DNA of 36,887 bases from a virus. This document shows positions 1-36,887 of this stretch, piece by piece; within the stretch, counting starts at the first letter, position 1; each line of letters begins with the position of its first letter. The translations under genes and the position numbers were made by a program. Location: positions 1 through 36,887 of the IMG/VR virus record IMGVR_UViG_3300043427_001290. One strand, 5' to 3'. The notes beneath the pieces were generated by a model. The model searched no databases. It was given only the letters and a program-made list of their open reading frames with translations, and was not told the origin of the DNA.

Positions 1-94
1 AATGTATTGGATGCATCAAAAAATAGAATATCAAAAGTTTTTGATGAATTTGAAAATATTTATATTTCTTTTTCAGGTGGCAAAGATTCAAGTG
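1..94. repeat. Terminal repeat, left copy (identical to 36794-36887)
   Basis: 94 bases identical to the right end. Reads as assembly overlap of a circular or circularly permuted genome rather than a biological repeat, because it lies inside a gene whose frame is restored by joining the ends. Confidence 0.95.
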
Positions 95-1179
95 TAATGA
101 CACATTTGGTTTTAGATGAAGCCATAAAAAGAAATAGAAAAATAGGTCTTTTAATTATAGATTTAGAGGCGCAATATAATGATACTATTATGCATATAAA
201 TGAATTGATAAATTTATATAAAAATAACATTGATTTACATTGGATTTGTGCTGAATTACTTTTACGCAATGCTGTTAGTAATTATCAACCTCGTTGGATT
301 TGTTGGGAAGAATCAAAGAAAGACTTATGGGTTCGTGAAAAACCTTATTTGGCATCAAATTTATTGCAATACGATTTTTATAGACCTAAAATGGAATTTG
401 AAGAATTTATGGTATTATTTGGGGAATGGTTTTCACGAGGTAAAAAAACAGCAGCATTTATAGGTATAAGATCAGATGAATCATTACATCGTTATAGAGC
501 AATTGTCTCAAATAAAGAAGGATTAATGCATAATAACTGGAAATGGTCAACTAAAATATCAAAAACATTATATAATGTTTATCCGATATATGATTGGAAA
601 ACTCAAGATATTTGGATTTTTAATTCAAAATATAAATGTTTGCACAATAAAATATATGATAAAATGACAATGGCTGGTGTTAAAATATCTCAACAACGAC
701 TATGTCAACCATACGGAGATGATCAAAGAAAAGGATTATGGCTATATCATATTCTTGAACCTGACACATGGTATAAATTAGTATCAAGAGTTAATGGTGT
801 AAATAGTGGTGCATTATATATTCAAGAAAATGGTAACATTACTGGATATCACAAAATATATAAACCTGTTAATCATACATGGCAATCCTATTGCAATTTA
901 TTATTATCCACAATGCCAAAAAAAACAAGAAATCATTACAGAGAAAGATTTGTTAAATTTATAAAAGGATGGCAAGATCGTGGATATTTAAAAATTCCAG
1001 ATGAGGCACCTGAAGATCTTGAAAATAAATGTTGGGTTCCATCTTGGCGCAGAATGTGTAAAGTATTATTAAGAAATGATTATTGGTGTAAATCTTTAGG
1101 GCAATCACAACCTAAATCAGACGCATACATAACTTTTAAACAAATTCAATTAAAAAATAAATTATCTAATAATTTATGA
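1..1179 (+). CDS. PAPS reductase-like protein (IbrA-like, DUF3440), 3' portion of a gene split by the contig ends
   Basis: This is the C-terminal 393 residues of a 401-residue protein whose ATG lies at 36767 near the other end of the circular contig; the TTG at base 7 is an internal Leu codon. In the joined protein the PP-loop SGGKDS is at residues 34-39, followed by GIRSDESLHRYR and YPIYDWKTQDIW, the usual signatures of the PAPS reductase/DUF3440 group that includes E. coli IbrA. Family members bind an adenine nucleotide at the PP-loop and many act in sulfur transfer, but no substrate is established for IbrA. The C-terminal third is rich in Trp and Cys. It follows the ParB-like gene by one base, the same order and partnership as ibrB-ibrA. 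The gene is AT-rich compared with the replication genes that follow. It overlaps the next gene by 4 bases (1176-1179). Confidence 0.85.
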   Translation, partial: NVLDASKNRISKVFDEFENIYISFSGGKDSSVMTHLVLDEAIKRNRKIGLLIIDLEAQYNDTIMHINELINLYKNNIDLHWICAELLLRNAVSNYQPRWICWEESKKDLWVREKPYLASNLLQYDFYRPKMEFEEFMVLFGEWFSRGKKTAAFIGIRSDESLHRYRAIVSNKEGLMHNNWKWSTKISKTLYNVYPIYDWKTQDIWIFNSKYKCLHNKIYDKMTMAGVKISQQRLCQPYGDDQRKGLWLYHILEPDTWYKLVSRVNGVNSGALYIQENGNITGYHKIYKPVNHTWQSYCNLLLSTMPKKTRNHYRERFVKFIKGWQDRGYLKIPDEAPEDLENKCWVPSWRRMCKVLLRNDYWCKSLGQSQPKSDAYITFKQIQLKNKLSNNL

Positions 1180-2027
1180 TCCCCTACTACACCGGCTCAA
1201 TTTTTGAAACTACACCAATCGGTACAATTGATTTAAAAACGCTTATTCGACGGATTAAAAATCCGAAGCCGGAGGTAAAGCAGTTAGTCGACAGGATACA
1301 AAATTCAGACGGGCCGCAAAAGGCTAAATTAAAGACACAGCTCCCATTTTTTACACCTGCCATAAATTGTTCACGTCGCTGCTATAGCGCCATAAATCAT
1401 TTTACAGGCCTTATGCCTTTTGATTTTGATAAGTTAGGTAGAGCAGATGCAGAAGGTTTAAAAAGAGAGTTAATCAGTTACCCTTACGTCATAGCTACGT
1501 GGTTGAGTTCTTCGGGCGAAGGCGTACGGGGACTGGTTAGCGTCCCGGTATGCTTTGATACTGTTGAATTTAAAAAAAGGTTCAAAGCACTACAAAACAA
1601 ATGGAGTATATACAGAAATTTTGACCCAGCTCCACAAAATGCCGTACTGCCATTGTTCTATAGCTATGATTACGATTTGTTATATAATGAGGAATGGATA
1701 AATTTTACGGAAATTAACGAAACAAAGCCGATGCCGAATGTAGAGAAAATTATACTATATGGCGTAGATTCTAACGCCAAAGCAGTACATACGATTGCGA
1801 AAAAGAAAATCGACACAATTACAGACGCCGGACATTATACTTTAAGGGCGGTTAGTTATGCCGTTGGTGGGTACGTGGCACAAGGGTATGTTACACAACA
1901 AAAGGCTATTGAAATTATGGAAAATTTGATTGATAATAACAACTACCTAAAATTAAAGGCGTCAACTTATAAAAGAACAGCAAAAGAAATGATTTTAGCA
2001 GGTCAGAAAAATCCCTTAACAATATGA
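1176..2027 (+). CDS. BT4734/VirE-N-like primase-domain protein
   Basis: 283 residues. The block MPFDFDKL (residues 80-87) followed by SYPYVIATWLSSSGEGVRG (101-119) is the characteristic pattern of the BT4734-like/VirE N-terminal domain of Bacteroidetes mobile elements, a domain related to archaeo-eukaryotic primase folds; the two Asp of DFD are candidate metal ligands. In many Bacteroidetes proteins this domain is fused to a helicase of the type encoded immediately downstream; here the two are separate genes overlapping by 4 bases (ATGA), so they probably form one primase-helicase unit for phage DNA replication. Its GC content is visibly higher than that of the preceding PAPS reductase-like gene. 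Primase activity is inferred from family and context; the exact catalytic set cannot be confirmed by eye. Confidence 0.75.
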   Translation: MIPYYTGSIFETTPIGTIDLKTLIRRIKNPKPEVKQLVDRIQNSDGPQKAKLKTQLPFFTPAINCSRRCYSAINHFTGLMPFDFDKLGRADAEGLKRELISYPYVIATWLSSSGEGVRGLVSVPVCFDTVEFKKRFKALQNKWSIYRNFDPAPQNAVLPLFYSYDYDLLYNEEWINFTEINETKPMPNVEKIILYGVDSNAKAVHTIAKKKIDTITDAGHYTLRAVSYAVGGYVAQGYVTQQKAIEIMENLIDNNNYLKLKASTYKRTAKEMILAGQKNPLTI

Positions 2028-3553
2028 GTTACAAACACGAGCAGGAAATTGAGAAACTTAAAAAGCACTATAACCCGGTAGACTGGTTCAACAAATTTGG
2101 TGATTTTGTTGCCATATTTGACAATTCCAAAGGCTACAGGGTCAAGAGTTCAACGGAGGCAATATGCGATACAACGGGCGATATTATAACTTATAACAAC
2201 GGCATAGTACTAATGGGAGATGAGCGGTTGACGTTGTTTCAACTCCTGACCATAGTGCAATTTAAATCCGTACATTGGGATGCACAGTTTTTTGTTGAAT
2301 ATAAACTGCTAAAAAAACAAATTCCTTTCATCCGTGTTGGATCTGACTACTACCGTGTAAATGTCAAGGTGTCACGCTACGGCGTAACGCAAAAGAAATT
2401 AAAGGCGTGGAAAAAGGAAACAATAATTGATGACCACGGCAAAGAATTACTTAAAGAGATTCCAAAGTTTTATGATTTTACCATACTGCCAGATAACAGG
2501 AACTATCAGGAATGGTCCGATAATTACTACAATCTGTATTCACCATTTCCACATAAAGTAGCTGACCATGATGGACAATTTAAACATATAAAATTACTAT
2601 TAGAGCATATCTTCGGCGAACAAGTGGAACTTGCCTATAAATACCTTAAAGTAATGTATGAGCATCCGACACAAATACTACCCATTTTAGTGATGGTTTC
2701 GACAGAAAGACAAACCGGAAAGACTACTTTTCTTAACTTGCTTGATATTATTTTCGGCGACAATTTTGTACTTATTAAGCCTGAAGACCTACAGAATCAG
2801 TTTAATCATATATACGCCACTAAAAACATCATCGGTATTGATGAAACGGTTATAGAAAAAACCAGCATTGTAGAAAAACTAAAAGCCATAGCAACCCAGA
2901 AGACAATGACCGTAAACCAAAAGCACGTAAGTCAGTACAGTATTCCATTTTTTGGCAAAATAGTTATGGCCACAAACAAGGAAGACGAATTTATGAAAAT
3001 TGATGAAGAGGAGATACGATTCTGGGTGCGCAAGGTTGGAACTATCGAAAACTTAATTACAGACATTGAGCAACATATGAGAGATGAAGTACCATATTTT
3101 TTGAGATACCTTGAGCAGTTACCAGAAGTTGACCGTACCAAATCAAGGATGGTATTTACAGCTGATGAAATTTGGACAGATAAACTTAATGAGGTTATGG
3201 CCGAATCAAAGACATGGCTTTATAAGGAACTTGAGATGTTATTTCAGTCCATTTTTTATGAATGCACCGCCGACGAAGTAATGTTTACGGCAAAGGAGCT
3301 AAAAGAGGCTGAATACAGGACCAACAACAATGCACCACAGAATTTTATACATAAGACTCTAAAGAAGGATTTTAAACTCGATGTGCCTGATGGTATTATA
3401 CGTTACCATTCTTATTTTTCAGAAAGTCCTTATGAAACCAAACCAGGTAGACCCTTTATACTAAAAAGAAAGGATTGGATTGATGATAAAGATGTAAATG
3501 AAATATCGAAATTTGTAAATGAAAATGTAAACGACGAGGATGTACCATTTTAA
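2024..3553 (+). CDS. Replicative helicase, SF3/D5-like (DUF5906-type primase-helicase C domain)
   Basis: 509 residues. A P-loop STERQTGKTT lies at residues 226-235, followed by NIIGIDET (Walker B-like) and a conserved stretch ending in KIVMATNKEDEF, which matches the sensor Asn region of phage D5-like/SF3 helicases. The family unwinds DNA at the phage origin, usually with a primase partner; that partner is the upstream gene. The N-terminal 190 residues are not recognised. The protein ends in NDEDVPF, an acidic tail with terminal Pro-Phe like that of SSB proteins, and the SSB-like protein downstream ends in a comparable tail (NDELPF). The ATTTACA repeat family of the following gap extends back into the last codons (TGTAAAT at 3493 and 3514). 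Confidence 0.8.
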   Translation: MSYKHEQEIEKLKKHYNPVDWFNKFGDFVAIFDNSKGYRVKSSTEAICDTTGDIITYNNGIVLMGDERLTLFQLLTIVQFKSVHWDAQFFVEYKLLKKQIPFIRVGSDYYRVNVKVSRYGVTQKKLKAWKKETIIDDHGKELLKEIPKFYDFTILPDNRNYQEWSDNYYNLYSPFPHKVADHDGQFKHIKLLLEHIFGEQVELAYKYLKVMYEHPTQILPILVMVSTERQTGKTTFLNLLDIIFGDNFVLIKPEDLQNQFNHIYATKNIIGIDETVIEKTSIVEKLKAIATQKTMTVNQKHVSQYSIPFFGKIVMATNKEDEFMKIDEEEIRFWVRKVGTIENLITDIEQHMRDEVPYFLRYLEQLPEVDRTKSRMVFTADEIWTDKLNEVMAESKTWLYKELEMLFQSIFYECTADEVMFTAKELKEAEYRTNNNAPQNFIHKTLKKDFKLDVPDGIIRYHSYFSESPYETKPGRPFILKRKDWIDDKDVNEISKFVNENVNDEDVPF

Positions 3554-3601
3554 TTTTAATCAGTTAGTTTATAATTTTAAGATAATTTTAACTAAAAACG
3601 C

Positions 3602-3634
3602 AAAAAAAGGCCCATTTTGTAAATGGAATAGCCT
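3602..3634 (-). terminator. Possible minus-strand terminator hairpin
   Basis: AGGC-CCATTT (3608-3617), loop TGT, AAATGG (3621-3626), four unpaired bases and GCCT (3631-3634) can form a hairpin. On the minus strand it is followed directly by seven T (A run 3602-3608), the layout of an intrinsic terminator. No minus-strand gene is known here, so it may act on antisense or origin RNA, or be fortuitous in this AT-rich region. Confidence 0.3.
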
Positions 3635-3648
3635 ACCATATATGTACA

Positions 3649-3823
3649 ATTTACAACCAATTTACAACATATTTACAACATATTTACACCCTAACTTATT
3701 GATTATTAGTATATTATATTATTTGTAAATTGAAAATATATATATTTACAATATTTTGTTAGAAATTTTTTACAAAATAAATTCTATAAAAGTTAAAAAC
3801 CCATTTACACATTTACATTTACA
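3649..3823. repeat. ATTTACA iteron array
   Basis: Exact ATTTACA copies start at 3649, 3660, 3671 and 3682, spaced by exactly 11 bases (unit ATTTACAACAT with small changes), then at 3744, 3803, 3811 and 3817. Complementary copies TGTAAAT start at 3618 and 3724, just outside or inside the array, and two more lie in the helicase gene at 3493 and 3514. An 11-bp period puts the boxes on the same face of the helix, as in initiator-binding iterons. No initiator protein is identified. Confidence 0.65.
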
Positions 3824-3864
3824 AAACCTAACCGCCAAATTACTCATATATAAAAAAAATATTA

Positions 3865-3872
3865 TATATTTG
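3865..3872 (+). promoter_or_regulatory. Bacteroidetes -7 box (TATATTTG) 4 bases before an ATG
   Basis: TATATTTG matches the Bacteroidetes -7 consensus TAnnTTTG exactly. No clear TTTG is seen at the usual distance upstream. The ATG at 3877 would lie at or next to the transcription start, so the transcript would be leaderless unless a later ATG (3913) is used. Confidence 0.5.
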
Positions 3873-3876
3873 CATT

Positions 3877-4143
3877 ATGAAACCAGAACAAAAAGCACAG
3901 GAAATATTTAACATGGTGAGGTTTTACACCTCAAATGATTATGAAGCAACACAGATAACATCAATTGTGGCGTTGATCATAAGGGATGAAACAAATAACT
4001 GCTGGTGGGAACAGGTAGCAGAGGAAACACCACAGACACAACCGGAGAACATCGAAGACGCAATACAATACATAAGACAACTGGATGTGATAAAGCTTCA
4101 GAGGTCAATCAACACAATTAGACAATGGGTAGAAAGAAGATAG
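3877..4143 (+). CDS. Hypothetical protein (88 aa)
   Basis: Not recognised. It is a small, mostly helical, soluble protein with no membrane segment or signal peptide; Trp pair at residues 43-44 and a basic C-terminus ending in WVERR. It is the first gene after the candidate origin and lies directly behind a TAnnTTTG box, so it probably starts the transcript that runs into the SSB-like and HNH genes. If translation of a leaderless message is not favoured here, the ATG at 3913 would give a protein of 76 residues. The downstream gene overlaps its end by 19 bases. A DNA-replication accessory role is possible from position only. Confidence 0.6.
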   Translation: MKPEQKAQEIFNMVRFYTSNDYEATQITSIVALIIRDETNNCWWEQVAEETPQTQPENIEDAIQYIRQLDVIKLQRSINTIRQWVERR

Positions 4144-4274
4144 AGCCAAAACAAAAGGTCGTGCAGGTTCCGGTAGGTGTCCCCAGGCATCTGCTGGAAT
4201 CGGTAGACCGAAAGGAACTTATCAAGCATTTAAAAATTCAATCACTTAAATACATTAACAATGGGGTATCTTAA
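4125..4274 (+). CDS. Small basic protein (49 aa)
   Basis: Starts MGRKKIEPKQKVVQVPVGVP and ends INNGVS. It bridges two genes: its first 19 bases overlap the end of the 88-residue gene and its last 14 overlap the start of the SSB-like gene, so it fills what would otherwise be a 117-base gap in a tightly packed operon. It is rich in Lys/Arg at the N-terminus with a helical second half (PRHLLESVDRKELIKHLK), a composition seen in small DNA-binding proteins. No family is recognised; coding status rests on the overlaps and intact frame. Confidence 0.5.
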   Translation: MGRKKIEPKQKVVQVPVGVPRHLLESVDRKELIKHLKIQSLKYINNGVS

Positions 4275-4560
4275 AGCATCAATCTGTTTGGATGATTTGT
4301 TTTCAGCAAGCAAGTCAGGTCATAGCGCATTTAACAAGGGTAAGAATGGGAAGACTTACGTCAATGCCATTATATGGACTAATGAACAGCCGGACCAGTT
4401 CGGAAACATCGGGAGCATTCAACTAATGCAACCAAAGGAATCAACTGAAAAGAAAGTGTATGTTGGGTCAATCAAGGGCAACAAGCCACAGGATGAGCAG
4501 CCAACACAAACAACAGCAATAAAGCCGGAGATAGGATTTAATGACGAACTACCGTTTTAA
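4261..4560 (+). CDS. Single-stranded DNA-binding-like protein
   Basis: 99 residues: a compact beta-rich region of about 70 residues (GKTYVNAIIWTNEQPDQFGN, then SIQLMQPKE), a Gln/Thr/Pro-rich linker and the acidic tail ending NDELPF. A short OB-like core, flexible linker and terminal acidic-Pro-Phe peptide form the hallmark layout of bacterial and phage SSB proteins, where the tail recruits replication partners. It lies between the replication and packaging genes, next to the primase-helicase. The stop (TAA 4558-4560) overlaps the ATG of the HNH gene by one base. Sequence similarity to classic SSB is weak, so the call depends mainly on architecture and tail. Confidence 0.6.
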   Translation: MGYLKASICLDDLFSASKSGHSAFNKGKNGKTYVNAIIWTNEQPDQFGNIGSIQLMQPKESTEKKVYVGSIKGNKPQDEQPTQTTAIKPEIGFNDELPF

Positions 4561-4910
4561 TGCCAAGCATTAACAGAAAGCACCTGACCACATCGAACAA
4601 GGTTAAGCCGTTACAGGTTGTGAAGCGTGAGAAGTTCGCTGAAGACTTGTATCGTTCATCACGTTGGTATAAGTACAGCAAGGACAAACGTGGAACTAAT
4701 CCGGTATGTGCTATGTGTAAGGGTGTGTTTCCTATGTTTGCATTAGTAGTGGATCACATCATTCCGGTTAGGTTCGGCGGCAGCTTCCTTGACATAAGGA
4801 ATCACCAGGTACTTTGTTCCAATTGCCACAACCATAAGACAGCAACAGAGAAGACCAAGACAGTAACACCATCACAACTTAATGAGCATAACGAATTAAT
4901 ACCATTATGA
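4560..4910 (+). CDS. HNH endonuclease
   Basis: 116 residues. A zinc-binding CAMC (residues 50-53) precedes VDHIIPV (64-70, with Asp65-His66 of the beta-beta-metal core), Asn81, CSNC (86-89) and HNH-like HNH at 90-92. This is a standard phage HNH nuclease. In HK97-type phages such a gene is often found just before the terminase and its nuclease assists cos cleavage or packaging; the present position, about 600 bases before the large terminase, fits that. A homing nuclease is an alternative but no intron is seen. Its TGA overlaps the ATG of the next small gene. Confidence 0.85.
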   Translation: MPSINRKHLTTSNKVKPLQVVKREKFAEDLYRSSRWYKYSKDKRGTNPVCAMCKGVFPMFALVVDHIIPVRFGGSFLDIRNHQVLCSNCHNHKTATEKTKTVTPSQLNEHNELIPL

Positions 4911-5080
4911 AGTACTTACAGACACTATTCATCATTGGATATATTTATCTTATATTCTGTTTCATTGCGAATGACTTTAACCTATTCCAATGGAACTGGA
5001 TAATCAGACTTATATATGTTTTCTTTACATTTTATGTTATTAACCATGTGGACAACAACAACAAAAGCACAACCAATTAA
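4907..5080 (+). CDS. Small two-segment membrane protein (57 aa)
   Basis: The ATG at 4907 overlaps the HNH stop (ATGA). The protein has two hydrophobic segments: residues 6-20 (TLFIIGYIYLIFCFI) and 31-46 (WIIRLIYVFFTFYVIN), then a polar Asn/Thr-rich tail. The frame is intact for 57 codons and accounts for the space before the next gene. Function is unknown; location in the inner membrane is inferred from hydrophobicity. Confidence 0.55.
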   Translation: MKYLQTLFIIGYIYLIFCFIANDFNLFQWNWIIRLIYVFFTFYVINHVDNNNKSTTN

Positions 5081-5246
5081 AGGAGAAACTTACACGATTA
5101 AGGATACAGACGGATTCTTTGTAAGGGCGACGTATAACGGCTTTAATTTCGTCTGTAAGCGAGGCAAAGTGCGAAGTGGTAGTATTTGGTACTTTAACGA
5201 TTATAATGCGCCACAGGACACCCAGGGCATCAAAAATGCTCAATAG
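5016..5246 (+). CDS. Small exported protein (76 aa)
   Basis: Begins with a signal-peptide-like segment MFSLHFMLLTMWTTTTKA followed by Gln at the predicted +1, in line with the Bacteroidetes Q-rule for signal peptidase I. The mature part of about 58 residues looks beta-rich (GETYTIKDTDGFFVRATYNG) and could be a small SH3-like or OB-like domain. The gene starts inside the preceding membrane-protein gene in another frame (65-base overlap), an unusual nesting of a signal peptide within a transmembrane coding region. Shorter starts at 5034 or 5046 would remove part of the leader. Function unknown; a periplasmic role such as superinfection exclusion would be speculation. Confidence 0.5.
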   Translation: MFSLHFMLLTMWTTTTKAQPIKGETYTIKDTDGFFVRATYNGFNFVCKRGKVRSGSIWYFNDYNAPQDTQGIKNAQ

Positions 5247-5327
5247 GTGACCGCCTCGAAGCCGTTGCCTGAAACTGACGCATATTTATAACAATTTTTA
5301 CCTTTATTTAGACTAAATCCAAATAAA

Positions 5328-5537
5328 ATGAAATCGCAAAAAAAAGAATTACGTGACCGTGTCCGAGAAACAATTGAGCAACAAATCGCTTACCTCGAAT
5401 CAGACCCGGATTTGTCTACTAAAGACCGAATCGAAGTTATCACCAGGCTGCTTCCGTTTGTTGTTGGTAAAATTTCAGCCGCCAAGTCAGGCGAGCAAAT
5501 TGCAGATAATGACATATTAAATTCCATATTGTCATAA
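5328..5537 (+). CDS. Putative small terminase subunit
   Basis: 69 residues, all helical and highly charged (RDRVRETIEQQIAYLESDPD). It ends directly before the large terminase with no gap (stop 5535-5537, ATG 5538). Position, size and helical character match short small terminase subunits or terminase-associated proteins in Bacteroidetes phages, but I see no clear HTH. The 81-base gap before it carries an ATTTAG-A-CTAAAT palindrome (5306-5318) and a weak -7-like TACCTTTA (5299-5306), so a promoter for the packaging genes may lie here. Confidence 0.45.
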   Translation: MKSQKKELRDRVRETIEQQIAYLESDPDLSTKDRIEVITRLLPFVVGKISAAKSGEQIADNDILNSILS

Positions 5538-7199
5538 ATGACACTATACGACCAATTTATATCAGAAGTTCAAAACAATCCGCATCATCACAATCATTGG
5601 GTGCGCCAAGCGGTCAGCCGTCACAACCAAGATGTAAAAAATGGTAAATACTTTTTTGACACTTCAAAAGCCGATTTTGTAATTCAGATAGTAAAACTGC
5701 TAAAACATACCTCTGGAAGTTACGGAGGTAAAAACTTTGACCTGCAGCCGTTTCAAGCGTTCATACTTGCGTCACTATTTGGATGGACTGACAAAGAAAC
5801 AGGATTTAGACGCTATAAAAAAGCTTACATCGAAATGGCTCGTAAGGGAGGCAAATCAGAACTTGCCGCAGCCATTCAAATTATTGGAGCATTCTTTGAC
5901 AATGAACACGCAGCGCAGGTTTATTCTGTAGCAAACACACGAGACCAAGCCGGATACGTCTACAACGCCGCACGGGAAATGTGCAAAGCATTGGCACGAG
6001 ATAGCAGTAAATTTAATCAAAGGTGTAGAGTTCTTCAGTATAAAATACAGGAAAACGAAACAAACGGATTTATTACAAGATTAACTGCCGATGCCGGCAC
6101 GAACGACGGCGCAAACCCTCATTTGGCAATAATTGACGAATATCACAGCGCCAAAGATGATTCCATGCTAAAAGTAGTTGAAACCGGTATGGGTGGGCGT
6201 ACTCAACCATTGTTGGCAATTATAACAACGGCTGGATTTAATAAAAACGGACCATGTTATGAATTCCGTAAAATTGTAACGGATATTCTTGACAATAAGA
6301 TAGAAAATGACAATTTATTTGCTATTCTATGGACTTTGGATGATGGTGACGATTGGAACGATACCAACAACTGGCGTAAGGCTAACCCGAACATAGGTAA
6401 CACGCCACGATGGGAATCAATGCAAGCGCTATATCAGGCAGCAATAACTGAAGGCGCCAGCGCTGAAGTTGAGTTCAAGACAAAAAATTTAAATCTATGG
6501 GTTGATTCAGCAAAGACATGGATTAAGGATAGCGACTGGATGGAGTGCGCCGGTAAGCTATCGAAGGATAAATTATACGGTCACAGGTGTTTTATTGGGA
6601 TGGACTTGTCTTCCAGAGTGGATTTAACGGCAATTGCGTACTTTTTCCCTGATTTAGGATATGTTTATGTTGATTTCTATTGCCCTGAGGACAAAGTAAA
6701 TGAAGGCAGGCGAGTTGATGGGGTTGACTACCGGGCATGGCTACGAAGTGCTAATTTAACGGCAACTCCCGGCAACACCATTGATTACGACTATATAATT
6801 AAGGATATTTTGGAAAATAGCCAAAATTACCAGGTCGAAATGATAGGTTACGATCCATTTAACGCTGACTTAATTATCCCCAAATTATCGGAGTATAATT
6901 TAGAGACCGGTGCATTCCGTCAAGGCTTCCTGACTTTGTCGCCTCCGACAAAAAGACTGGAGGTCATGGTATTGAAAAAAGAAATTAAGCACGACGGCGA
7001 CCCAATATTAAGATGGAATATGGGCAACGTAGAACTTGAAACCGATGCAGCTGGTAACGTAAAGCCTTCAAAGAGTAATAGCAAAAACAAAATTGACGGC
7101 GTTTCTGCAATTAATACGGCACTTGCTGCGTGGATGCATAGAGAAATAACGCCGAAAGACAGTCTTTCACTTGAACAACTGAAGTCAATGTATGAATGA
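5538..7199 (+). CDS. terL: Terminase large subunit (HK97-like, Terminase_1)
   Basis: 553 residues, the usual size. The ATPase has MARKGGKSE (residues 100-108, Walker A) and LAIIDEYH (196-203, Walker B with Asp200-Glu201). The nuclease has GMDLSSRVDLTA (Asp356), IGYDPFNAD (Asp439) and the late acidic site in KIDGVSAINTALAAW. The enzyme pumps DNA into the prohead and cuts concatemers; it docks on the portal encoded at 11007. Unusually, the portal is separated from it by a phosphoesterase and three glycosyltransferases. All motifs are intact, so it should be functional. Confidence 0.95.
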   Translation: MTLYDQFISEVQNNPHHHNHWVRQAVSRHNQDVKNGKYFFDTSKADFVIQIVKLLKHTSGSYGGKNFDLQPFQAFILASLFGWTDKETGFRRYKKAYIEMARKGGKSELAAAIQIIGAFFDNEHAAQVYSVANTRDQAGYVYNAAREMCKALARDSSKFNQRCRVLQYKIQENETNGFITRLTADAGTNDGANPHLAIIDEYHSAKDDSMLKVVETGMGGRTQPLLAIITTAGFNKNGPCYEFRKIVTDILDNKIENDNLFAILWTLDDGDDWNDTNNWRKANPNIGNTPRWESMQALYQAAITEGASAEVEFKTKNLNLWVDSAKTWIKDSDWMECAGKLSKDKLYGHRCFIGMDLSSRVDLTAIAYFFPDLGYVYVDFYCPEDKVNEGRRVDGVDYRAWLRSANLTATPGNTIDYDYIIKDILENSQNYQVEMIGYDPFNADLIIPKLSEYNLETGAFRQGFLTLSPPTKRLEVMVLKKEIKHDGDPILRWNMGNVELETDAAGNVKPSKSNSKNKIDGVSAINTALAAWMHREITPKDSLSLEQLKSMYE

Positions 7200-7395
7200 T
7201 GATTACAGAAGGTTTTTTGAATTATATTACATAAATTTGTCCAAGTTTCCCAAAATCCGACAAATTGAATTATATGAGATGACAGAACTGCACTACATTA
7301 GAGAGTACAAGGAGCGCAGGTATAAGGATTATGGGGTTTTTAGAGTTCGTTTTCATTACTTTCTAAAAAAAATAAGAAATGCCAAAAAAAGATGA
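7192..7395 (+). CDS. Hypothetical basic Tyr-rich protein (67 aa)
   Basis: Not recognised. It overlaps the terminase by 8 bases and the phosphoesterase by 17. Highly basic and aromatic (repeated Tyr/Arg/Lys, C-terminal RVRFHYFLKKIRNAKKR), probably helical and DNA-associated. The tight overlaps on both sides support a real gene. No membrane segment. Confidence 0.6.
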   Translation: MNDDYRRFFELYYINLSKFPKIRQIELYEMTELHYIREYKERRYKDYGVFRVRFHYFLKKIRNAKKR

Positions 7396-8386
7396 AGTAA
7401 AAAGAAATATAGTAATTAAGTACTGCGAGAAGTACCCTGAATTGAGTACAAGGCAACTGTCGGCGGTAATTTTTGAAGCCTACCCGGAGCGTTTCGCAAG
7501 TTACGACGCTGTACGTGACAGGGTACGGAATATAAGGGGACAGGCAAAACCGGACAGGATTGTAAAGGAAAGACCGGACTTGTATCAAAAGACAACTGTT
7601 CAAGAAGCGGTGACAAAGTATAATTTATCGCCAAAAAGTAAACCAATAGAGGATTTTGTATTTCCTCATAAAAAAGCGCTTGTGTTATCGGATATTCACC
7701 TACCATTCCACGACATGGAAGCTCTAATGTTAGCTATAGACTATGGAAAACAAATGAGCGTGGATAGTGTCTACCTTAACGGGGATGTATTGGACTTTTA
7801 CGACATCAGCAGATTTCTGAAGGAAAAAATAAACGTAAGCGCAGCCGATGAAATGGAATATTTTTACGCCTTTATAACCATGCTAAAAAATGAACTTAAT
7901 GTTCCGATATTTTACAAGTTAGGCAACCATGAAGAACGATGGGAACATTATATCATGCGGAACGCTCCGGCGTTTGCGGACTTTGAAGACTTTAGCTTTA
8001 AATCGGTGTTCAAACTTGATGAATTAGGGGTGCAGTATATAAGCAGCAGACAAAAGGTTTACATGGGTAAACTGATAGTTATCCACGGGCATGAGGCAGG
8101 AGATTCATTTTTCAGTCCAGTTAACCCGGCAAGAGGTGCTTTTTTAAAATATAAGACATCAACATTGAGCGGACACAATCACCAGACAAGTTCACATTTT
8201 GAAAGCAACTTACACGGCGAAAATATAGGTTGCTATTCTACAGGGTGCCTATGTGCATTAAATCCCGATTATCGACCATTTGCATACACAAAATGGAATC
8301 ACGGATTCGCCATAGTTGAGGTAGAGGATGACGGCAATTATAATGTAGATAACTACAGAATAAAAAACGGCAAAGTTTACTTATGA
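7379..8386 (+). CDS. Calcineurin-like metallophosphoesterase with N-terminal helical domain
   Basis: 335 residues. The phosphoesterase core begins near residue 99 and has every motif of the superfamily: SDIHLPFHD (Asp105, His107), NGDVLDF (Gly135-Asp136), GNHEERWEH (Asn183-His184), VIHGHE (His236, His238) and SGHNH (265-269). Such two-metal enzymes cleave phosphodi- or monoesters; relatives include SbcD/Mre11-type nucleases and phage phosphatases. Residues 1-65 form a separate basic helical region (STRQLSAVIFEAYP...YDAVRDRVRNIRG), which may be a helix-turn-helix that delivers the enzyme to DNA. It lies straight after the terminase. Its substrate is not predictable from sequence; a nuclease or a DNA end/modification phosphatase is likely. 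Confidence 0.85.
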   Translation: MPKKDEVKRNIVIKYCEKYPELSTRQLSAVIFEAYPERFASYDAVRDRVRNIRGQAKPDRIVKERPDLYQKTTVQEAVTKYNLSPKSKPIEDFVFPHKKALVLSDIHLPFHDMEALMLAIDYGKQMSVDSVYLNGDVLDFYDISRFLKEKINVSAADEMEYFYAFITMLKNELNVPIFYKLGNHEERWEHYIMRNAPAFADFEDFSFKSVFKLDELGVQYISSRQKVYMGKLIVIHGHEAGDSFFSPVNPARGAFLKYKTSTLSGHNHQTSSHFESNLHGENIGCYSTGCLCALNPDYRPFAYTKWNHGFAIVEVEDDGNYNVDNYRIKNGKVYL

Positions 8387-8952
8387 GGACACTTTCAATT
8401 TTGATTTGTGCAATTCCAAGCAGACGCAAACAATTTTTATCTTCATTAATGGATAATCTTGATCAGCAGATAAAAACATATAAACATAGCGGATTTGTTC
8501 AGTTAGTTGTCCTAATGGACAACAAAAAAATGATAGTTGGGGAAAAGCGAAACTTTCTTTTAAAATGTGCGAAGGGTGACTACGTTTGTTTTGTCGATGA
8601 CGACGATAGGGTATCAGCGGACTATGTCAGGAGTTTGCATGAAGCTATACAGATTGGTCCGGATTGTGTTACATTTAATTCAGAAGTGAGGATAAATGGT
8701 AAAGATTTAAAAATATGTTATTTTAATGGGGAGCAAAACAAAAACCACAGCACACATTATGAGCGAACGCCAAATCATTTATGTGTTGTGAAGAGGGAAA
8801 TAGCAACGAGATATAAATTTCCAGAGCGCAATTTCCAAGAGGATGACGAATATGCTCGACGTATTTACCCATACCTAAAAAAGAAAGTACATATTGACAA
8901 AATACTTTACTATTATGATTTTGATCAAAAAACTACAGAAACACAAAAATAA
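8383..8952 (+). CDS. Glycosyltransferase, GT2-like
   Basis: 189 residues. N-terminal beta-alpha start (LSILICAIPSRRKQF), then GEKRNFLLKCAKGDYVCFVD with the metal/nucleotide-sugar site DDDD at residues 72-75, as in GT-A family 2 enzymes. The protein is short for a GT2 and ends soon after the acceptor region (FQEDDEYARRIYPYL). First of three consecutive glycosyltransferase genes; overlaps the phosphoesterase stop by 4 bases and abuts the next gene by one base. Probably modifies virion proteins or host surface glycans, or modified DNA bases; nothing in the sequence settles the acceptor. Confidence 0.75.
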   Translation: MRTLSILICAIPSRRKQFLSSLMDNLDQQIKTYKHSGFVQLVVLMDNKKMIVGEKRNFLLKCAKGDYVCFVDDDDRVSADYVRSLHEAIQIGPDCVTFNSEVRINGKDLKICYFNGEQNKNHSTHYERTPNHLCVVKREIATRYKFPERNFQEDDEYARRIYPYLKKKVHIDKILYYYDFDQKTTETQK

Positions 8953-9596
8953 TGGTAGATGTTATAATTTTATCAAATGCTATTGACGCTTCAATGAAAA
9001 AAATGACGCAAAACTGCATAGATTCAATTAATGATCAAAGGTGCAAGATTATAGTAATTGAACAAACAGATACAATTTACAAAAATTGCAAAACAATACA
9101 CATTAAAGAAAAATTTAACTATAATAAATTTGCAAACAAAGGGGCGTTAATAACCGATAATGAATGGCTATTAATTGCTAATAATGATTTGATTTTTTAT
9201 AAAGGATGGCTTGATAAATTACTTGCAGCAGACTATCCAATTGTATCCCCAAAAGAACCAGCAGACAAAAGGCAAAAAGATCTAAAAACTGGTAATCATT
9301 TAGGTTATGAAACTGGGAGGCATTTATCAGGATGGTGCTTTATGATTAGGAGAGATCTTTATGAGCATATAGGTTGCTTTGATGAAGATATGGAATTCTG
9401 GTGCGCTGATAATTCATTAATTGAACAATTGAGAGCTGTAAAAATTCCGCCCATGTTAGTTACTGATGCAATAGTAAGGCATTTTGGAAGTAAAACATTA
9501 AACAAAAGCAAAAACAAAGAAGAATTAACAAAAAAACAAGTCATTAAATTTAATAAAAAGTACAACAAAAATCTATTTAATTATGGGCAAGGTTAG
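8952..9596 (+). CDS. Glycosyltransferase, GT2-like
   Basis: 214 residues. GT-A pattern: VDVIILSNAIDASMKKMTQ at the start, WLLIANNDLIFYKGWLDKLL (Asn-Asp at 78-79 in place of the usual DxD) and SGWCFMIRRDLYEHIGCFDE plus MEFWCADNSL, the acceptor side of GT2 rhamnosyl/galactosyl-type enzymes. Codon use is AT-richer than the head genes. It overlaps the next glycosyltransferase by 14 bases. The NND instead of DxD is common in this subgroup and does not by itself imply loss of activity. Confidence 0.75.
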   Translation: MVDVIILSNAIDASMKKMTQNCIDSINDQRCKIIVIEQTDTIYKNCKTIHIKEKFNYNKFANKGALITDNEWLLIANNDLIFYKGWLDKLLAADYPIVSPKEPADKRQKDLKTGNHLGYETGRHLSGWCFMIRRDLYEHIGCFDEDMEFWCADNSLIEQLRAVKIPPMLVTDAIVRHFGSKTLNKSKNKEELTKKQVIKFNKKYNKNLFNYGQG

Positions 9597-10950
9597 TGTA
9601 ATTATACCATGTTATAATCACGGCAGATATCTTTTTGAAGCAATTACAAGCGTGTTTAATCAAACATATAAGAATATAGAGGTAATTGTCGTAAATGATG
9701 GCAGTAATGACAATACAGAATATGTGTCAACACAATTTGAACTTGTTAAATATTATAAGACTGAAAATAGAGGCGTGAGCCATGCCAGGAATTACGGTAT
9801 AAAAAAGTCAAGTGGCGAATATATTATTTGCCTTGATGCGGATGACACATTAAAACAAAATTATATTGAAGAAGTCATAAAATACATAGATCAATATGAT
9901 ATTATAGGTACAAATTTTGAGTTTTTTGGAGATCGAAACGAAATTGTAAAACGTCCATTTACACATATTAATTTTAATAAACTAAAGCATAGTAATTATG
10001 TGCATTGCGCTGCAATATTTAAGCGCGAAATGTTTAATAAAATAGGAGGATTTGATGAAAATATGATTAAAGGATATGAGGACTGGGAATACTGGCGACG
10101 TGCTGCAAGGTTAGGATATAGTATTTATATACATAATGATGCATTACTAAATTATAGAAAGCACAATAAAAGCAGAAATAAGGATGCAGATCGCTATTAT
10201 TCTGAGTTAAGGAATTACATAAAGTCAAAAGAAAAGGGATTAATAGATATTGTTTACCCTTTGGGAAATGGATCACCAAATAGCGACAACGAATTAAGGT
10301 ACAGTATAAGGAGTTTAGAAAAGTTTGGCAGGAATTATAAAGATATTTATATCATTGGTAAATTTCCACATTGGGGAAATCAAAGAATTAAACATTTTGG
10401 ATTCAAGGAAACAAAAACAAAAGCATTAAATATTTTAGACAAAATATACTTTTCTTGTAACGTGCCGGAAATAAGTGATACCTTTTTATACATAAATGAT
10501 GATCACATTTTGTTAAAAGAAACGGATTTAAGTAAATATCCGTATTATTATAATGACAATGACGCAAAAAGCATAATTGAAAGTAGGCCAATATCAGACA
10601 ACTACCGAAAAATAATTGAAGAAACAATAAACAACAAACATTATAAGCATTATTTTGACATACATACACCGATACTAATACACAAAAAGCAGTTTATTGA
10701 GATGTATAATATCATTAATTTTGAAGCATCCTCTGAAGGTTTATTGGTAAAGTCAATGTATTGCGGTTATAACAATATTAATGGAGTAGAAAAATCAGAT
10801 ATTATATTAAGACAAAAGCATGAATGTTTTGATTTAAAGCAAAAATTAAAGGATGAGCATATATTTTCATTTCATGATGAAGCGGTATGTCAGGACTTAG
10901 TAGATTTTTTGCATAATGTATTACCTGATAAGTCAGAATACGAGTTATAG
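9583..10950 (+). CDS. Two-domain glycosyltransferase: GT2 plus Stealth-like C-terminal domain
   Basis: 455 residues. Residues 1-215 are a complete GT2 domain: VSVIIPCYNHGRYLFEAI, VVNDGS (36-41), RGVSHARNYG, CLDADD (83-88) and GYEDWEYWRR. From about 223 a different domain begins: NGSPNSDNELRYSIRSLEKF followed by DIYIIGKFPHW and, near 300, FLYINDDHIL. These match conserved blocks CR1 and CR2 of Stealth-type sugar-phosphate transferases of capsule synthesis (NELRYSLRS..., FLYxNDD). So the protein may add both a sugar and a sugar phosphate. Last of the three-gene glycosyltransferase cassette placed between terminase and portal. The Stealth assignment is from motif memory and is less certain than GT2. 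Confidence 0.75.
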   Translation: MGKVSVIIPCYNHGRYLFEAITSVFNQTYKNIEVIVVNDGSNDNTEYVSTQFELVKYYKTENRGVSHARNYGIKKSSGEYIICLDADDTLKQNYIEEVIKYIDQYDIIGTNFEFFGDRNEIVKRPFTHINFNKLKHSNYVHCAAIFKREMFNKIGGFDENMIKGYEDWEYWRRAARLGYSIYIHNDALLNYRKHNKSRNKDADRYYSELRNYIKSKEKGLIDIVYPLGNGSPNSDNELRYSIRSLEKFGRNYKDIYIIGKFPHWGNQRIKHFGFKETKTKALNILDKIYFSCNVPEISDTFLYINDDHILLKETDLSKYPYYYNDNDAKSIIESRPISDNYRKIIEETINNKHYKHYFDIHTPILIHKKQFIEMYNIINFEASSEGLLVKSMYCGYNNINGVEKSDIILRQKHECFDLKQKLKDEHIFSFHDEAVCQDLVDFLHNVLPDKSEYEL

Positions 10951-10994
10951 TATTATGTTACTATTTAAAGAAACTATATACCATGATTATGTAT

Positions 10995-11002
10995 TAATTT
11001 TG
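10995..11002 (+). promoter_or_regulatory. Bacteroidetes -7 box (TAATTTTG) before portal
   Basis: TAATTTTG fits TAnnTTTG and lies 4 bases before the portal ATG (11007), the same spacing as the box before the 3877 gene. No good -33 TTTG is present (only TTTA at 10964). It could start a head-gene transcript that is leaderless. Confidence 0.4.
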
Positions 11003-11006
11003 TTAT

Positions 11007-12260
11007 ATGAGTTTATTAGATCGACTTTTTAAACCACAACAAAGGGCTGTCGAAAGTACACAGCTTTTGACATTGCTTAATACGCAAGGTTTACCAGGTA
11101 AAAATGTACTGGTAACACCAAAAAAGAGCATAAGCCTTGGGGTTGTGTTTGAATGTATTGACATCATTACAAGAACATTAAGTTTGGTTAGTCCAAAAAT
11201 AATGGAGGATCGTAATGGAGGCAAATACATTGCAACAAATCACCCGTATTACAATATACTTACAAGTGAGCCATATCCTTTGTATGATGCTTCAAAGTTT
11301 TATCAAAGGTTGGCGGCGTATTATCTTTTGTTTGGAAATGCTTATGCAAGAATACAACGTGATAATATTGGCAGGGTTATAGGATTAAAGCTATATGAGG
11401 ATGCAGACGTAGACGTTTCTATAATTGAGATTGATGGCATTGAGAATCATTGGTACAAAATTCAAAAGACTGGTGAACTGGTCAATCAAATGGATATGAT
11501 CCACATTTACGATTTTACCTTTGACGGAGTTAAGGGAATAAGTCGTATAATGTCAAAGAAAAATACGATACAAAATGCCGGGAATATTCAGAATTATACT
11601 ACTGAAATGTATCAAAACGGTGCAAATATTTCAGGCTATATATATGGCGATAGGATAGTGGAGAAAGGCGCATTAGATTATGTGCGAAAAAAATTTGAGG
11701 AAACATATACCTCACGCAATGGAGGTATTGCAGCACTACCGCCAGGCTATAAGTACGAGCCACTACAGTACAATATTCCTTTTGCAGATGCGTCAATAAT
11801 TGAAGCGAACAAGTTCACAGTCGAAGATATTGCCAGAATATTTGGCGTTCCTTTGTCATTGTTAGGACGTGGAGAAAGTGCAGATAACAAAGGCGACAGA
11901 GAATACAACACTTTTTTAAGTACGGTTATTGCACCGATGACGCTTTTAATAGAAAATGAGATTAATAGGAAAGTTTTAATGAACGATCCTAATTACTATC
12001 TAAAATTTGAATTAAAAGGAGTGTACAGAACTGATATGCTCACGAGATACCAAGCTCACCAAATTGGATTGAATAGCGGTTTTATGAATAAGGATGAAGT
12101 TAGAAACATTGAGGGTATGAATCCAATTGAGGGCGGTTACGGTGCAACGTATTACCAACAATTAAACACAATTCCTCTTAACCAAGCGGAGGAATATTTT
12201 GAAAATATAATTGAAAATAACGAATCAAAAGAAATAAATAATGATGCTACGGGCGTTTAA
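11007..12260 (+). CDS. Portal protein (HK97 family)
   Basis: 417 residues, normal for HK97-type portals. Begins MSLLDRLFKPQ; contains YYLLFGNAYARIQRD, the conserved IARIFGVPLSLLG near residue 285, and a C-terminal LTRYQAHQIGLNSGFMNKDEVRNIEG, all typical of the Phage_portal family. Twelve copies form the DNA channel at the head vertex and the docking site for terminase. It overlaps the protease gene by 20 bases, indicating translational coupling of the head genes. The 56-base gap upstream contains a -7-like box and marks a junction with the AT-rich glycosyltransferase cassette. Confidence 0.93.
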   Translation: MSLLDRLFKPQQRAVESTQLLTLLNTQGLPGKNVLVTPKKSISLGVVFECIDIITRTLSLVSPKIMEDRNGGKYIATNHPYYNILTSEPYPLYDASKFYQRLAAYYLLFGNAYARIQRDNIGRVIGLKLYEDADVDVSIIEIDGIENHWYKIQKTGELVNQMDMIHIYDFTFDGVKGISRIMSKKNTIQNAGNIQNYTTEMYQNGANISGYIYGDRIVEKGALDYVRKKFEETYTSRNGGIAALPPGYKYEPLQYNIPFADASIIEANKFTVEDIARIFGVPLSLLGRGESADNKGDREYNTFLSTVIAPMTLLIENEINRKVLMNDPNYYLKFELKGVYRTDMLTRYQAHQIGLNSGFMNKDEVRNIEGMNPIEGGYGATYYQQLNTIPLNQAEEYFENIIENNESKEINNDATGV

Positions 12261-12876
12261 CATAGAAGACTTTGAGGTCAGAGCATTGCAAGATGATTTA
12301 ACCAGAGAGTTTATAATTTCAACTGAACGAAAGGACAGCCACGGAACTGTCATCCGTATGGATGGGTGGCAACTGGAGGACTTCAATAGAGCAGGCGCAT
12401 TTTATTATCAGCACCAAACAACTGGAGGATTTTTAACCGATAGTAATCCAGACAATGCACTTGGACCAGCAACGGCAAGAGCAGAAGGCAGCATGTTAAT
12501 TGGAGTTGGTAAATTTGAAACTGAGGATATTAATCCACTTGCTGACAAGATCCGTAAAAAAGTAGATTACGGAACGATGCGAGCCACAAGCGTTGGATTT
12601 ATGCCAATAGCCGGAAGATGGGGAGATGAAAAACGTGATGAAGATCCTACAACGTATTATTTTACCAGTCAACGTCTTGCGGAATGGTCAATTGTACACG
12701 TGCCGTCAAATCCAGACGCAATTAAAAAGAGCATGGAAAGTATGGATAATTTTATGAATCAGGTCAAGGATATACACAAAAGCGAAGGGTTTAGAAAAGA
12801 TTATAGCAGAAAGCTAAATGAAATTAGGCGGAAGCGCGAGTATCTTTTGGGGTTAATGGATAAAAGAAATTATTAA
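12241..12876 (+). CDS. Prohead protease (HK97 gp4-like, S78/U35)
   Basis: 211 residues. Shows EFIISTERKDSHGTVI at the N-terminus, the catalytic His in FYYQHQ and the catalytic Ser in MRATSVGFMP, and the terminal WSIVHVPSNPDAIKKS seen throughout HK97-type proteases. It cleaves the delta domain of the capsid protein and itself during head maturation. Located between portal and capsid as expected. Starts MM; the second ATG (12244) is equally possible. Confidence 0.9.
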   Translation: MMLRAFNIEDFEVRALQDDLTREFIISTERKDSHGTVIRMDGWQLEDFNRAGAFYYQHQTTGGFLTDSNPDNALGPATARAEGSMLIGVGKFETEDINPLADKIRKKVDYGTMRATSVGFMPIAGRWGDEKRDEDPTTYYFTSQRLAEWSIVHVPSNPDAIKKSMESMDNFMNQVKDIHKSEGFRKDYSRKLNEIRRKREYLLGLMDKRNY

Positions 12877-12892
12877 TTTAAAAAATATAAAG

Positions 12893-14167
12893 ATGACATT
12901 AGAAACATTAAAAAGGGACTATGATGCTCTTGTCGAAAAGCAAGAAGCATTGTTGGCGAATGCAGATGCAGATCAAAGAGAACTGACTGATGACGAATCA
13001 AAGGAATTTGACACACTTGACAGATCAATTAATGATTTGACTGCAAAAATAGAAAACATTAGAAAGCAGGACGAAGCGAGAAAGCGAATTGCACAAAACA
13101 AACTTAATTCCGGTAACGTGAAAAGATCTGAAGAGCAAAAGGTATCTGAAAAGTTTAGCCTTTTGAGAGTTCTTAAAAACCTTAATAACGGAGTTAGACC
13201 TGATCAAATGGACGGTGCTGAAGGTGAGATGCATCAGGAGGCAGTTCGTGAGGCAATGGCTACAGGTAGAGCATTGCAAGGATATGGACTTCCGTCATTC
13301 CAATTAAGAGCGCAGGATGCAGCGACAGCAGCAACAGCAGGAAACTTAATTGCAACTGAATTGGATAGTACAATTATTCCAGCACTTAGACCTAATTTGG
13401 TAATGAGCGCACTTGGGGCAACTACCTTGAACGGTTTGGTCGGCAATTTGGATTTACCAGCAGCGGATGGACTTGCTACAGCTACATGGGAGGGTGAAAC
13501 AGATCAGGCAGCAAATACAGATCCTTCAACAAGATTGGTTGAACTAAGACCAAACAGACTTGCAGCGATTACAACTGTATCTAAGCAGCTAATGACACAA
13601 GCTTCATTTAGTGTTGAAGCATGGATTAGGGGCGAACTTTCAAACGCTGTAGCTCGTGCGGTTGATAGTGCAGCAATAATTGGTAATTCCGGAAATATAG
13701 ACGGTATCATCGGCACAACTGGAGTTAACGAGGTTACCTTTGGCGGTGCAGTTACAAGAGATAAATTGATTGATCTTATGACATCAATTGCTCTTGATGA
13801 CTACAATAGCGAAACTATGGCATTCCTTGTGAATCCAATTTTGAAAGGCGAAATGATGCAAACAAAACTGGATGCAGGTTCAGGACAATTCCTTATGGAT
13901 AATGCTAATAATTTGTTTGGCTATCCAGTTGCTGTATCCACTTTAGTGCCAACAAACATCAATTCAACTAAGACAGCTGCTATATTTGGCGACTTTTCGA
14001 ATGTTGTGTTGGCGAATTGGGGTGGAGTTGAAATTATTTTGGATCCTTATGTACGTGCAGAATATGGACAAGTAAGAATTATAATTAATTCTTATTGGGA
14101 TGTTAAATTAAAGCAGCCTAAGGCGTTCGCATTTGGCGATGACATTACATGGTCTGCAATTTCATAA
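12893..14167 (+). CDS. Major capsid protein (HK97 fold) with N-terminal delta domain
   Basis: 424 residues. Residues 1-70 form a charged coiled coil (LKRDYDALVEKQEALL, DTLDRSINDLTAKIENIRKQ), the scaffold-like delta domain removed by the upstream protease. The HK97 body starts near residue 145 with GNLIATELDSTIIPAL and TTLNGLVGNLDLPAADG, then ELRPNRLAAITTVSKQLM and a C-terminal VKLKQPKAFAFGDD. No separate scaffold gene is needed. A strong hairpin terminator follows at 14178-14209, which would favour high capsid expression over the connector genes. Confidence 0.93.
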   Translation: MTLETLKRDYDALVEKQEALLANADADQRELTDDESKEFDTLDRSINDLTAKIENIRKQDEARKRIAQNKLNSGNVKRSEEQKVSEKFSLLRVLKNLNNGVRPDQMDGAEGEMHQEAVREAMATGRALQGYGLPSFQLRAQDAATAATAGNLIATELDSTIIPALRPNLVMSALGATTLNGLVGNLDLPAADGLATATWEGETDQAANTDPSTRLVELRPNRLAAITTVSKQLMTQASFSVEAWIRGELSNAVARAVDSAAIIGNSGNIDGIIGTTGVNEVTFGGAVTRDKLIDLMTSIALDDYNSETMAFLVNPILKGEMMQTKLDAGSGQFLMDNANNLFGYPVAVSTLVPTNINSTKTAAIFGDFSNVVLANWGGVEIILDPYVRAEYGQVRIIINSYWDVKLKQPKAFAFGDDITWSAIS

Positions 14168-14177
14168 ATCATATATT

Positions 14178-14209
14178 GGTAGTCACTCTTAAATGAGTGG
14201 CTACCTTTT
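14178..14209 (+). terminator. Intrinsic terminator after the capsid gene
   Basis: GGTAGTCACTC (14178-14188), loop TTAAAT, GAGTGGCTACC (14195-14205) pair over 11 positions with one T-G, followed by TTTT. It lies 10 bases after the capsid stop. Partial read-through would set a low level of the connector and tail genes. Confidence 0.8.
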
Positions 14210-14222
14210 AAAAATAAAAGTC

Positions 14223-14429
14223 ATGGCAAGAGGAAGAAGAAAACCAATAGAAGAATACAAACAGGAAATATTACACGTCGAACGTAAAGCAGTTTGGGGA
14301 GTTGATGTTCAAATAAAAAAATCATTAATTCACGGATATAGATTAGGAGGTAAAGTTGGGGATGTTATAAACGTCCCTGTGGAGATAGTTGACGAATTAA
14401 TACAAAAAAAATTAGTAGTTAAAATATGA
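14223..14429 (+). CDS. Hypothetical small basic head-region protein (68 aa)
   Basis: Start chosen at 14223 (MARGRRKPIEEYKQ) rather than the in-frame ATG at 14193, because 14193 lies inside the capsid terminator hairpin. Short protein with basic N-terminus and a beta-rich middle (VGDVINVPVEIVDELIQKK) resembling the small proteins found between capsid and connector in HK97-type phages. Overlaps the connector gene by 4 bases. No family recognised. Confidence 0.6.
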   Translation: MARGRRKPIEEYKQEILHVERKAVWGVDVQIKKSLIHGYRLGGKVGDVINVPVEIVDELIQKKLVVKI

Positions 14430-14947
14430 ATAGCTACATAGCAGGGCAATCTAAATGCATGGTAGTAAGTTATGATGACGAACTTAAGGACCATTTGCGT
14501 ATTTTCGATGATGACAGCGAAACACTTATAAAAGGATATATAAGGGCAGCGACGCAGTATATTGAAAATTATTTGGGTTTTCCAGCACTGAGCTATGATA
14601 TGACTGTGATTGGTACGCCATACAATTATAGATTTGACGTGCCTAGAAACGTTATAGAAGTTACAAAAGTTGAAGAGTTTGCTGATGGCGTTTGGACGGA
14701 AATGACTTTGGATAGTTACGAACTTGAAGATTACGGTAATTACAAATGTCTTTATAATACAGATTTTTTAAGAGATATCAGATATAGATTTACATGTAAT
14801 TGTGATCCTTTGATATCGCCATTAATGAAACATGCAGCATATTTGTTAATAGGCGAAATGTATGAGAATAGAGAGAATAGCTATCGAACAAATACCTATC
14901 CACAGGTAAATAGGTTACTGGATTTAGATAAAATAGAATTACTTTGA
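14426..14947 (+). CDS. Head-tail connector (gp6-like adaptor)
   Basis: 173 residues, mostly helical: LKDHLRIFDDDSETLIKGYI at residues 20-39, then AATQYIENYLGFP, which is the conserved core of the HK97 gp6-like connector family that forms the ring below the portal. C-terminal helix LMKHAAYLLIGEMYENRE is also typical. Position between capsid and head-closure gene agrees. Confidence 0.85.
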   Translation: MNSYIAGQSKCMVVSYDDELKDHLRIFDDDSETLIKGYIRAATQYIENYLGFPALSYDMTVIGTPYNYRFDVPRNVIEVTKVEEFADGVWTEMTLDSYELEDYGNYKCLYNTDFLRDIRYRFTCNCDPLISPLMKHAAYLLIGEMYENRENSYRTNTYPQVNRLLDLDKIELL

Positions 14948-14988
14948 TATATCCAAAAAATTTACGTGCGCAAATTGCCATTGGTGCA

Positions 14989-15291
14989 ATGGACAAGAAA
15001 ATAAAGATACGTCAAGAAACAATTGACGAGGAGAACGATTTGGGAGAAGTTACTGAAGTTACGGTAACAGATACAGACGCATGGGCGTATGAAGTTAACC
15101 GGGATCAGGATGAAGAAGTATTAGTTGAAAAGGACACAAATATACAAATAAGGGAATTTGTAATAAGATATAAAGCGATAAGTTACCAGGATAAATTGGT
15201 AATTGATAGCAATGAATATGACATTATAAACATAGATGAAACGATGGGGCGCAGGCGGTTTTTGAAGATAAAATGTAAAAGGGTAGTATAA
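14989..15291 (+). CDS. Head closure / head-tail joining protein (SPP1 gp16-like)
   Basis: 100 residues from the ATG at 14989 (MDKKIKIRQETID). The in-frame TTG at 14944, which overlaps the connector stop, would add 15 residues; I prefer 14989 because family members begin with a short strand like RITIQ, here KIKIRQ. Beta-rich with DAWAYEVNRDQDEEVLVEKD and a terminal FLKIKCKRVV. It plugs the connector ring and joins the tail. Confidence 0.75.
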   Translation: MDKKIKIRQETIDEENDLGEVTEVTVTDTDAWAYEVNRDQDEEVLVEKDTNIQIREFVIRYKAISYQDKLVIDSNEYDIINIDETMGRRRFLKIKCKRVV

Positions 15292-15743
15292 TGGATAAAA
15301 CCGTAGATCAACAAATGTTAGGAATTATACGTCAAATAAAGATGTATAAAAAACAATTTGATGAAGATTTAAAAACACGTGCGATATTTAAAGCAGCTGC
15401 AAAACCATTGGAGATAACAATGAGATTTAACGCAGTTGGGTCACGGGATGGAAAGTACAGTAAAGGCACACTTGCAAAGTCCATTAAAATGATGACATAT
15501 TCCAAAGATAAATTTGGGGTTTATGTTGGACCAAATTATAAGGCTTCAAGAGGTGCAACAGCACCGCATGCGCATTTAATTGAGTTTGGTTGGAAACCTA
15601 AAAACGGGGATCGTGTCCAGGGAACTGAATTTGTTAAAAAATCATATGAACAAACAAAATATACTATAATTTCTGAACTTGAAAAGGGTGCAAAAAAAGC
15701 ACACGAAAAAGCAGTAAGAGCAGTAGAAAAAAGACAACGATGA
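15291..15743 (+). CDS. HK97 gp10-like tail/neck component
   Basis: 150 residues. Pattern of the gp10-like family: helical N-terminus, central SRDGKYSKGTLAKSIKMM (lysine-rich) and KASRGATAPHAHLIEFGW, followed by a helical Lys-rich tail. The motif around HLIEFG is the best-conserved piece of this family. It usually lies between head closure and tail terminator, as here. Overlaps each neighbour by a few bases. Confidence 0.8.
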   Translation: MDKTVDQQMLGIIRQIKMYKKQFDEDLKTRAIFKAAAKPLEITMRFNAVGSRDGKYSKGTLAKSIKMMTYSKDKFGVYVGPNYKASRGATAPHAHLIEFGWKPKNGDRVQGTEFVKKSYEQTKYTIISELEKGAKKAHEKAVRAVEKRQR

Positions 15744-16114
15744 CGCCGGACGTAAGCATATATGATCACATAAAAGAATATATTGATAATGTTTATTTCA
15801 ATAGATTTCCGCAGGGCATTACATTACGCAATGCAACGCCAAGGGTATTAATACGTAACATAAGCGAAACGGTGCAGGACGACAAAGATAAAAAAGGAAG
15901 GTATGAAGTAATATATAGAGTTGAATGTGTAGGTACTAATTATATGAATTGTAAATCGGTAGCGAATGAGATCAGATATTTGTTACTAAATTTTACAGAT
16001 AGTTGGATATATTTAGCTACATTTGAATCGGAGGAATACGACACAGACGACACGGCAGAATTATTTATGGTGCAAACAGATTATAGAGTATTTATAAATT
16101 ATGTACAATTATGA
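15740..16114 (+). CDS. Tail terminator / completion protein (DUF3168-like)
   Basis: 124 residues with the layout of the gp17/DUF3168 tail-completion group: N-terminal helix IYDHIKEYIDNVYF, then a beta-sheet region GRYEVIYRVECVG, helix SVANEIRYLLLNF and a final MVQTDYRVFI. It caps the tail tube where it meets the head. Position directly after the gp10-like gene and before the tail tube gene supports the assignment. Confidence 0.75.
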   Translation: MTPDVSIYDHIKEYIDNVYFNRFPQGITLRNATPRVLIRNISETVQDDKDKKGRYEVIYRVECVGTNYMNCKSVANEIRYLLLNFTDSWIYLATFESEEYDTDDTAELFMVQTDYRVFINYVQL

Positions 16115-16323
16115 CAGTAAGGGTAAAGCTAAATGAGGACTTTAACGGATATAGCGCCGGGAGTAAAGTAACAATGACAGAAAAGGCATATTTTCGACAT
16201 AAAGCAGCGGGCGTTAAATTGGCATTGATTGGCGGTACTGATCCTATGTTTGAGATTGAAAATAAAGAAGAATGGAATGAAGTTAAGGAATATTATAATG
16301 ATTTTAAGGAAGAAGAAGAATAA
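16111..16323 (+). CDS. Hypothetical small acidic protein (70 aa)
   Basis: Overlaps the tail terminator by 4 bases and precedes the tail tube gene. N-terminal RVKLNEDFNGYSAGSKVTM looks like a small beta domain; the C-terminus is strongly acidic and ends in EEEE. Similar small proteins with a GSKVTM-like strand occur near tail genes but I cannot assign a role. Confidence 0.6.
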   Translation: MTVRVKLNEDFNGYSAGSKVTMTEKAYFRHKAAGVKLALIGGTDPMFEIENKEEWNEVKEYYNDFKEEEE

Positions 16324-16351
16324 ATTATTTAACAATATAAAAATATAAACT

Positions 16352-16771
16352 ATGGCAACAGTCGGAGTGGTCAACGGACACTATATGAGATTTTTTGACA
16401 ACGGGGTATCTTTAGGTTATGCTACGAGCTGTACAATTTCGTTCAGTTCAGCAATGCGAGAATTATCTCATAAAGATACCGCCGGAGACGGTGGAGGATG
16501 GCTTGAACAAGCACCAGGGCAAAAGTCAGCTACATTTTCAACCGAGGGACTTTACGCAGAAGATGACAACGCCGCAGCAGCGTTATTTGCAAAACTTGCT
16601 GATGGGACAACTATTGATTTAACTTTTACCACCGATGTAACTGGGGATAAAATTTGGACCGGACAGGGACTGCTCACTTCAGTCGAGATAGTAGCCCCAA
16701 ATAATGAGAATGTTACTTATTCAGTAAGCGGCGTATTTACTGGCGAGGTGATTTTGGGAACAGTATCTTAA
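16352..16771 (+). CDS. Major tail tube protein
   Basis: 139 residues, beta-rich. N-terminal RFFDNGVSLGYATSCTISFS, then SHKDTAGDGGGWLEQAPGQK, the pattern of TP901-1-type major tail proteins (initial strand, loop with D-x-D-G-G-W, C-terminal VTYSVSGVFTGEV). Polymerises into the tail tube around the tape measure protein. Its place immediately before the frameshifting chaperone pair is the standard order. Confidence 0.85.
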   Translation: MATVGVVNGHYMRFFDNGVSLGYATSCTISFSSAMRELSHKDTAGDGGGWLEQAPGQKSATFSTEGLYAEDDNAAAALFAKLADGTTIDLTFTTDVTGDKIWTGQGLLTSVEIVAPNNENVTYSVSGVFTGEVILGTVS

Positions 16772-16783
16772 AAATAATAGAGC

Positions 16784-17101
16784 ATGGTAACTATAAAAGG
16801 CAAAAATTACGCGCCAAAGATGACTATTAGTGTAATAGGGCGTTATGGATCATCAAAGAAAATAGGACTTTCCCAGATCTTTACCTTGCTCGATGACGTG
16901 AGCCTCACCGATTTGGTGGGGCTTTTCGTCTTTGCATGTCATTTAGAAGGTCATCATGTAACTGATCAAGATCTTTACGATGAAATGGACGAGCGACAAG
17001 AAGTATTAACGGAACTTGCCGAACATATGCGAGATCAACTTGAGCCTAAAATTAAGGAGGAGGAAGGCGCAAAAAACTTGAAAGCCAAAGTGAAAGATTA
17101 A
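16784..17101 (+). CDS. Tail assembly chaperone, G-type
   Basis: 105 residues; N-terminal domain beta/helical (DDVSLTDLVGLFVFACHLEG) and a charged helical C-terminus ending KAKVKD. As in lambda gpG, the gene lies between tail tube and tape measure and is followed by a second frame without its own good start. The slippery heptamer A-AAA-AAC at 17071-17077 is correctly phased, so part of the ribosomes will make the longer G-T product. The chaperone coats the tape measure protein during tail assembly. Confidence 0.8.
   Translation: MVTIKGKNYAPKMTISVIGRYGSSKKIGLSQIFTLLDDVSLTDLVGLFVFACHLEGHHVTDQDLYDEMDERQEVLTELAEHMRDQLEPKIKEEEGAKNLKAKVKD
17071..17077 (+). promoter_or_regulatory. -1 ribosomal frameshift site A-AAA-AAC
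   Basis: In the G frame the codons are GCA AAA AAC (17069-17077), so the heptamer A-AAA-AAC has the ideal X-XXY-YYZ phasing. After slipping back one base, translation resumes at CTT (17077) in a frame open to 17439. The zero frame ends 24 bases later at 17101. Confidence 0.85.
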
Positions 17102-17439
17102 CCTTTGACGATATCAAAGGGCATGCCTTTTACTTTGGCATAGGTATAAATGAGTTTTATGAATCAACACTTGCAGATGTGTTAACATACATACATTTTG
17201 CAAGTAAACGAAAGCAAAGCGACGAAAGGGTTTTAGGGGAATACATGCGATGGCATGGTTCAATAGTTGTCAATGTAATGGGATCAGGGAAAAAGACTTA
17301 TAAACCAACGGATTTATTTAAGTTTTCAGATGAGGAAACAAACAATAAAAAGTTGGACGCAAAGAGCGATCAGGCGAAGATGGTTTTTGAAAAAATGCAA
17401 AAACTTGTAAATAAAAAGTATGGCACGGACAATCGGTGA
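17077..17439 (+). CDS. Tail assembly chaperone T-part, expressed by -1 frameshift
   Basis: The frame entered after slippage gives 120 residues (begins LESQSERLTFDDIKGHAF, ends KKYGTDNR). Joined to the first 98 residues of the G protein it makes a G-T fusion of 218 residues. The T domain contacts the tape measure protein in lambda-like phages. The only internal start, GTG 17179, would give 86 residues and leaves 77 bases of tail-gene space unexplained, which argues for the fusion. The end overlaps the tape measure gene by 20 bases. Confidence 0.8.
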   Translation, partial: LESQSERLTFDDIKGHAFYFGIGINEFYESTLADVLTYIHFASKRKQSDERVLGEYMRWHGSIVVNVMGSGKKTYKPTDLFKFSDEETNNKKLDAKSDQAKMVFEKMQKLVNKKYGTDNR

Positions 17440-19987
17440 TGTATTAATACGAATTGGGGCAACTACAAACCAACTTGAATACGATTTAAAAAAAGCTGAA
17501 AAAAGTTTAAGGGCGTCAGCGCAAAGAATGCAAACTATTAGTACCAATTTAACTGTCGGTTTAACTTTACCATTAGCCGCAGCCGGTGCGTCAGCATTAA
17601 AAAGTTTTGCAAGTTACGAAAAGTTAGAAAAAGGCTTAACTGCTGTAATGGGATCAGCCGAAGCAGCCGGAAAAGAATTACAACTTTTAAAAGAAGCGGC
17701 AAAAGCACCAGGGTTAGGGTTTGAAGAAGCGGTAAGAGGTTCAATACGACTTCAGGCGGTAGGACTTTCAGCAGAAGAAGCACGAAAAACATTAAGCACA
17801 TTTGGTGCAGCCATAGCAGCAACTGGCGGAAATGCGCAGAATCTTGATAGTGTTCAATATCAATTAACTCAAATGATATCCAAAAATAGGATATTACAAG
17901 AGGATTTTGGAATACTTCAGGAGAATGTCCCATTATTAGGTAAAGCTGTAGAAGCGGCATTTGGAACGGCAAATATCGAAAAGATAAGAGCAACTGGAAT
18001 AAGTGCAGAGGAATTTAATAGAAGAATAGTTGAATCATTACAAAATTTGCCTGAAGTACAAAAAGCGACTGGAGGTTTAGGTAACGCATTTGATAATTTT
18101 AGTGATAGCATTAAATTTAGTTTAGTTGAACTTGGCAGAATTATTGCGGAATCAATTAATTTACAAAAGGTATTGGATACGGTTGCCGGTTTTATTGAAG
18201 GGATTGTTAATGGTTTTAAATCATTAAACCCCGAACTACAAAAAGCCATAGTTATATTTGCAGGAATAGCCGCAGCAATTGGACCAGTTTTATTTGTTAC
18301 GTCTCAATTAAATTTAGCTTACGGCACTTTATTAATTAATATAATTAAGGTAGCAGATAAGTTTAAAAATGGCGGATTTTTAGCAGGATTTACAGCACTA
18401 AGCGGACCGGCTATTGTAGCAATTGGTGCAGTTGCTGCAGCAATATATTTAATTTATACAAATTGGGAAACGGTCAAAAAATCAATGGTCGATGTTGCCA
18501 ATTATTTTATTGAAATATATAATGAATCTTTAATTGTACGAGCCGGAGTTGATGGTATTGTAAAAAGCATAAAATTAATGTATTCTTACTTTAAGTTTGC
18601 AATATCATCAATGATTGATTTATTTAAAGGACTTTTAAAAGCAGGTGTAATTGTTTTTAAAGGTATAGGTTTAGCCATAAAGGGCGTATTAACATTTAAT
18701 CCTGATGATATTAAAAATGCCTTTGCTAATACATGGGCGGAATTATCAAAAAATTCAGTTAGTACTTTAAAAGATTTAAAAGGTGATTTAAAAACATTTG
18801 GTGAGGATGTGGTGTCTGGATGGCAGGATACAAGTAAAAAAATATCATATATTTCTTTAACACCAGATCAAAAAAAATCAGGATCAACTATAACAGGTGC
18901 AGGTGGTGGCGGTGGTGCACGTGCTGCCACAAAACCAAAATTTGAAATTGACGTTACAAACCTTGGAGAATTTAATGATACTATAGTAGAATTAAATACA
19001 CAGCTTGCCAAAACACGTTCTAATTTAAGGGACGGGTTTATAACTGAAGCGCAATATTTAGAAATTGCAATTGAAAACACAAACGCAAGATTACAGGAAT
19101 TAATTAATCAGGGTTTTGGACCAACAGATAAAGAGGTTGTAAATGTTAGCAATGAACTTGCAATGCTTACCGAACGTCAAAACGATTTGACAAAAGCTTC
19201 TCAGATTTATCTTCAGACACTGGGATTAATGCCGGGTAAATTTAATTTATTAAATGAAACAGTTACAAAGACTGAAGAAAACTTTAAGAATATAGTTAAA
19301 ATAATGGGTGCAGTACCAGGCAGTATGATTAGTATTGGAAATACTGTTAGCGGCGTAGGTGAAAAGGTACAAAGTTCATTTACTGATATATTTGATTTTT
19401 TAAATGAAAAGTTTGGAGAGGGCACAGGTAAATTAGCAAGTGATATAGCAGGTGCAGTTGGAACGGCATTTAATACTTTAGGATCAATTTATAATTTACA
19501 GGCAGCTAATTTGGATGCATACGAAGAAAAACAAAGAAAAGTAATTGAAAATACCATAACAAATGAGGATGCAAAAGCGGCAGCCATAGCAAAACTCGAA
19601 GAAGATTTGGCAAAAAAGCGAGCACAACTTGCACGTAAAAAAGCAATTGCAGACAAAGCAGCCGCAATATTTAGCGCAACAATTGCAGGAGCGACAGAAG
19701 TTGTCAAAGTATTAGGTAATCCAATACTTGCTGGAGTAGTTGCCGGACTTGTAGCGGCACAAATTGCAGCCATAGCAGCAACGCCGTTGCCTTCCTTAGC
19801 AATAGGTACTAATATGGTCAAATCGGATGGTATGGCAATGCTTCACAAAGGCGAAGCGGTAGTTCCAGCAGACGTGGTTGGCGGTGGATTTTCAAGAGGT
19901 GGTGGAGAATTATACGGAAGATTATCAGGGATTGATTTACTTTTGTCCAATAGATATGCGGGTGGATATTATAACAGATTAAGATAA
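17420..19987 (+). CDS. Tape measure protein
   Basis: 855 residues, by far the longest helical protein. N-terminal ATTNQLEYDLKKAEKSLRA and SFASYEKLEKGLTAVMGSAE, then the conserved LQEDFGILQENVPLLGKAVE, signatures of TMP families. Hydrophobic stretches near residues 279-297 and 335-347, a Gly-rich linker near 495-500 (GAGGGGGARA), coiled coil with Lys/Ala near 710-745 and a hydrophobic C-terminal segment. It sets tail length; at about 1.5 angstrom per residue the tail would be roughly 130 nm. The final AMLHKGEAVVPADV is common at the C-end of such proteins. Confidence 0.92.
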   Translation: MARTIGDVLIRIGATTNQLEYDLKKAEKSLRASAQRMQTISTNLTVGLTLPLAAAGASALKSFASYEKLEKGLTAVMGSAEAAGKELQLLKEAAKAPGLGFEEAVRGSIRLQAVGLSAEEARKTLSTFGAAIAATGGNAQNLDSVQYQLTQMISKNRILQEDFGILQENVPLLGKAVEAAFGTANIEKIRATGISAEEFNRRIVESLQNLPEVQKATGGLGNAFDNFSDSIKFSLVELGRIIAESINLQKVLDTVAGFIEGIVNGFKSLNPELQKAIVIFAGIAAAIGPVLFVTSQLNLAYGTLLINIIKVADKFKNGGFLAGFTALSGPAIVAIGAVAAAIYLIYTNWETVKKSMVDVANYFIEIYNESLIVRAGVDGIVKSIKLMYSYFKFAISSMIDLFKGLLKAGVIVFKGIGLAIKGVLTFNPDDIKNAFANTWAELSKNSVSTLKDLKGDLKTFGEDVVSGWQDTSKKISYISLTPDQKKSGSTITGAGGGGGARAATKPKFEIDVTNLGEFNDTIVELNTQLAKTRSNLRDGFITEAQYLEIAIENTNARLQELINQGFGPTDKEVVNVSNELAMLTERQNDLTKASQIYLQTLGLMPGKFNLLNETVTKTEENFKNIVKIMGAVPGSMISIGNTVSGVGEKVQSSFTDIFDFLNEKFGEGTGKLASDIAGAVGTAFNTLGSIYNLQAANLDAYEEKQRKVIENTITNEDAKAAAIAKLEEDLAKKRAQLARKKAIADKAAAIFSATIAGATEVVKVLGNPILAGVVAGLVAAQIAAIAATPLPSLAIGTNMVKSDGMAMLHKGEAVVPADVVGGGFSRGGGELYGRLSGIDLLLSNRYAGGYYNRLR

Positions 19988-22234
19988 ATGGCAGTACGTC
20001 TACAAATGCGAGGTCAATCGGTAAATGATTATAGTTACCGAGTTAAAATTATAGATACTGAATATGTCGGCGATCCACTTGATTATGACATAGGACCAAA
20101 CATTTTGATTGAAACACAGGGAAACGATAGAGATTTAACAGAATACATTTATACAGCTAGTGCAACAATTGATGTATTTATAAATAACGAGGCAAGTCAA
20201 GATTTTTTAGATGATTTAATTAATGCAAATGAGGGAAGATTTTATCTTCAAATTGATTACTATGCAGATAATAATACCTATTTTTTAGGTAGAATAATCA
20301 GCAATGGGATAAGCATTGAGGACAGACTTCAACCGTTTGTAAAAGTTCAGGCAATTGATGGACTTACTAATTTAAAAAATAAGGATTACGATAATCCAGG
20401 GTCAACAGGTCAAAAGGTAGTCGATGTAATATTGTATTGTTTAAATCAAATTGATGTAGTAGATCAGTTTTATAGTGCAAGTGATACATTAATAGAACTT
20501 ACAACTTGCCTTGAAACTGCCAATGGTTATTTTGTTGAAGATCCATATTTATATAAATTACTTAGGGTAAATAATTACTTTTATAATTTTGAAAACAATG
20601 TCCGTGATAAGTGGACGTGTTGGGAAGTTCTTGAGGAGTTATTAAAACGCCTTAATTTAACGCTATCATATCATAACGGGTTATATTATTTAACCTCACG
20701 TGATGTGTTTATAAGCAGCAATACAAAGCAACTTTATTTAATTGAAAAGGATGGCACAATAAATACTACACCATTTACCGGATTTAATGAAGTTGATATA
20801 CAAGATGAAAGTGATACATATGCGCTTGCAGGAGGTACTTTTTATTATGAACCAGGTGTAAAGTCATTTTTAATAACAACACAGAAACAGCACACACAAA
20901 AGAATTTAGCAGCTGGTTTAGTTTGGAAGCGATCCAATACTACCTATTCAGACATGGGATTAATGCTCGGCGGTATTCAGTACAATACTTTTATGAAAGT
21001 AATTGTTCCAAACCAATTTACGCCACAGCAAACAGGAACGCCAGCGCAAACGGCAAAACTTGAATATTTTAAAATTAGATTTTATTTTAAGGCATTGGAA
21101 TGGAATGGCTCTGATGTAGATTACCCTAAATTTGATGGCACACCAATACACCAATTAAGCAGTCATATATTTTTAGTAAATGTGTTTAATGAGCCAGCAC
21201 ATACATTAGTAAATGCAGCAAGTGAAACAGCTATAGACGTACTTTTTAAATATCAAAACGCCAATTTAGAATTTGGATTTCAATTTATATTTCCACAATT
21301 TGACGTTGATACAGAAATGCAATTTAGAAGCGAGTTCGTAGGGTGGTATGATAATAACTTTAATTTAGTTAGTACAATTGCAGCACCTGTAAACTTCTTT
21401 AATTATAATATATATCACGAGTTTGGTCAGTATCCTGTAGCAAAACCTGATGTAGTTAAATTCTTTGCAGAAACGGACACAGATGAAGTTGAAAAAAAGG
21501 AACTTGAACTTGCAGCACCAAACACATACGGAAATGATCAAGTTAAATTTTGGTTATGGAATGGGGAATTTACCGACGTAGGGCAGTTTAGCGACCAATG
21601 GAAATTTGATAGTGCAGATAGTTTTGAGGGATTAGAATATGCAATGGTCAGAAACTACCTTAAAATGATGGGAGCTAAACAGCAATTTGTTGACATTGGG
21701 TTAAATGTTAAATTTAATATTCCGGGTATTTATTACAAAATACTTTACAGGACAAATGAATACATTTGCAGCCGAATGAGTTGGGACGTACACCAGGCGA
21801 CGGCACAAATTACCGGGATTAGAATACCAACAACTGAGCCGACAATTACCGTCAACCTTGAAGCACCAGACAGAAATGAATTCTTTTTAAGCCTTGATAA
21901 TCCTGACACTAATATTTATGCCCGTGATACCGGAAACATAGGGACAATAGTATACCAGGAGTTTACAGGGGTAACAACTTCGAGCGTTAACCTCGACGAT
22001 GCGCCATTTTTATCGGATTATTTAATTAATTTTGTACAGGATCTGACCGAAGAACAAATCCGCAGCAGGTTTGAAGTTTACAAAGACGGAATAAAACAAC
22101 GGTACGTACCATTCGATATTCCGCTAACTTTAGACACGAGGGATTTTTCTTTAGACTGGGCAAATAACGACGTATTAATTAATAACGATTTGGGCGATAG
22201 CTACACAATAGAAGTTAAGTTTTTAGAAGTATGA
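19988..22234 (+). CDS. Tail/baseplate protein (distal tail or hub region)
   Basis: 748 residues, starts on the base after the tape measure stop. Beta-rich with many aromatic residues and without Gly/Thr-rich fibre repeats. The region YIYTASATIDVFINNEASQD and YFLGRIISNGISIEDRL may correspond to the beta-sandwich of distal-tail-type proteins and the later part (WEVLEELLKRLNLTLSYHNG) to a hub-type domain, which is often found in Bacteroidetes phages in a single polypeptide. The assignment to tail tip rests on position (after tape measure, before fibres) and size; no enzymatic motif is seen. Confidence 0.65.
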   Translation: MAVRLQMRGQSVNDYSYRVKIIDTEYVGDPLDYDIGPNILIETQGNDRDLTEYIYTASATIDVFINNEASQDFLDDLINANEGRFYLQIDYYADNNTYFLGRIISNGISIEDRLQPFVKVQAIDGLTNLKNKDYDNPGSTGQKVVDVILYCLNQIDVVDQFYSASDTLIELTTCLETANGYFVEDPYLYKLLRVNNYFYNFENNVRDKWTCWEVLEELLKRLNLTLSYHNGLYYLTSRDVFISSNTKQLYLIEKDGTINTTPFTGFNEVDIQDESDTYALAGGTFYYEPGVKSFLITTQKQHTQKNLAAGLVWKRSNTTYSDMGLMLGGIQYNTFMKVIVPNQFTPQQTGTPAQTAKLEYFKIRFYFKALEWNGSDVDYPKFDGTPIHQLSSHIFLVNVFNEPAHTLVNAASETAIDVLFKYQNANLEFGFQFIFPQFDVDTEMQFRSEFVGWYDNNFNLVSTIAAPVNFFNYNIYHEFGQYPVAKPDVVKFFAETDTDEVEKKELELAAPNTYGNDQVKFWLWNGEFTDVGQFSDQWKFDSADSFEGLEYAMVRNYLKMMGAKQQFVDIGLNVKFNIPGIYYKILYRTNEYICSRMSWDVHQATAQITGIRIPTTEPTITVNLEAPDRNEFFLSLDNPDTNIYARDTGNIGTIVYQEFTGVTTSSVNLDDAPFLSDYLINFVQDLTEEQIRSRFEVYKDGIKQRYVPFDIPLTLDTRDFSLDWANNDVLINNDLGDSYTIEVKFLEV

Positions 22235-24045
22235 GGATACTGATTTTAATATTATTATTTCCGTTAGTTAGTTTTGGCCAAACAAAACTGTCACAATTAG
22301 AGAGATCCTCAACCCGATGGGATTTACCGGTGGCATATAGAAACGTTAACGGAACCTATGCGCAGGGGTATCTTGGGTTTTTGGAGTATCTTGACTCCAT
22401 TAATTACAGCGCACCGGGTATTAATGTAGTGATTCCCGGCTATGGCATTGAGGGGTTCATAACTAATGATACGCTGGTATTGTATGCCGACACTACGGAA
22501 CTACAACGTAAGTTAACACTAACTATATCTGGAACAAGTGGACCGGCTACACTAACGGGAGGCACTCTGAACATTCCACAATATACGGCAGGCATCAGCG
22601 GTACAGGAACACAATACAAAGTACCAAGATGGCTTACTTCATCATCACTTGAAAATAGCGCCACGCCGTTATGGGATTATAACGGCATTGTTGGGGTGGG
22701 TCAGACGGGTACGGGGGATTTTTCATCTAATACGCGAATATTTCAAGTGTATCAGCCGTCTGGCAGTTTGACGGCACAATATAAGTCAATAGGTTCGACA
22801 GATGTTTTTCAGCGCTACGAAAATGGAAACGGAAACTGGAATACAGGTATTCAATACGTATCAGCAACGGGGGGTAACGAATATCAAATAAGAAATAACT
22901 TAAGTACGTACTTCAAGATATACAACTCTGGTCAGTTGAACATCCCAAATCTAATAGGTACGGGAACTCGAATGGTGACGGTAACACCAAACGGAACGAT
23001 AACAAGCGCATCAATACCGGGAGGTGCTAATACTGACCTTTATTACACTAACTTAGGTACGGGTATAATTGGAATTAATAGCACGACGCAAACCGGATCA
23101 CCTATAAGATTAAACGCCGGAACAAATACAACGCTCACCTATACGGACCCAAACAACATCACTATAAGTTCATCGGGTGGTGGTGGTGCTACTAACTTAT
23201 CTTTTTCTGGCACAACTTCACCAGTCACCTTGAACTCATCAACAGGTACAGACGTAACATTTACCGCAGGGTCTAACGTCACTTTTTCGGCAACTGGCTC
23301 AAATATAACGATTGCAGCCTCTGGAGGTTCTGGGTCACTACCGGCAGGCACACAAAATCAGACGCTACGGCATAACGGCACAACATGGGTAAGTAATGAT
23401 GCATTAAGGGTTTTTGGTGTAGGTCTTTCAACGGAATATGTACAGGCTGGTAGTTTTTCTTTACCCTTTTCCGTAACATCAGGAACAGGTAGTACAGGTA
23501 CACGGCTTGCAGTTAATGGTGGCATTCAGTTAGTTCCGCAGGCTATAACATCAACCGGATTAAGTGGGTTGAGTTCCTCTAATAACATAACACGGATTAC
23601 GGTAGGCGCTGGGTTGAGTTTGACGAATAATACTTTGAGTGTGGGTGCTAATTACGCCTACATGGCTTATTCATCGCTAACGCAATCACCGACAACGGAC
23701 ATTAAATATGACTGGACTGCTTCATCAAGTGGCTCTACGGGTTCACCGACACCGAGTACTTTGAATGATAACTTTACAATAAATCAAGCAGGGACTTATG
23801 AAATTAATTTTAATGCAAATGTAAAAAACAGCGGCACGGCTAACGAAATTAATTTATATATAAGAGTAAATTCATCAAATCATTTAGCAACACGACGCAA
23901 CACACAAACCACAGTTTACGAATCATGTGCGAGTTCATTAGTCATAGGACTTAATGCAGGCGATACTGTTGACGTTTGGATAGATGTGACGTCAAATACA
24001 TTTAGCAGTAATTCAGGAACAATCACAATAAAAAGAATACAATAA
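22231..24045 (+). CDS. Tail fibre / receptor-binding protein with N-terminal signal peptide
   Basis: 604 residues. It begins MRILILILLFPLVSFG followed by Gln (predicted cleavage before Q), a clear Sec-type signal. The body is rich in Gly, Thr, Ser and Asn and contains fibre repeats, including a TLTISGTSGPATLTGGTLN block also present in the large fibre gene downstream. The C-terminal 110 residues (ANYAYMAYSSL ... GTYEINFNANVK ... SSLVIGLNAGDTVDVW) look like a C1q/TNF-type trimeric jelly roll, often the receptor-binding head. Overlaps the previous gene by 4 bases. A cleavable signal on a virion fibre is unusual because virions assemble in the cytoplasm. Confidence 0.7.
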   Translation: MRILILILLFPLVSFGQTKLSQLERSSTRWDLPVAYRNVNGTYAQGYLGFLEYLDSINYSAPGINVVIPGYGIEGFITNDTLVLYADTTELQRKLTLTISGTSGPATLTGGTLNIPQYTAGISGTGTQYKVPRWLTSSSLENSATPLWDYNGIVGVGQTGTGDFSSNTRIFQVYQPSGSLTAQYKSIGSTDVFQRYENGNGNWNTGIQYVSATGGNEYQIRNNLSTYFKIYNSGQLNIPNLIGTGTRMVTVTPNGTITSASIPGGANTDLYYTNLGTGIIGINSTTQTGSPIRLNAGTNTTLTYTDPNNITISSSGGGGATNLSFSGTTSPVTLNSSTGTDVTFTAGSNVTFSATGSNITIAASGGSGSLPAGTQNQTLRHNGTTWVSNDALRVFGVGLSTEYVQAGSFSLPFSVTSGTGSTGTRLAVNGGIQLVPQAITSTGLSGLSSSNNITRITVGAGLSLTNNTLSVGANYAYMAYSSLTQSPTTDIKYDWTASSSGSTGSPTPSTLNDNFTINQAGTYEINFNANVKNSGTANEINLYIRVNSSNHLATRRNTQTTVYESCASSLVIGLNAGDTVDVWIDVTSNTFSSNSGTITIKRIQ

Positions 24046-24046
24046 T

Positions 24047-24448
24047 ATGAAACACACACTAATACTATTATTACTATCATCATTTGCTTTTGGTCAATCT
24101 ACAGGACCAGTAGTTAAGCCAGGCGATAGGACTACAGAAACGTGGTCAAATTGCGATACGCTTATAACCAAAGACACAGTTACCATTAATTCGATGTCAT
24201 TCAGTACGGTTGGAAGCGATACGGTAATAACAATCAACTACCGATATTCCCATGTAGCAGACAGGGAAATTGATACGCTGCAAAACATATCAAAGGCCGG
24301 CTACCTTGATAGTCTTATACAGATTCTTGACGCAAAGATTTTGGAACTTGAATACCTTGCAGACTATCATTACATCTTATTTTTAGTGAGCAAAACGCAG
24401 CTAAAAAACTATGTTCGATTTAAAGAAGAATACGAAAACTTATACTGA
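24047..24448 (+). CDS. Exported protein with coiled-coil C-terminus (133 aa)
   Basis: Signal peptide MKHTLILLLLSSFAFG with Gln at +1, then a polar Thr/Asp-rich region and a helical C-terminal half (GYLDSLIQILDAKILELEYL). One base after the fibre gene stop and one-base overlap with the next gene. The resemblance of its leader to that of the fibre gene suggests common origin or co-regulated export. No family recognised; a small tail accessory or a periplasmic helper for the fibre are possibilities. Confidence 0.55.
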   Translation: MKHTLILLLLSSFAFGQSTGPVVKPGDRTTETWSNCDTLITKDTVTINSMSFSTVGSDTVITINYRYSHVADREIDTLQNISKAGYLDSLIQILDAKILELEYLADYHYILFLVSKTQLKNYVRFKEEYENLY

Positions 24449-24786
24449 TGAATTGCGACGATACTATATTAAATCTACAGGCGCAAAAAGTGCCCATATA
24501 CATTGAGGAGGGCGATACGATTAAGTTTACTATGACCTTTACCAATGAGTCAGGGGCGGCCATAGATATGAGTACTATTTTGGATGCTGAATTTTATGTC
24601 GACGGTGAAATATTGGCAGACCTTGGCGACGGAATTGAAGTCACAGGGGCAAATGATAATATCTTATCTCTGTTCGTTCAGAATGAATTAACTGTCGGAC
24701 GTCATCCGTACAAATACAATGTAACATACGCAGACGGGCAGGTCAGAACTATAATTGACGGACAATTAAACATAACCACTACATGA
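24448..24786 (+). CDS. Baseplate/fibre adaptor-like protein (BppU-N-like)
   Basis: 112 residues, all beta: VPIYIEEGDTIKFTMTFTNE, then GAAIDMSTILDAEFYVDGE and YKYNVTYADGQVRTIIDGQL. This pattern resembles the N-terminal domain of baseplate upper proteins and other immunoglobulin-like adaptors that fix fibres to the tail tip. Lies directly before and overlaps (4 bases) the large fibre gene. Assignment is by pattern and position. Confidence 0.55.
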   Translation: MNCDDTILNLQAQKVPIYIEEGDTIKFTMTFTNESGAAIDMSTILDAEFYVDGEILADLGDGIEVTGANDNILSLFVQNELTVGRHPYKYNVTYADGQVRTIIDGQLNITTT

Positions 24787-27188
24787 GCGTTGTAATCGAT
24801 TCTGATAATAATAACATTGACATAGTTCAAGAGCCTATCAACGTCACTATCTCAACGGGGGGCGCAGATGTATCGGCAGTATGGGGAAACATCTCCGGTG
24901 ATTTAACGGATCAAGAGGATTTGCAGGCAGCACTCGATGAAAAAGTGCCATACACAGGGGCAACACAGGATGTTAATTTAGGGGAATTTGGGGCGCAGTT
25001 GGGAAACTTGGAATTTGATACAACGCCAACGAATACACCAACGGGAGCAGGTAGTGTGTATTGGAGTGACACAGATGGAACGCTGAACTTGGTATTGAAG
25101 GGTGGTCAGACGATTAGCCGAATTGGGGAGACGCAGCACATTAGAGCATTGAATAACACCGGAACACAGATAGCCAGAGGGAAAGTAGTGTACGTCACAG
25201 GTGCACAGGGTCAGAGGCTTACTGTTGCATTGGCAGATGCTGATACTGAATTACTTTCAAAAGATACTATCGGATTTACTTCCGAAGCTATCGCTGACGG
25301 TGCGGAGGGATTCGTCATTGTGCAAGGTGTAATAAACAACATTAGCACAACGGGAATGACTGACGGCGCTACGGTGTACCTATCGCAGACGGCAGGCGGC
25401 TACACGACTACCCCTCCACCTGATCCGGCTCACTTGGTGATACTTGGATTCATCGTTAATGGTGGTAGTGGCGGTGCTGGGTCGATTTATGTAAAGGTGG
25501 ACAACGGCTACGAACTTGAAGAACTGCACAATATCAGCGATTCTGAAAAGGCTACAGCAGTAGATGCCGACGCAGTTTTATTGCGTGATAGCGCTGACAA
25601 CAACTTATGGAAACGCCTAACATGGGCGAACGTGAAGAGTACACTAAAAACCTACTTTGATACCTTATATCAGGGAACATTAACATTTGACAATACCCCC
25701 ACAAACGGAAGTACAAACCCCGTAACATCGGATGGTGTATTTGATGCACTTACGCTGAAGCAGGACAACGTCACACTCACGACCACAGGAACATCAGGAG
25801 CAGCAACGCTTGTAGGTGCAACGCTAAACATCCCGCAGTATCAGAGTGTGTTAACCAACCCAGTCACGGGGACAGGAGTAGCAGGTCAGGTGTCGTATTG
25901 GAGTGGAACGGGAACACAGACGGGGAGTGCGAATTTATTTTGGGATGCGGCAAACAATAGGCTGGGGGTAGGTCTTAACTCTTCGATTACCGCCCGTCTC
26001 CACGTCCGAGGCTCAGGCACAACATCCGCTACTACAGCGCTGTTGGTGCAGAATAGTACGCCGACGGATATCCTTACAGTAAGAGACGACAATAAAGTAA
26101 TAGCACATGGTGGAATTTTTACAGGTGGAGCAAATACTGTTGCAGGAATATTACCACAAGGGACTATAAATCAAGAAAATATATTGATACGATCCAGCGT
26201 ATTTCCAGCAACAACAAGTATTACAGACATTACATTAACAAATGGACAAGGTGACCCAGCGCATACATCAGGGACAAGAAATCTTGTTAACATAAATAGA
26301 AATTTTAGCCCAACATCAGGAAGCGGAATTTATAACTTGCTATTAATTTCATCAACCATCAACCAAACGGGCGGAGCGAACGGAATCACACGAGGTATGT
26401 ACCTCAACCCTACGTTGACGGCGGCAGCGGATTGGAGGAGTGTAGAGTGGTCTAACAATACAGGATGGGGAATTTACGGTGCGGGGACGGCTAATAATTA
26501 TTTGGCGGGTGGTTTGGGGATTGGGACGACGACGCTAAATAATTCAGCTTTAGCGATACAAAGAAATATGACAGGGACTACTTCTGTAATATCTGTTAAT
26601 AATACAAGTGTTGTTCAGAGTGATGTTACAAGTGTAGCAAGATATTTTGCAACTACTGCAACCACACAGGCAGCTACTTTTAATCTAAGCTTATTAATAC
26701 ATTATAGCGCAGGCCAGGCGTCTTTTGGAATAAATAGTACCGTCACTAATCAGTATGGATACTTCGTAAGTTCAGGATTAACAGGAGCAACAAATAATTT
26801 TGCTTTCCGTGGTGAAATAGCTTCATCAGCTAACAACTGGAACTTGTATATGTCAGGCACAGCTGCCAACTACCTTGCAGGGAACACAAGCATAGGAACA
26901 ACGACAAGCAGCGGAAGGCTGACGGTAAGAGGTAGCGGAACGACGAGCGCAACGAATGGACTTTTAATAGAAGATTCAGGAGGTACGGACACCTTAACAA
27001 TCCGTGATGATGGCGGTTACGCATTCAAAGGTGGCACCGTAGGGCTGGCGCAAACAGGATACACAACATTCACTAACCTTGTAACTGACAGAACTTGTGA
27101 CGCAAACGCTACAACAGTCGATGAACTTGCAGACATACTCGGGACACTTATTGAAGACTTAAAGACTAAAGGAATTATTTCAGCATAA
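24783..27188 (+). CDS. Large tail fibre protein
   Basis: 801 residues, rich in Gly, Thr, Asn and Ser. N-terminal VWGNISGDLTDQEDLQAALD and EKVPYTGATQDVNLGEFG are blocks common to fibres of Bacteroidetes phages. The middle contains a module shared with the 22231 fibre (TTGTSGAATLVGATLNIPQY). Two internal repeat units: RLHVRGSGTTSATTALLVQN near residue 403 and RLTVRGSGTTSATNGLLIED near 713. C-terminus ends in a heptad-like DELADILGTLIEDLKTKGII, probably a trimerisation helix. No signal peptide, in contrast to the other fibre. Likely binds host surface polysaccharide. Confidence 0.8.
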   Translation: MSVVIDSDNNNIDIVQEPINVTISTGGADVSAVWGNISGDLTDQEDLQAALDEKVPYTGATQDVNLGEFGAQLGNLEFDTTPTNTPTGAGSVYWSDTDGTLNLVLKGGQTISRIGETQHIRALNNTGTQIARGKVVYVTGAQGQRLTVALADADTELLSKDTIGFTSEAIADGAEGFVIVQGVINNISTTGMTDGATVYLSQTAGGYTTTPPPDPAHLVILGFIVNGGSGGAGSIYVKVDNGYELEELHNISDSEKATAVDADAVLLRDSADNNLWKRLTWANVKSTLKTYFDTLYQGTLTFDNTPTNGSTNPVTSDGVFDALTLKQDNVTLTTTGTSGAATLVGATLNIPQYQSVLTNPVTGTGVAGQVSYWSGTGTQTGSANLFWDAANNRLGVGLNSSITARLHVRGSGTTSATTALLVQNSTPTDILTVRDDNKVIAHGGIFTGGANTVAGILPQGTINQENILIRSSVFPATTSITDITLTNGQGDPAHTSGTRNLVNINRNFSPTSGSGIYNLLLISSTINQTGGANGITRGMYLNPTLTAAADWRSVEWSNNTGWGIYGAGTANNYLAGGLGIGTTTLNNSALAIQRNMTGTTSVISVNNTSVVQSDVTSVARYFATTATTQAATFNLSLLIHYSAGQASFGINSTVTNQYGYFVSSGLTGATNNFAFRGEIASSANNWNLYMSGTAANYLAGNTSIGTTTSSGRLTVRGSGTTSATNGLLIEDSGGTDTLTIRDDGGYAFKGGTVGLAQTGYTTFTNLVTDRTCDANATTVDELADILGTLIEDLKTKGIISA

Positions 27189-27200
27189 AACACAACAACA

Positions 27201-27524
27201 ATGATAAAAGTACAAGGAACACTAACCAACGGACACGTAACATATGCAACAAATGATTTATATTTGTTCTTGAGATGTTACATTAACGCAGCAGGTAACA
27301 CAGAAAATGAGGCAATCATATATACAGACCAGGCGATTACTAATCAGATTGGAGCAATCAGATTGCCAGACTATACATTTGAGGACCTACAATTGCAAGA
27401 TGGTGACGTACTAACTACCCTACATAATCTGGTAATTGAAAAACTAAAATTAGATAATCCACAAACTAAATTTTCAATAGTAAATATAATTAAAAATGAG
27501 CCAACAGAATCAGAAATCAATTAA
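27201..27524 (+). CDS. Hypothetical tail-associated protein (107 aa)
   Basis: Not recognised. Mixed alpha/beta, no signal peptide or membrane segment. First gene after the large fibre; the next small gene starts inside its last codons (overlap 29 bases). By position it may be a fibre assembly or tail-tip accessory protein. Confidence 0.6.
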   Translation: MIKVQGTLTNGHVTYATNDLYLFLRCYINAAGNTENEAIIYTDQAITNQIGAIRLPDYTFEDLQLQDGDVLTTLHNLVIEKLKLDNPQTKFSIVNIIKNEPTESEIN

Positions 27525-27675
27525 AGAGATGACCAAAGAGGAACTTGAAGCCATAGAACTAAAGATGTGGCGACAGAGGGAATCACTAACCAACCAACTG
27601 AATGAAACAATTAATAATATTCATATCATTAGCGCTGAACTTATCAGCCGTGAAGAGCCAGGGGATAACGGATAA
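27496..27675 (+). CDS. Small helical protein (59 aa)
   Basis: ATG at 27496 inside the end of the previous gene; intact frame of 59 codons to TAA 27673-27675, running 74 bases into the next gene. Strongly helical and charged: SIKEMTKEELEAIELKMW followed by RQRESLTNQLNETINNIH, a coiled-coil pattern. Fills an otherwise empty 77-base gap. Function unknown. Confidence 0.5.
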   Translation: MSQQNQKSIKEMTKEELEAIELKMWRQRESLTNQLNETINNIHIISAELISREEPGDNG

Positions 27676-27949
27676 GTACCTTCACTTTGGCGCTGGCTAT
27701 GTCTTGGGTGCAGGTGCTACGGCATGGGCAATGCATTTTAATGCTCGCTACCCGTATGAAATTGGACTTGCAGTACCTACCTTTGTGGGCCTTGGTAAGG
27801 AGTACTATGATTTTAATCACGGCGGTACGCCTGAAATTGCAGACGGCGTATTCACTTTCTACGGCGGTCTGTTCGGGGCGATGACTTTAAAAATTAGCAC
27901 GACACGAAACAAATCCAAAAAAAAACCAATTAAATTCTATGACGAATAA
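27602..27949 (+). CDS. Exported/membrane protein, DUF2279 (YfiM)-like
   Basis: 115 residues. Signal peptide MKQLIIFISLALNLSAVKS with Gln at +1. The mature protein starts ITDKYLHFGAGYVLGAGATA and continues with VGLGKEYYDF, HGG and ADGVFTFYGGLFGA, the D-K-x-x-H-F ... G-x-x-K-E ... D pattern of YfiM/DUF2279-like membrane proteins; such genes are frequent next to lysis genes of Bacteroidetes phages. Its start lies within the preceding small gene. May help disrupt the envelope; the biochemical role is unknown. Confidence 0.65.
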   Translation: MKQLIIFISLALNLSAVKSQGITDKYLHFGAGYVLGAGATAWAMHFNARYPYEIGLAVPTFVGLGKEYYDFNHGGTPEIADGVFTFYGGLFGAMTLKISTTRNKSKKKPIKFYDE

Positions 27950-28184
27950 AGAATACAGGGACCAACTGACACAATCAGCAACGCCGGAAGTGGACAAGAT
28001 ACTTGAAGTATTGCGTAATTGCGAGGATGATTTATTTTGTGGCAAAGACGATATCCAGCCGCTGAAGATATATCAACTGCAACGGATCTACAGACTTGCA
28101 AAAAACTTTATTCAGTTCCTGATATTGGTATGGCCGTATATCAAATTGGTATTACCTTATATAATGCGTGTAGTTAAGAGATGA
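27939..28184 (+). CDS. Small protein with C-terminal membrane segment (81 aa)
   Basis: Polar helical N-terminal half (PEVDKILEVLRNCEDDLFCG) and hydrophobic C-terminal half with FIQFLILVWPYIKLVLPYIM, ending MRVVKR: a tail-anchored protein with one or two membrane passes. Overlaps the exported protein gene by 11 bases and the endolysin gene by 4, so it belongs to the lysis cassette; may be a holin partner or antiholin. Confidence 0.6.
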   Translation: MTNKEYRDQLTQSATPEVDKILEVLRNCEDDLFCGKDDIQPLKIYQLQRIYRLAKNFIQFLILVWPYIKLVLPYIMRVVKR

Positions 28185-28588
28185 GGCAGGTAAATTATAT
28201 AGTGCTACATTGTACGGCAACGCCAAAGAATACAACAGTACAATCAATTCAAAACCATTGGCGTAATGTGTTAGGATGGAAGTCTCCGGGTTATCATTAC
28301 CTATACACAGCAAATGGAATTGAAGTACAACTACAGACCATTGACAAGCCTACCAACGGCGTTAAGGGTCACAATGATAACTCAATACATCTATCATACA
28401 TTGGTGGCGCTACAACCGACGACAGAACAAAGGCGCAAAAAGAAGCAATGAAGAGCAGAGTCATACAGTTATTAAAGCAATTTCCAGACGCTGAAGTTTT
28501 GGGACATTGTGATTTCCCCGGCGTGGTTAAGTCATGCCCTAATTTTAACGTAAAAAAATGGCTCAAGGATGAAGGAATACACAACTGA
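28181..28588 (+). CDS. Endolysin, N-acetylmuramoyl-L-alanine amidase (Amidase_2)
   Basis: 135 residues, T7-lysozyme-like size. Zinc ligands: His10 in YIVLHCTATP, His109 in LGHCDF and Cys119 in KSCPNF; SPGYHYLY (35-42) supplies the conserved Tyr/His. Cleaves the amide between muramic acid and L-Ala of the peptidoglycan at lysis. No signal peptide, so it needs the downstream holin for release. Complete and uninterrupted. Overlaps the next gene by 20 bases. Confidence 0.92.
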   Translation: MRQVNYIVLHCTATPKNTTVQSIQNHWRNVLGWKSPGYHYLYTANGIEVQLQTIDKPTNGVKGHNDNSIHLSYIGGATTDDRTKAQKEAMKSRVIQLLKQFPDAEVLGHCDFPGVVKSCPNFNVKKWLKDEGIHN

Positions 28589-28811
28589 ATTTGTCGCATT
28601 CATTAGCGGACTTTCCCCGACATTATACCAATGGGTGAGCGGTGCAAGGGAAAAAAGGAAATCCGAAATACAAATACTGACGGAAAATTATAGGCATTTG
28701 TATGAGGAAATTAAAAGGTCAGAACAGGAATGCCAGGAAAAATACAAATCGCTAATGGACGAAATGATTGTGCTAAAGACTAAACTATTTCAAATCGAAA
28801 ATAAAATATAA
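28569..28811 (+). CDS. Coiled-coil lysis-cassette protein (80 aa)
   Basis: N-terminal amphipathic/hydrophobic stretch FVAFISGLSPTLYQWV, then a long charged coiled coil (KRKSEIQILTENYRHLYEEI onward to the C-terminus). Located between amidase and holin. The layout of a short membrane-proximal segment plus coiled coil resembles small i-spanin-like proteins, but no lipoprotein partner with a lipobox is seen. Assignment to spanin is therefore only a suggestion. Confidence 0.55.
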   Translation: MKEYTTEFVAFISGLSPTLYQWVSGAREKRKSEIQILTENYRHLYEEIKRSEQECQEKYKSLMDEMIVLKTKLFQIENKI

Positions 28812-28814
28812 ATT

Positions 28815-29084
28815 ATGGATGCATTATTAAAGTTTTTTGCAGAATTATCTTTGCGCTTTTTTTCAAAGACGCCGTGGTTTTTTAAGGTTGTTCAATTACT
28901 ATCTATTGCAGCGGCTCTGATTCTTGGACTGCCTCAATTACTTGCCGACGCTGGTGTGACATTACCGCCACACATTGAAGAGATAACATCGAAGGTAGTG
29001 TTTTATGCCGGAATCATTGCGGCGTTCATTGCACAGTTGACTGTGACAACTGAAGTTAAAGAGGCGCTACCCTATAAGGATTGA
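28815..29084 (+). CDS. Holin-like membrane protein
   Basis: 89 residues with two hydrophobic segments (VVQLLSIAAALILGLPQLLA, residues 25-44, and VVFYAGIIAAFIAQLTV, 61-77) separated by a short polar loop (GVTLPPHIEEITSK) and a charged C-terminus, the class II holin layout. Follows the amidase and coiled-coil genes and is the last gene before a strong terminator. Permeabilises the membrane so the amidase reaches the cell wall. Confidence 0.75.
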   Translation: MDALLKFFAELSLRFFSKTPWFFKVVQLLSIAAALILGLPQLLADAGVTLPPHIEEITSKVVFYAGIIAAFIAQLTVTTEVKEALPYKD

Positions 29085-29107
29085 GTTTTAGATATTTTCC
29101 TTTGCTG

Positions 29108-29135
29108 AAGGACTGCCTTTTGGTGGTCCTTTTTT
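29108..29135 (+). terminator. Intrinsic terminator at the end of the lysis genes
   Basis: AAGGAC-TG-CC (29108-29117), loop TTTT, GG-TG-GTCCTT (29122-29131) with a run of six T (29130-29135). Lies 24 bases after the holin stop. Ends the late operon and separates it from the early/accessory operon. Confidence 0.85.
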
Positions 29136-29171
29136 GTTGGTTAAAAAAAAATTAAAAATAATTATAAAAAA

Positions 29172-29204
29172 ATTTTTTTATTTAATTACAATGGTATATC
29201 TTTA
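29172..29204 (+). promoter_or_regulatory. Weak promoter for the early/accessory operon
   Basis: TATCTTTA (29197-29204) resembles the -7 box TAnnTTTG with a last-base change; the T-rich stretch at 29172-29180 is at the -33 distance. Located between the lysis terminator and the 29236 start. Inferred mainly because a promoter is needed here. Confidence 0.35.
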
Positions 29205-29235
29205 CATTATCAAACAAACATTAAAACAAATTATC

Positions 29236-29526
29236 ATGACAACAGCATCACAAATTTTAAAGCAACTTGGTGGAAACAAATTTATTGCAATGACTGAAGC
29301 GTCTTGTTTTGCAGATAATAACGGTCAAACATTGGTCGCTAAATTTAAAGGATCAAAAATTGCAAATATTATGTATGTTACATTAAATAGCATGGACACA
29401 TACGATATTAAAATTTGTAAATTTAGAGGTACTGAAATAAAAACTATAAATGAGTTTAGCGGTGCATACGCTGAAATGTTAAAGCCTATATTTGAGCAAA
29501 CAACTAAACTTTACATTTCTTTATAA
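29236..29526 (+). CDS. Conserved phage/plasmid protein of unknown function (96 aa)
   Basis: Start taken at ATG 29236 (MTTASQILKQLGGNKFIAMT). The in-frame TTG at 29134 lies in the terminator region and would add an implausible Lys/Ile-rich leader. The pattern LGGNKFIAMTEA ... VTLNSMDTYDIK ... YAEMLKPIFEQTTKLYISL is one that recurs in small proteins of Bacteroidetes phages and plasmids; function unknown. First gene of the accessory operon; a structured non-coding stretch follows. Confidence 0.7.
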   Translation: MTTASQILKQLGGNKFIAMTEASCFADNNGQTLVAKFKGSKIANIMYVTLNSMDTYDIKICKFRGTEIKTINEFSGAYAEMLKPIFEQTTKLYISL

Positions 29527-29535
29527 AAATCCAAC

Positions 29536-29651
29536 CGGGGCGCAGCATCCTACACTGCATTAAGAACTATTAGTTTTCCTGAAACTAAAAAGGGGCGCAA
29601 CAGGGAAGGAGCACCAATGGCCGTTTAGTCGGCAAACCTGTTGCCATTTTT
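29536..29651 (+). ncRNA. Candidate structured RNA between two small genes
   Basis: The 147-base gap 29527-29673 is much more GC-rich than its surroundings. It holds two GGGGCGCA repeats (29537 and 29592, 55 bases apart), a hairpin TTAGTTT-TCCTG-AAACTAA (29570-29588) and an 8-bp stem GCAACAGG/CCTGTTGC (29597-29604 with 29637-29644) enclosing a GCCG-TTTAGT-CGGC hairpin (29620-29633), followed by T5. It may be a small RNA, a leader element for the next genes, or an elaborate terminator. I do not recognise it as a known class. Confidence 0.45.
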
Positions 29652-29673
29652 AAATCACATTAAAACAAACATC

Positions 29674-29787
29674 ATGAAACTCATTTTAGATTTGGCATTT
29701 ATATTCTTATTGTTATGGTCCTCATTCGGACTAATTGTTACAGTTAGAGAAATTATAAATAATTACAATGATATTTATAACCGTTAA
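29674..29787 (+). CDS. Small single-pass membrane protein (37 aa)
   Basis: ATG 29674 with the AAACAAACATC-type A-rich leader seen before other genes here (compare 29220-29235). One membrane segment LAFIFLLLWSSFGLIVTV (residues 7-24), then a polar tail ending NDIYNR. The stop lies 20 bases inside the next gene. Short, so moderately supported. Confidence 0.45.
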   Translation: MKLILDLAFIFLLLWSSFGLIVTVREIINNYNDIYNR

Positions 29788-30064
29788 CCTGGAGGCGCTT
29801 CCAGAGGATAGGGCCGCCAAAATTATAGACCCAATACAGCCGGATAAAGTTTTACGGCTGGTGTATGCACGACACAAGCAAGGTAAACGGACGTTTGTAT
29901 ATGATGGGAAAACTTATACATTTAATTATAATTACGATGTAAAGTTTGTCAAGTACTCTGATGTAGTTGTATGTAAGTACAACGGTGAAAAGTTAATTAC
30001 AACGATGAGTTATCAATTTTTTAAAAATCACTATCCAAATGAAACAATCACTAATGCACTTTGA
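29768..30064 (+). CDS. Hypothetical protein (98 aa)
   Basis: Not recognised. Basic and Tyr-rich, with beta-strand-like segments RTFVYDGKTYTFNYNYDVKF and VVVCKYNGEKLI, no signal or membrane segment. Starts inside the small membrane-protein gene and its end overlaps the next small gene by 26 bases. Part of the early/accessory operon of small phage proteins. Confidence 0.6.
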   Translation: MIFITVNLEALPEDRAAKIIDPIQPDKVLRLVYARHKQGKRTFVYDGKTYTFNYNYDVKFVKYSDVVVCKYNGEKLITTMSYQFFKNHYPNETITNAL

Positions 30065-30188
30065 CAGCGTCGAAGACTGCTGGATTTCAAAAGAGGTGGA
30101 AAGACCTTACATTAATCATGTGTTTTTTTTCTATCTTGATCGAAAGGAAAAGGAAAAGGAGTTTATATTTCAATTAAATCTAAACTAA
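30039..30188 (+). CDS. Small acidic/basic protein (49 aa)
   Basis: ATG 30039 within the end of the preceding gene; stop TAA 30186-30188 overlaps the ATG of the next gene by one base (TAATG). Sequence begins MKQSLMHFDSVEDCW and has FFFYLDRKEKEKEF near the end. The gap between flanking genes would otherwise be 123 bases. Coding status rests on the perfect joints at both ends; function unknown. Confidence 0.5.
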   Translation: MKQSLMHFDSVEDCWISKEVERPYINHVFFFYLDRKEKEKEFIFQLNLN

Positions 30189-30409
30189 TGAGACCCGTTA
30201 AAACAAACACAGGCTGCCGCACGGTAAACGAAGTAGCTTCGTTTTATCTGTCTGGTCATTACAGATTCATGGACCGGGACAGGATGGACTATATATTCTC
30301 GTGGTGCTTATCCCATGACCGAATTGATCCAATAATAAAATCTAAAATTGAAAAACTTTATGAAACAAAATTCAATAGTTCCAACGATACAGGAACTCAC
30401 CAACGATAA
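30188..30409 (+). CDS. Hypothetical protein (73 aa)
   Basis: Not recognised. Begins MRPVKTNTGCRTVNEVASFY; charged and helical, with SGHYRFMDRDRMDYIFSWC. The annealing-protein gene starts 50 bases before its stop, indicating a compact operon. No membrane segment. Confidence 0.55.
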   Translation: MRPVKTNTGCRTVNEVASFYLSGHYRFMDRDRMDYIFSWCLSHDRIDPIIKSKIEKLYETKFNSSNDTGTHQR

Positions 30410-30995
30410 GGAGGCATACAAGCAGGACCAGTTAAAGTTATTACTTAACCAAGATCCACCCGCTCAATGGGTAAGGAAAAATAAATACGCCAACAATAGC
30501 GAGTACCTCCCAATTGACAAAGTAGAATATATGCTCGACAAAATCTTTCAAGTGTGGCGGCTGGAAATATTAGAGGCAAAACAGATGTTTAATGCCGTAG
30601 CCGTTGTAATTCGGCTGCATTATAAGAATCCTATTACGGGGGAAATGCACTACTATGACGGAGGTGGTGCAAAAGTTCTACAGACAACGAGTGGAAGTGG
30701 AGTATTGAAGCCGGACTTTAGCAATATAACATCCAACGCCGTGGAAATGGCGCTACCTATAGCGATAAGCTATGCCCTTAAAGATGCAGCGCATCACCTG
30801 GGGCGTTTGTTTGGGCGTGACCTTAACAGAACAGATGTAGCGGAATATAGGCAGACCTATCAGCCATATAATGAGGATGAGCAAGTAATCAAATTTATAG
30901 ATCAGGCGACAACAAAAGAAGAACTTGAATCTATTTTACATATGGTATCGGATACGACACGTGAAGCGTATAAATCTAAAATTGAGGCGTTATGA
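30360..30995 (+). CDS. Rad52-like single-strand annealing protein
   Basis: 211 residues from ATG 30360; a TTG four codons earlier is possible. Conserved pattern WVRKNKYANNSEYLPIDKVE, then IFQVWRLEILEAKQMFNAVA, VVIRLHYKNPITGEMHYYDG and ALPIAISYALKDAAHHLGRL with FGRDLNR. These blocks are those of the Rad52-type annealing proteins common in Bacteroidetes phages (double-stranded RNA-like fold with DG...K...A-x-S-x-A-x-K-x-A). It anneals complementary strands during phage recombination, working with the exonuclease encoded two genes downstream. The PAPS reductase-like gene sits between the two partners. Confidence 0.7.
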   Translation: MKQNSIVPTIQELTNDKEAYKQDQLKLLLNQDPPAQWVRKNKYANNSEYLPIDKVEYMLDKIFQVWRLEILEAKQMFNAVAVVIRLHYKNPITGEMHYYDGGGAKVLQTTSGSGVLKPDFSNITSNAVEMALPIAISYALKDAAHHLGRLFGRDLNRTDVAEYRQTYQPYNEDEQVIKFIDQATTKEELESILHMVSDTTREAYKSKIEAL

Positions 30996-31708
30996 AGCGT
31001 ATTATAAATTTTAGTGGAGGCAAAACATCAGCTTTAATGACAATACAAGAATACAATCCATTGACTGATTTTGTAATATTTTGCGACACAGGAAGAGAAC
31101 ACGAAAAAACTTATAAATTTATAAATGATTTTGAGGCATTTGAAAATATACCAGTTATAAGATTAGGTGGATTAGATGCATTTGATAATTATTTAAAAAA
31201 AATTAATTACAGACATTTACCTAATATGATGAAAAGATCTTGTACGGTTGAATTAAAAATAAAACCAGCGAGAAGATGGGCAAGAAAAAATATAGGTATG
31301 GAATATATTAATTTAATTGGATTTAGATATGATGAGCCGCAAAGGGTCGCAAAAAACAAAAGTAGGTGGCAAAAGGTAAAAAATATTTATCCATTATATA
31401 AAAATAAAATAAACAAATTAATGGTAAATGAATACTGGAAAGGCAAACCATACAATTTAGAAATACCTGCCATACTTGGCAATTGTACTTTATGCTTTAT
31501 GAAAGGCAAAAATAACATAATTAACATTTTAAAGCATGATCCAAATTTAGCAGATAAATGGATAAATGATGAAGAAAATTCAGAGTATAAATATTTTAAA
31601 GATATATCAATAAAGGAATTAAAAAAAATATCACAAATGCCTGATTTATTTTCAAATATTGAATTAGATTTATTAACACCTGCGTATGACTGCGCTTGCA
31701 CAAATTAA
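30992..31708 (+). CDS. PAPS reductase/PP-loop family protein
   Basis: 238 residues. PP-loop NFSGGKTSALM (SGGKTS at residues 8-13), FCDTGREHEKTY, then RSCTVELKIKPARRW, GFRYDEPQR and a C-terminal GNCTLCFMKGKNN plus terminal DCACTN. The PP-loop binds ATP or PAPS. Cysteines after the loop (CTV, CTLC, CAC) may bind a metal or Fe-S cluster, as in sulfur-transfer relatives such as DndC or TtcA-type enzymes. It differs from the DUF3440 protein at 36767-1179, so the phage has two. The gene is AT-rich. Overlaps the annealing-protein gene by 4 bases and the exonuclease start by up to 23. The substrate (sulfate, nucleic acid or other) is unknown. Confidence 0.8.
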   Translation: MKRIINFSGGKTSALMTIQEYNPLTDFVIFCDTGREHEKTYKFINDFEAFENIPVIRLGGLDAFDNYLKKINYRHLPNMMKRSCTVELKIKPARRWARKNIGMEYINLIGFRYDEPQRVAKNKSRWQKVKNIYPLYKNKINKLMVNEYWKGKPYNLEIPAILGNCTLCFMKGKNNIINILKHDPNLADKWINDEENSEYKYFKDISIKELKKISQMPDLFSNIELDLLTPAYDCACTN

Positions 31709-31712
31709 CGTT

Positions 31713-32387
31713 ATGAAATACAGAGCATCAAGAATTGGGGATCTTATGACAGAATCAAGAACCAAAGGACAATTATCGGAAACGGCAAAAACATTTGTAT
31801 TTGACACATTTTTACAAAACGAACTTGAATACTATGATCCAGTCAGCTCAATACCTATGCGTAAAGGCATACAAATGGAATCAGAAGCGTTAAAGTTAAT
31901 TGATCAGGTAATGAATGATAAACAGCTTAGGGTAACTTCTACATACAGAGAGCGCCATAATTTACAGGTACGGTATTCAAACGATTATATAATTGGTACT
32001 CCGGATATTATTTTACCAGACACAATTGAGGATATAAAGATATCTGATAATGTAAAGACGTTTTTTAAATCAGATTTAAAGCCAATATACTTTTGGCAAT
32101 TAATGGCATATATGGAATTAACAGGACGTAAAAATGCAAGGCTTATTTATTGCTTGCTTGCTGATACCATTGAAATAATGGAACAGAAAATAAGAAAGCT
32201 ATCATATACAATTGACAATGCTGAGGAAGTTGTAATTAAAAACAACAAAGCAATTGAGAAAATACCAATTAAAAACAGAATTAAGGCTTTTCAGTTTACT
32301 TATGACAAAGAGCAAATTGATAAGCTATATGAACGTATTAAATTAGCAAACCAATATTATCAAGATTTAAAAATTAATCACTTATGA
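31713..32387 (+). CDS. Phage recombination exonuclease, PD-(D/E)XK (YqaJ/lambda-Exo-like)
   Basis: 224 residues from ATG 31713 (MKYRASRIGDLMTE, the usual family N-terminus); ATG 31686 would add nine residues. Motifs: PMRKGIQMESEAL (residues 48-60, the G-x-x-x-E helix), IIGTPDII (93-100, Asp98), IEDIKIS (105-111, acidic-x-Lys) and YFWQLMAYM (126-134, Gln motif). This is the 5'-3' exonuclease partner of phage annealing proteins. With the Rad52-like gene it forms a Red-like recombination pair. Confidence 0.82.
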   Translation: MKYRASRIGDLMTESRTKGQLSETAKTFVFDTFLQNELEYYDPVSSIPMRKGIQMESEALKLIDQVMNDKQLRVTSTYRERHNLQVRYSNDYIIGTPDIILPDTIEDIKISDNVKTFFKSDLKPIYFWQLMAYMELTGRKNARLIYCLLADTIEIMEQKIRKLSYTIDNAEEVVIKNNKAIEKIPIKNRIKAFQFTYDKEQIDKLYERIKLANQYYQDLKINHL

Positions 32388-32962
32388 AAACATTTAAAGA
32401 TTTATTGATAGAATTAAAAGCATGTAAAGAATCGTGTGAATGGGCAGGTGATAAAACAATAGAACAAGTAGTCGCTGATTGTCACAGAGGTGACTGGTTG
32501 ATTTGGTTAGCCAAAAAAATAGAAATTGATAATCGCAAATTTACTTTAGCAAAGGCACATTGCGCTAATACTGTTAGACATTTAATGCAAGATCAAAGAA
32601 GCCTTGATGCAGTAGATACTGCAATTAAGTATGGCGAAGGTAAAGCAAGTGATAAAGAATTAGAGGATGCTGCTGCTGCTGCTGCTTATGCTGCTGCTGC
32701 TGCTGCTGCTTATTCTGCTGCTTATTCTTCTGATGCTGCTTATGCTGCTGCTGCTGCTGCTTATGCTGCTGCTGCTGCTTATGCTGCTGCTGCTTATGCT
32801 GCTGCTTATGCTGCTGCTTATTCTTCTGATGCTGCTTATGCTGCTGCTGCTGCTGCTGCTTATTCTGCTGAAAAAGAAAATCAATTACAAACAGCCAATA
32901 TCTGTAGACAGTATATAGGAGAATTAATTATTGAAAGGGTAAATGAATTAATTAACAATTAA
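32384..32962 (+). CDS. Imm5-like protein with long Ala/Tyr repeat
   Basis: 192 residues. N-terminal part (AGDKTIEQVVADCHRGDWLI then WLAKKIEI) resembles the domain called Imm5 (putative immunity protein), found in many bacterial and phage proteins. Residues 96-162 are a low-complexity tract of Ala with regularly placed Tyr, and Ser-Ser-Asp units at two places; the C-terminus (QLQTANICRQYIGELII) returns to normal sequence. The tract is encoded by 67 codons drawn only from GCT, TAT, TCT and GAT. Ala lengths between Tyr vary (7, 6, 5, 4, 3), as expected from slippage. Function of Imm5-like phage proteins is unknown; the toxin-immunity label is inherited from the domain name. Confidence 0.7.
   Translation: MKTFKDLLIELKACKESCEWAGDKTIEQVVADCHRGDWLIWLAKKIEIDNRKFTLAKAHCANTVRHLMQDQRSLDAVDTAIKYGEGKASDKELEDAAAAAAYAAAAAAAYSAAYSSDAAYAAAAAAYAAAAAYAAAAYAAAYAAAYSSDAAYAAAAAAAYSAEKENQLQTANICRQYIGELIIERVNELINN
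32669..32869 (+). repeat. GCT-rich trinucleotide microsatellite in a coding region
   Basis: 201 bases made only of the codons GCT, TAT, TCT and GAT, in phase with the gene. Contains two copies of a TAT-TCT-TCT-GAT-GCT-GCT-TAT block. Slippage by whole codons would keep the frame while changing repeat length. Confidence 0.9.
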
Positions 32963-32973
32963 ATAAATTAAAC

Positions 32974-33177
32974 ATGAAAACAGCATTAGACATTTATGTC
33001 GAATCAATCAACGGCGACAAAACTGATTTTATTTATGAACTTTGTAAATTAATTGAAAAGGATCAGATTGCTAAGGCATATGCGACAGCGCAAATAGATC
33101 AGTTCTTTAATAGAAACATGGAAAAATCATTAAATTACTATTATTATAAGACATATGAACAAGGCACAGAAGATTAA
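32974..33177 (+). CDS. Hypothetical small protein (67 aa)
   Basis: Not recognised. Acidic, helical (DIYVESINGDKTDFIYELCK, LIEKDQIAKAYATAQIDQFF) with a Tyr run YYYY near the end. Preceded by the A-rich AATTAAAC leader typical of this phage. Overlaps the next small gene by 23 bases. Confidence 0.55.
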   Translation: MKTALDIYVESINGDKTDFIYELCKLIEKDQIAKAYATAQIDQFFNRNMEKSLNYYYYKTYEQGTED

Positions 33178-33301
33178 AGACATATTTGGCGATAAAGCCA
33201 CAGCGTTTGTAATGATGCACATTGAAGAGTGTATGTATCAACCTGGAACGCTTGGATATAATTATTGGATGGAGATTTTAGAAGAATTAAAAAATATATA
33301 A
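33155..33301 (+). CDS. Small protein (48 aa)
   Basis: ATG 33155 within the preceding gene; MNKAQKIKDIFGDKATAFVM start and YWMEILEELKNI end. Intact frame to TAA 33299-33301, leaving only 20 bases to the RNA ligase ATG. Helical and charged. The sequence resembles short proteins commonly found beside Bacteroidetes phage genes but I cannot name a family. Confidence 0.5.
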   Translation: MNKAQKIKDIFGDKATAFVMMHIEECMYQPGTLGYNYWMEILEELKNI

Positions 33302-33321
33302 ACAAATAAAAATTATCAAAA

Positions 33322-33879
33322 ATGAAAAAATTAACCACTTTATTTAAAAAAGATCCAAATGATTTAGCAAGGGTTATAGATGAAATAAACCCTGAAAATC
33401 AATGGGTATTTGATGGAGAAGCAATTGCCACACGTAAATTTGACGGTACTGCTTCAGCTATTATTAATGGTGAACTTTATAAAAGATATGATGTAAAAAA
33501 AGGTAGACAAATACCAGAAAATTCAATAGCTTGTCAAGATCCTGATCCAATTACCGGTCATCATCCACATTGGGTAAAATGTGATAGGAATAAAACTGAA
33601 GATAAATATTTTTTTGAGGCATTTGATATTTTACAAAACAAAGAAGATGGAACTTATGAACTTTGTGGAAATAAAGTGCAAGGAAACCCTGAAAAAATAG
33701 ATGGTCATAAACTTATCAAACATGGGTCTGAAAAATTAATATTAAATTCTTTATATTTTGAAGATTTATATGAGTTTTTATCTGATCCTTATAATGATAT
33801 TGAAGGTATTGTATTTCATCATAAATCAGATGATCGTATGTGCAAACTTAGAAAGTCAGATTTTGGAGTAAAAAGATAA
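33322..33879 (+). CDS. RLIG1-like RNA ligase (DUF5565-type nucleotidyltransferase)
   Basis: 185 residues, the size of a bare nucleotidyltransferase domain. Motif I: ATRKFDGTASAI with catalytic Lys39 (K-F-D-G). Motif IV: EGIVFHH at 161-167. Motif V: CKLRKSDFG (174-182) with Lys175. The intervening GHHPHWVKCDRNKTEDKYFF and HKLIKHGSE blocks follow the order of the RLIG1 (human C12orf29) family of 5'-3' RNA ligases. It seals 5'-phosphate/3'-hydroxyl ends after self-adenylation. In a phage it may repair tRNA or other RNA broken by host anticodon nucleases. No polynucleotide kinase gene is seen nearby. Neighbour to the defective methyltransferase. Confidence 0.82.
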   Translation: MKKLTTLFKKDPNDLARVIDEINPENQWVFDGEAIATRKFDGTASAIINGELYKRYDVKKGRQIPENSIACQDPDPITGHHPHWVKCDRNKTEDKYFFEAFDILQNKEDGTYELCGNKVQGNPEKIDGHKLIKHGSEKLILNSLYFEDLYEFLSDPYNDIEGIVFHHKSDDRMCKLRKSDFGVKR

Positions 33880-33897
33880 CCAATTAAATAATGAACA

Positions 33898-34575
33898 ATG
33901 AACGATATATTTACATGGAATGAAATCAACTATGTTGAGGAACTTTCTAACAAATTAGATACACTTGAAAACAAAGATGATATAGATCAATTAGTTAGCG
34001 ATTTGATTTATAAAGTATCTGATATAATGATGGATTATAATAGATACAAAATTAATTCAATGTCAGATCAAGATTTTAGAGAAATTTACAATAATACTTT
34101 AATAGGTTTCCCGTACAATGAAGCCCACCTTTATATTTTTTGCTCTTGGCATAATATCGACTTATTTAAAGAAAAAGTAGGTGCATATTTTAACGTTAAA
34201 AATATATTGATATGGGAAAAGAACAATACAGGAATGGGTGATTTAGAAGGCGATTATGCACCGAAATATGAAATGATATTATTTTGTAGTAACGGAAGCA
34301 AAAAATTAAATGGTGGGCGTGATGCTAATATACTGAAGGCAAAACGAACAGGAAACAAAAACCACCCAACTGAAAAGCCTGTGAACCTAATAAGCTATTT
34401 GATAGAGAAAAGTAGTAATGAAAACGATATTGTTTTGGATACTTTTGCAGGTAGCTTTTCAACTGCACAGGCTTGTAAACAAAAGAAGCGAAACTTTATT
34501 TGCTTTGAAATTGAAGAGGAATATTGTAGAACCGCAAAAAACTTGCTTAATGGTGTATCGGTCAGCTTATTTTAG
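33898..34575 (+). CDS. DNA methyltransferase-like protein lacking the catalytic DPPY region
   Basis: 225 residues. From about residue 76 the sequence is a clear N4/N6 beta-class DNA methyltransferase: HLYIFCSWHNIDLFK, ILIWEKNN, HPTEKPVNLISYLIEKSS (from 156) and the SAM-binding DTFAGSFST (181-189) with FICFEIEEEYC. The beta-class order is motif IV (DPPY), then X and I; no DPPY, NPPY or SPPY is present anywhere, and residues 1-70 (MNDIFTWNEINYVEELSN onward) are unrelated helical sequence. So either an in-frame deletion has fused an upstream small gene to a methyltransferase C-terminal part, or this is a SAM-binding derivative without methylation. I expect loss of activity. Confidence 0.75.
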   Translation: MNDIFTWNEINYVEELSNKLDTLENKDDIDQLVSDLIYKVSDIMMDYNRYKINSMSDQDFREIYNNTLIGFPYNEAHLYIFCSWHNIDLFKEKVGAYFNVKNILIWEKNNTGMGDLEGDYAPKYEMILFCSNGSKKLNGGRDANILKAKRTGNKNHPTEKPVNLISYLIEKSSNENDIVLDTFAGSFSTAQACKQKKRNFICFEIEEEYCRTAKNLLNGVSVSLF

Positions 34576-34642
34576 CACGTCTGCCGGCATTGCACCTAAC
34601 ATAAATATTGGCGCAATTAAATAACAATTAAAACACAAACGT

Positions 34643-34885
34643 ATGTATAACAAACCACACAGCAATTTTTTTAAACCCGAAGAACTACAGGCGCTATATC
34701 GAATGACTAACCGATTAAGCGAATTTGTTGAGGAACATGATGTAAATGAGCATCTTGAATCTATAGACAAAAACTTATATTATGCTTATGATTTGGCAAG
34801 GCTGATTAATGAATATTTTGATACCGGGATGACTGATGGAGAATTTGAAAACGCATATAAAATAATAATTAATGACCCGAACTAA
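34643..34885 (+). CDS. Hypothetical protein (80 aa)
   Basis: Not recognised. Helical, acidic (LSEFVEEHDVNEHLESIDKN). It lies 67 bases after the methyltransferase-like gene and overlaps the nuclease gene by 14 bases. No membrane segment or metal motif. Confidence 0.55.
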   Translation: MYNKPHSNFFKPEELQALYRMTNRLSEFVEEHDVNEHLESIDKNLYYAYDLARLINEYFDTGMTDGEFENAYKIIINDPN

Positions 34886-35342
34886 TCGTCAACGCTTCGC
34901 CGATTTACTGCTGGAGGAATCCAGACAGAAATACCCTAACTTGCCGGATCATGCACGTGCCATAACAGTACCGTCAGACAATAGCACTAACGGACTTACG
35001 AAGTCTGTGATTAAGTGGATTGAACTTAACGGGTATCAGGCCGAGCGGATCAACTCTACAGGGCGCTACATAGACAATCGAAAGGTCGTTACTAACGTGG
35101 TAGGTCAACAGGCTCTGATTGGTTCGGGAAAGTGGATTAAATCGAGTGGTACGGTAGGAACAGCGGATATTTCGTCAGTCATCAAGGGCCGGAGCGTGAA
35201 AATAGAAATAAAATTTGGCAAAGATAGTCAAAGTTCAAAGCAGAAGGATTATCAAGCAGCCATAGAACGTGCAGGAGGTATATATATTATAGTGCGAGAT
35301 TTTGACGGGTTTTTGGAGTGGTGGGATAAGCACTTGTTATAA
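34872..35342 (+). CDS. VRR-NUC-like PD-(D/E)XK nuclease
   Basis: 156 residues. The core SGTVGTADISSVIKGRSVKI followed by EIKFGKDSQSSKQKDYQAAI matches VRR-NUC-type nucleases: Asp in GTAD, the Glu-x-Lys pair EIK, and a Gln in the following helix. C-terminal AGGIYIIVRDFDGFL completes the fold. Small phage VRR-NUC proteins can process Holliday junctions or other structured DNA. It is the last gene of the accessory operon; hairpins and a terminator follow. Confidence 0.78.
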   Translation: MTRTNRQRFADLLLEESRQKYPNLPDHARAITVPSDNSTNGLTKSVIKWIELNGYQAERINSTGRYIDNRKVVTNVVGQQALIGSGKWIKSSGTVGTADISSVIKGRSVKIEIKFGKDSQSSKQKDYQAAIERAGGIYIIVRDFDGFLEWWDKHLL

Positions 35343-35363
35343 ATTATCTTTCATATCTATATT

Positions 35364-35380
35364 GTCAGGCTTGTCCTGAC
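35364..35380. other. Small hairpin GTCAGG-CTTGT-CCTGAC
   Basis: A perfect 6-bp inverted repeat with a 5-base loop, 21 bases after the nuclease stop, without a T run. It could be a processing site or protein-binding site, or a weak stop. Confidence 0.4.
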
Positions 35381-35442
35381 TAATAAACTATAAACAATAA
35401 GTATTTAAGCATATGTGAGTTTTAAAATGTTTTGTTTGATTT

Positions 35443-35483
35443 CCCGGCATCCTTCCAAAAGTGGTGGTGATGTCTGGGTTTTT
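35443..35483 (+). terminator. Intrinsic terminator before the ParB-like unit
   Basis: CCCGG-CATC-C (35443-35452) can pair with G-GATG-bulge T-CTGGG (up to 35478), with further G-C pairs toward an A-rich loop at 35457-35460, followed by TTTTT (35479-35483). It closes the accessory operon. The T run is also part of the -33 element of the next promoter. Confidence 0.6.
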
Positions 35484-35513
35484 GAAACATATTAAAACTT
35501 TATAGTATATTTG
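35481..35513 (+). promoter_or_regulatory. Promoter with Bacteroidetes -33/-7 elements
   Basis: TTTG (35481-35484), a 21-base spacer and TATATTTG (35506-35513), a very good match to TTTG-N19-21-TAnnTTTG. Transcription should begin near 35518, giving a leader of about 108 bases before the ParB-like ATG at 35626. Confidence 0.8.
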
Positions 35514-35517
35514 CAAG

Positions 35518-35607
35518 CGGTCACGTCTCACGTTATATGACCATAAAGAAATTTGGGCCCTTGGTTTGAATCTGAAGTGAGACGCAGAGGATAATCAGGG
35601 GTTTTTT
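35518..35607 (+). promoter_or_regulatory. Candidate attenuator/riboswitch-like leader RNA
   Basis: One fold is an 8-bp stem CGTCTCAC (35524-35531) with GTGAGACG (35577-35584) closing a three-way junction with a small hairpin (35541-35556) and a T-loop-like hairpin TTGG-TTTGAAT-CTGA (35561-35575). The other is a 9-bp stem CCCTTGGTT (35558-35566) with AATCAGGGG (35593-35601), directly followed by TTTTTT (35602-35607), an intrinsic terminator. The two folds cross and use the same bases 35561-35566, so they should exclude each other. I do not recognise a known riboswitch class. Confidence 0.55.
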
Positions 35608-35625
35608 ATCTAAAAAATTTATGTT

Positions 35626-36765
35626 ATGAACATTAAAAATTATGTTGACAATATCATTGAATATATAAATTCAATTGATAATTTAAATGAAAAAATTAAT
35701 ATAATTAATGAGATTAGACAATCATTACATGATGTGTCACCATTTAAAAATGAACCTGTTGATTATGTAAAATGGATTAAAAGTGATTGTGTTATTGCAA
35801 ATGATTATAATCCAAATAAAGTTGCTCCACCTGAAATGCAACTTTTAGAGATATCTATAATGAACGATGGATATACACAACCAGTAGTTACTTTTCCAAA
35901 AAATGAAAATGAAGTTGAAGTTGTTGATGGATTTCATAGAACAAGAGTAAGTAAAGAGTCAAAAATTGTAAAATCAAGAATTTTTGGTTATACTCCTACT
36001 GTTATAATACGCAAAAATCAGTCAGACAAAAACGATCGTATAGCATCTACAATAAGACATAATAGGGCAAGAGGTAAACATCAAGTTGATGCAATGAGCG
36101 AAATTGTATTAGAACTAAAAGCACGTAATTGGAAAAACGAAAGGATTGCAAGAGAACTTGGTATGGATCAAGATGAAATATTAAGATTATGCCAAATAAC
36201 AGGATTATCAGATATTTTTAAAGATGATGATTTTTCAAAAGCATGGGAATCTGATAATACAATAAGTATAAACGATTACGAAATTTTGACAGATGATTTA
36301 ACAGATGAAGAAATACATTATAGGACTGTAAACACATCAGACCCTGATCGAATATTTCACACATGGGAAAATTGGGAATGTCATAAAGCGGGTTTTTATA
36401 AATCTAAATTTGAAGGATTTACCGAAGAACAATGCGAGCAAATGTATTGTGATTTTTTATCTGATGATACTAAATTTAGAGAAGCTTTAAATAAAGTTAT
36501 ATATGAATGGAAAAATTCATGTGAACATTATTTAACAAATAAAGCAATGAATCGCATCGCATGGTTAGGTCAAGCAGCTATGTGTTTAGCTACTGGAGTA
36601 CCATCTAAATATTGTGCAGGTTTTAACTTATTGTCCGAAGAACAAAAATCAATAGCTAATAATACAGCATTAGAATTTTTAAATATTTGGATGAAAAATA
36701 ATAATAGAAATATTTGCTCACTTGAAGAAGCAATGTCATTAGGAAGACAAATAAATATATATTAA
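35626..36765 (+). CDS. ParB-like nuclease/ATPase-domain protein (IbrB-like)
   Basis: 379 residues. The ParB N-terminal domain spans about 50-150: ANDYNPNKVAPPEMQLL, IMNDGYTQPVVTF, VEVVDGFHRTRV (the G-x-H-R nucleotide-binding motif at 102-105) and STIRHNRARGKH. A helix-turn-helix follows (WKNERIARELGMDQDEILRL, 169-188). The C-terminal half has no recognised domain but is rich in Trp, Cys and acidic residues. ParB/sulfiredoxin-fold proteins hydrolyse ATP or CTP. Together with the PAPS reductase-like protein it forms the IbrB-IbrA type pair, whose biochemical product is not established. The leader and promoter above are exclusive to it. Confidence 0.82.
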   Translation: MNIKNYVDNIIEYINSIDNLNEKINIINEIRQSLHDVSPFKNEPVDYVKWIKSDCVIANDYNPNKVAPPEMQLLEISIMNDGYTQPVVTFPKNENEVEVVDGFHRTRVSKESKIVKSRIFGYTPTVIIRKNQSDKNDRIASTIRHNRARGKHQVDAMSEIVLELKARNWKNERIARELGMDQDEILRLCQITGLSDIFKDDDFSKAWESDNTISINDYEILTDDLTDEEIHYRTVNTSDPDRIFHTWENWECHKAGFYKSKFEGFTEEQCEQMYCDFLSDDTKFREALNKVIYEWKNSCEHYLTNKAMNRIAWLGQAAMCLATGVPSKYCAGFNLLSEEQKSIANNTALEFLNIWMKNNNRNICSLEEAMSLGRQINIY

Positions 36766-36766
36766 A

Positions 36767-36887
36767 ATGGCAACAAAAAGATATTTACAAATTAATGTAT
36801 TGGATGCATCAAAAAATAGAATATCAAAAGTTTTTGATGAATTTGAAAATATTTATATTTCTTTTTCAGGTGGCAAAGATTCAAGTG
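36767..36887 (+). CDS. PAPS reductase-like protein (IbrA-like), 5' portion; continues at base 1
   Basis: True start of the split gene: ATG 36767, one base after the ParB-like stop. It begins MATKRYLQINVLDASKNRIS, in frame with base 1 (36794 equals 1). The PP-loop SGGKDS (residues 34-39) lies in the duplicated part. The complete protein has 401 residues; the rest is described under 1-1179. Confidence 0.9.
   Translation, partial: MATKRYLQINVLDASKNRISKVFDEFENIYISFSGGKDSS
36794..36887. repeat. Terminal repeat, right copy (identical to 1-94)
   Basis: Exact duplicate of the first 94 bases. Removing one copy gives a 36,793-bp circle. Confidence 0.95.

Follow-up and report, generated by a model that had tools for sequence, protein, structure and literature searches.

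The attenuators of the pT181 type naturally sit in the leader of a replication gene. The HK022 put RNAs are structured RNAs at the start of phage operons that act on termination, and in the hok/AapA-type I toxin mRNAs the 5' end of a short RNA pairs with its 3' region. In pT181-type antisense attenuators, an intrinsic terminator is governed by contact between two RNA loops, and the sequences of the loops can diverge into independent pairs (PMC3753616). The fluoride (PMC11077080), preQ1-I and ZMP riboswitches combine a pseudoknot with an intrinsic terminator. The leader described here resembles each of these systems in the respects just named. It lies in the window, the whole stretch of DNA that was analyzed, which is an entire IMG/VR virus record of 36,887 bp.

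Helix K, formed by the kissing sequences K5 and K3, is a loop-loop pseudoknot in which the loop of a hairpin near +1 (HP1) pairs with the apical loop of an intact intrinsic terminator (Table 1). The original prediction had placed an excellent -33/-7 promoter upstream of two mutually exclusive folds. The promoter is present as TTTG-N21-TATATTTG, the consensus being TTTG at -33 and TAnnTTTG at -7 (as quoted in PMC7366714); the motif by itself is weak because the window contains 5 matches versus 2.0 expected. With the start site inferred from this promoter, HP1 is predicted to begin at about +1. The 8-bp complementarity of K is exact, and the 9-bp stem of the terminator leads straight into U6. 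The two folds do cross each other, which makes them a pseudoknot, but they do not share bases: 35524-35531/35577-35584 and 35558-35566/35593-35601 are disjoint. In the window, K has no bases in common with the lower (P2) and upper (P3) stems of the terminator, so that the folds are compatible and not mutually exclusive. The minimum-energy fold of the leader is the terminator (-24.0), with K3 precisely in the apical loop. When K was forced to form as an ordinary nested stem, the energy was -16.7, a penalty of about 7 kcal/mol. The three-way junction that this stem was said to be able to close is rejected, and the T-loop-like heptaloop TTTGAAT is not supported: in relatives its bases fall at the end of P2, in the conserved UGAA/GGAU internal loop and at the start of P3, of which they supply the first base.

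Table 1. Positions of the leader elements and neighboring genes in the window, and of related features in other contigs
Feature	Sequence	Position	Strand	Remarks
Bacteroidota-type promoter	window	35481-35513	+	TTTG 35481-35484, N21 spacer, TATATTTG 35506-35513
Hairpin 1 (HP1)	window	35519-35542	+	GGTCA 35519-35523 with TGACC 35538-35542
K5, 5' kissing sequence, in HP1 loop	window	35524-35531	+	CGTCTCAC; exact complement of K3, covaries
HP1 loop tail	window	35532-35537	+	GTTATA; relatives mostly ATTATA
A/U-rich linker into G-rich foot of terminator	window	35543-35557	+	related to AAAG..UUAUU motif of relatives
Terminator lower stem P2, 5' arm	window	35558-35566	+	CCCTTGGTT; partner 35593-35601
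Internal loop	window	35567-35570 (5' side), 35589-35592 (3' side)	+	UGAA (5' side), GGAU (3' side)
Upper stem P3, 5' arm	window	35571-35574	+	TCTG; partner CAGA 35585-35588
AA at 5' edge of apical loop	window	35575-35576	+	directly after P3 5' arm
K3, 3' kissing sequence, in terminator apical loop	window	35577-35584	+	GTGAGACG
3' arms	window	35585-35601	+	P3 CAGA 35585-35588, GGAT 35589-35592, P2 AATCAGGGG 35593-35601
Intrinsic-terminator U-tract (U6)	window	35602-35607	+	
Upstream gene	window	34872-35342		leader lies between this gene and the ParB-like gene
ParB-like (IbrB-like) gene	window	35626-36765	+	first of the operon proposed to be gated; Pfam ParB_N 1.9e-4; PHROG 2159 ParB-like 9e-67
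PAPS-reductase/IbrA-like gene, start (..SGGKDS)	window	36767-36887	+	cut by end of record
Second PAPS-reductase-like gene	window	30992-31708		Pfam PF01507, 1e-7; lies well upstream of the IbrB/IbrA-like pair
RNA ligase 1 match	window	33322-33879		Pfam RLIG1, 6e-6; adjoins DNA methylase 33898-34575
Riemerella phage leader	L170	7770-7990	+	
Riemerella phage leader, second copy	L170	near 22,620-22,770	-	
Further Riemerella phage leaders	L175-L179			
Short ORF of type C leaders, example	L106	about 1885-1925		
DUF805b RNA	L169	12781-12815		Rfam RF02914, 52 bits; directly before ParB-like gene of Flavobacterium phage lillamy9-1

Among IMG/VR homologs of the ParB-like gene, leaders unrelated in sequence share one common plan: a TAnnTTTG promoter, a hairpin at about +1, and then a terminator hairpin with a loop complementary to that of the hairpin before it. 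When 1.1 Mb of sequence (both strands) was scanned with a descriptor of this plan, 25 places scored at least 32, versus 0 in dinucleotide shuffles, and nearly all of the 25 are 5-37 nt upstream of an ATG. This descriptor requires complementarity; two further tests were made without that requirement, with type C leaders collected by gene and type A leaders by promoter and loop. For type A, 111 viral stretches (60 unique) were picked from IMG/VR by the promoter and the HP1 loop motif alone. A complement of at least 7 nt was present at the right place downstream in 58 of the 60 unique sites, compared with 1.8% of shuffled sequences. Furthermore, a U-run of at least five was found in 72 of 78 type A relatives, which had been selected without a terminator criterion. 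Several contigs have two elements (L004, L009, L068, L083, L085, L112, L121, L170), and the kissing sequences always differ between the two, in cases too few to show selection for different kissing sequences.

The type A covariation alignment consists of 39 distinct sequences. First MAFFT alignments of the mixed type A leaders, A2 and A3, were inconsistent with the structure and were left out. In helix K, 97.8% of cells are paired. Column pair 23/87, which the search pattern left free, pairs in all 39 sequences and uses all four Watson-Crick types (CG 12, GC 11, AU 9, UA 7); the pattern itself dictated six of the eight K pairs, which therefore do not vary. All 10 aligned pairs of P2 covary, as do three of the four pairs of P3, the closing G-C being kept in 39/39. 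Both sides have changed in 5/5 pairs of HP1, where 82% of cells are paired in the relatives. Taken over the type A helices, 94% of cells pair versus 33-52% in slid controls. The conserved single-stranded parts are the internal loop (UGAA in 31/39, with GGAU in 25/39 or GGAG in 8/39 on the 3' side), the AA before K3 (37/39) and the loop tail after K5, which is part of the search pattern (ATTATA 36/39, GTTATA 3/39). In most elements leaving K3 unpaired costs nothing, and therefore the terminator and K can coexist. Covariation of the stems had been proposed as the check on the original prediction, and compensatory changes were found in them rather than the lack of covariation that would speak against it; the structured leader with an intrinsic terminator is thus borne out.

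The leader of the window has the type A features, namely HP1 at +1, a covarying K, UGAA/GGAU, the AA-K3 loop and the U-tract. It scores 97.5 bits with covariance model R2, whose 43 training rows include it, and four leaders outside the training set (L033, L051, L057, L144) score 46-57 bits. The finding is real and larger than was originally thought: as judged by sequence comparison, this leader belongs to an undescribed and widespread class of leader RNAs in phages.

A sister type, type C, was collected upstream of a DUF6291 gene family (26 sequences). Here the RNA begins with K5, whose partner is a stretch next to a small hairpin within the terminator. HP1 is absent, so it is not essential to the class. 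In type C, 99.9% of cells are paired versus 29-50% in slid controls, and seven of the nine K pairs have changed at both positions, with G-U pairs occurring as well. Some of these leaders have a short U-tract (TATTTGG, TTTATTC), so that termination in type C may be weak. Many type C leaders, not all, contain a short ORF (MKNISNPITTALP, then stop) that starts immediately downstream of K5 and stops just short of the P3 hairpin. A leader peptide was considered and rejected: the frame of the type C ORF (MKNILNPITTALP, then stop) is broken in several rows, and no consistent counterpart was seen by eye in type A.

K is 15 bp long in the Riemerella phages, where the start-codon region of the following gene repeats 12-13 nt of K5 exactly. 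These K5 copies exist in four versions that change together with K3, which can pair either with K5 or with the start codon region. The start regions read MYNQ, MLIQ, MFKQ or MFKT, and the protein sequence after that is conserved. Contig L060 has a 10-nt K5-like copy just upstream of the ATG. Start-region copies of K of at least 9 nt were found in 6 of 57 distinct elements versus 0.05 expected; one of the six lies on the reverse strand within a Riemerella leader, which leaves fewer than six independent cases. Given this pairing potential, it is plausible that the Riemerella leaders carry an added translational switch. The either/or choice originally predicted seems, on this evidence, to belong only to the Riemerella-phage subtype, at the start codon instead of the terminator.

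The cultured carriers are Flavobacterium phages of the Lillamyvirus/Muminvirus group, Cellulophaga phi19:1 and the Riemerella phages. Homologs found by blastn in Flavobacterium phages have three kissing versions, GTGAGACG/CGTCTCAC, GTGAGAAG/CTTCTCAC and GTGGAACG/CGTTCCAC, which differ by double changes; in these phages each of the window's two kissing sequences stands in the other loop. Flavobacterium phage 11b, F. columnare phage FCL-2 and Bacteroides phage B40-8 are probable carriers. The descriptor scores were 33 for 11b, 31 for phi19:1 and 29.5 for FCL-2. In three shuffles of the cultured-phage genomes, scores of 34 or more never occurred and scores of 29-33 did, so these three assignments rest on anatomy as well as score. 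Flavobacterium phage lillamy9-1 carries both a kissing-terminator leader and a DUF805b RNA. In a 2020 study, 38 LMO isolates were described as virulent or lytic, tooticki6-1 explicitly, which disfavors a role in prophage immunity (PMC7077304).

The element was also sought among known families and in bacterial genomes. No covariance model of Rfam 15 matched the elements at gathering score (the best E value, 0.78, was spurious), in line with the original statement that no described class has these features. In the open-access literature, to which the search was confined, no description of the element was found. A 2021 screen reported a 109-bp palindromic Bacteroidetes candidate, HMP_4078, near phage primase domains (PMC8040213); compared by description only, it could be a relative of the kissing-terminator leaders. 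An exact 24-nt search with the window's own leader gave no match, and no element was found in bacterial genomes with the ParB-like protein as an anchor. Searches of the blast type miss the element because it is defined by shape and complementarity, not by sequence. The covariance models R1 and R2 found none in 395 genomes of the phylum each, a weak negative with about 10 candidates scored per genome and no positive control. The type C DNA pattern gave 20 matches in genomes, and the seven that were read looked like coding DNA.

An ORF begins within 70 nt downstream in 58/58 type A elements. Of the 58 first genes, 23 fall in one group with a DnaD-like helicase-loader representative, and others encode DUF6291 proteins, BT4734-like primases, Prim-Pol, HNH nucleases and ParB with a methylase. 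ParB-like genes follow only a minority of the carriers. In the window, the PAPS-reductase/IbrA-like region has an IbrA match in a Streptococcus phage. The downstream genes suggest control of phage DNA replication and metabolism, not sulfur sensing.

At the sequence level, the recurring pattern shows the architecture of the transcript and covariation shows the helices, and the gene context is likewise established; termination and regulated read-through, with whatever governs it, are what we infer. The order of a promoter, an intrinsic terminator and a gene on the same strand is that of a leader terminator. The leader is probably, by a modest measure of confidence, a phage transcription attenuator; this reading is preferred because type A retains the terminator with its U-tract and there is always a gene downstream. 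Transcription would start at the Bacteroidota TAnnTTTG promoter, and the first nucleotides would fold into HP1. About 40-60 nt later the nascent RNA would form the terminator hairpin, with K3 in its apical loop pairing with K5 in the HP1 loop, and this compact kissing complex would end in the U-tract, shortly before the first gene. By default RNA polymerase would stop and release an RNA of about 90 nt. If an infection factor or condition bound the conserved non-helical parts, or broke the kissing contact, polymerase would pass and the replication, DNA-metabolism or ParB operon would be opened. In the Riemerella phages and one other contig, where K3 may also pair with the start codon region, the K5 arm would probably free or block translation. 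No alternative antiterminator fold toggled by K was found, and a stem sharing bases with the terminator is absent in the window; since K and the terminator are compatible, the leader would not be a classical antiterminator.

It was also considered that translation or mRNA stability is the main target of the leader, a kissing complex or pseudoknot by the AUG blocking or admitting ribosomes or protecting the 5' end, with an incidental U-tract. The structure does end near the AUG (about 9-11 nt from the terminator end in type C), and the start-codon copies in the Riemerella phages and L060 make K3 a possible anti-start. However, the retention of the U-tract in type A and the absence of a K copy at the start codon in about 50 of the 57 elements make this reading unlikely, if worth keeping in mind. 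The released RNA of about 90 nt could itself be the functional product, a decoy, titrator or trans-acting sRNA, and the next gene would then be expressed only through leakage; the RNA's own promoter, compact fold and intrinsic terminator would suit such a role. The K arms pair mutually in cis, though, the K sequences vary freely, the element is always directly before a gene, and GTCTCAC occurs in the window only in the K5 and K3 arms, leaving no second site there as a trans target, so that this proposal is distinctly improbable. A related idea makes the kissing sequence an address: leader RNAs released from many phage genomes within one cell would pair in trans with nascent leaders, replication genes would respond to phage copy number, and co-infecting phages with the same K would interfere. 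This long shot, if true, would be a lytic-phage counterpart of plasmid incompatibility.

A put/nut-like RNA that modifies the passing polymerase to ignore terminators, its own included, would agree with the position at +1 of phage operons and with conserved single-stranded patches beside variable helices. Yet the element itself ends in a good terminator, and we know of no comparable case with an integrated terminator; this account is very unlikely. The original prediction favored a riboswitch sensing a metabolite linked to the PAPS-reductase-like product, or else autoregulation by the ParB-like protein, since a leader with a terminator precedes that pair in the window. In other phages the element precedes unrelated genes (DnaD-like helicase loaders, DUF6291, primases, HNH nucleases, methylases), and it is absent before most ParB homologs. 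A metabolite riboswitch would be expected to have a conserved binding core and genes of one pathway; here the genes are varied and the conserved patches differ between subtypes. A PAPS-linked sensor is unlikely with replication initiators, primases, ParB-like, HNH and methylase genes downstream, and a ligand of either kind is scarcely to be expected. Finally, the folding energy of the single window sequence is unremarkable (z -1.5), as it would be for a chance terminator with an inverted repeat or for a DNA operator with two inverted half-sites. Covariation with G-U pairs, the location of K in loops and the 58/60 recurrence make the chance of either negligible; the case that the structure is more than chance is comparative, resting on these and on the descriptor hits versus shuffles.

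This structured RNA recurs before replication and DNA-metabolism genes in Flavobacterium, Cellulophaga, Riemerella and probably Bacteroides phages, and little is known of phage gene control in these hosts. A message whose 5' end kisses its own terminator loop offers a direct test of the effect of loop-loop contacts on intrinsic termination, and the kissing-terminator leaders are possible orthogonal parts for gene control in Bacteroidota.

Among the known systems, HK022 put has, to our knowledge, neither an integrated terminator nor a covarying kissing helix. In the hok/AapA-type mRNAs the likeness extends to the Riemerella K3, which matches a start region; unlike them, the leader shows no toxin peptide or antisense gene and is followed by a separate gene. 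DUF805b RNA is likewise cis-regulatory and is found in the same Flavobacterium phage before another ParB-like gene, but it is an unrelated 35-nt motif, and the leader elements lack an Rfam match. In contrast to the pseudoknotted riboswitches, the leader has no aptamer-like core common to all subtypes and no metabolic gene context, and its terminator is part of the fold instead of the alternative to it. In the pT181-type attenuators a separate antisense RNA supplies the partner loop, and a search with the K motif found no further copy in the window; the leader has its two loops in a single transcript, one of them being the loop of the terminator.
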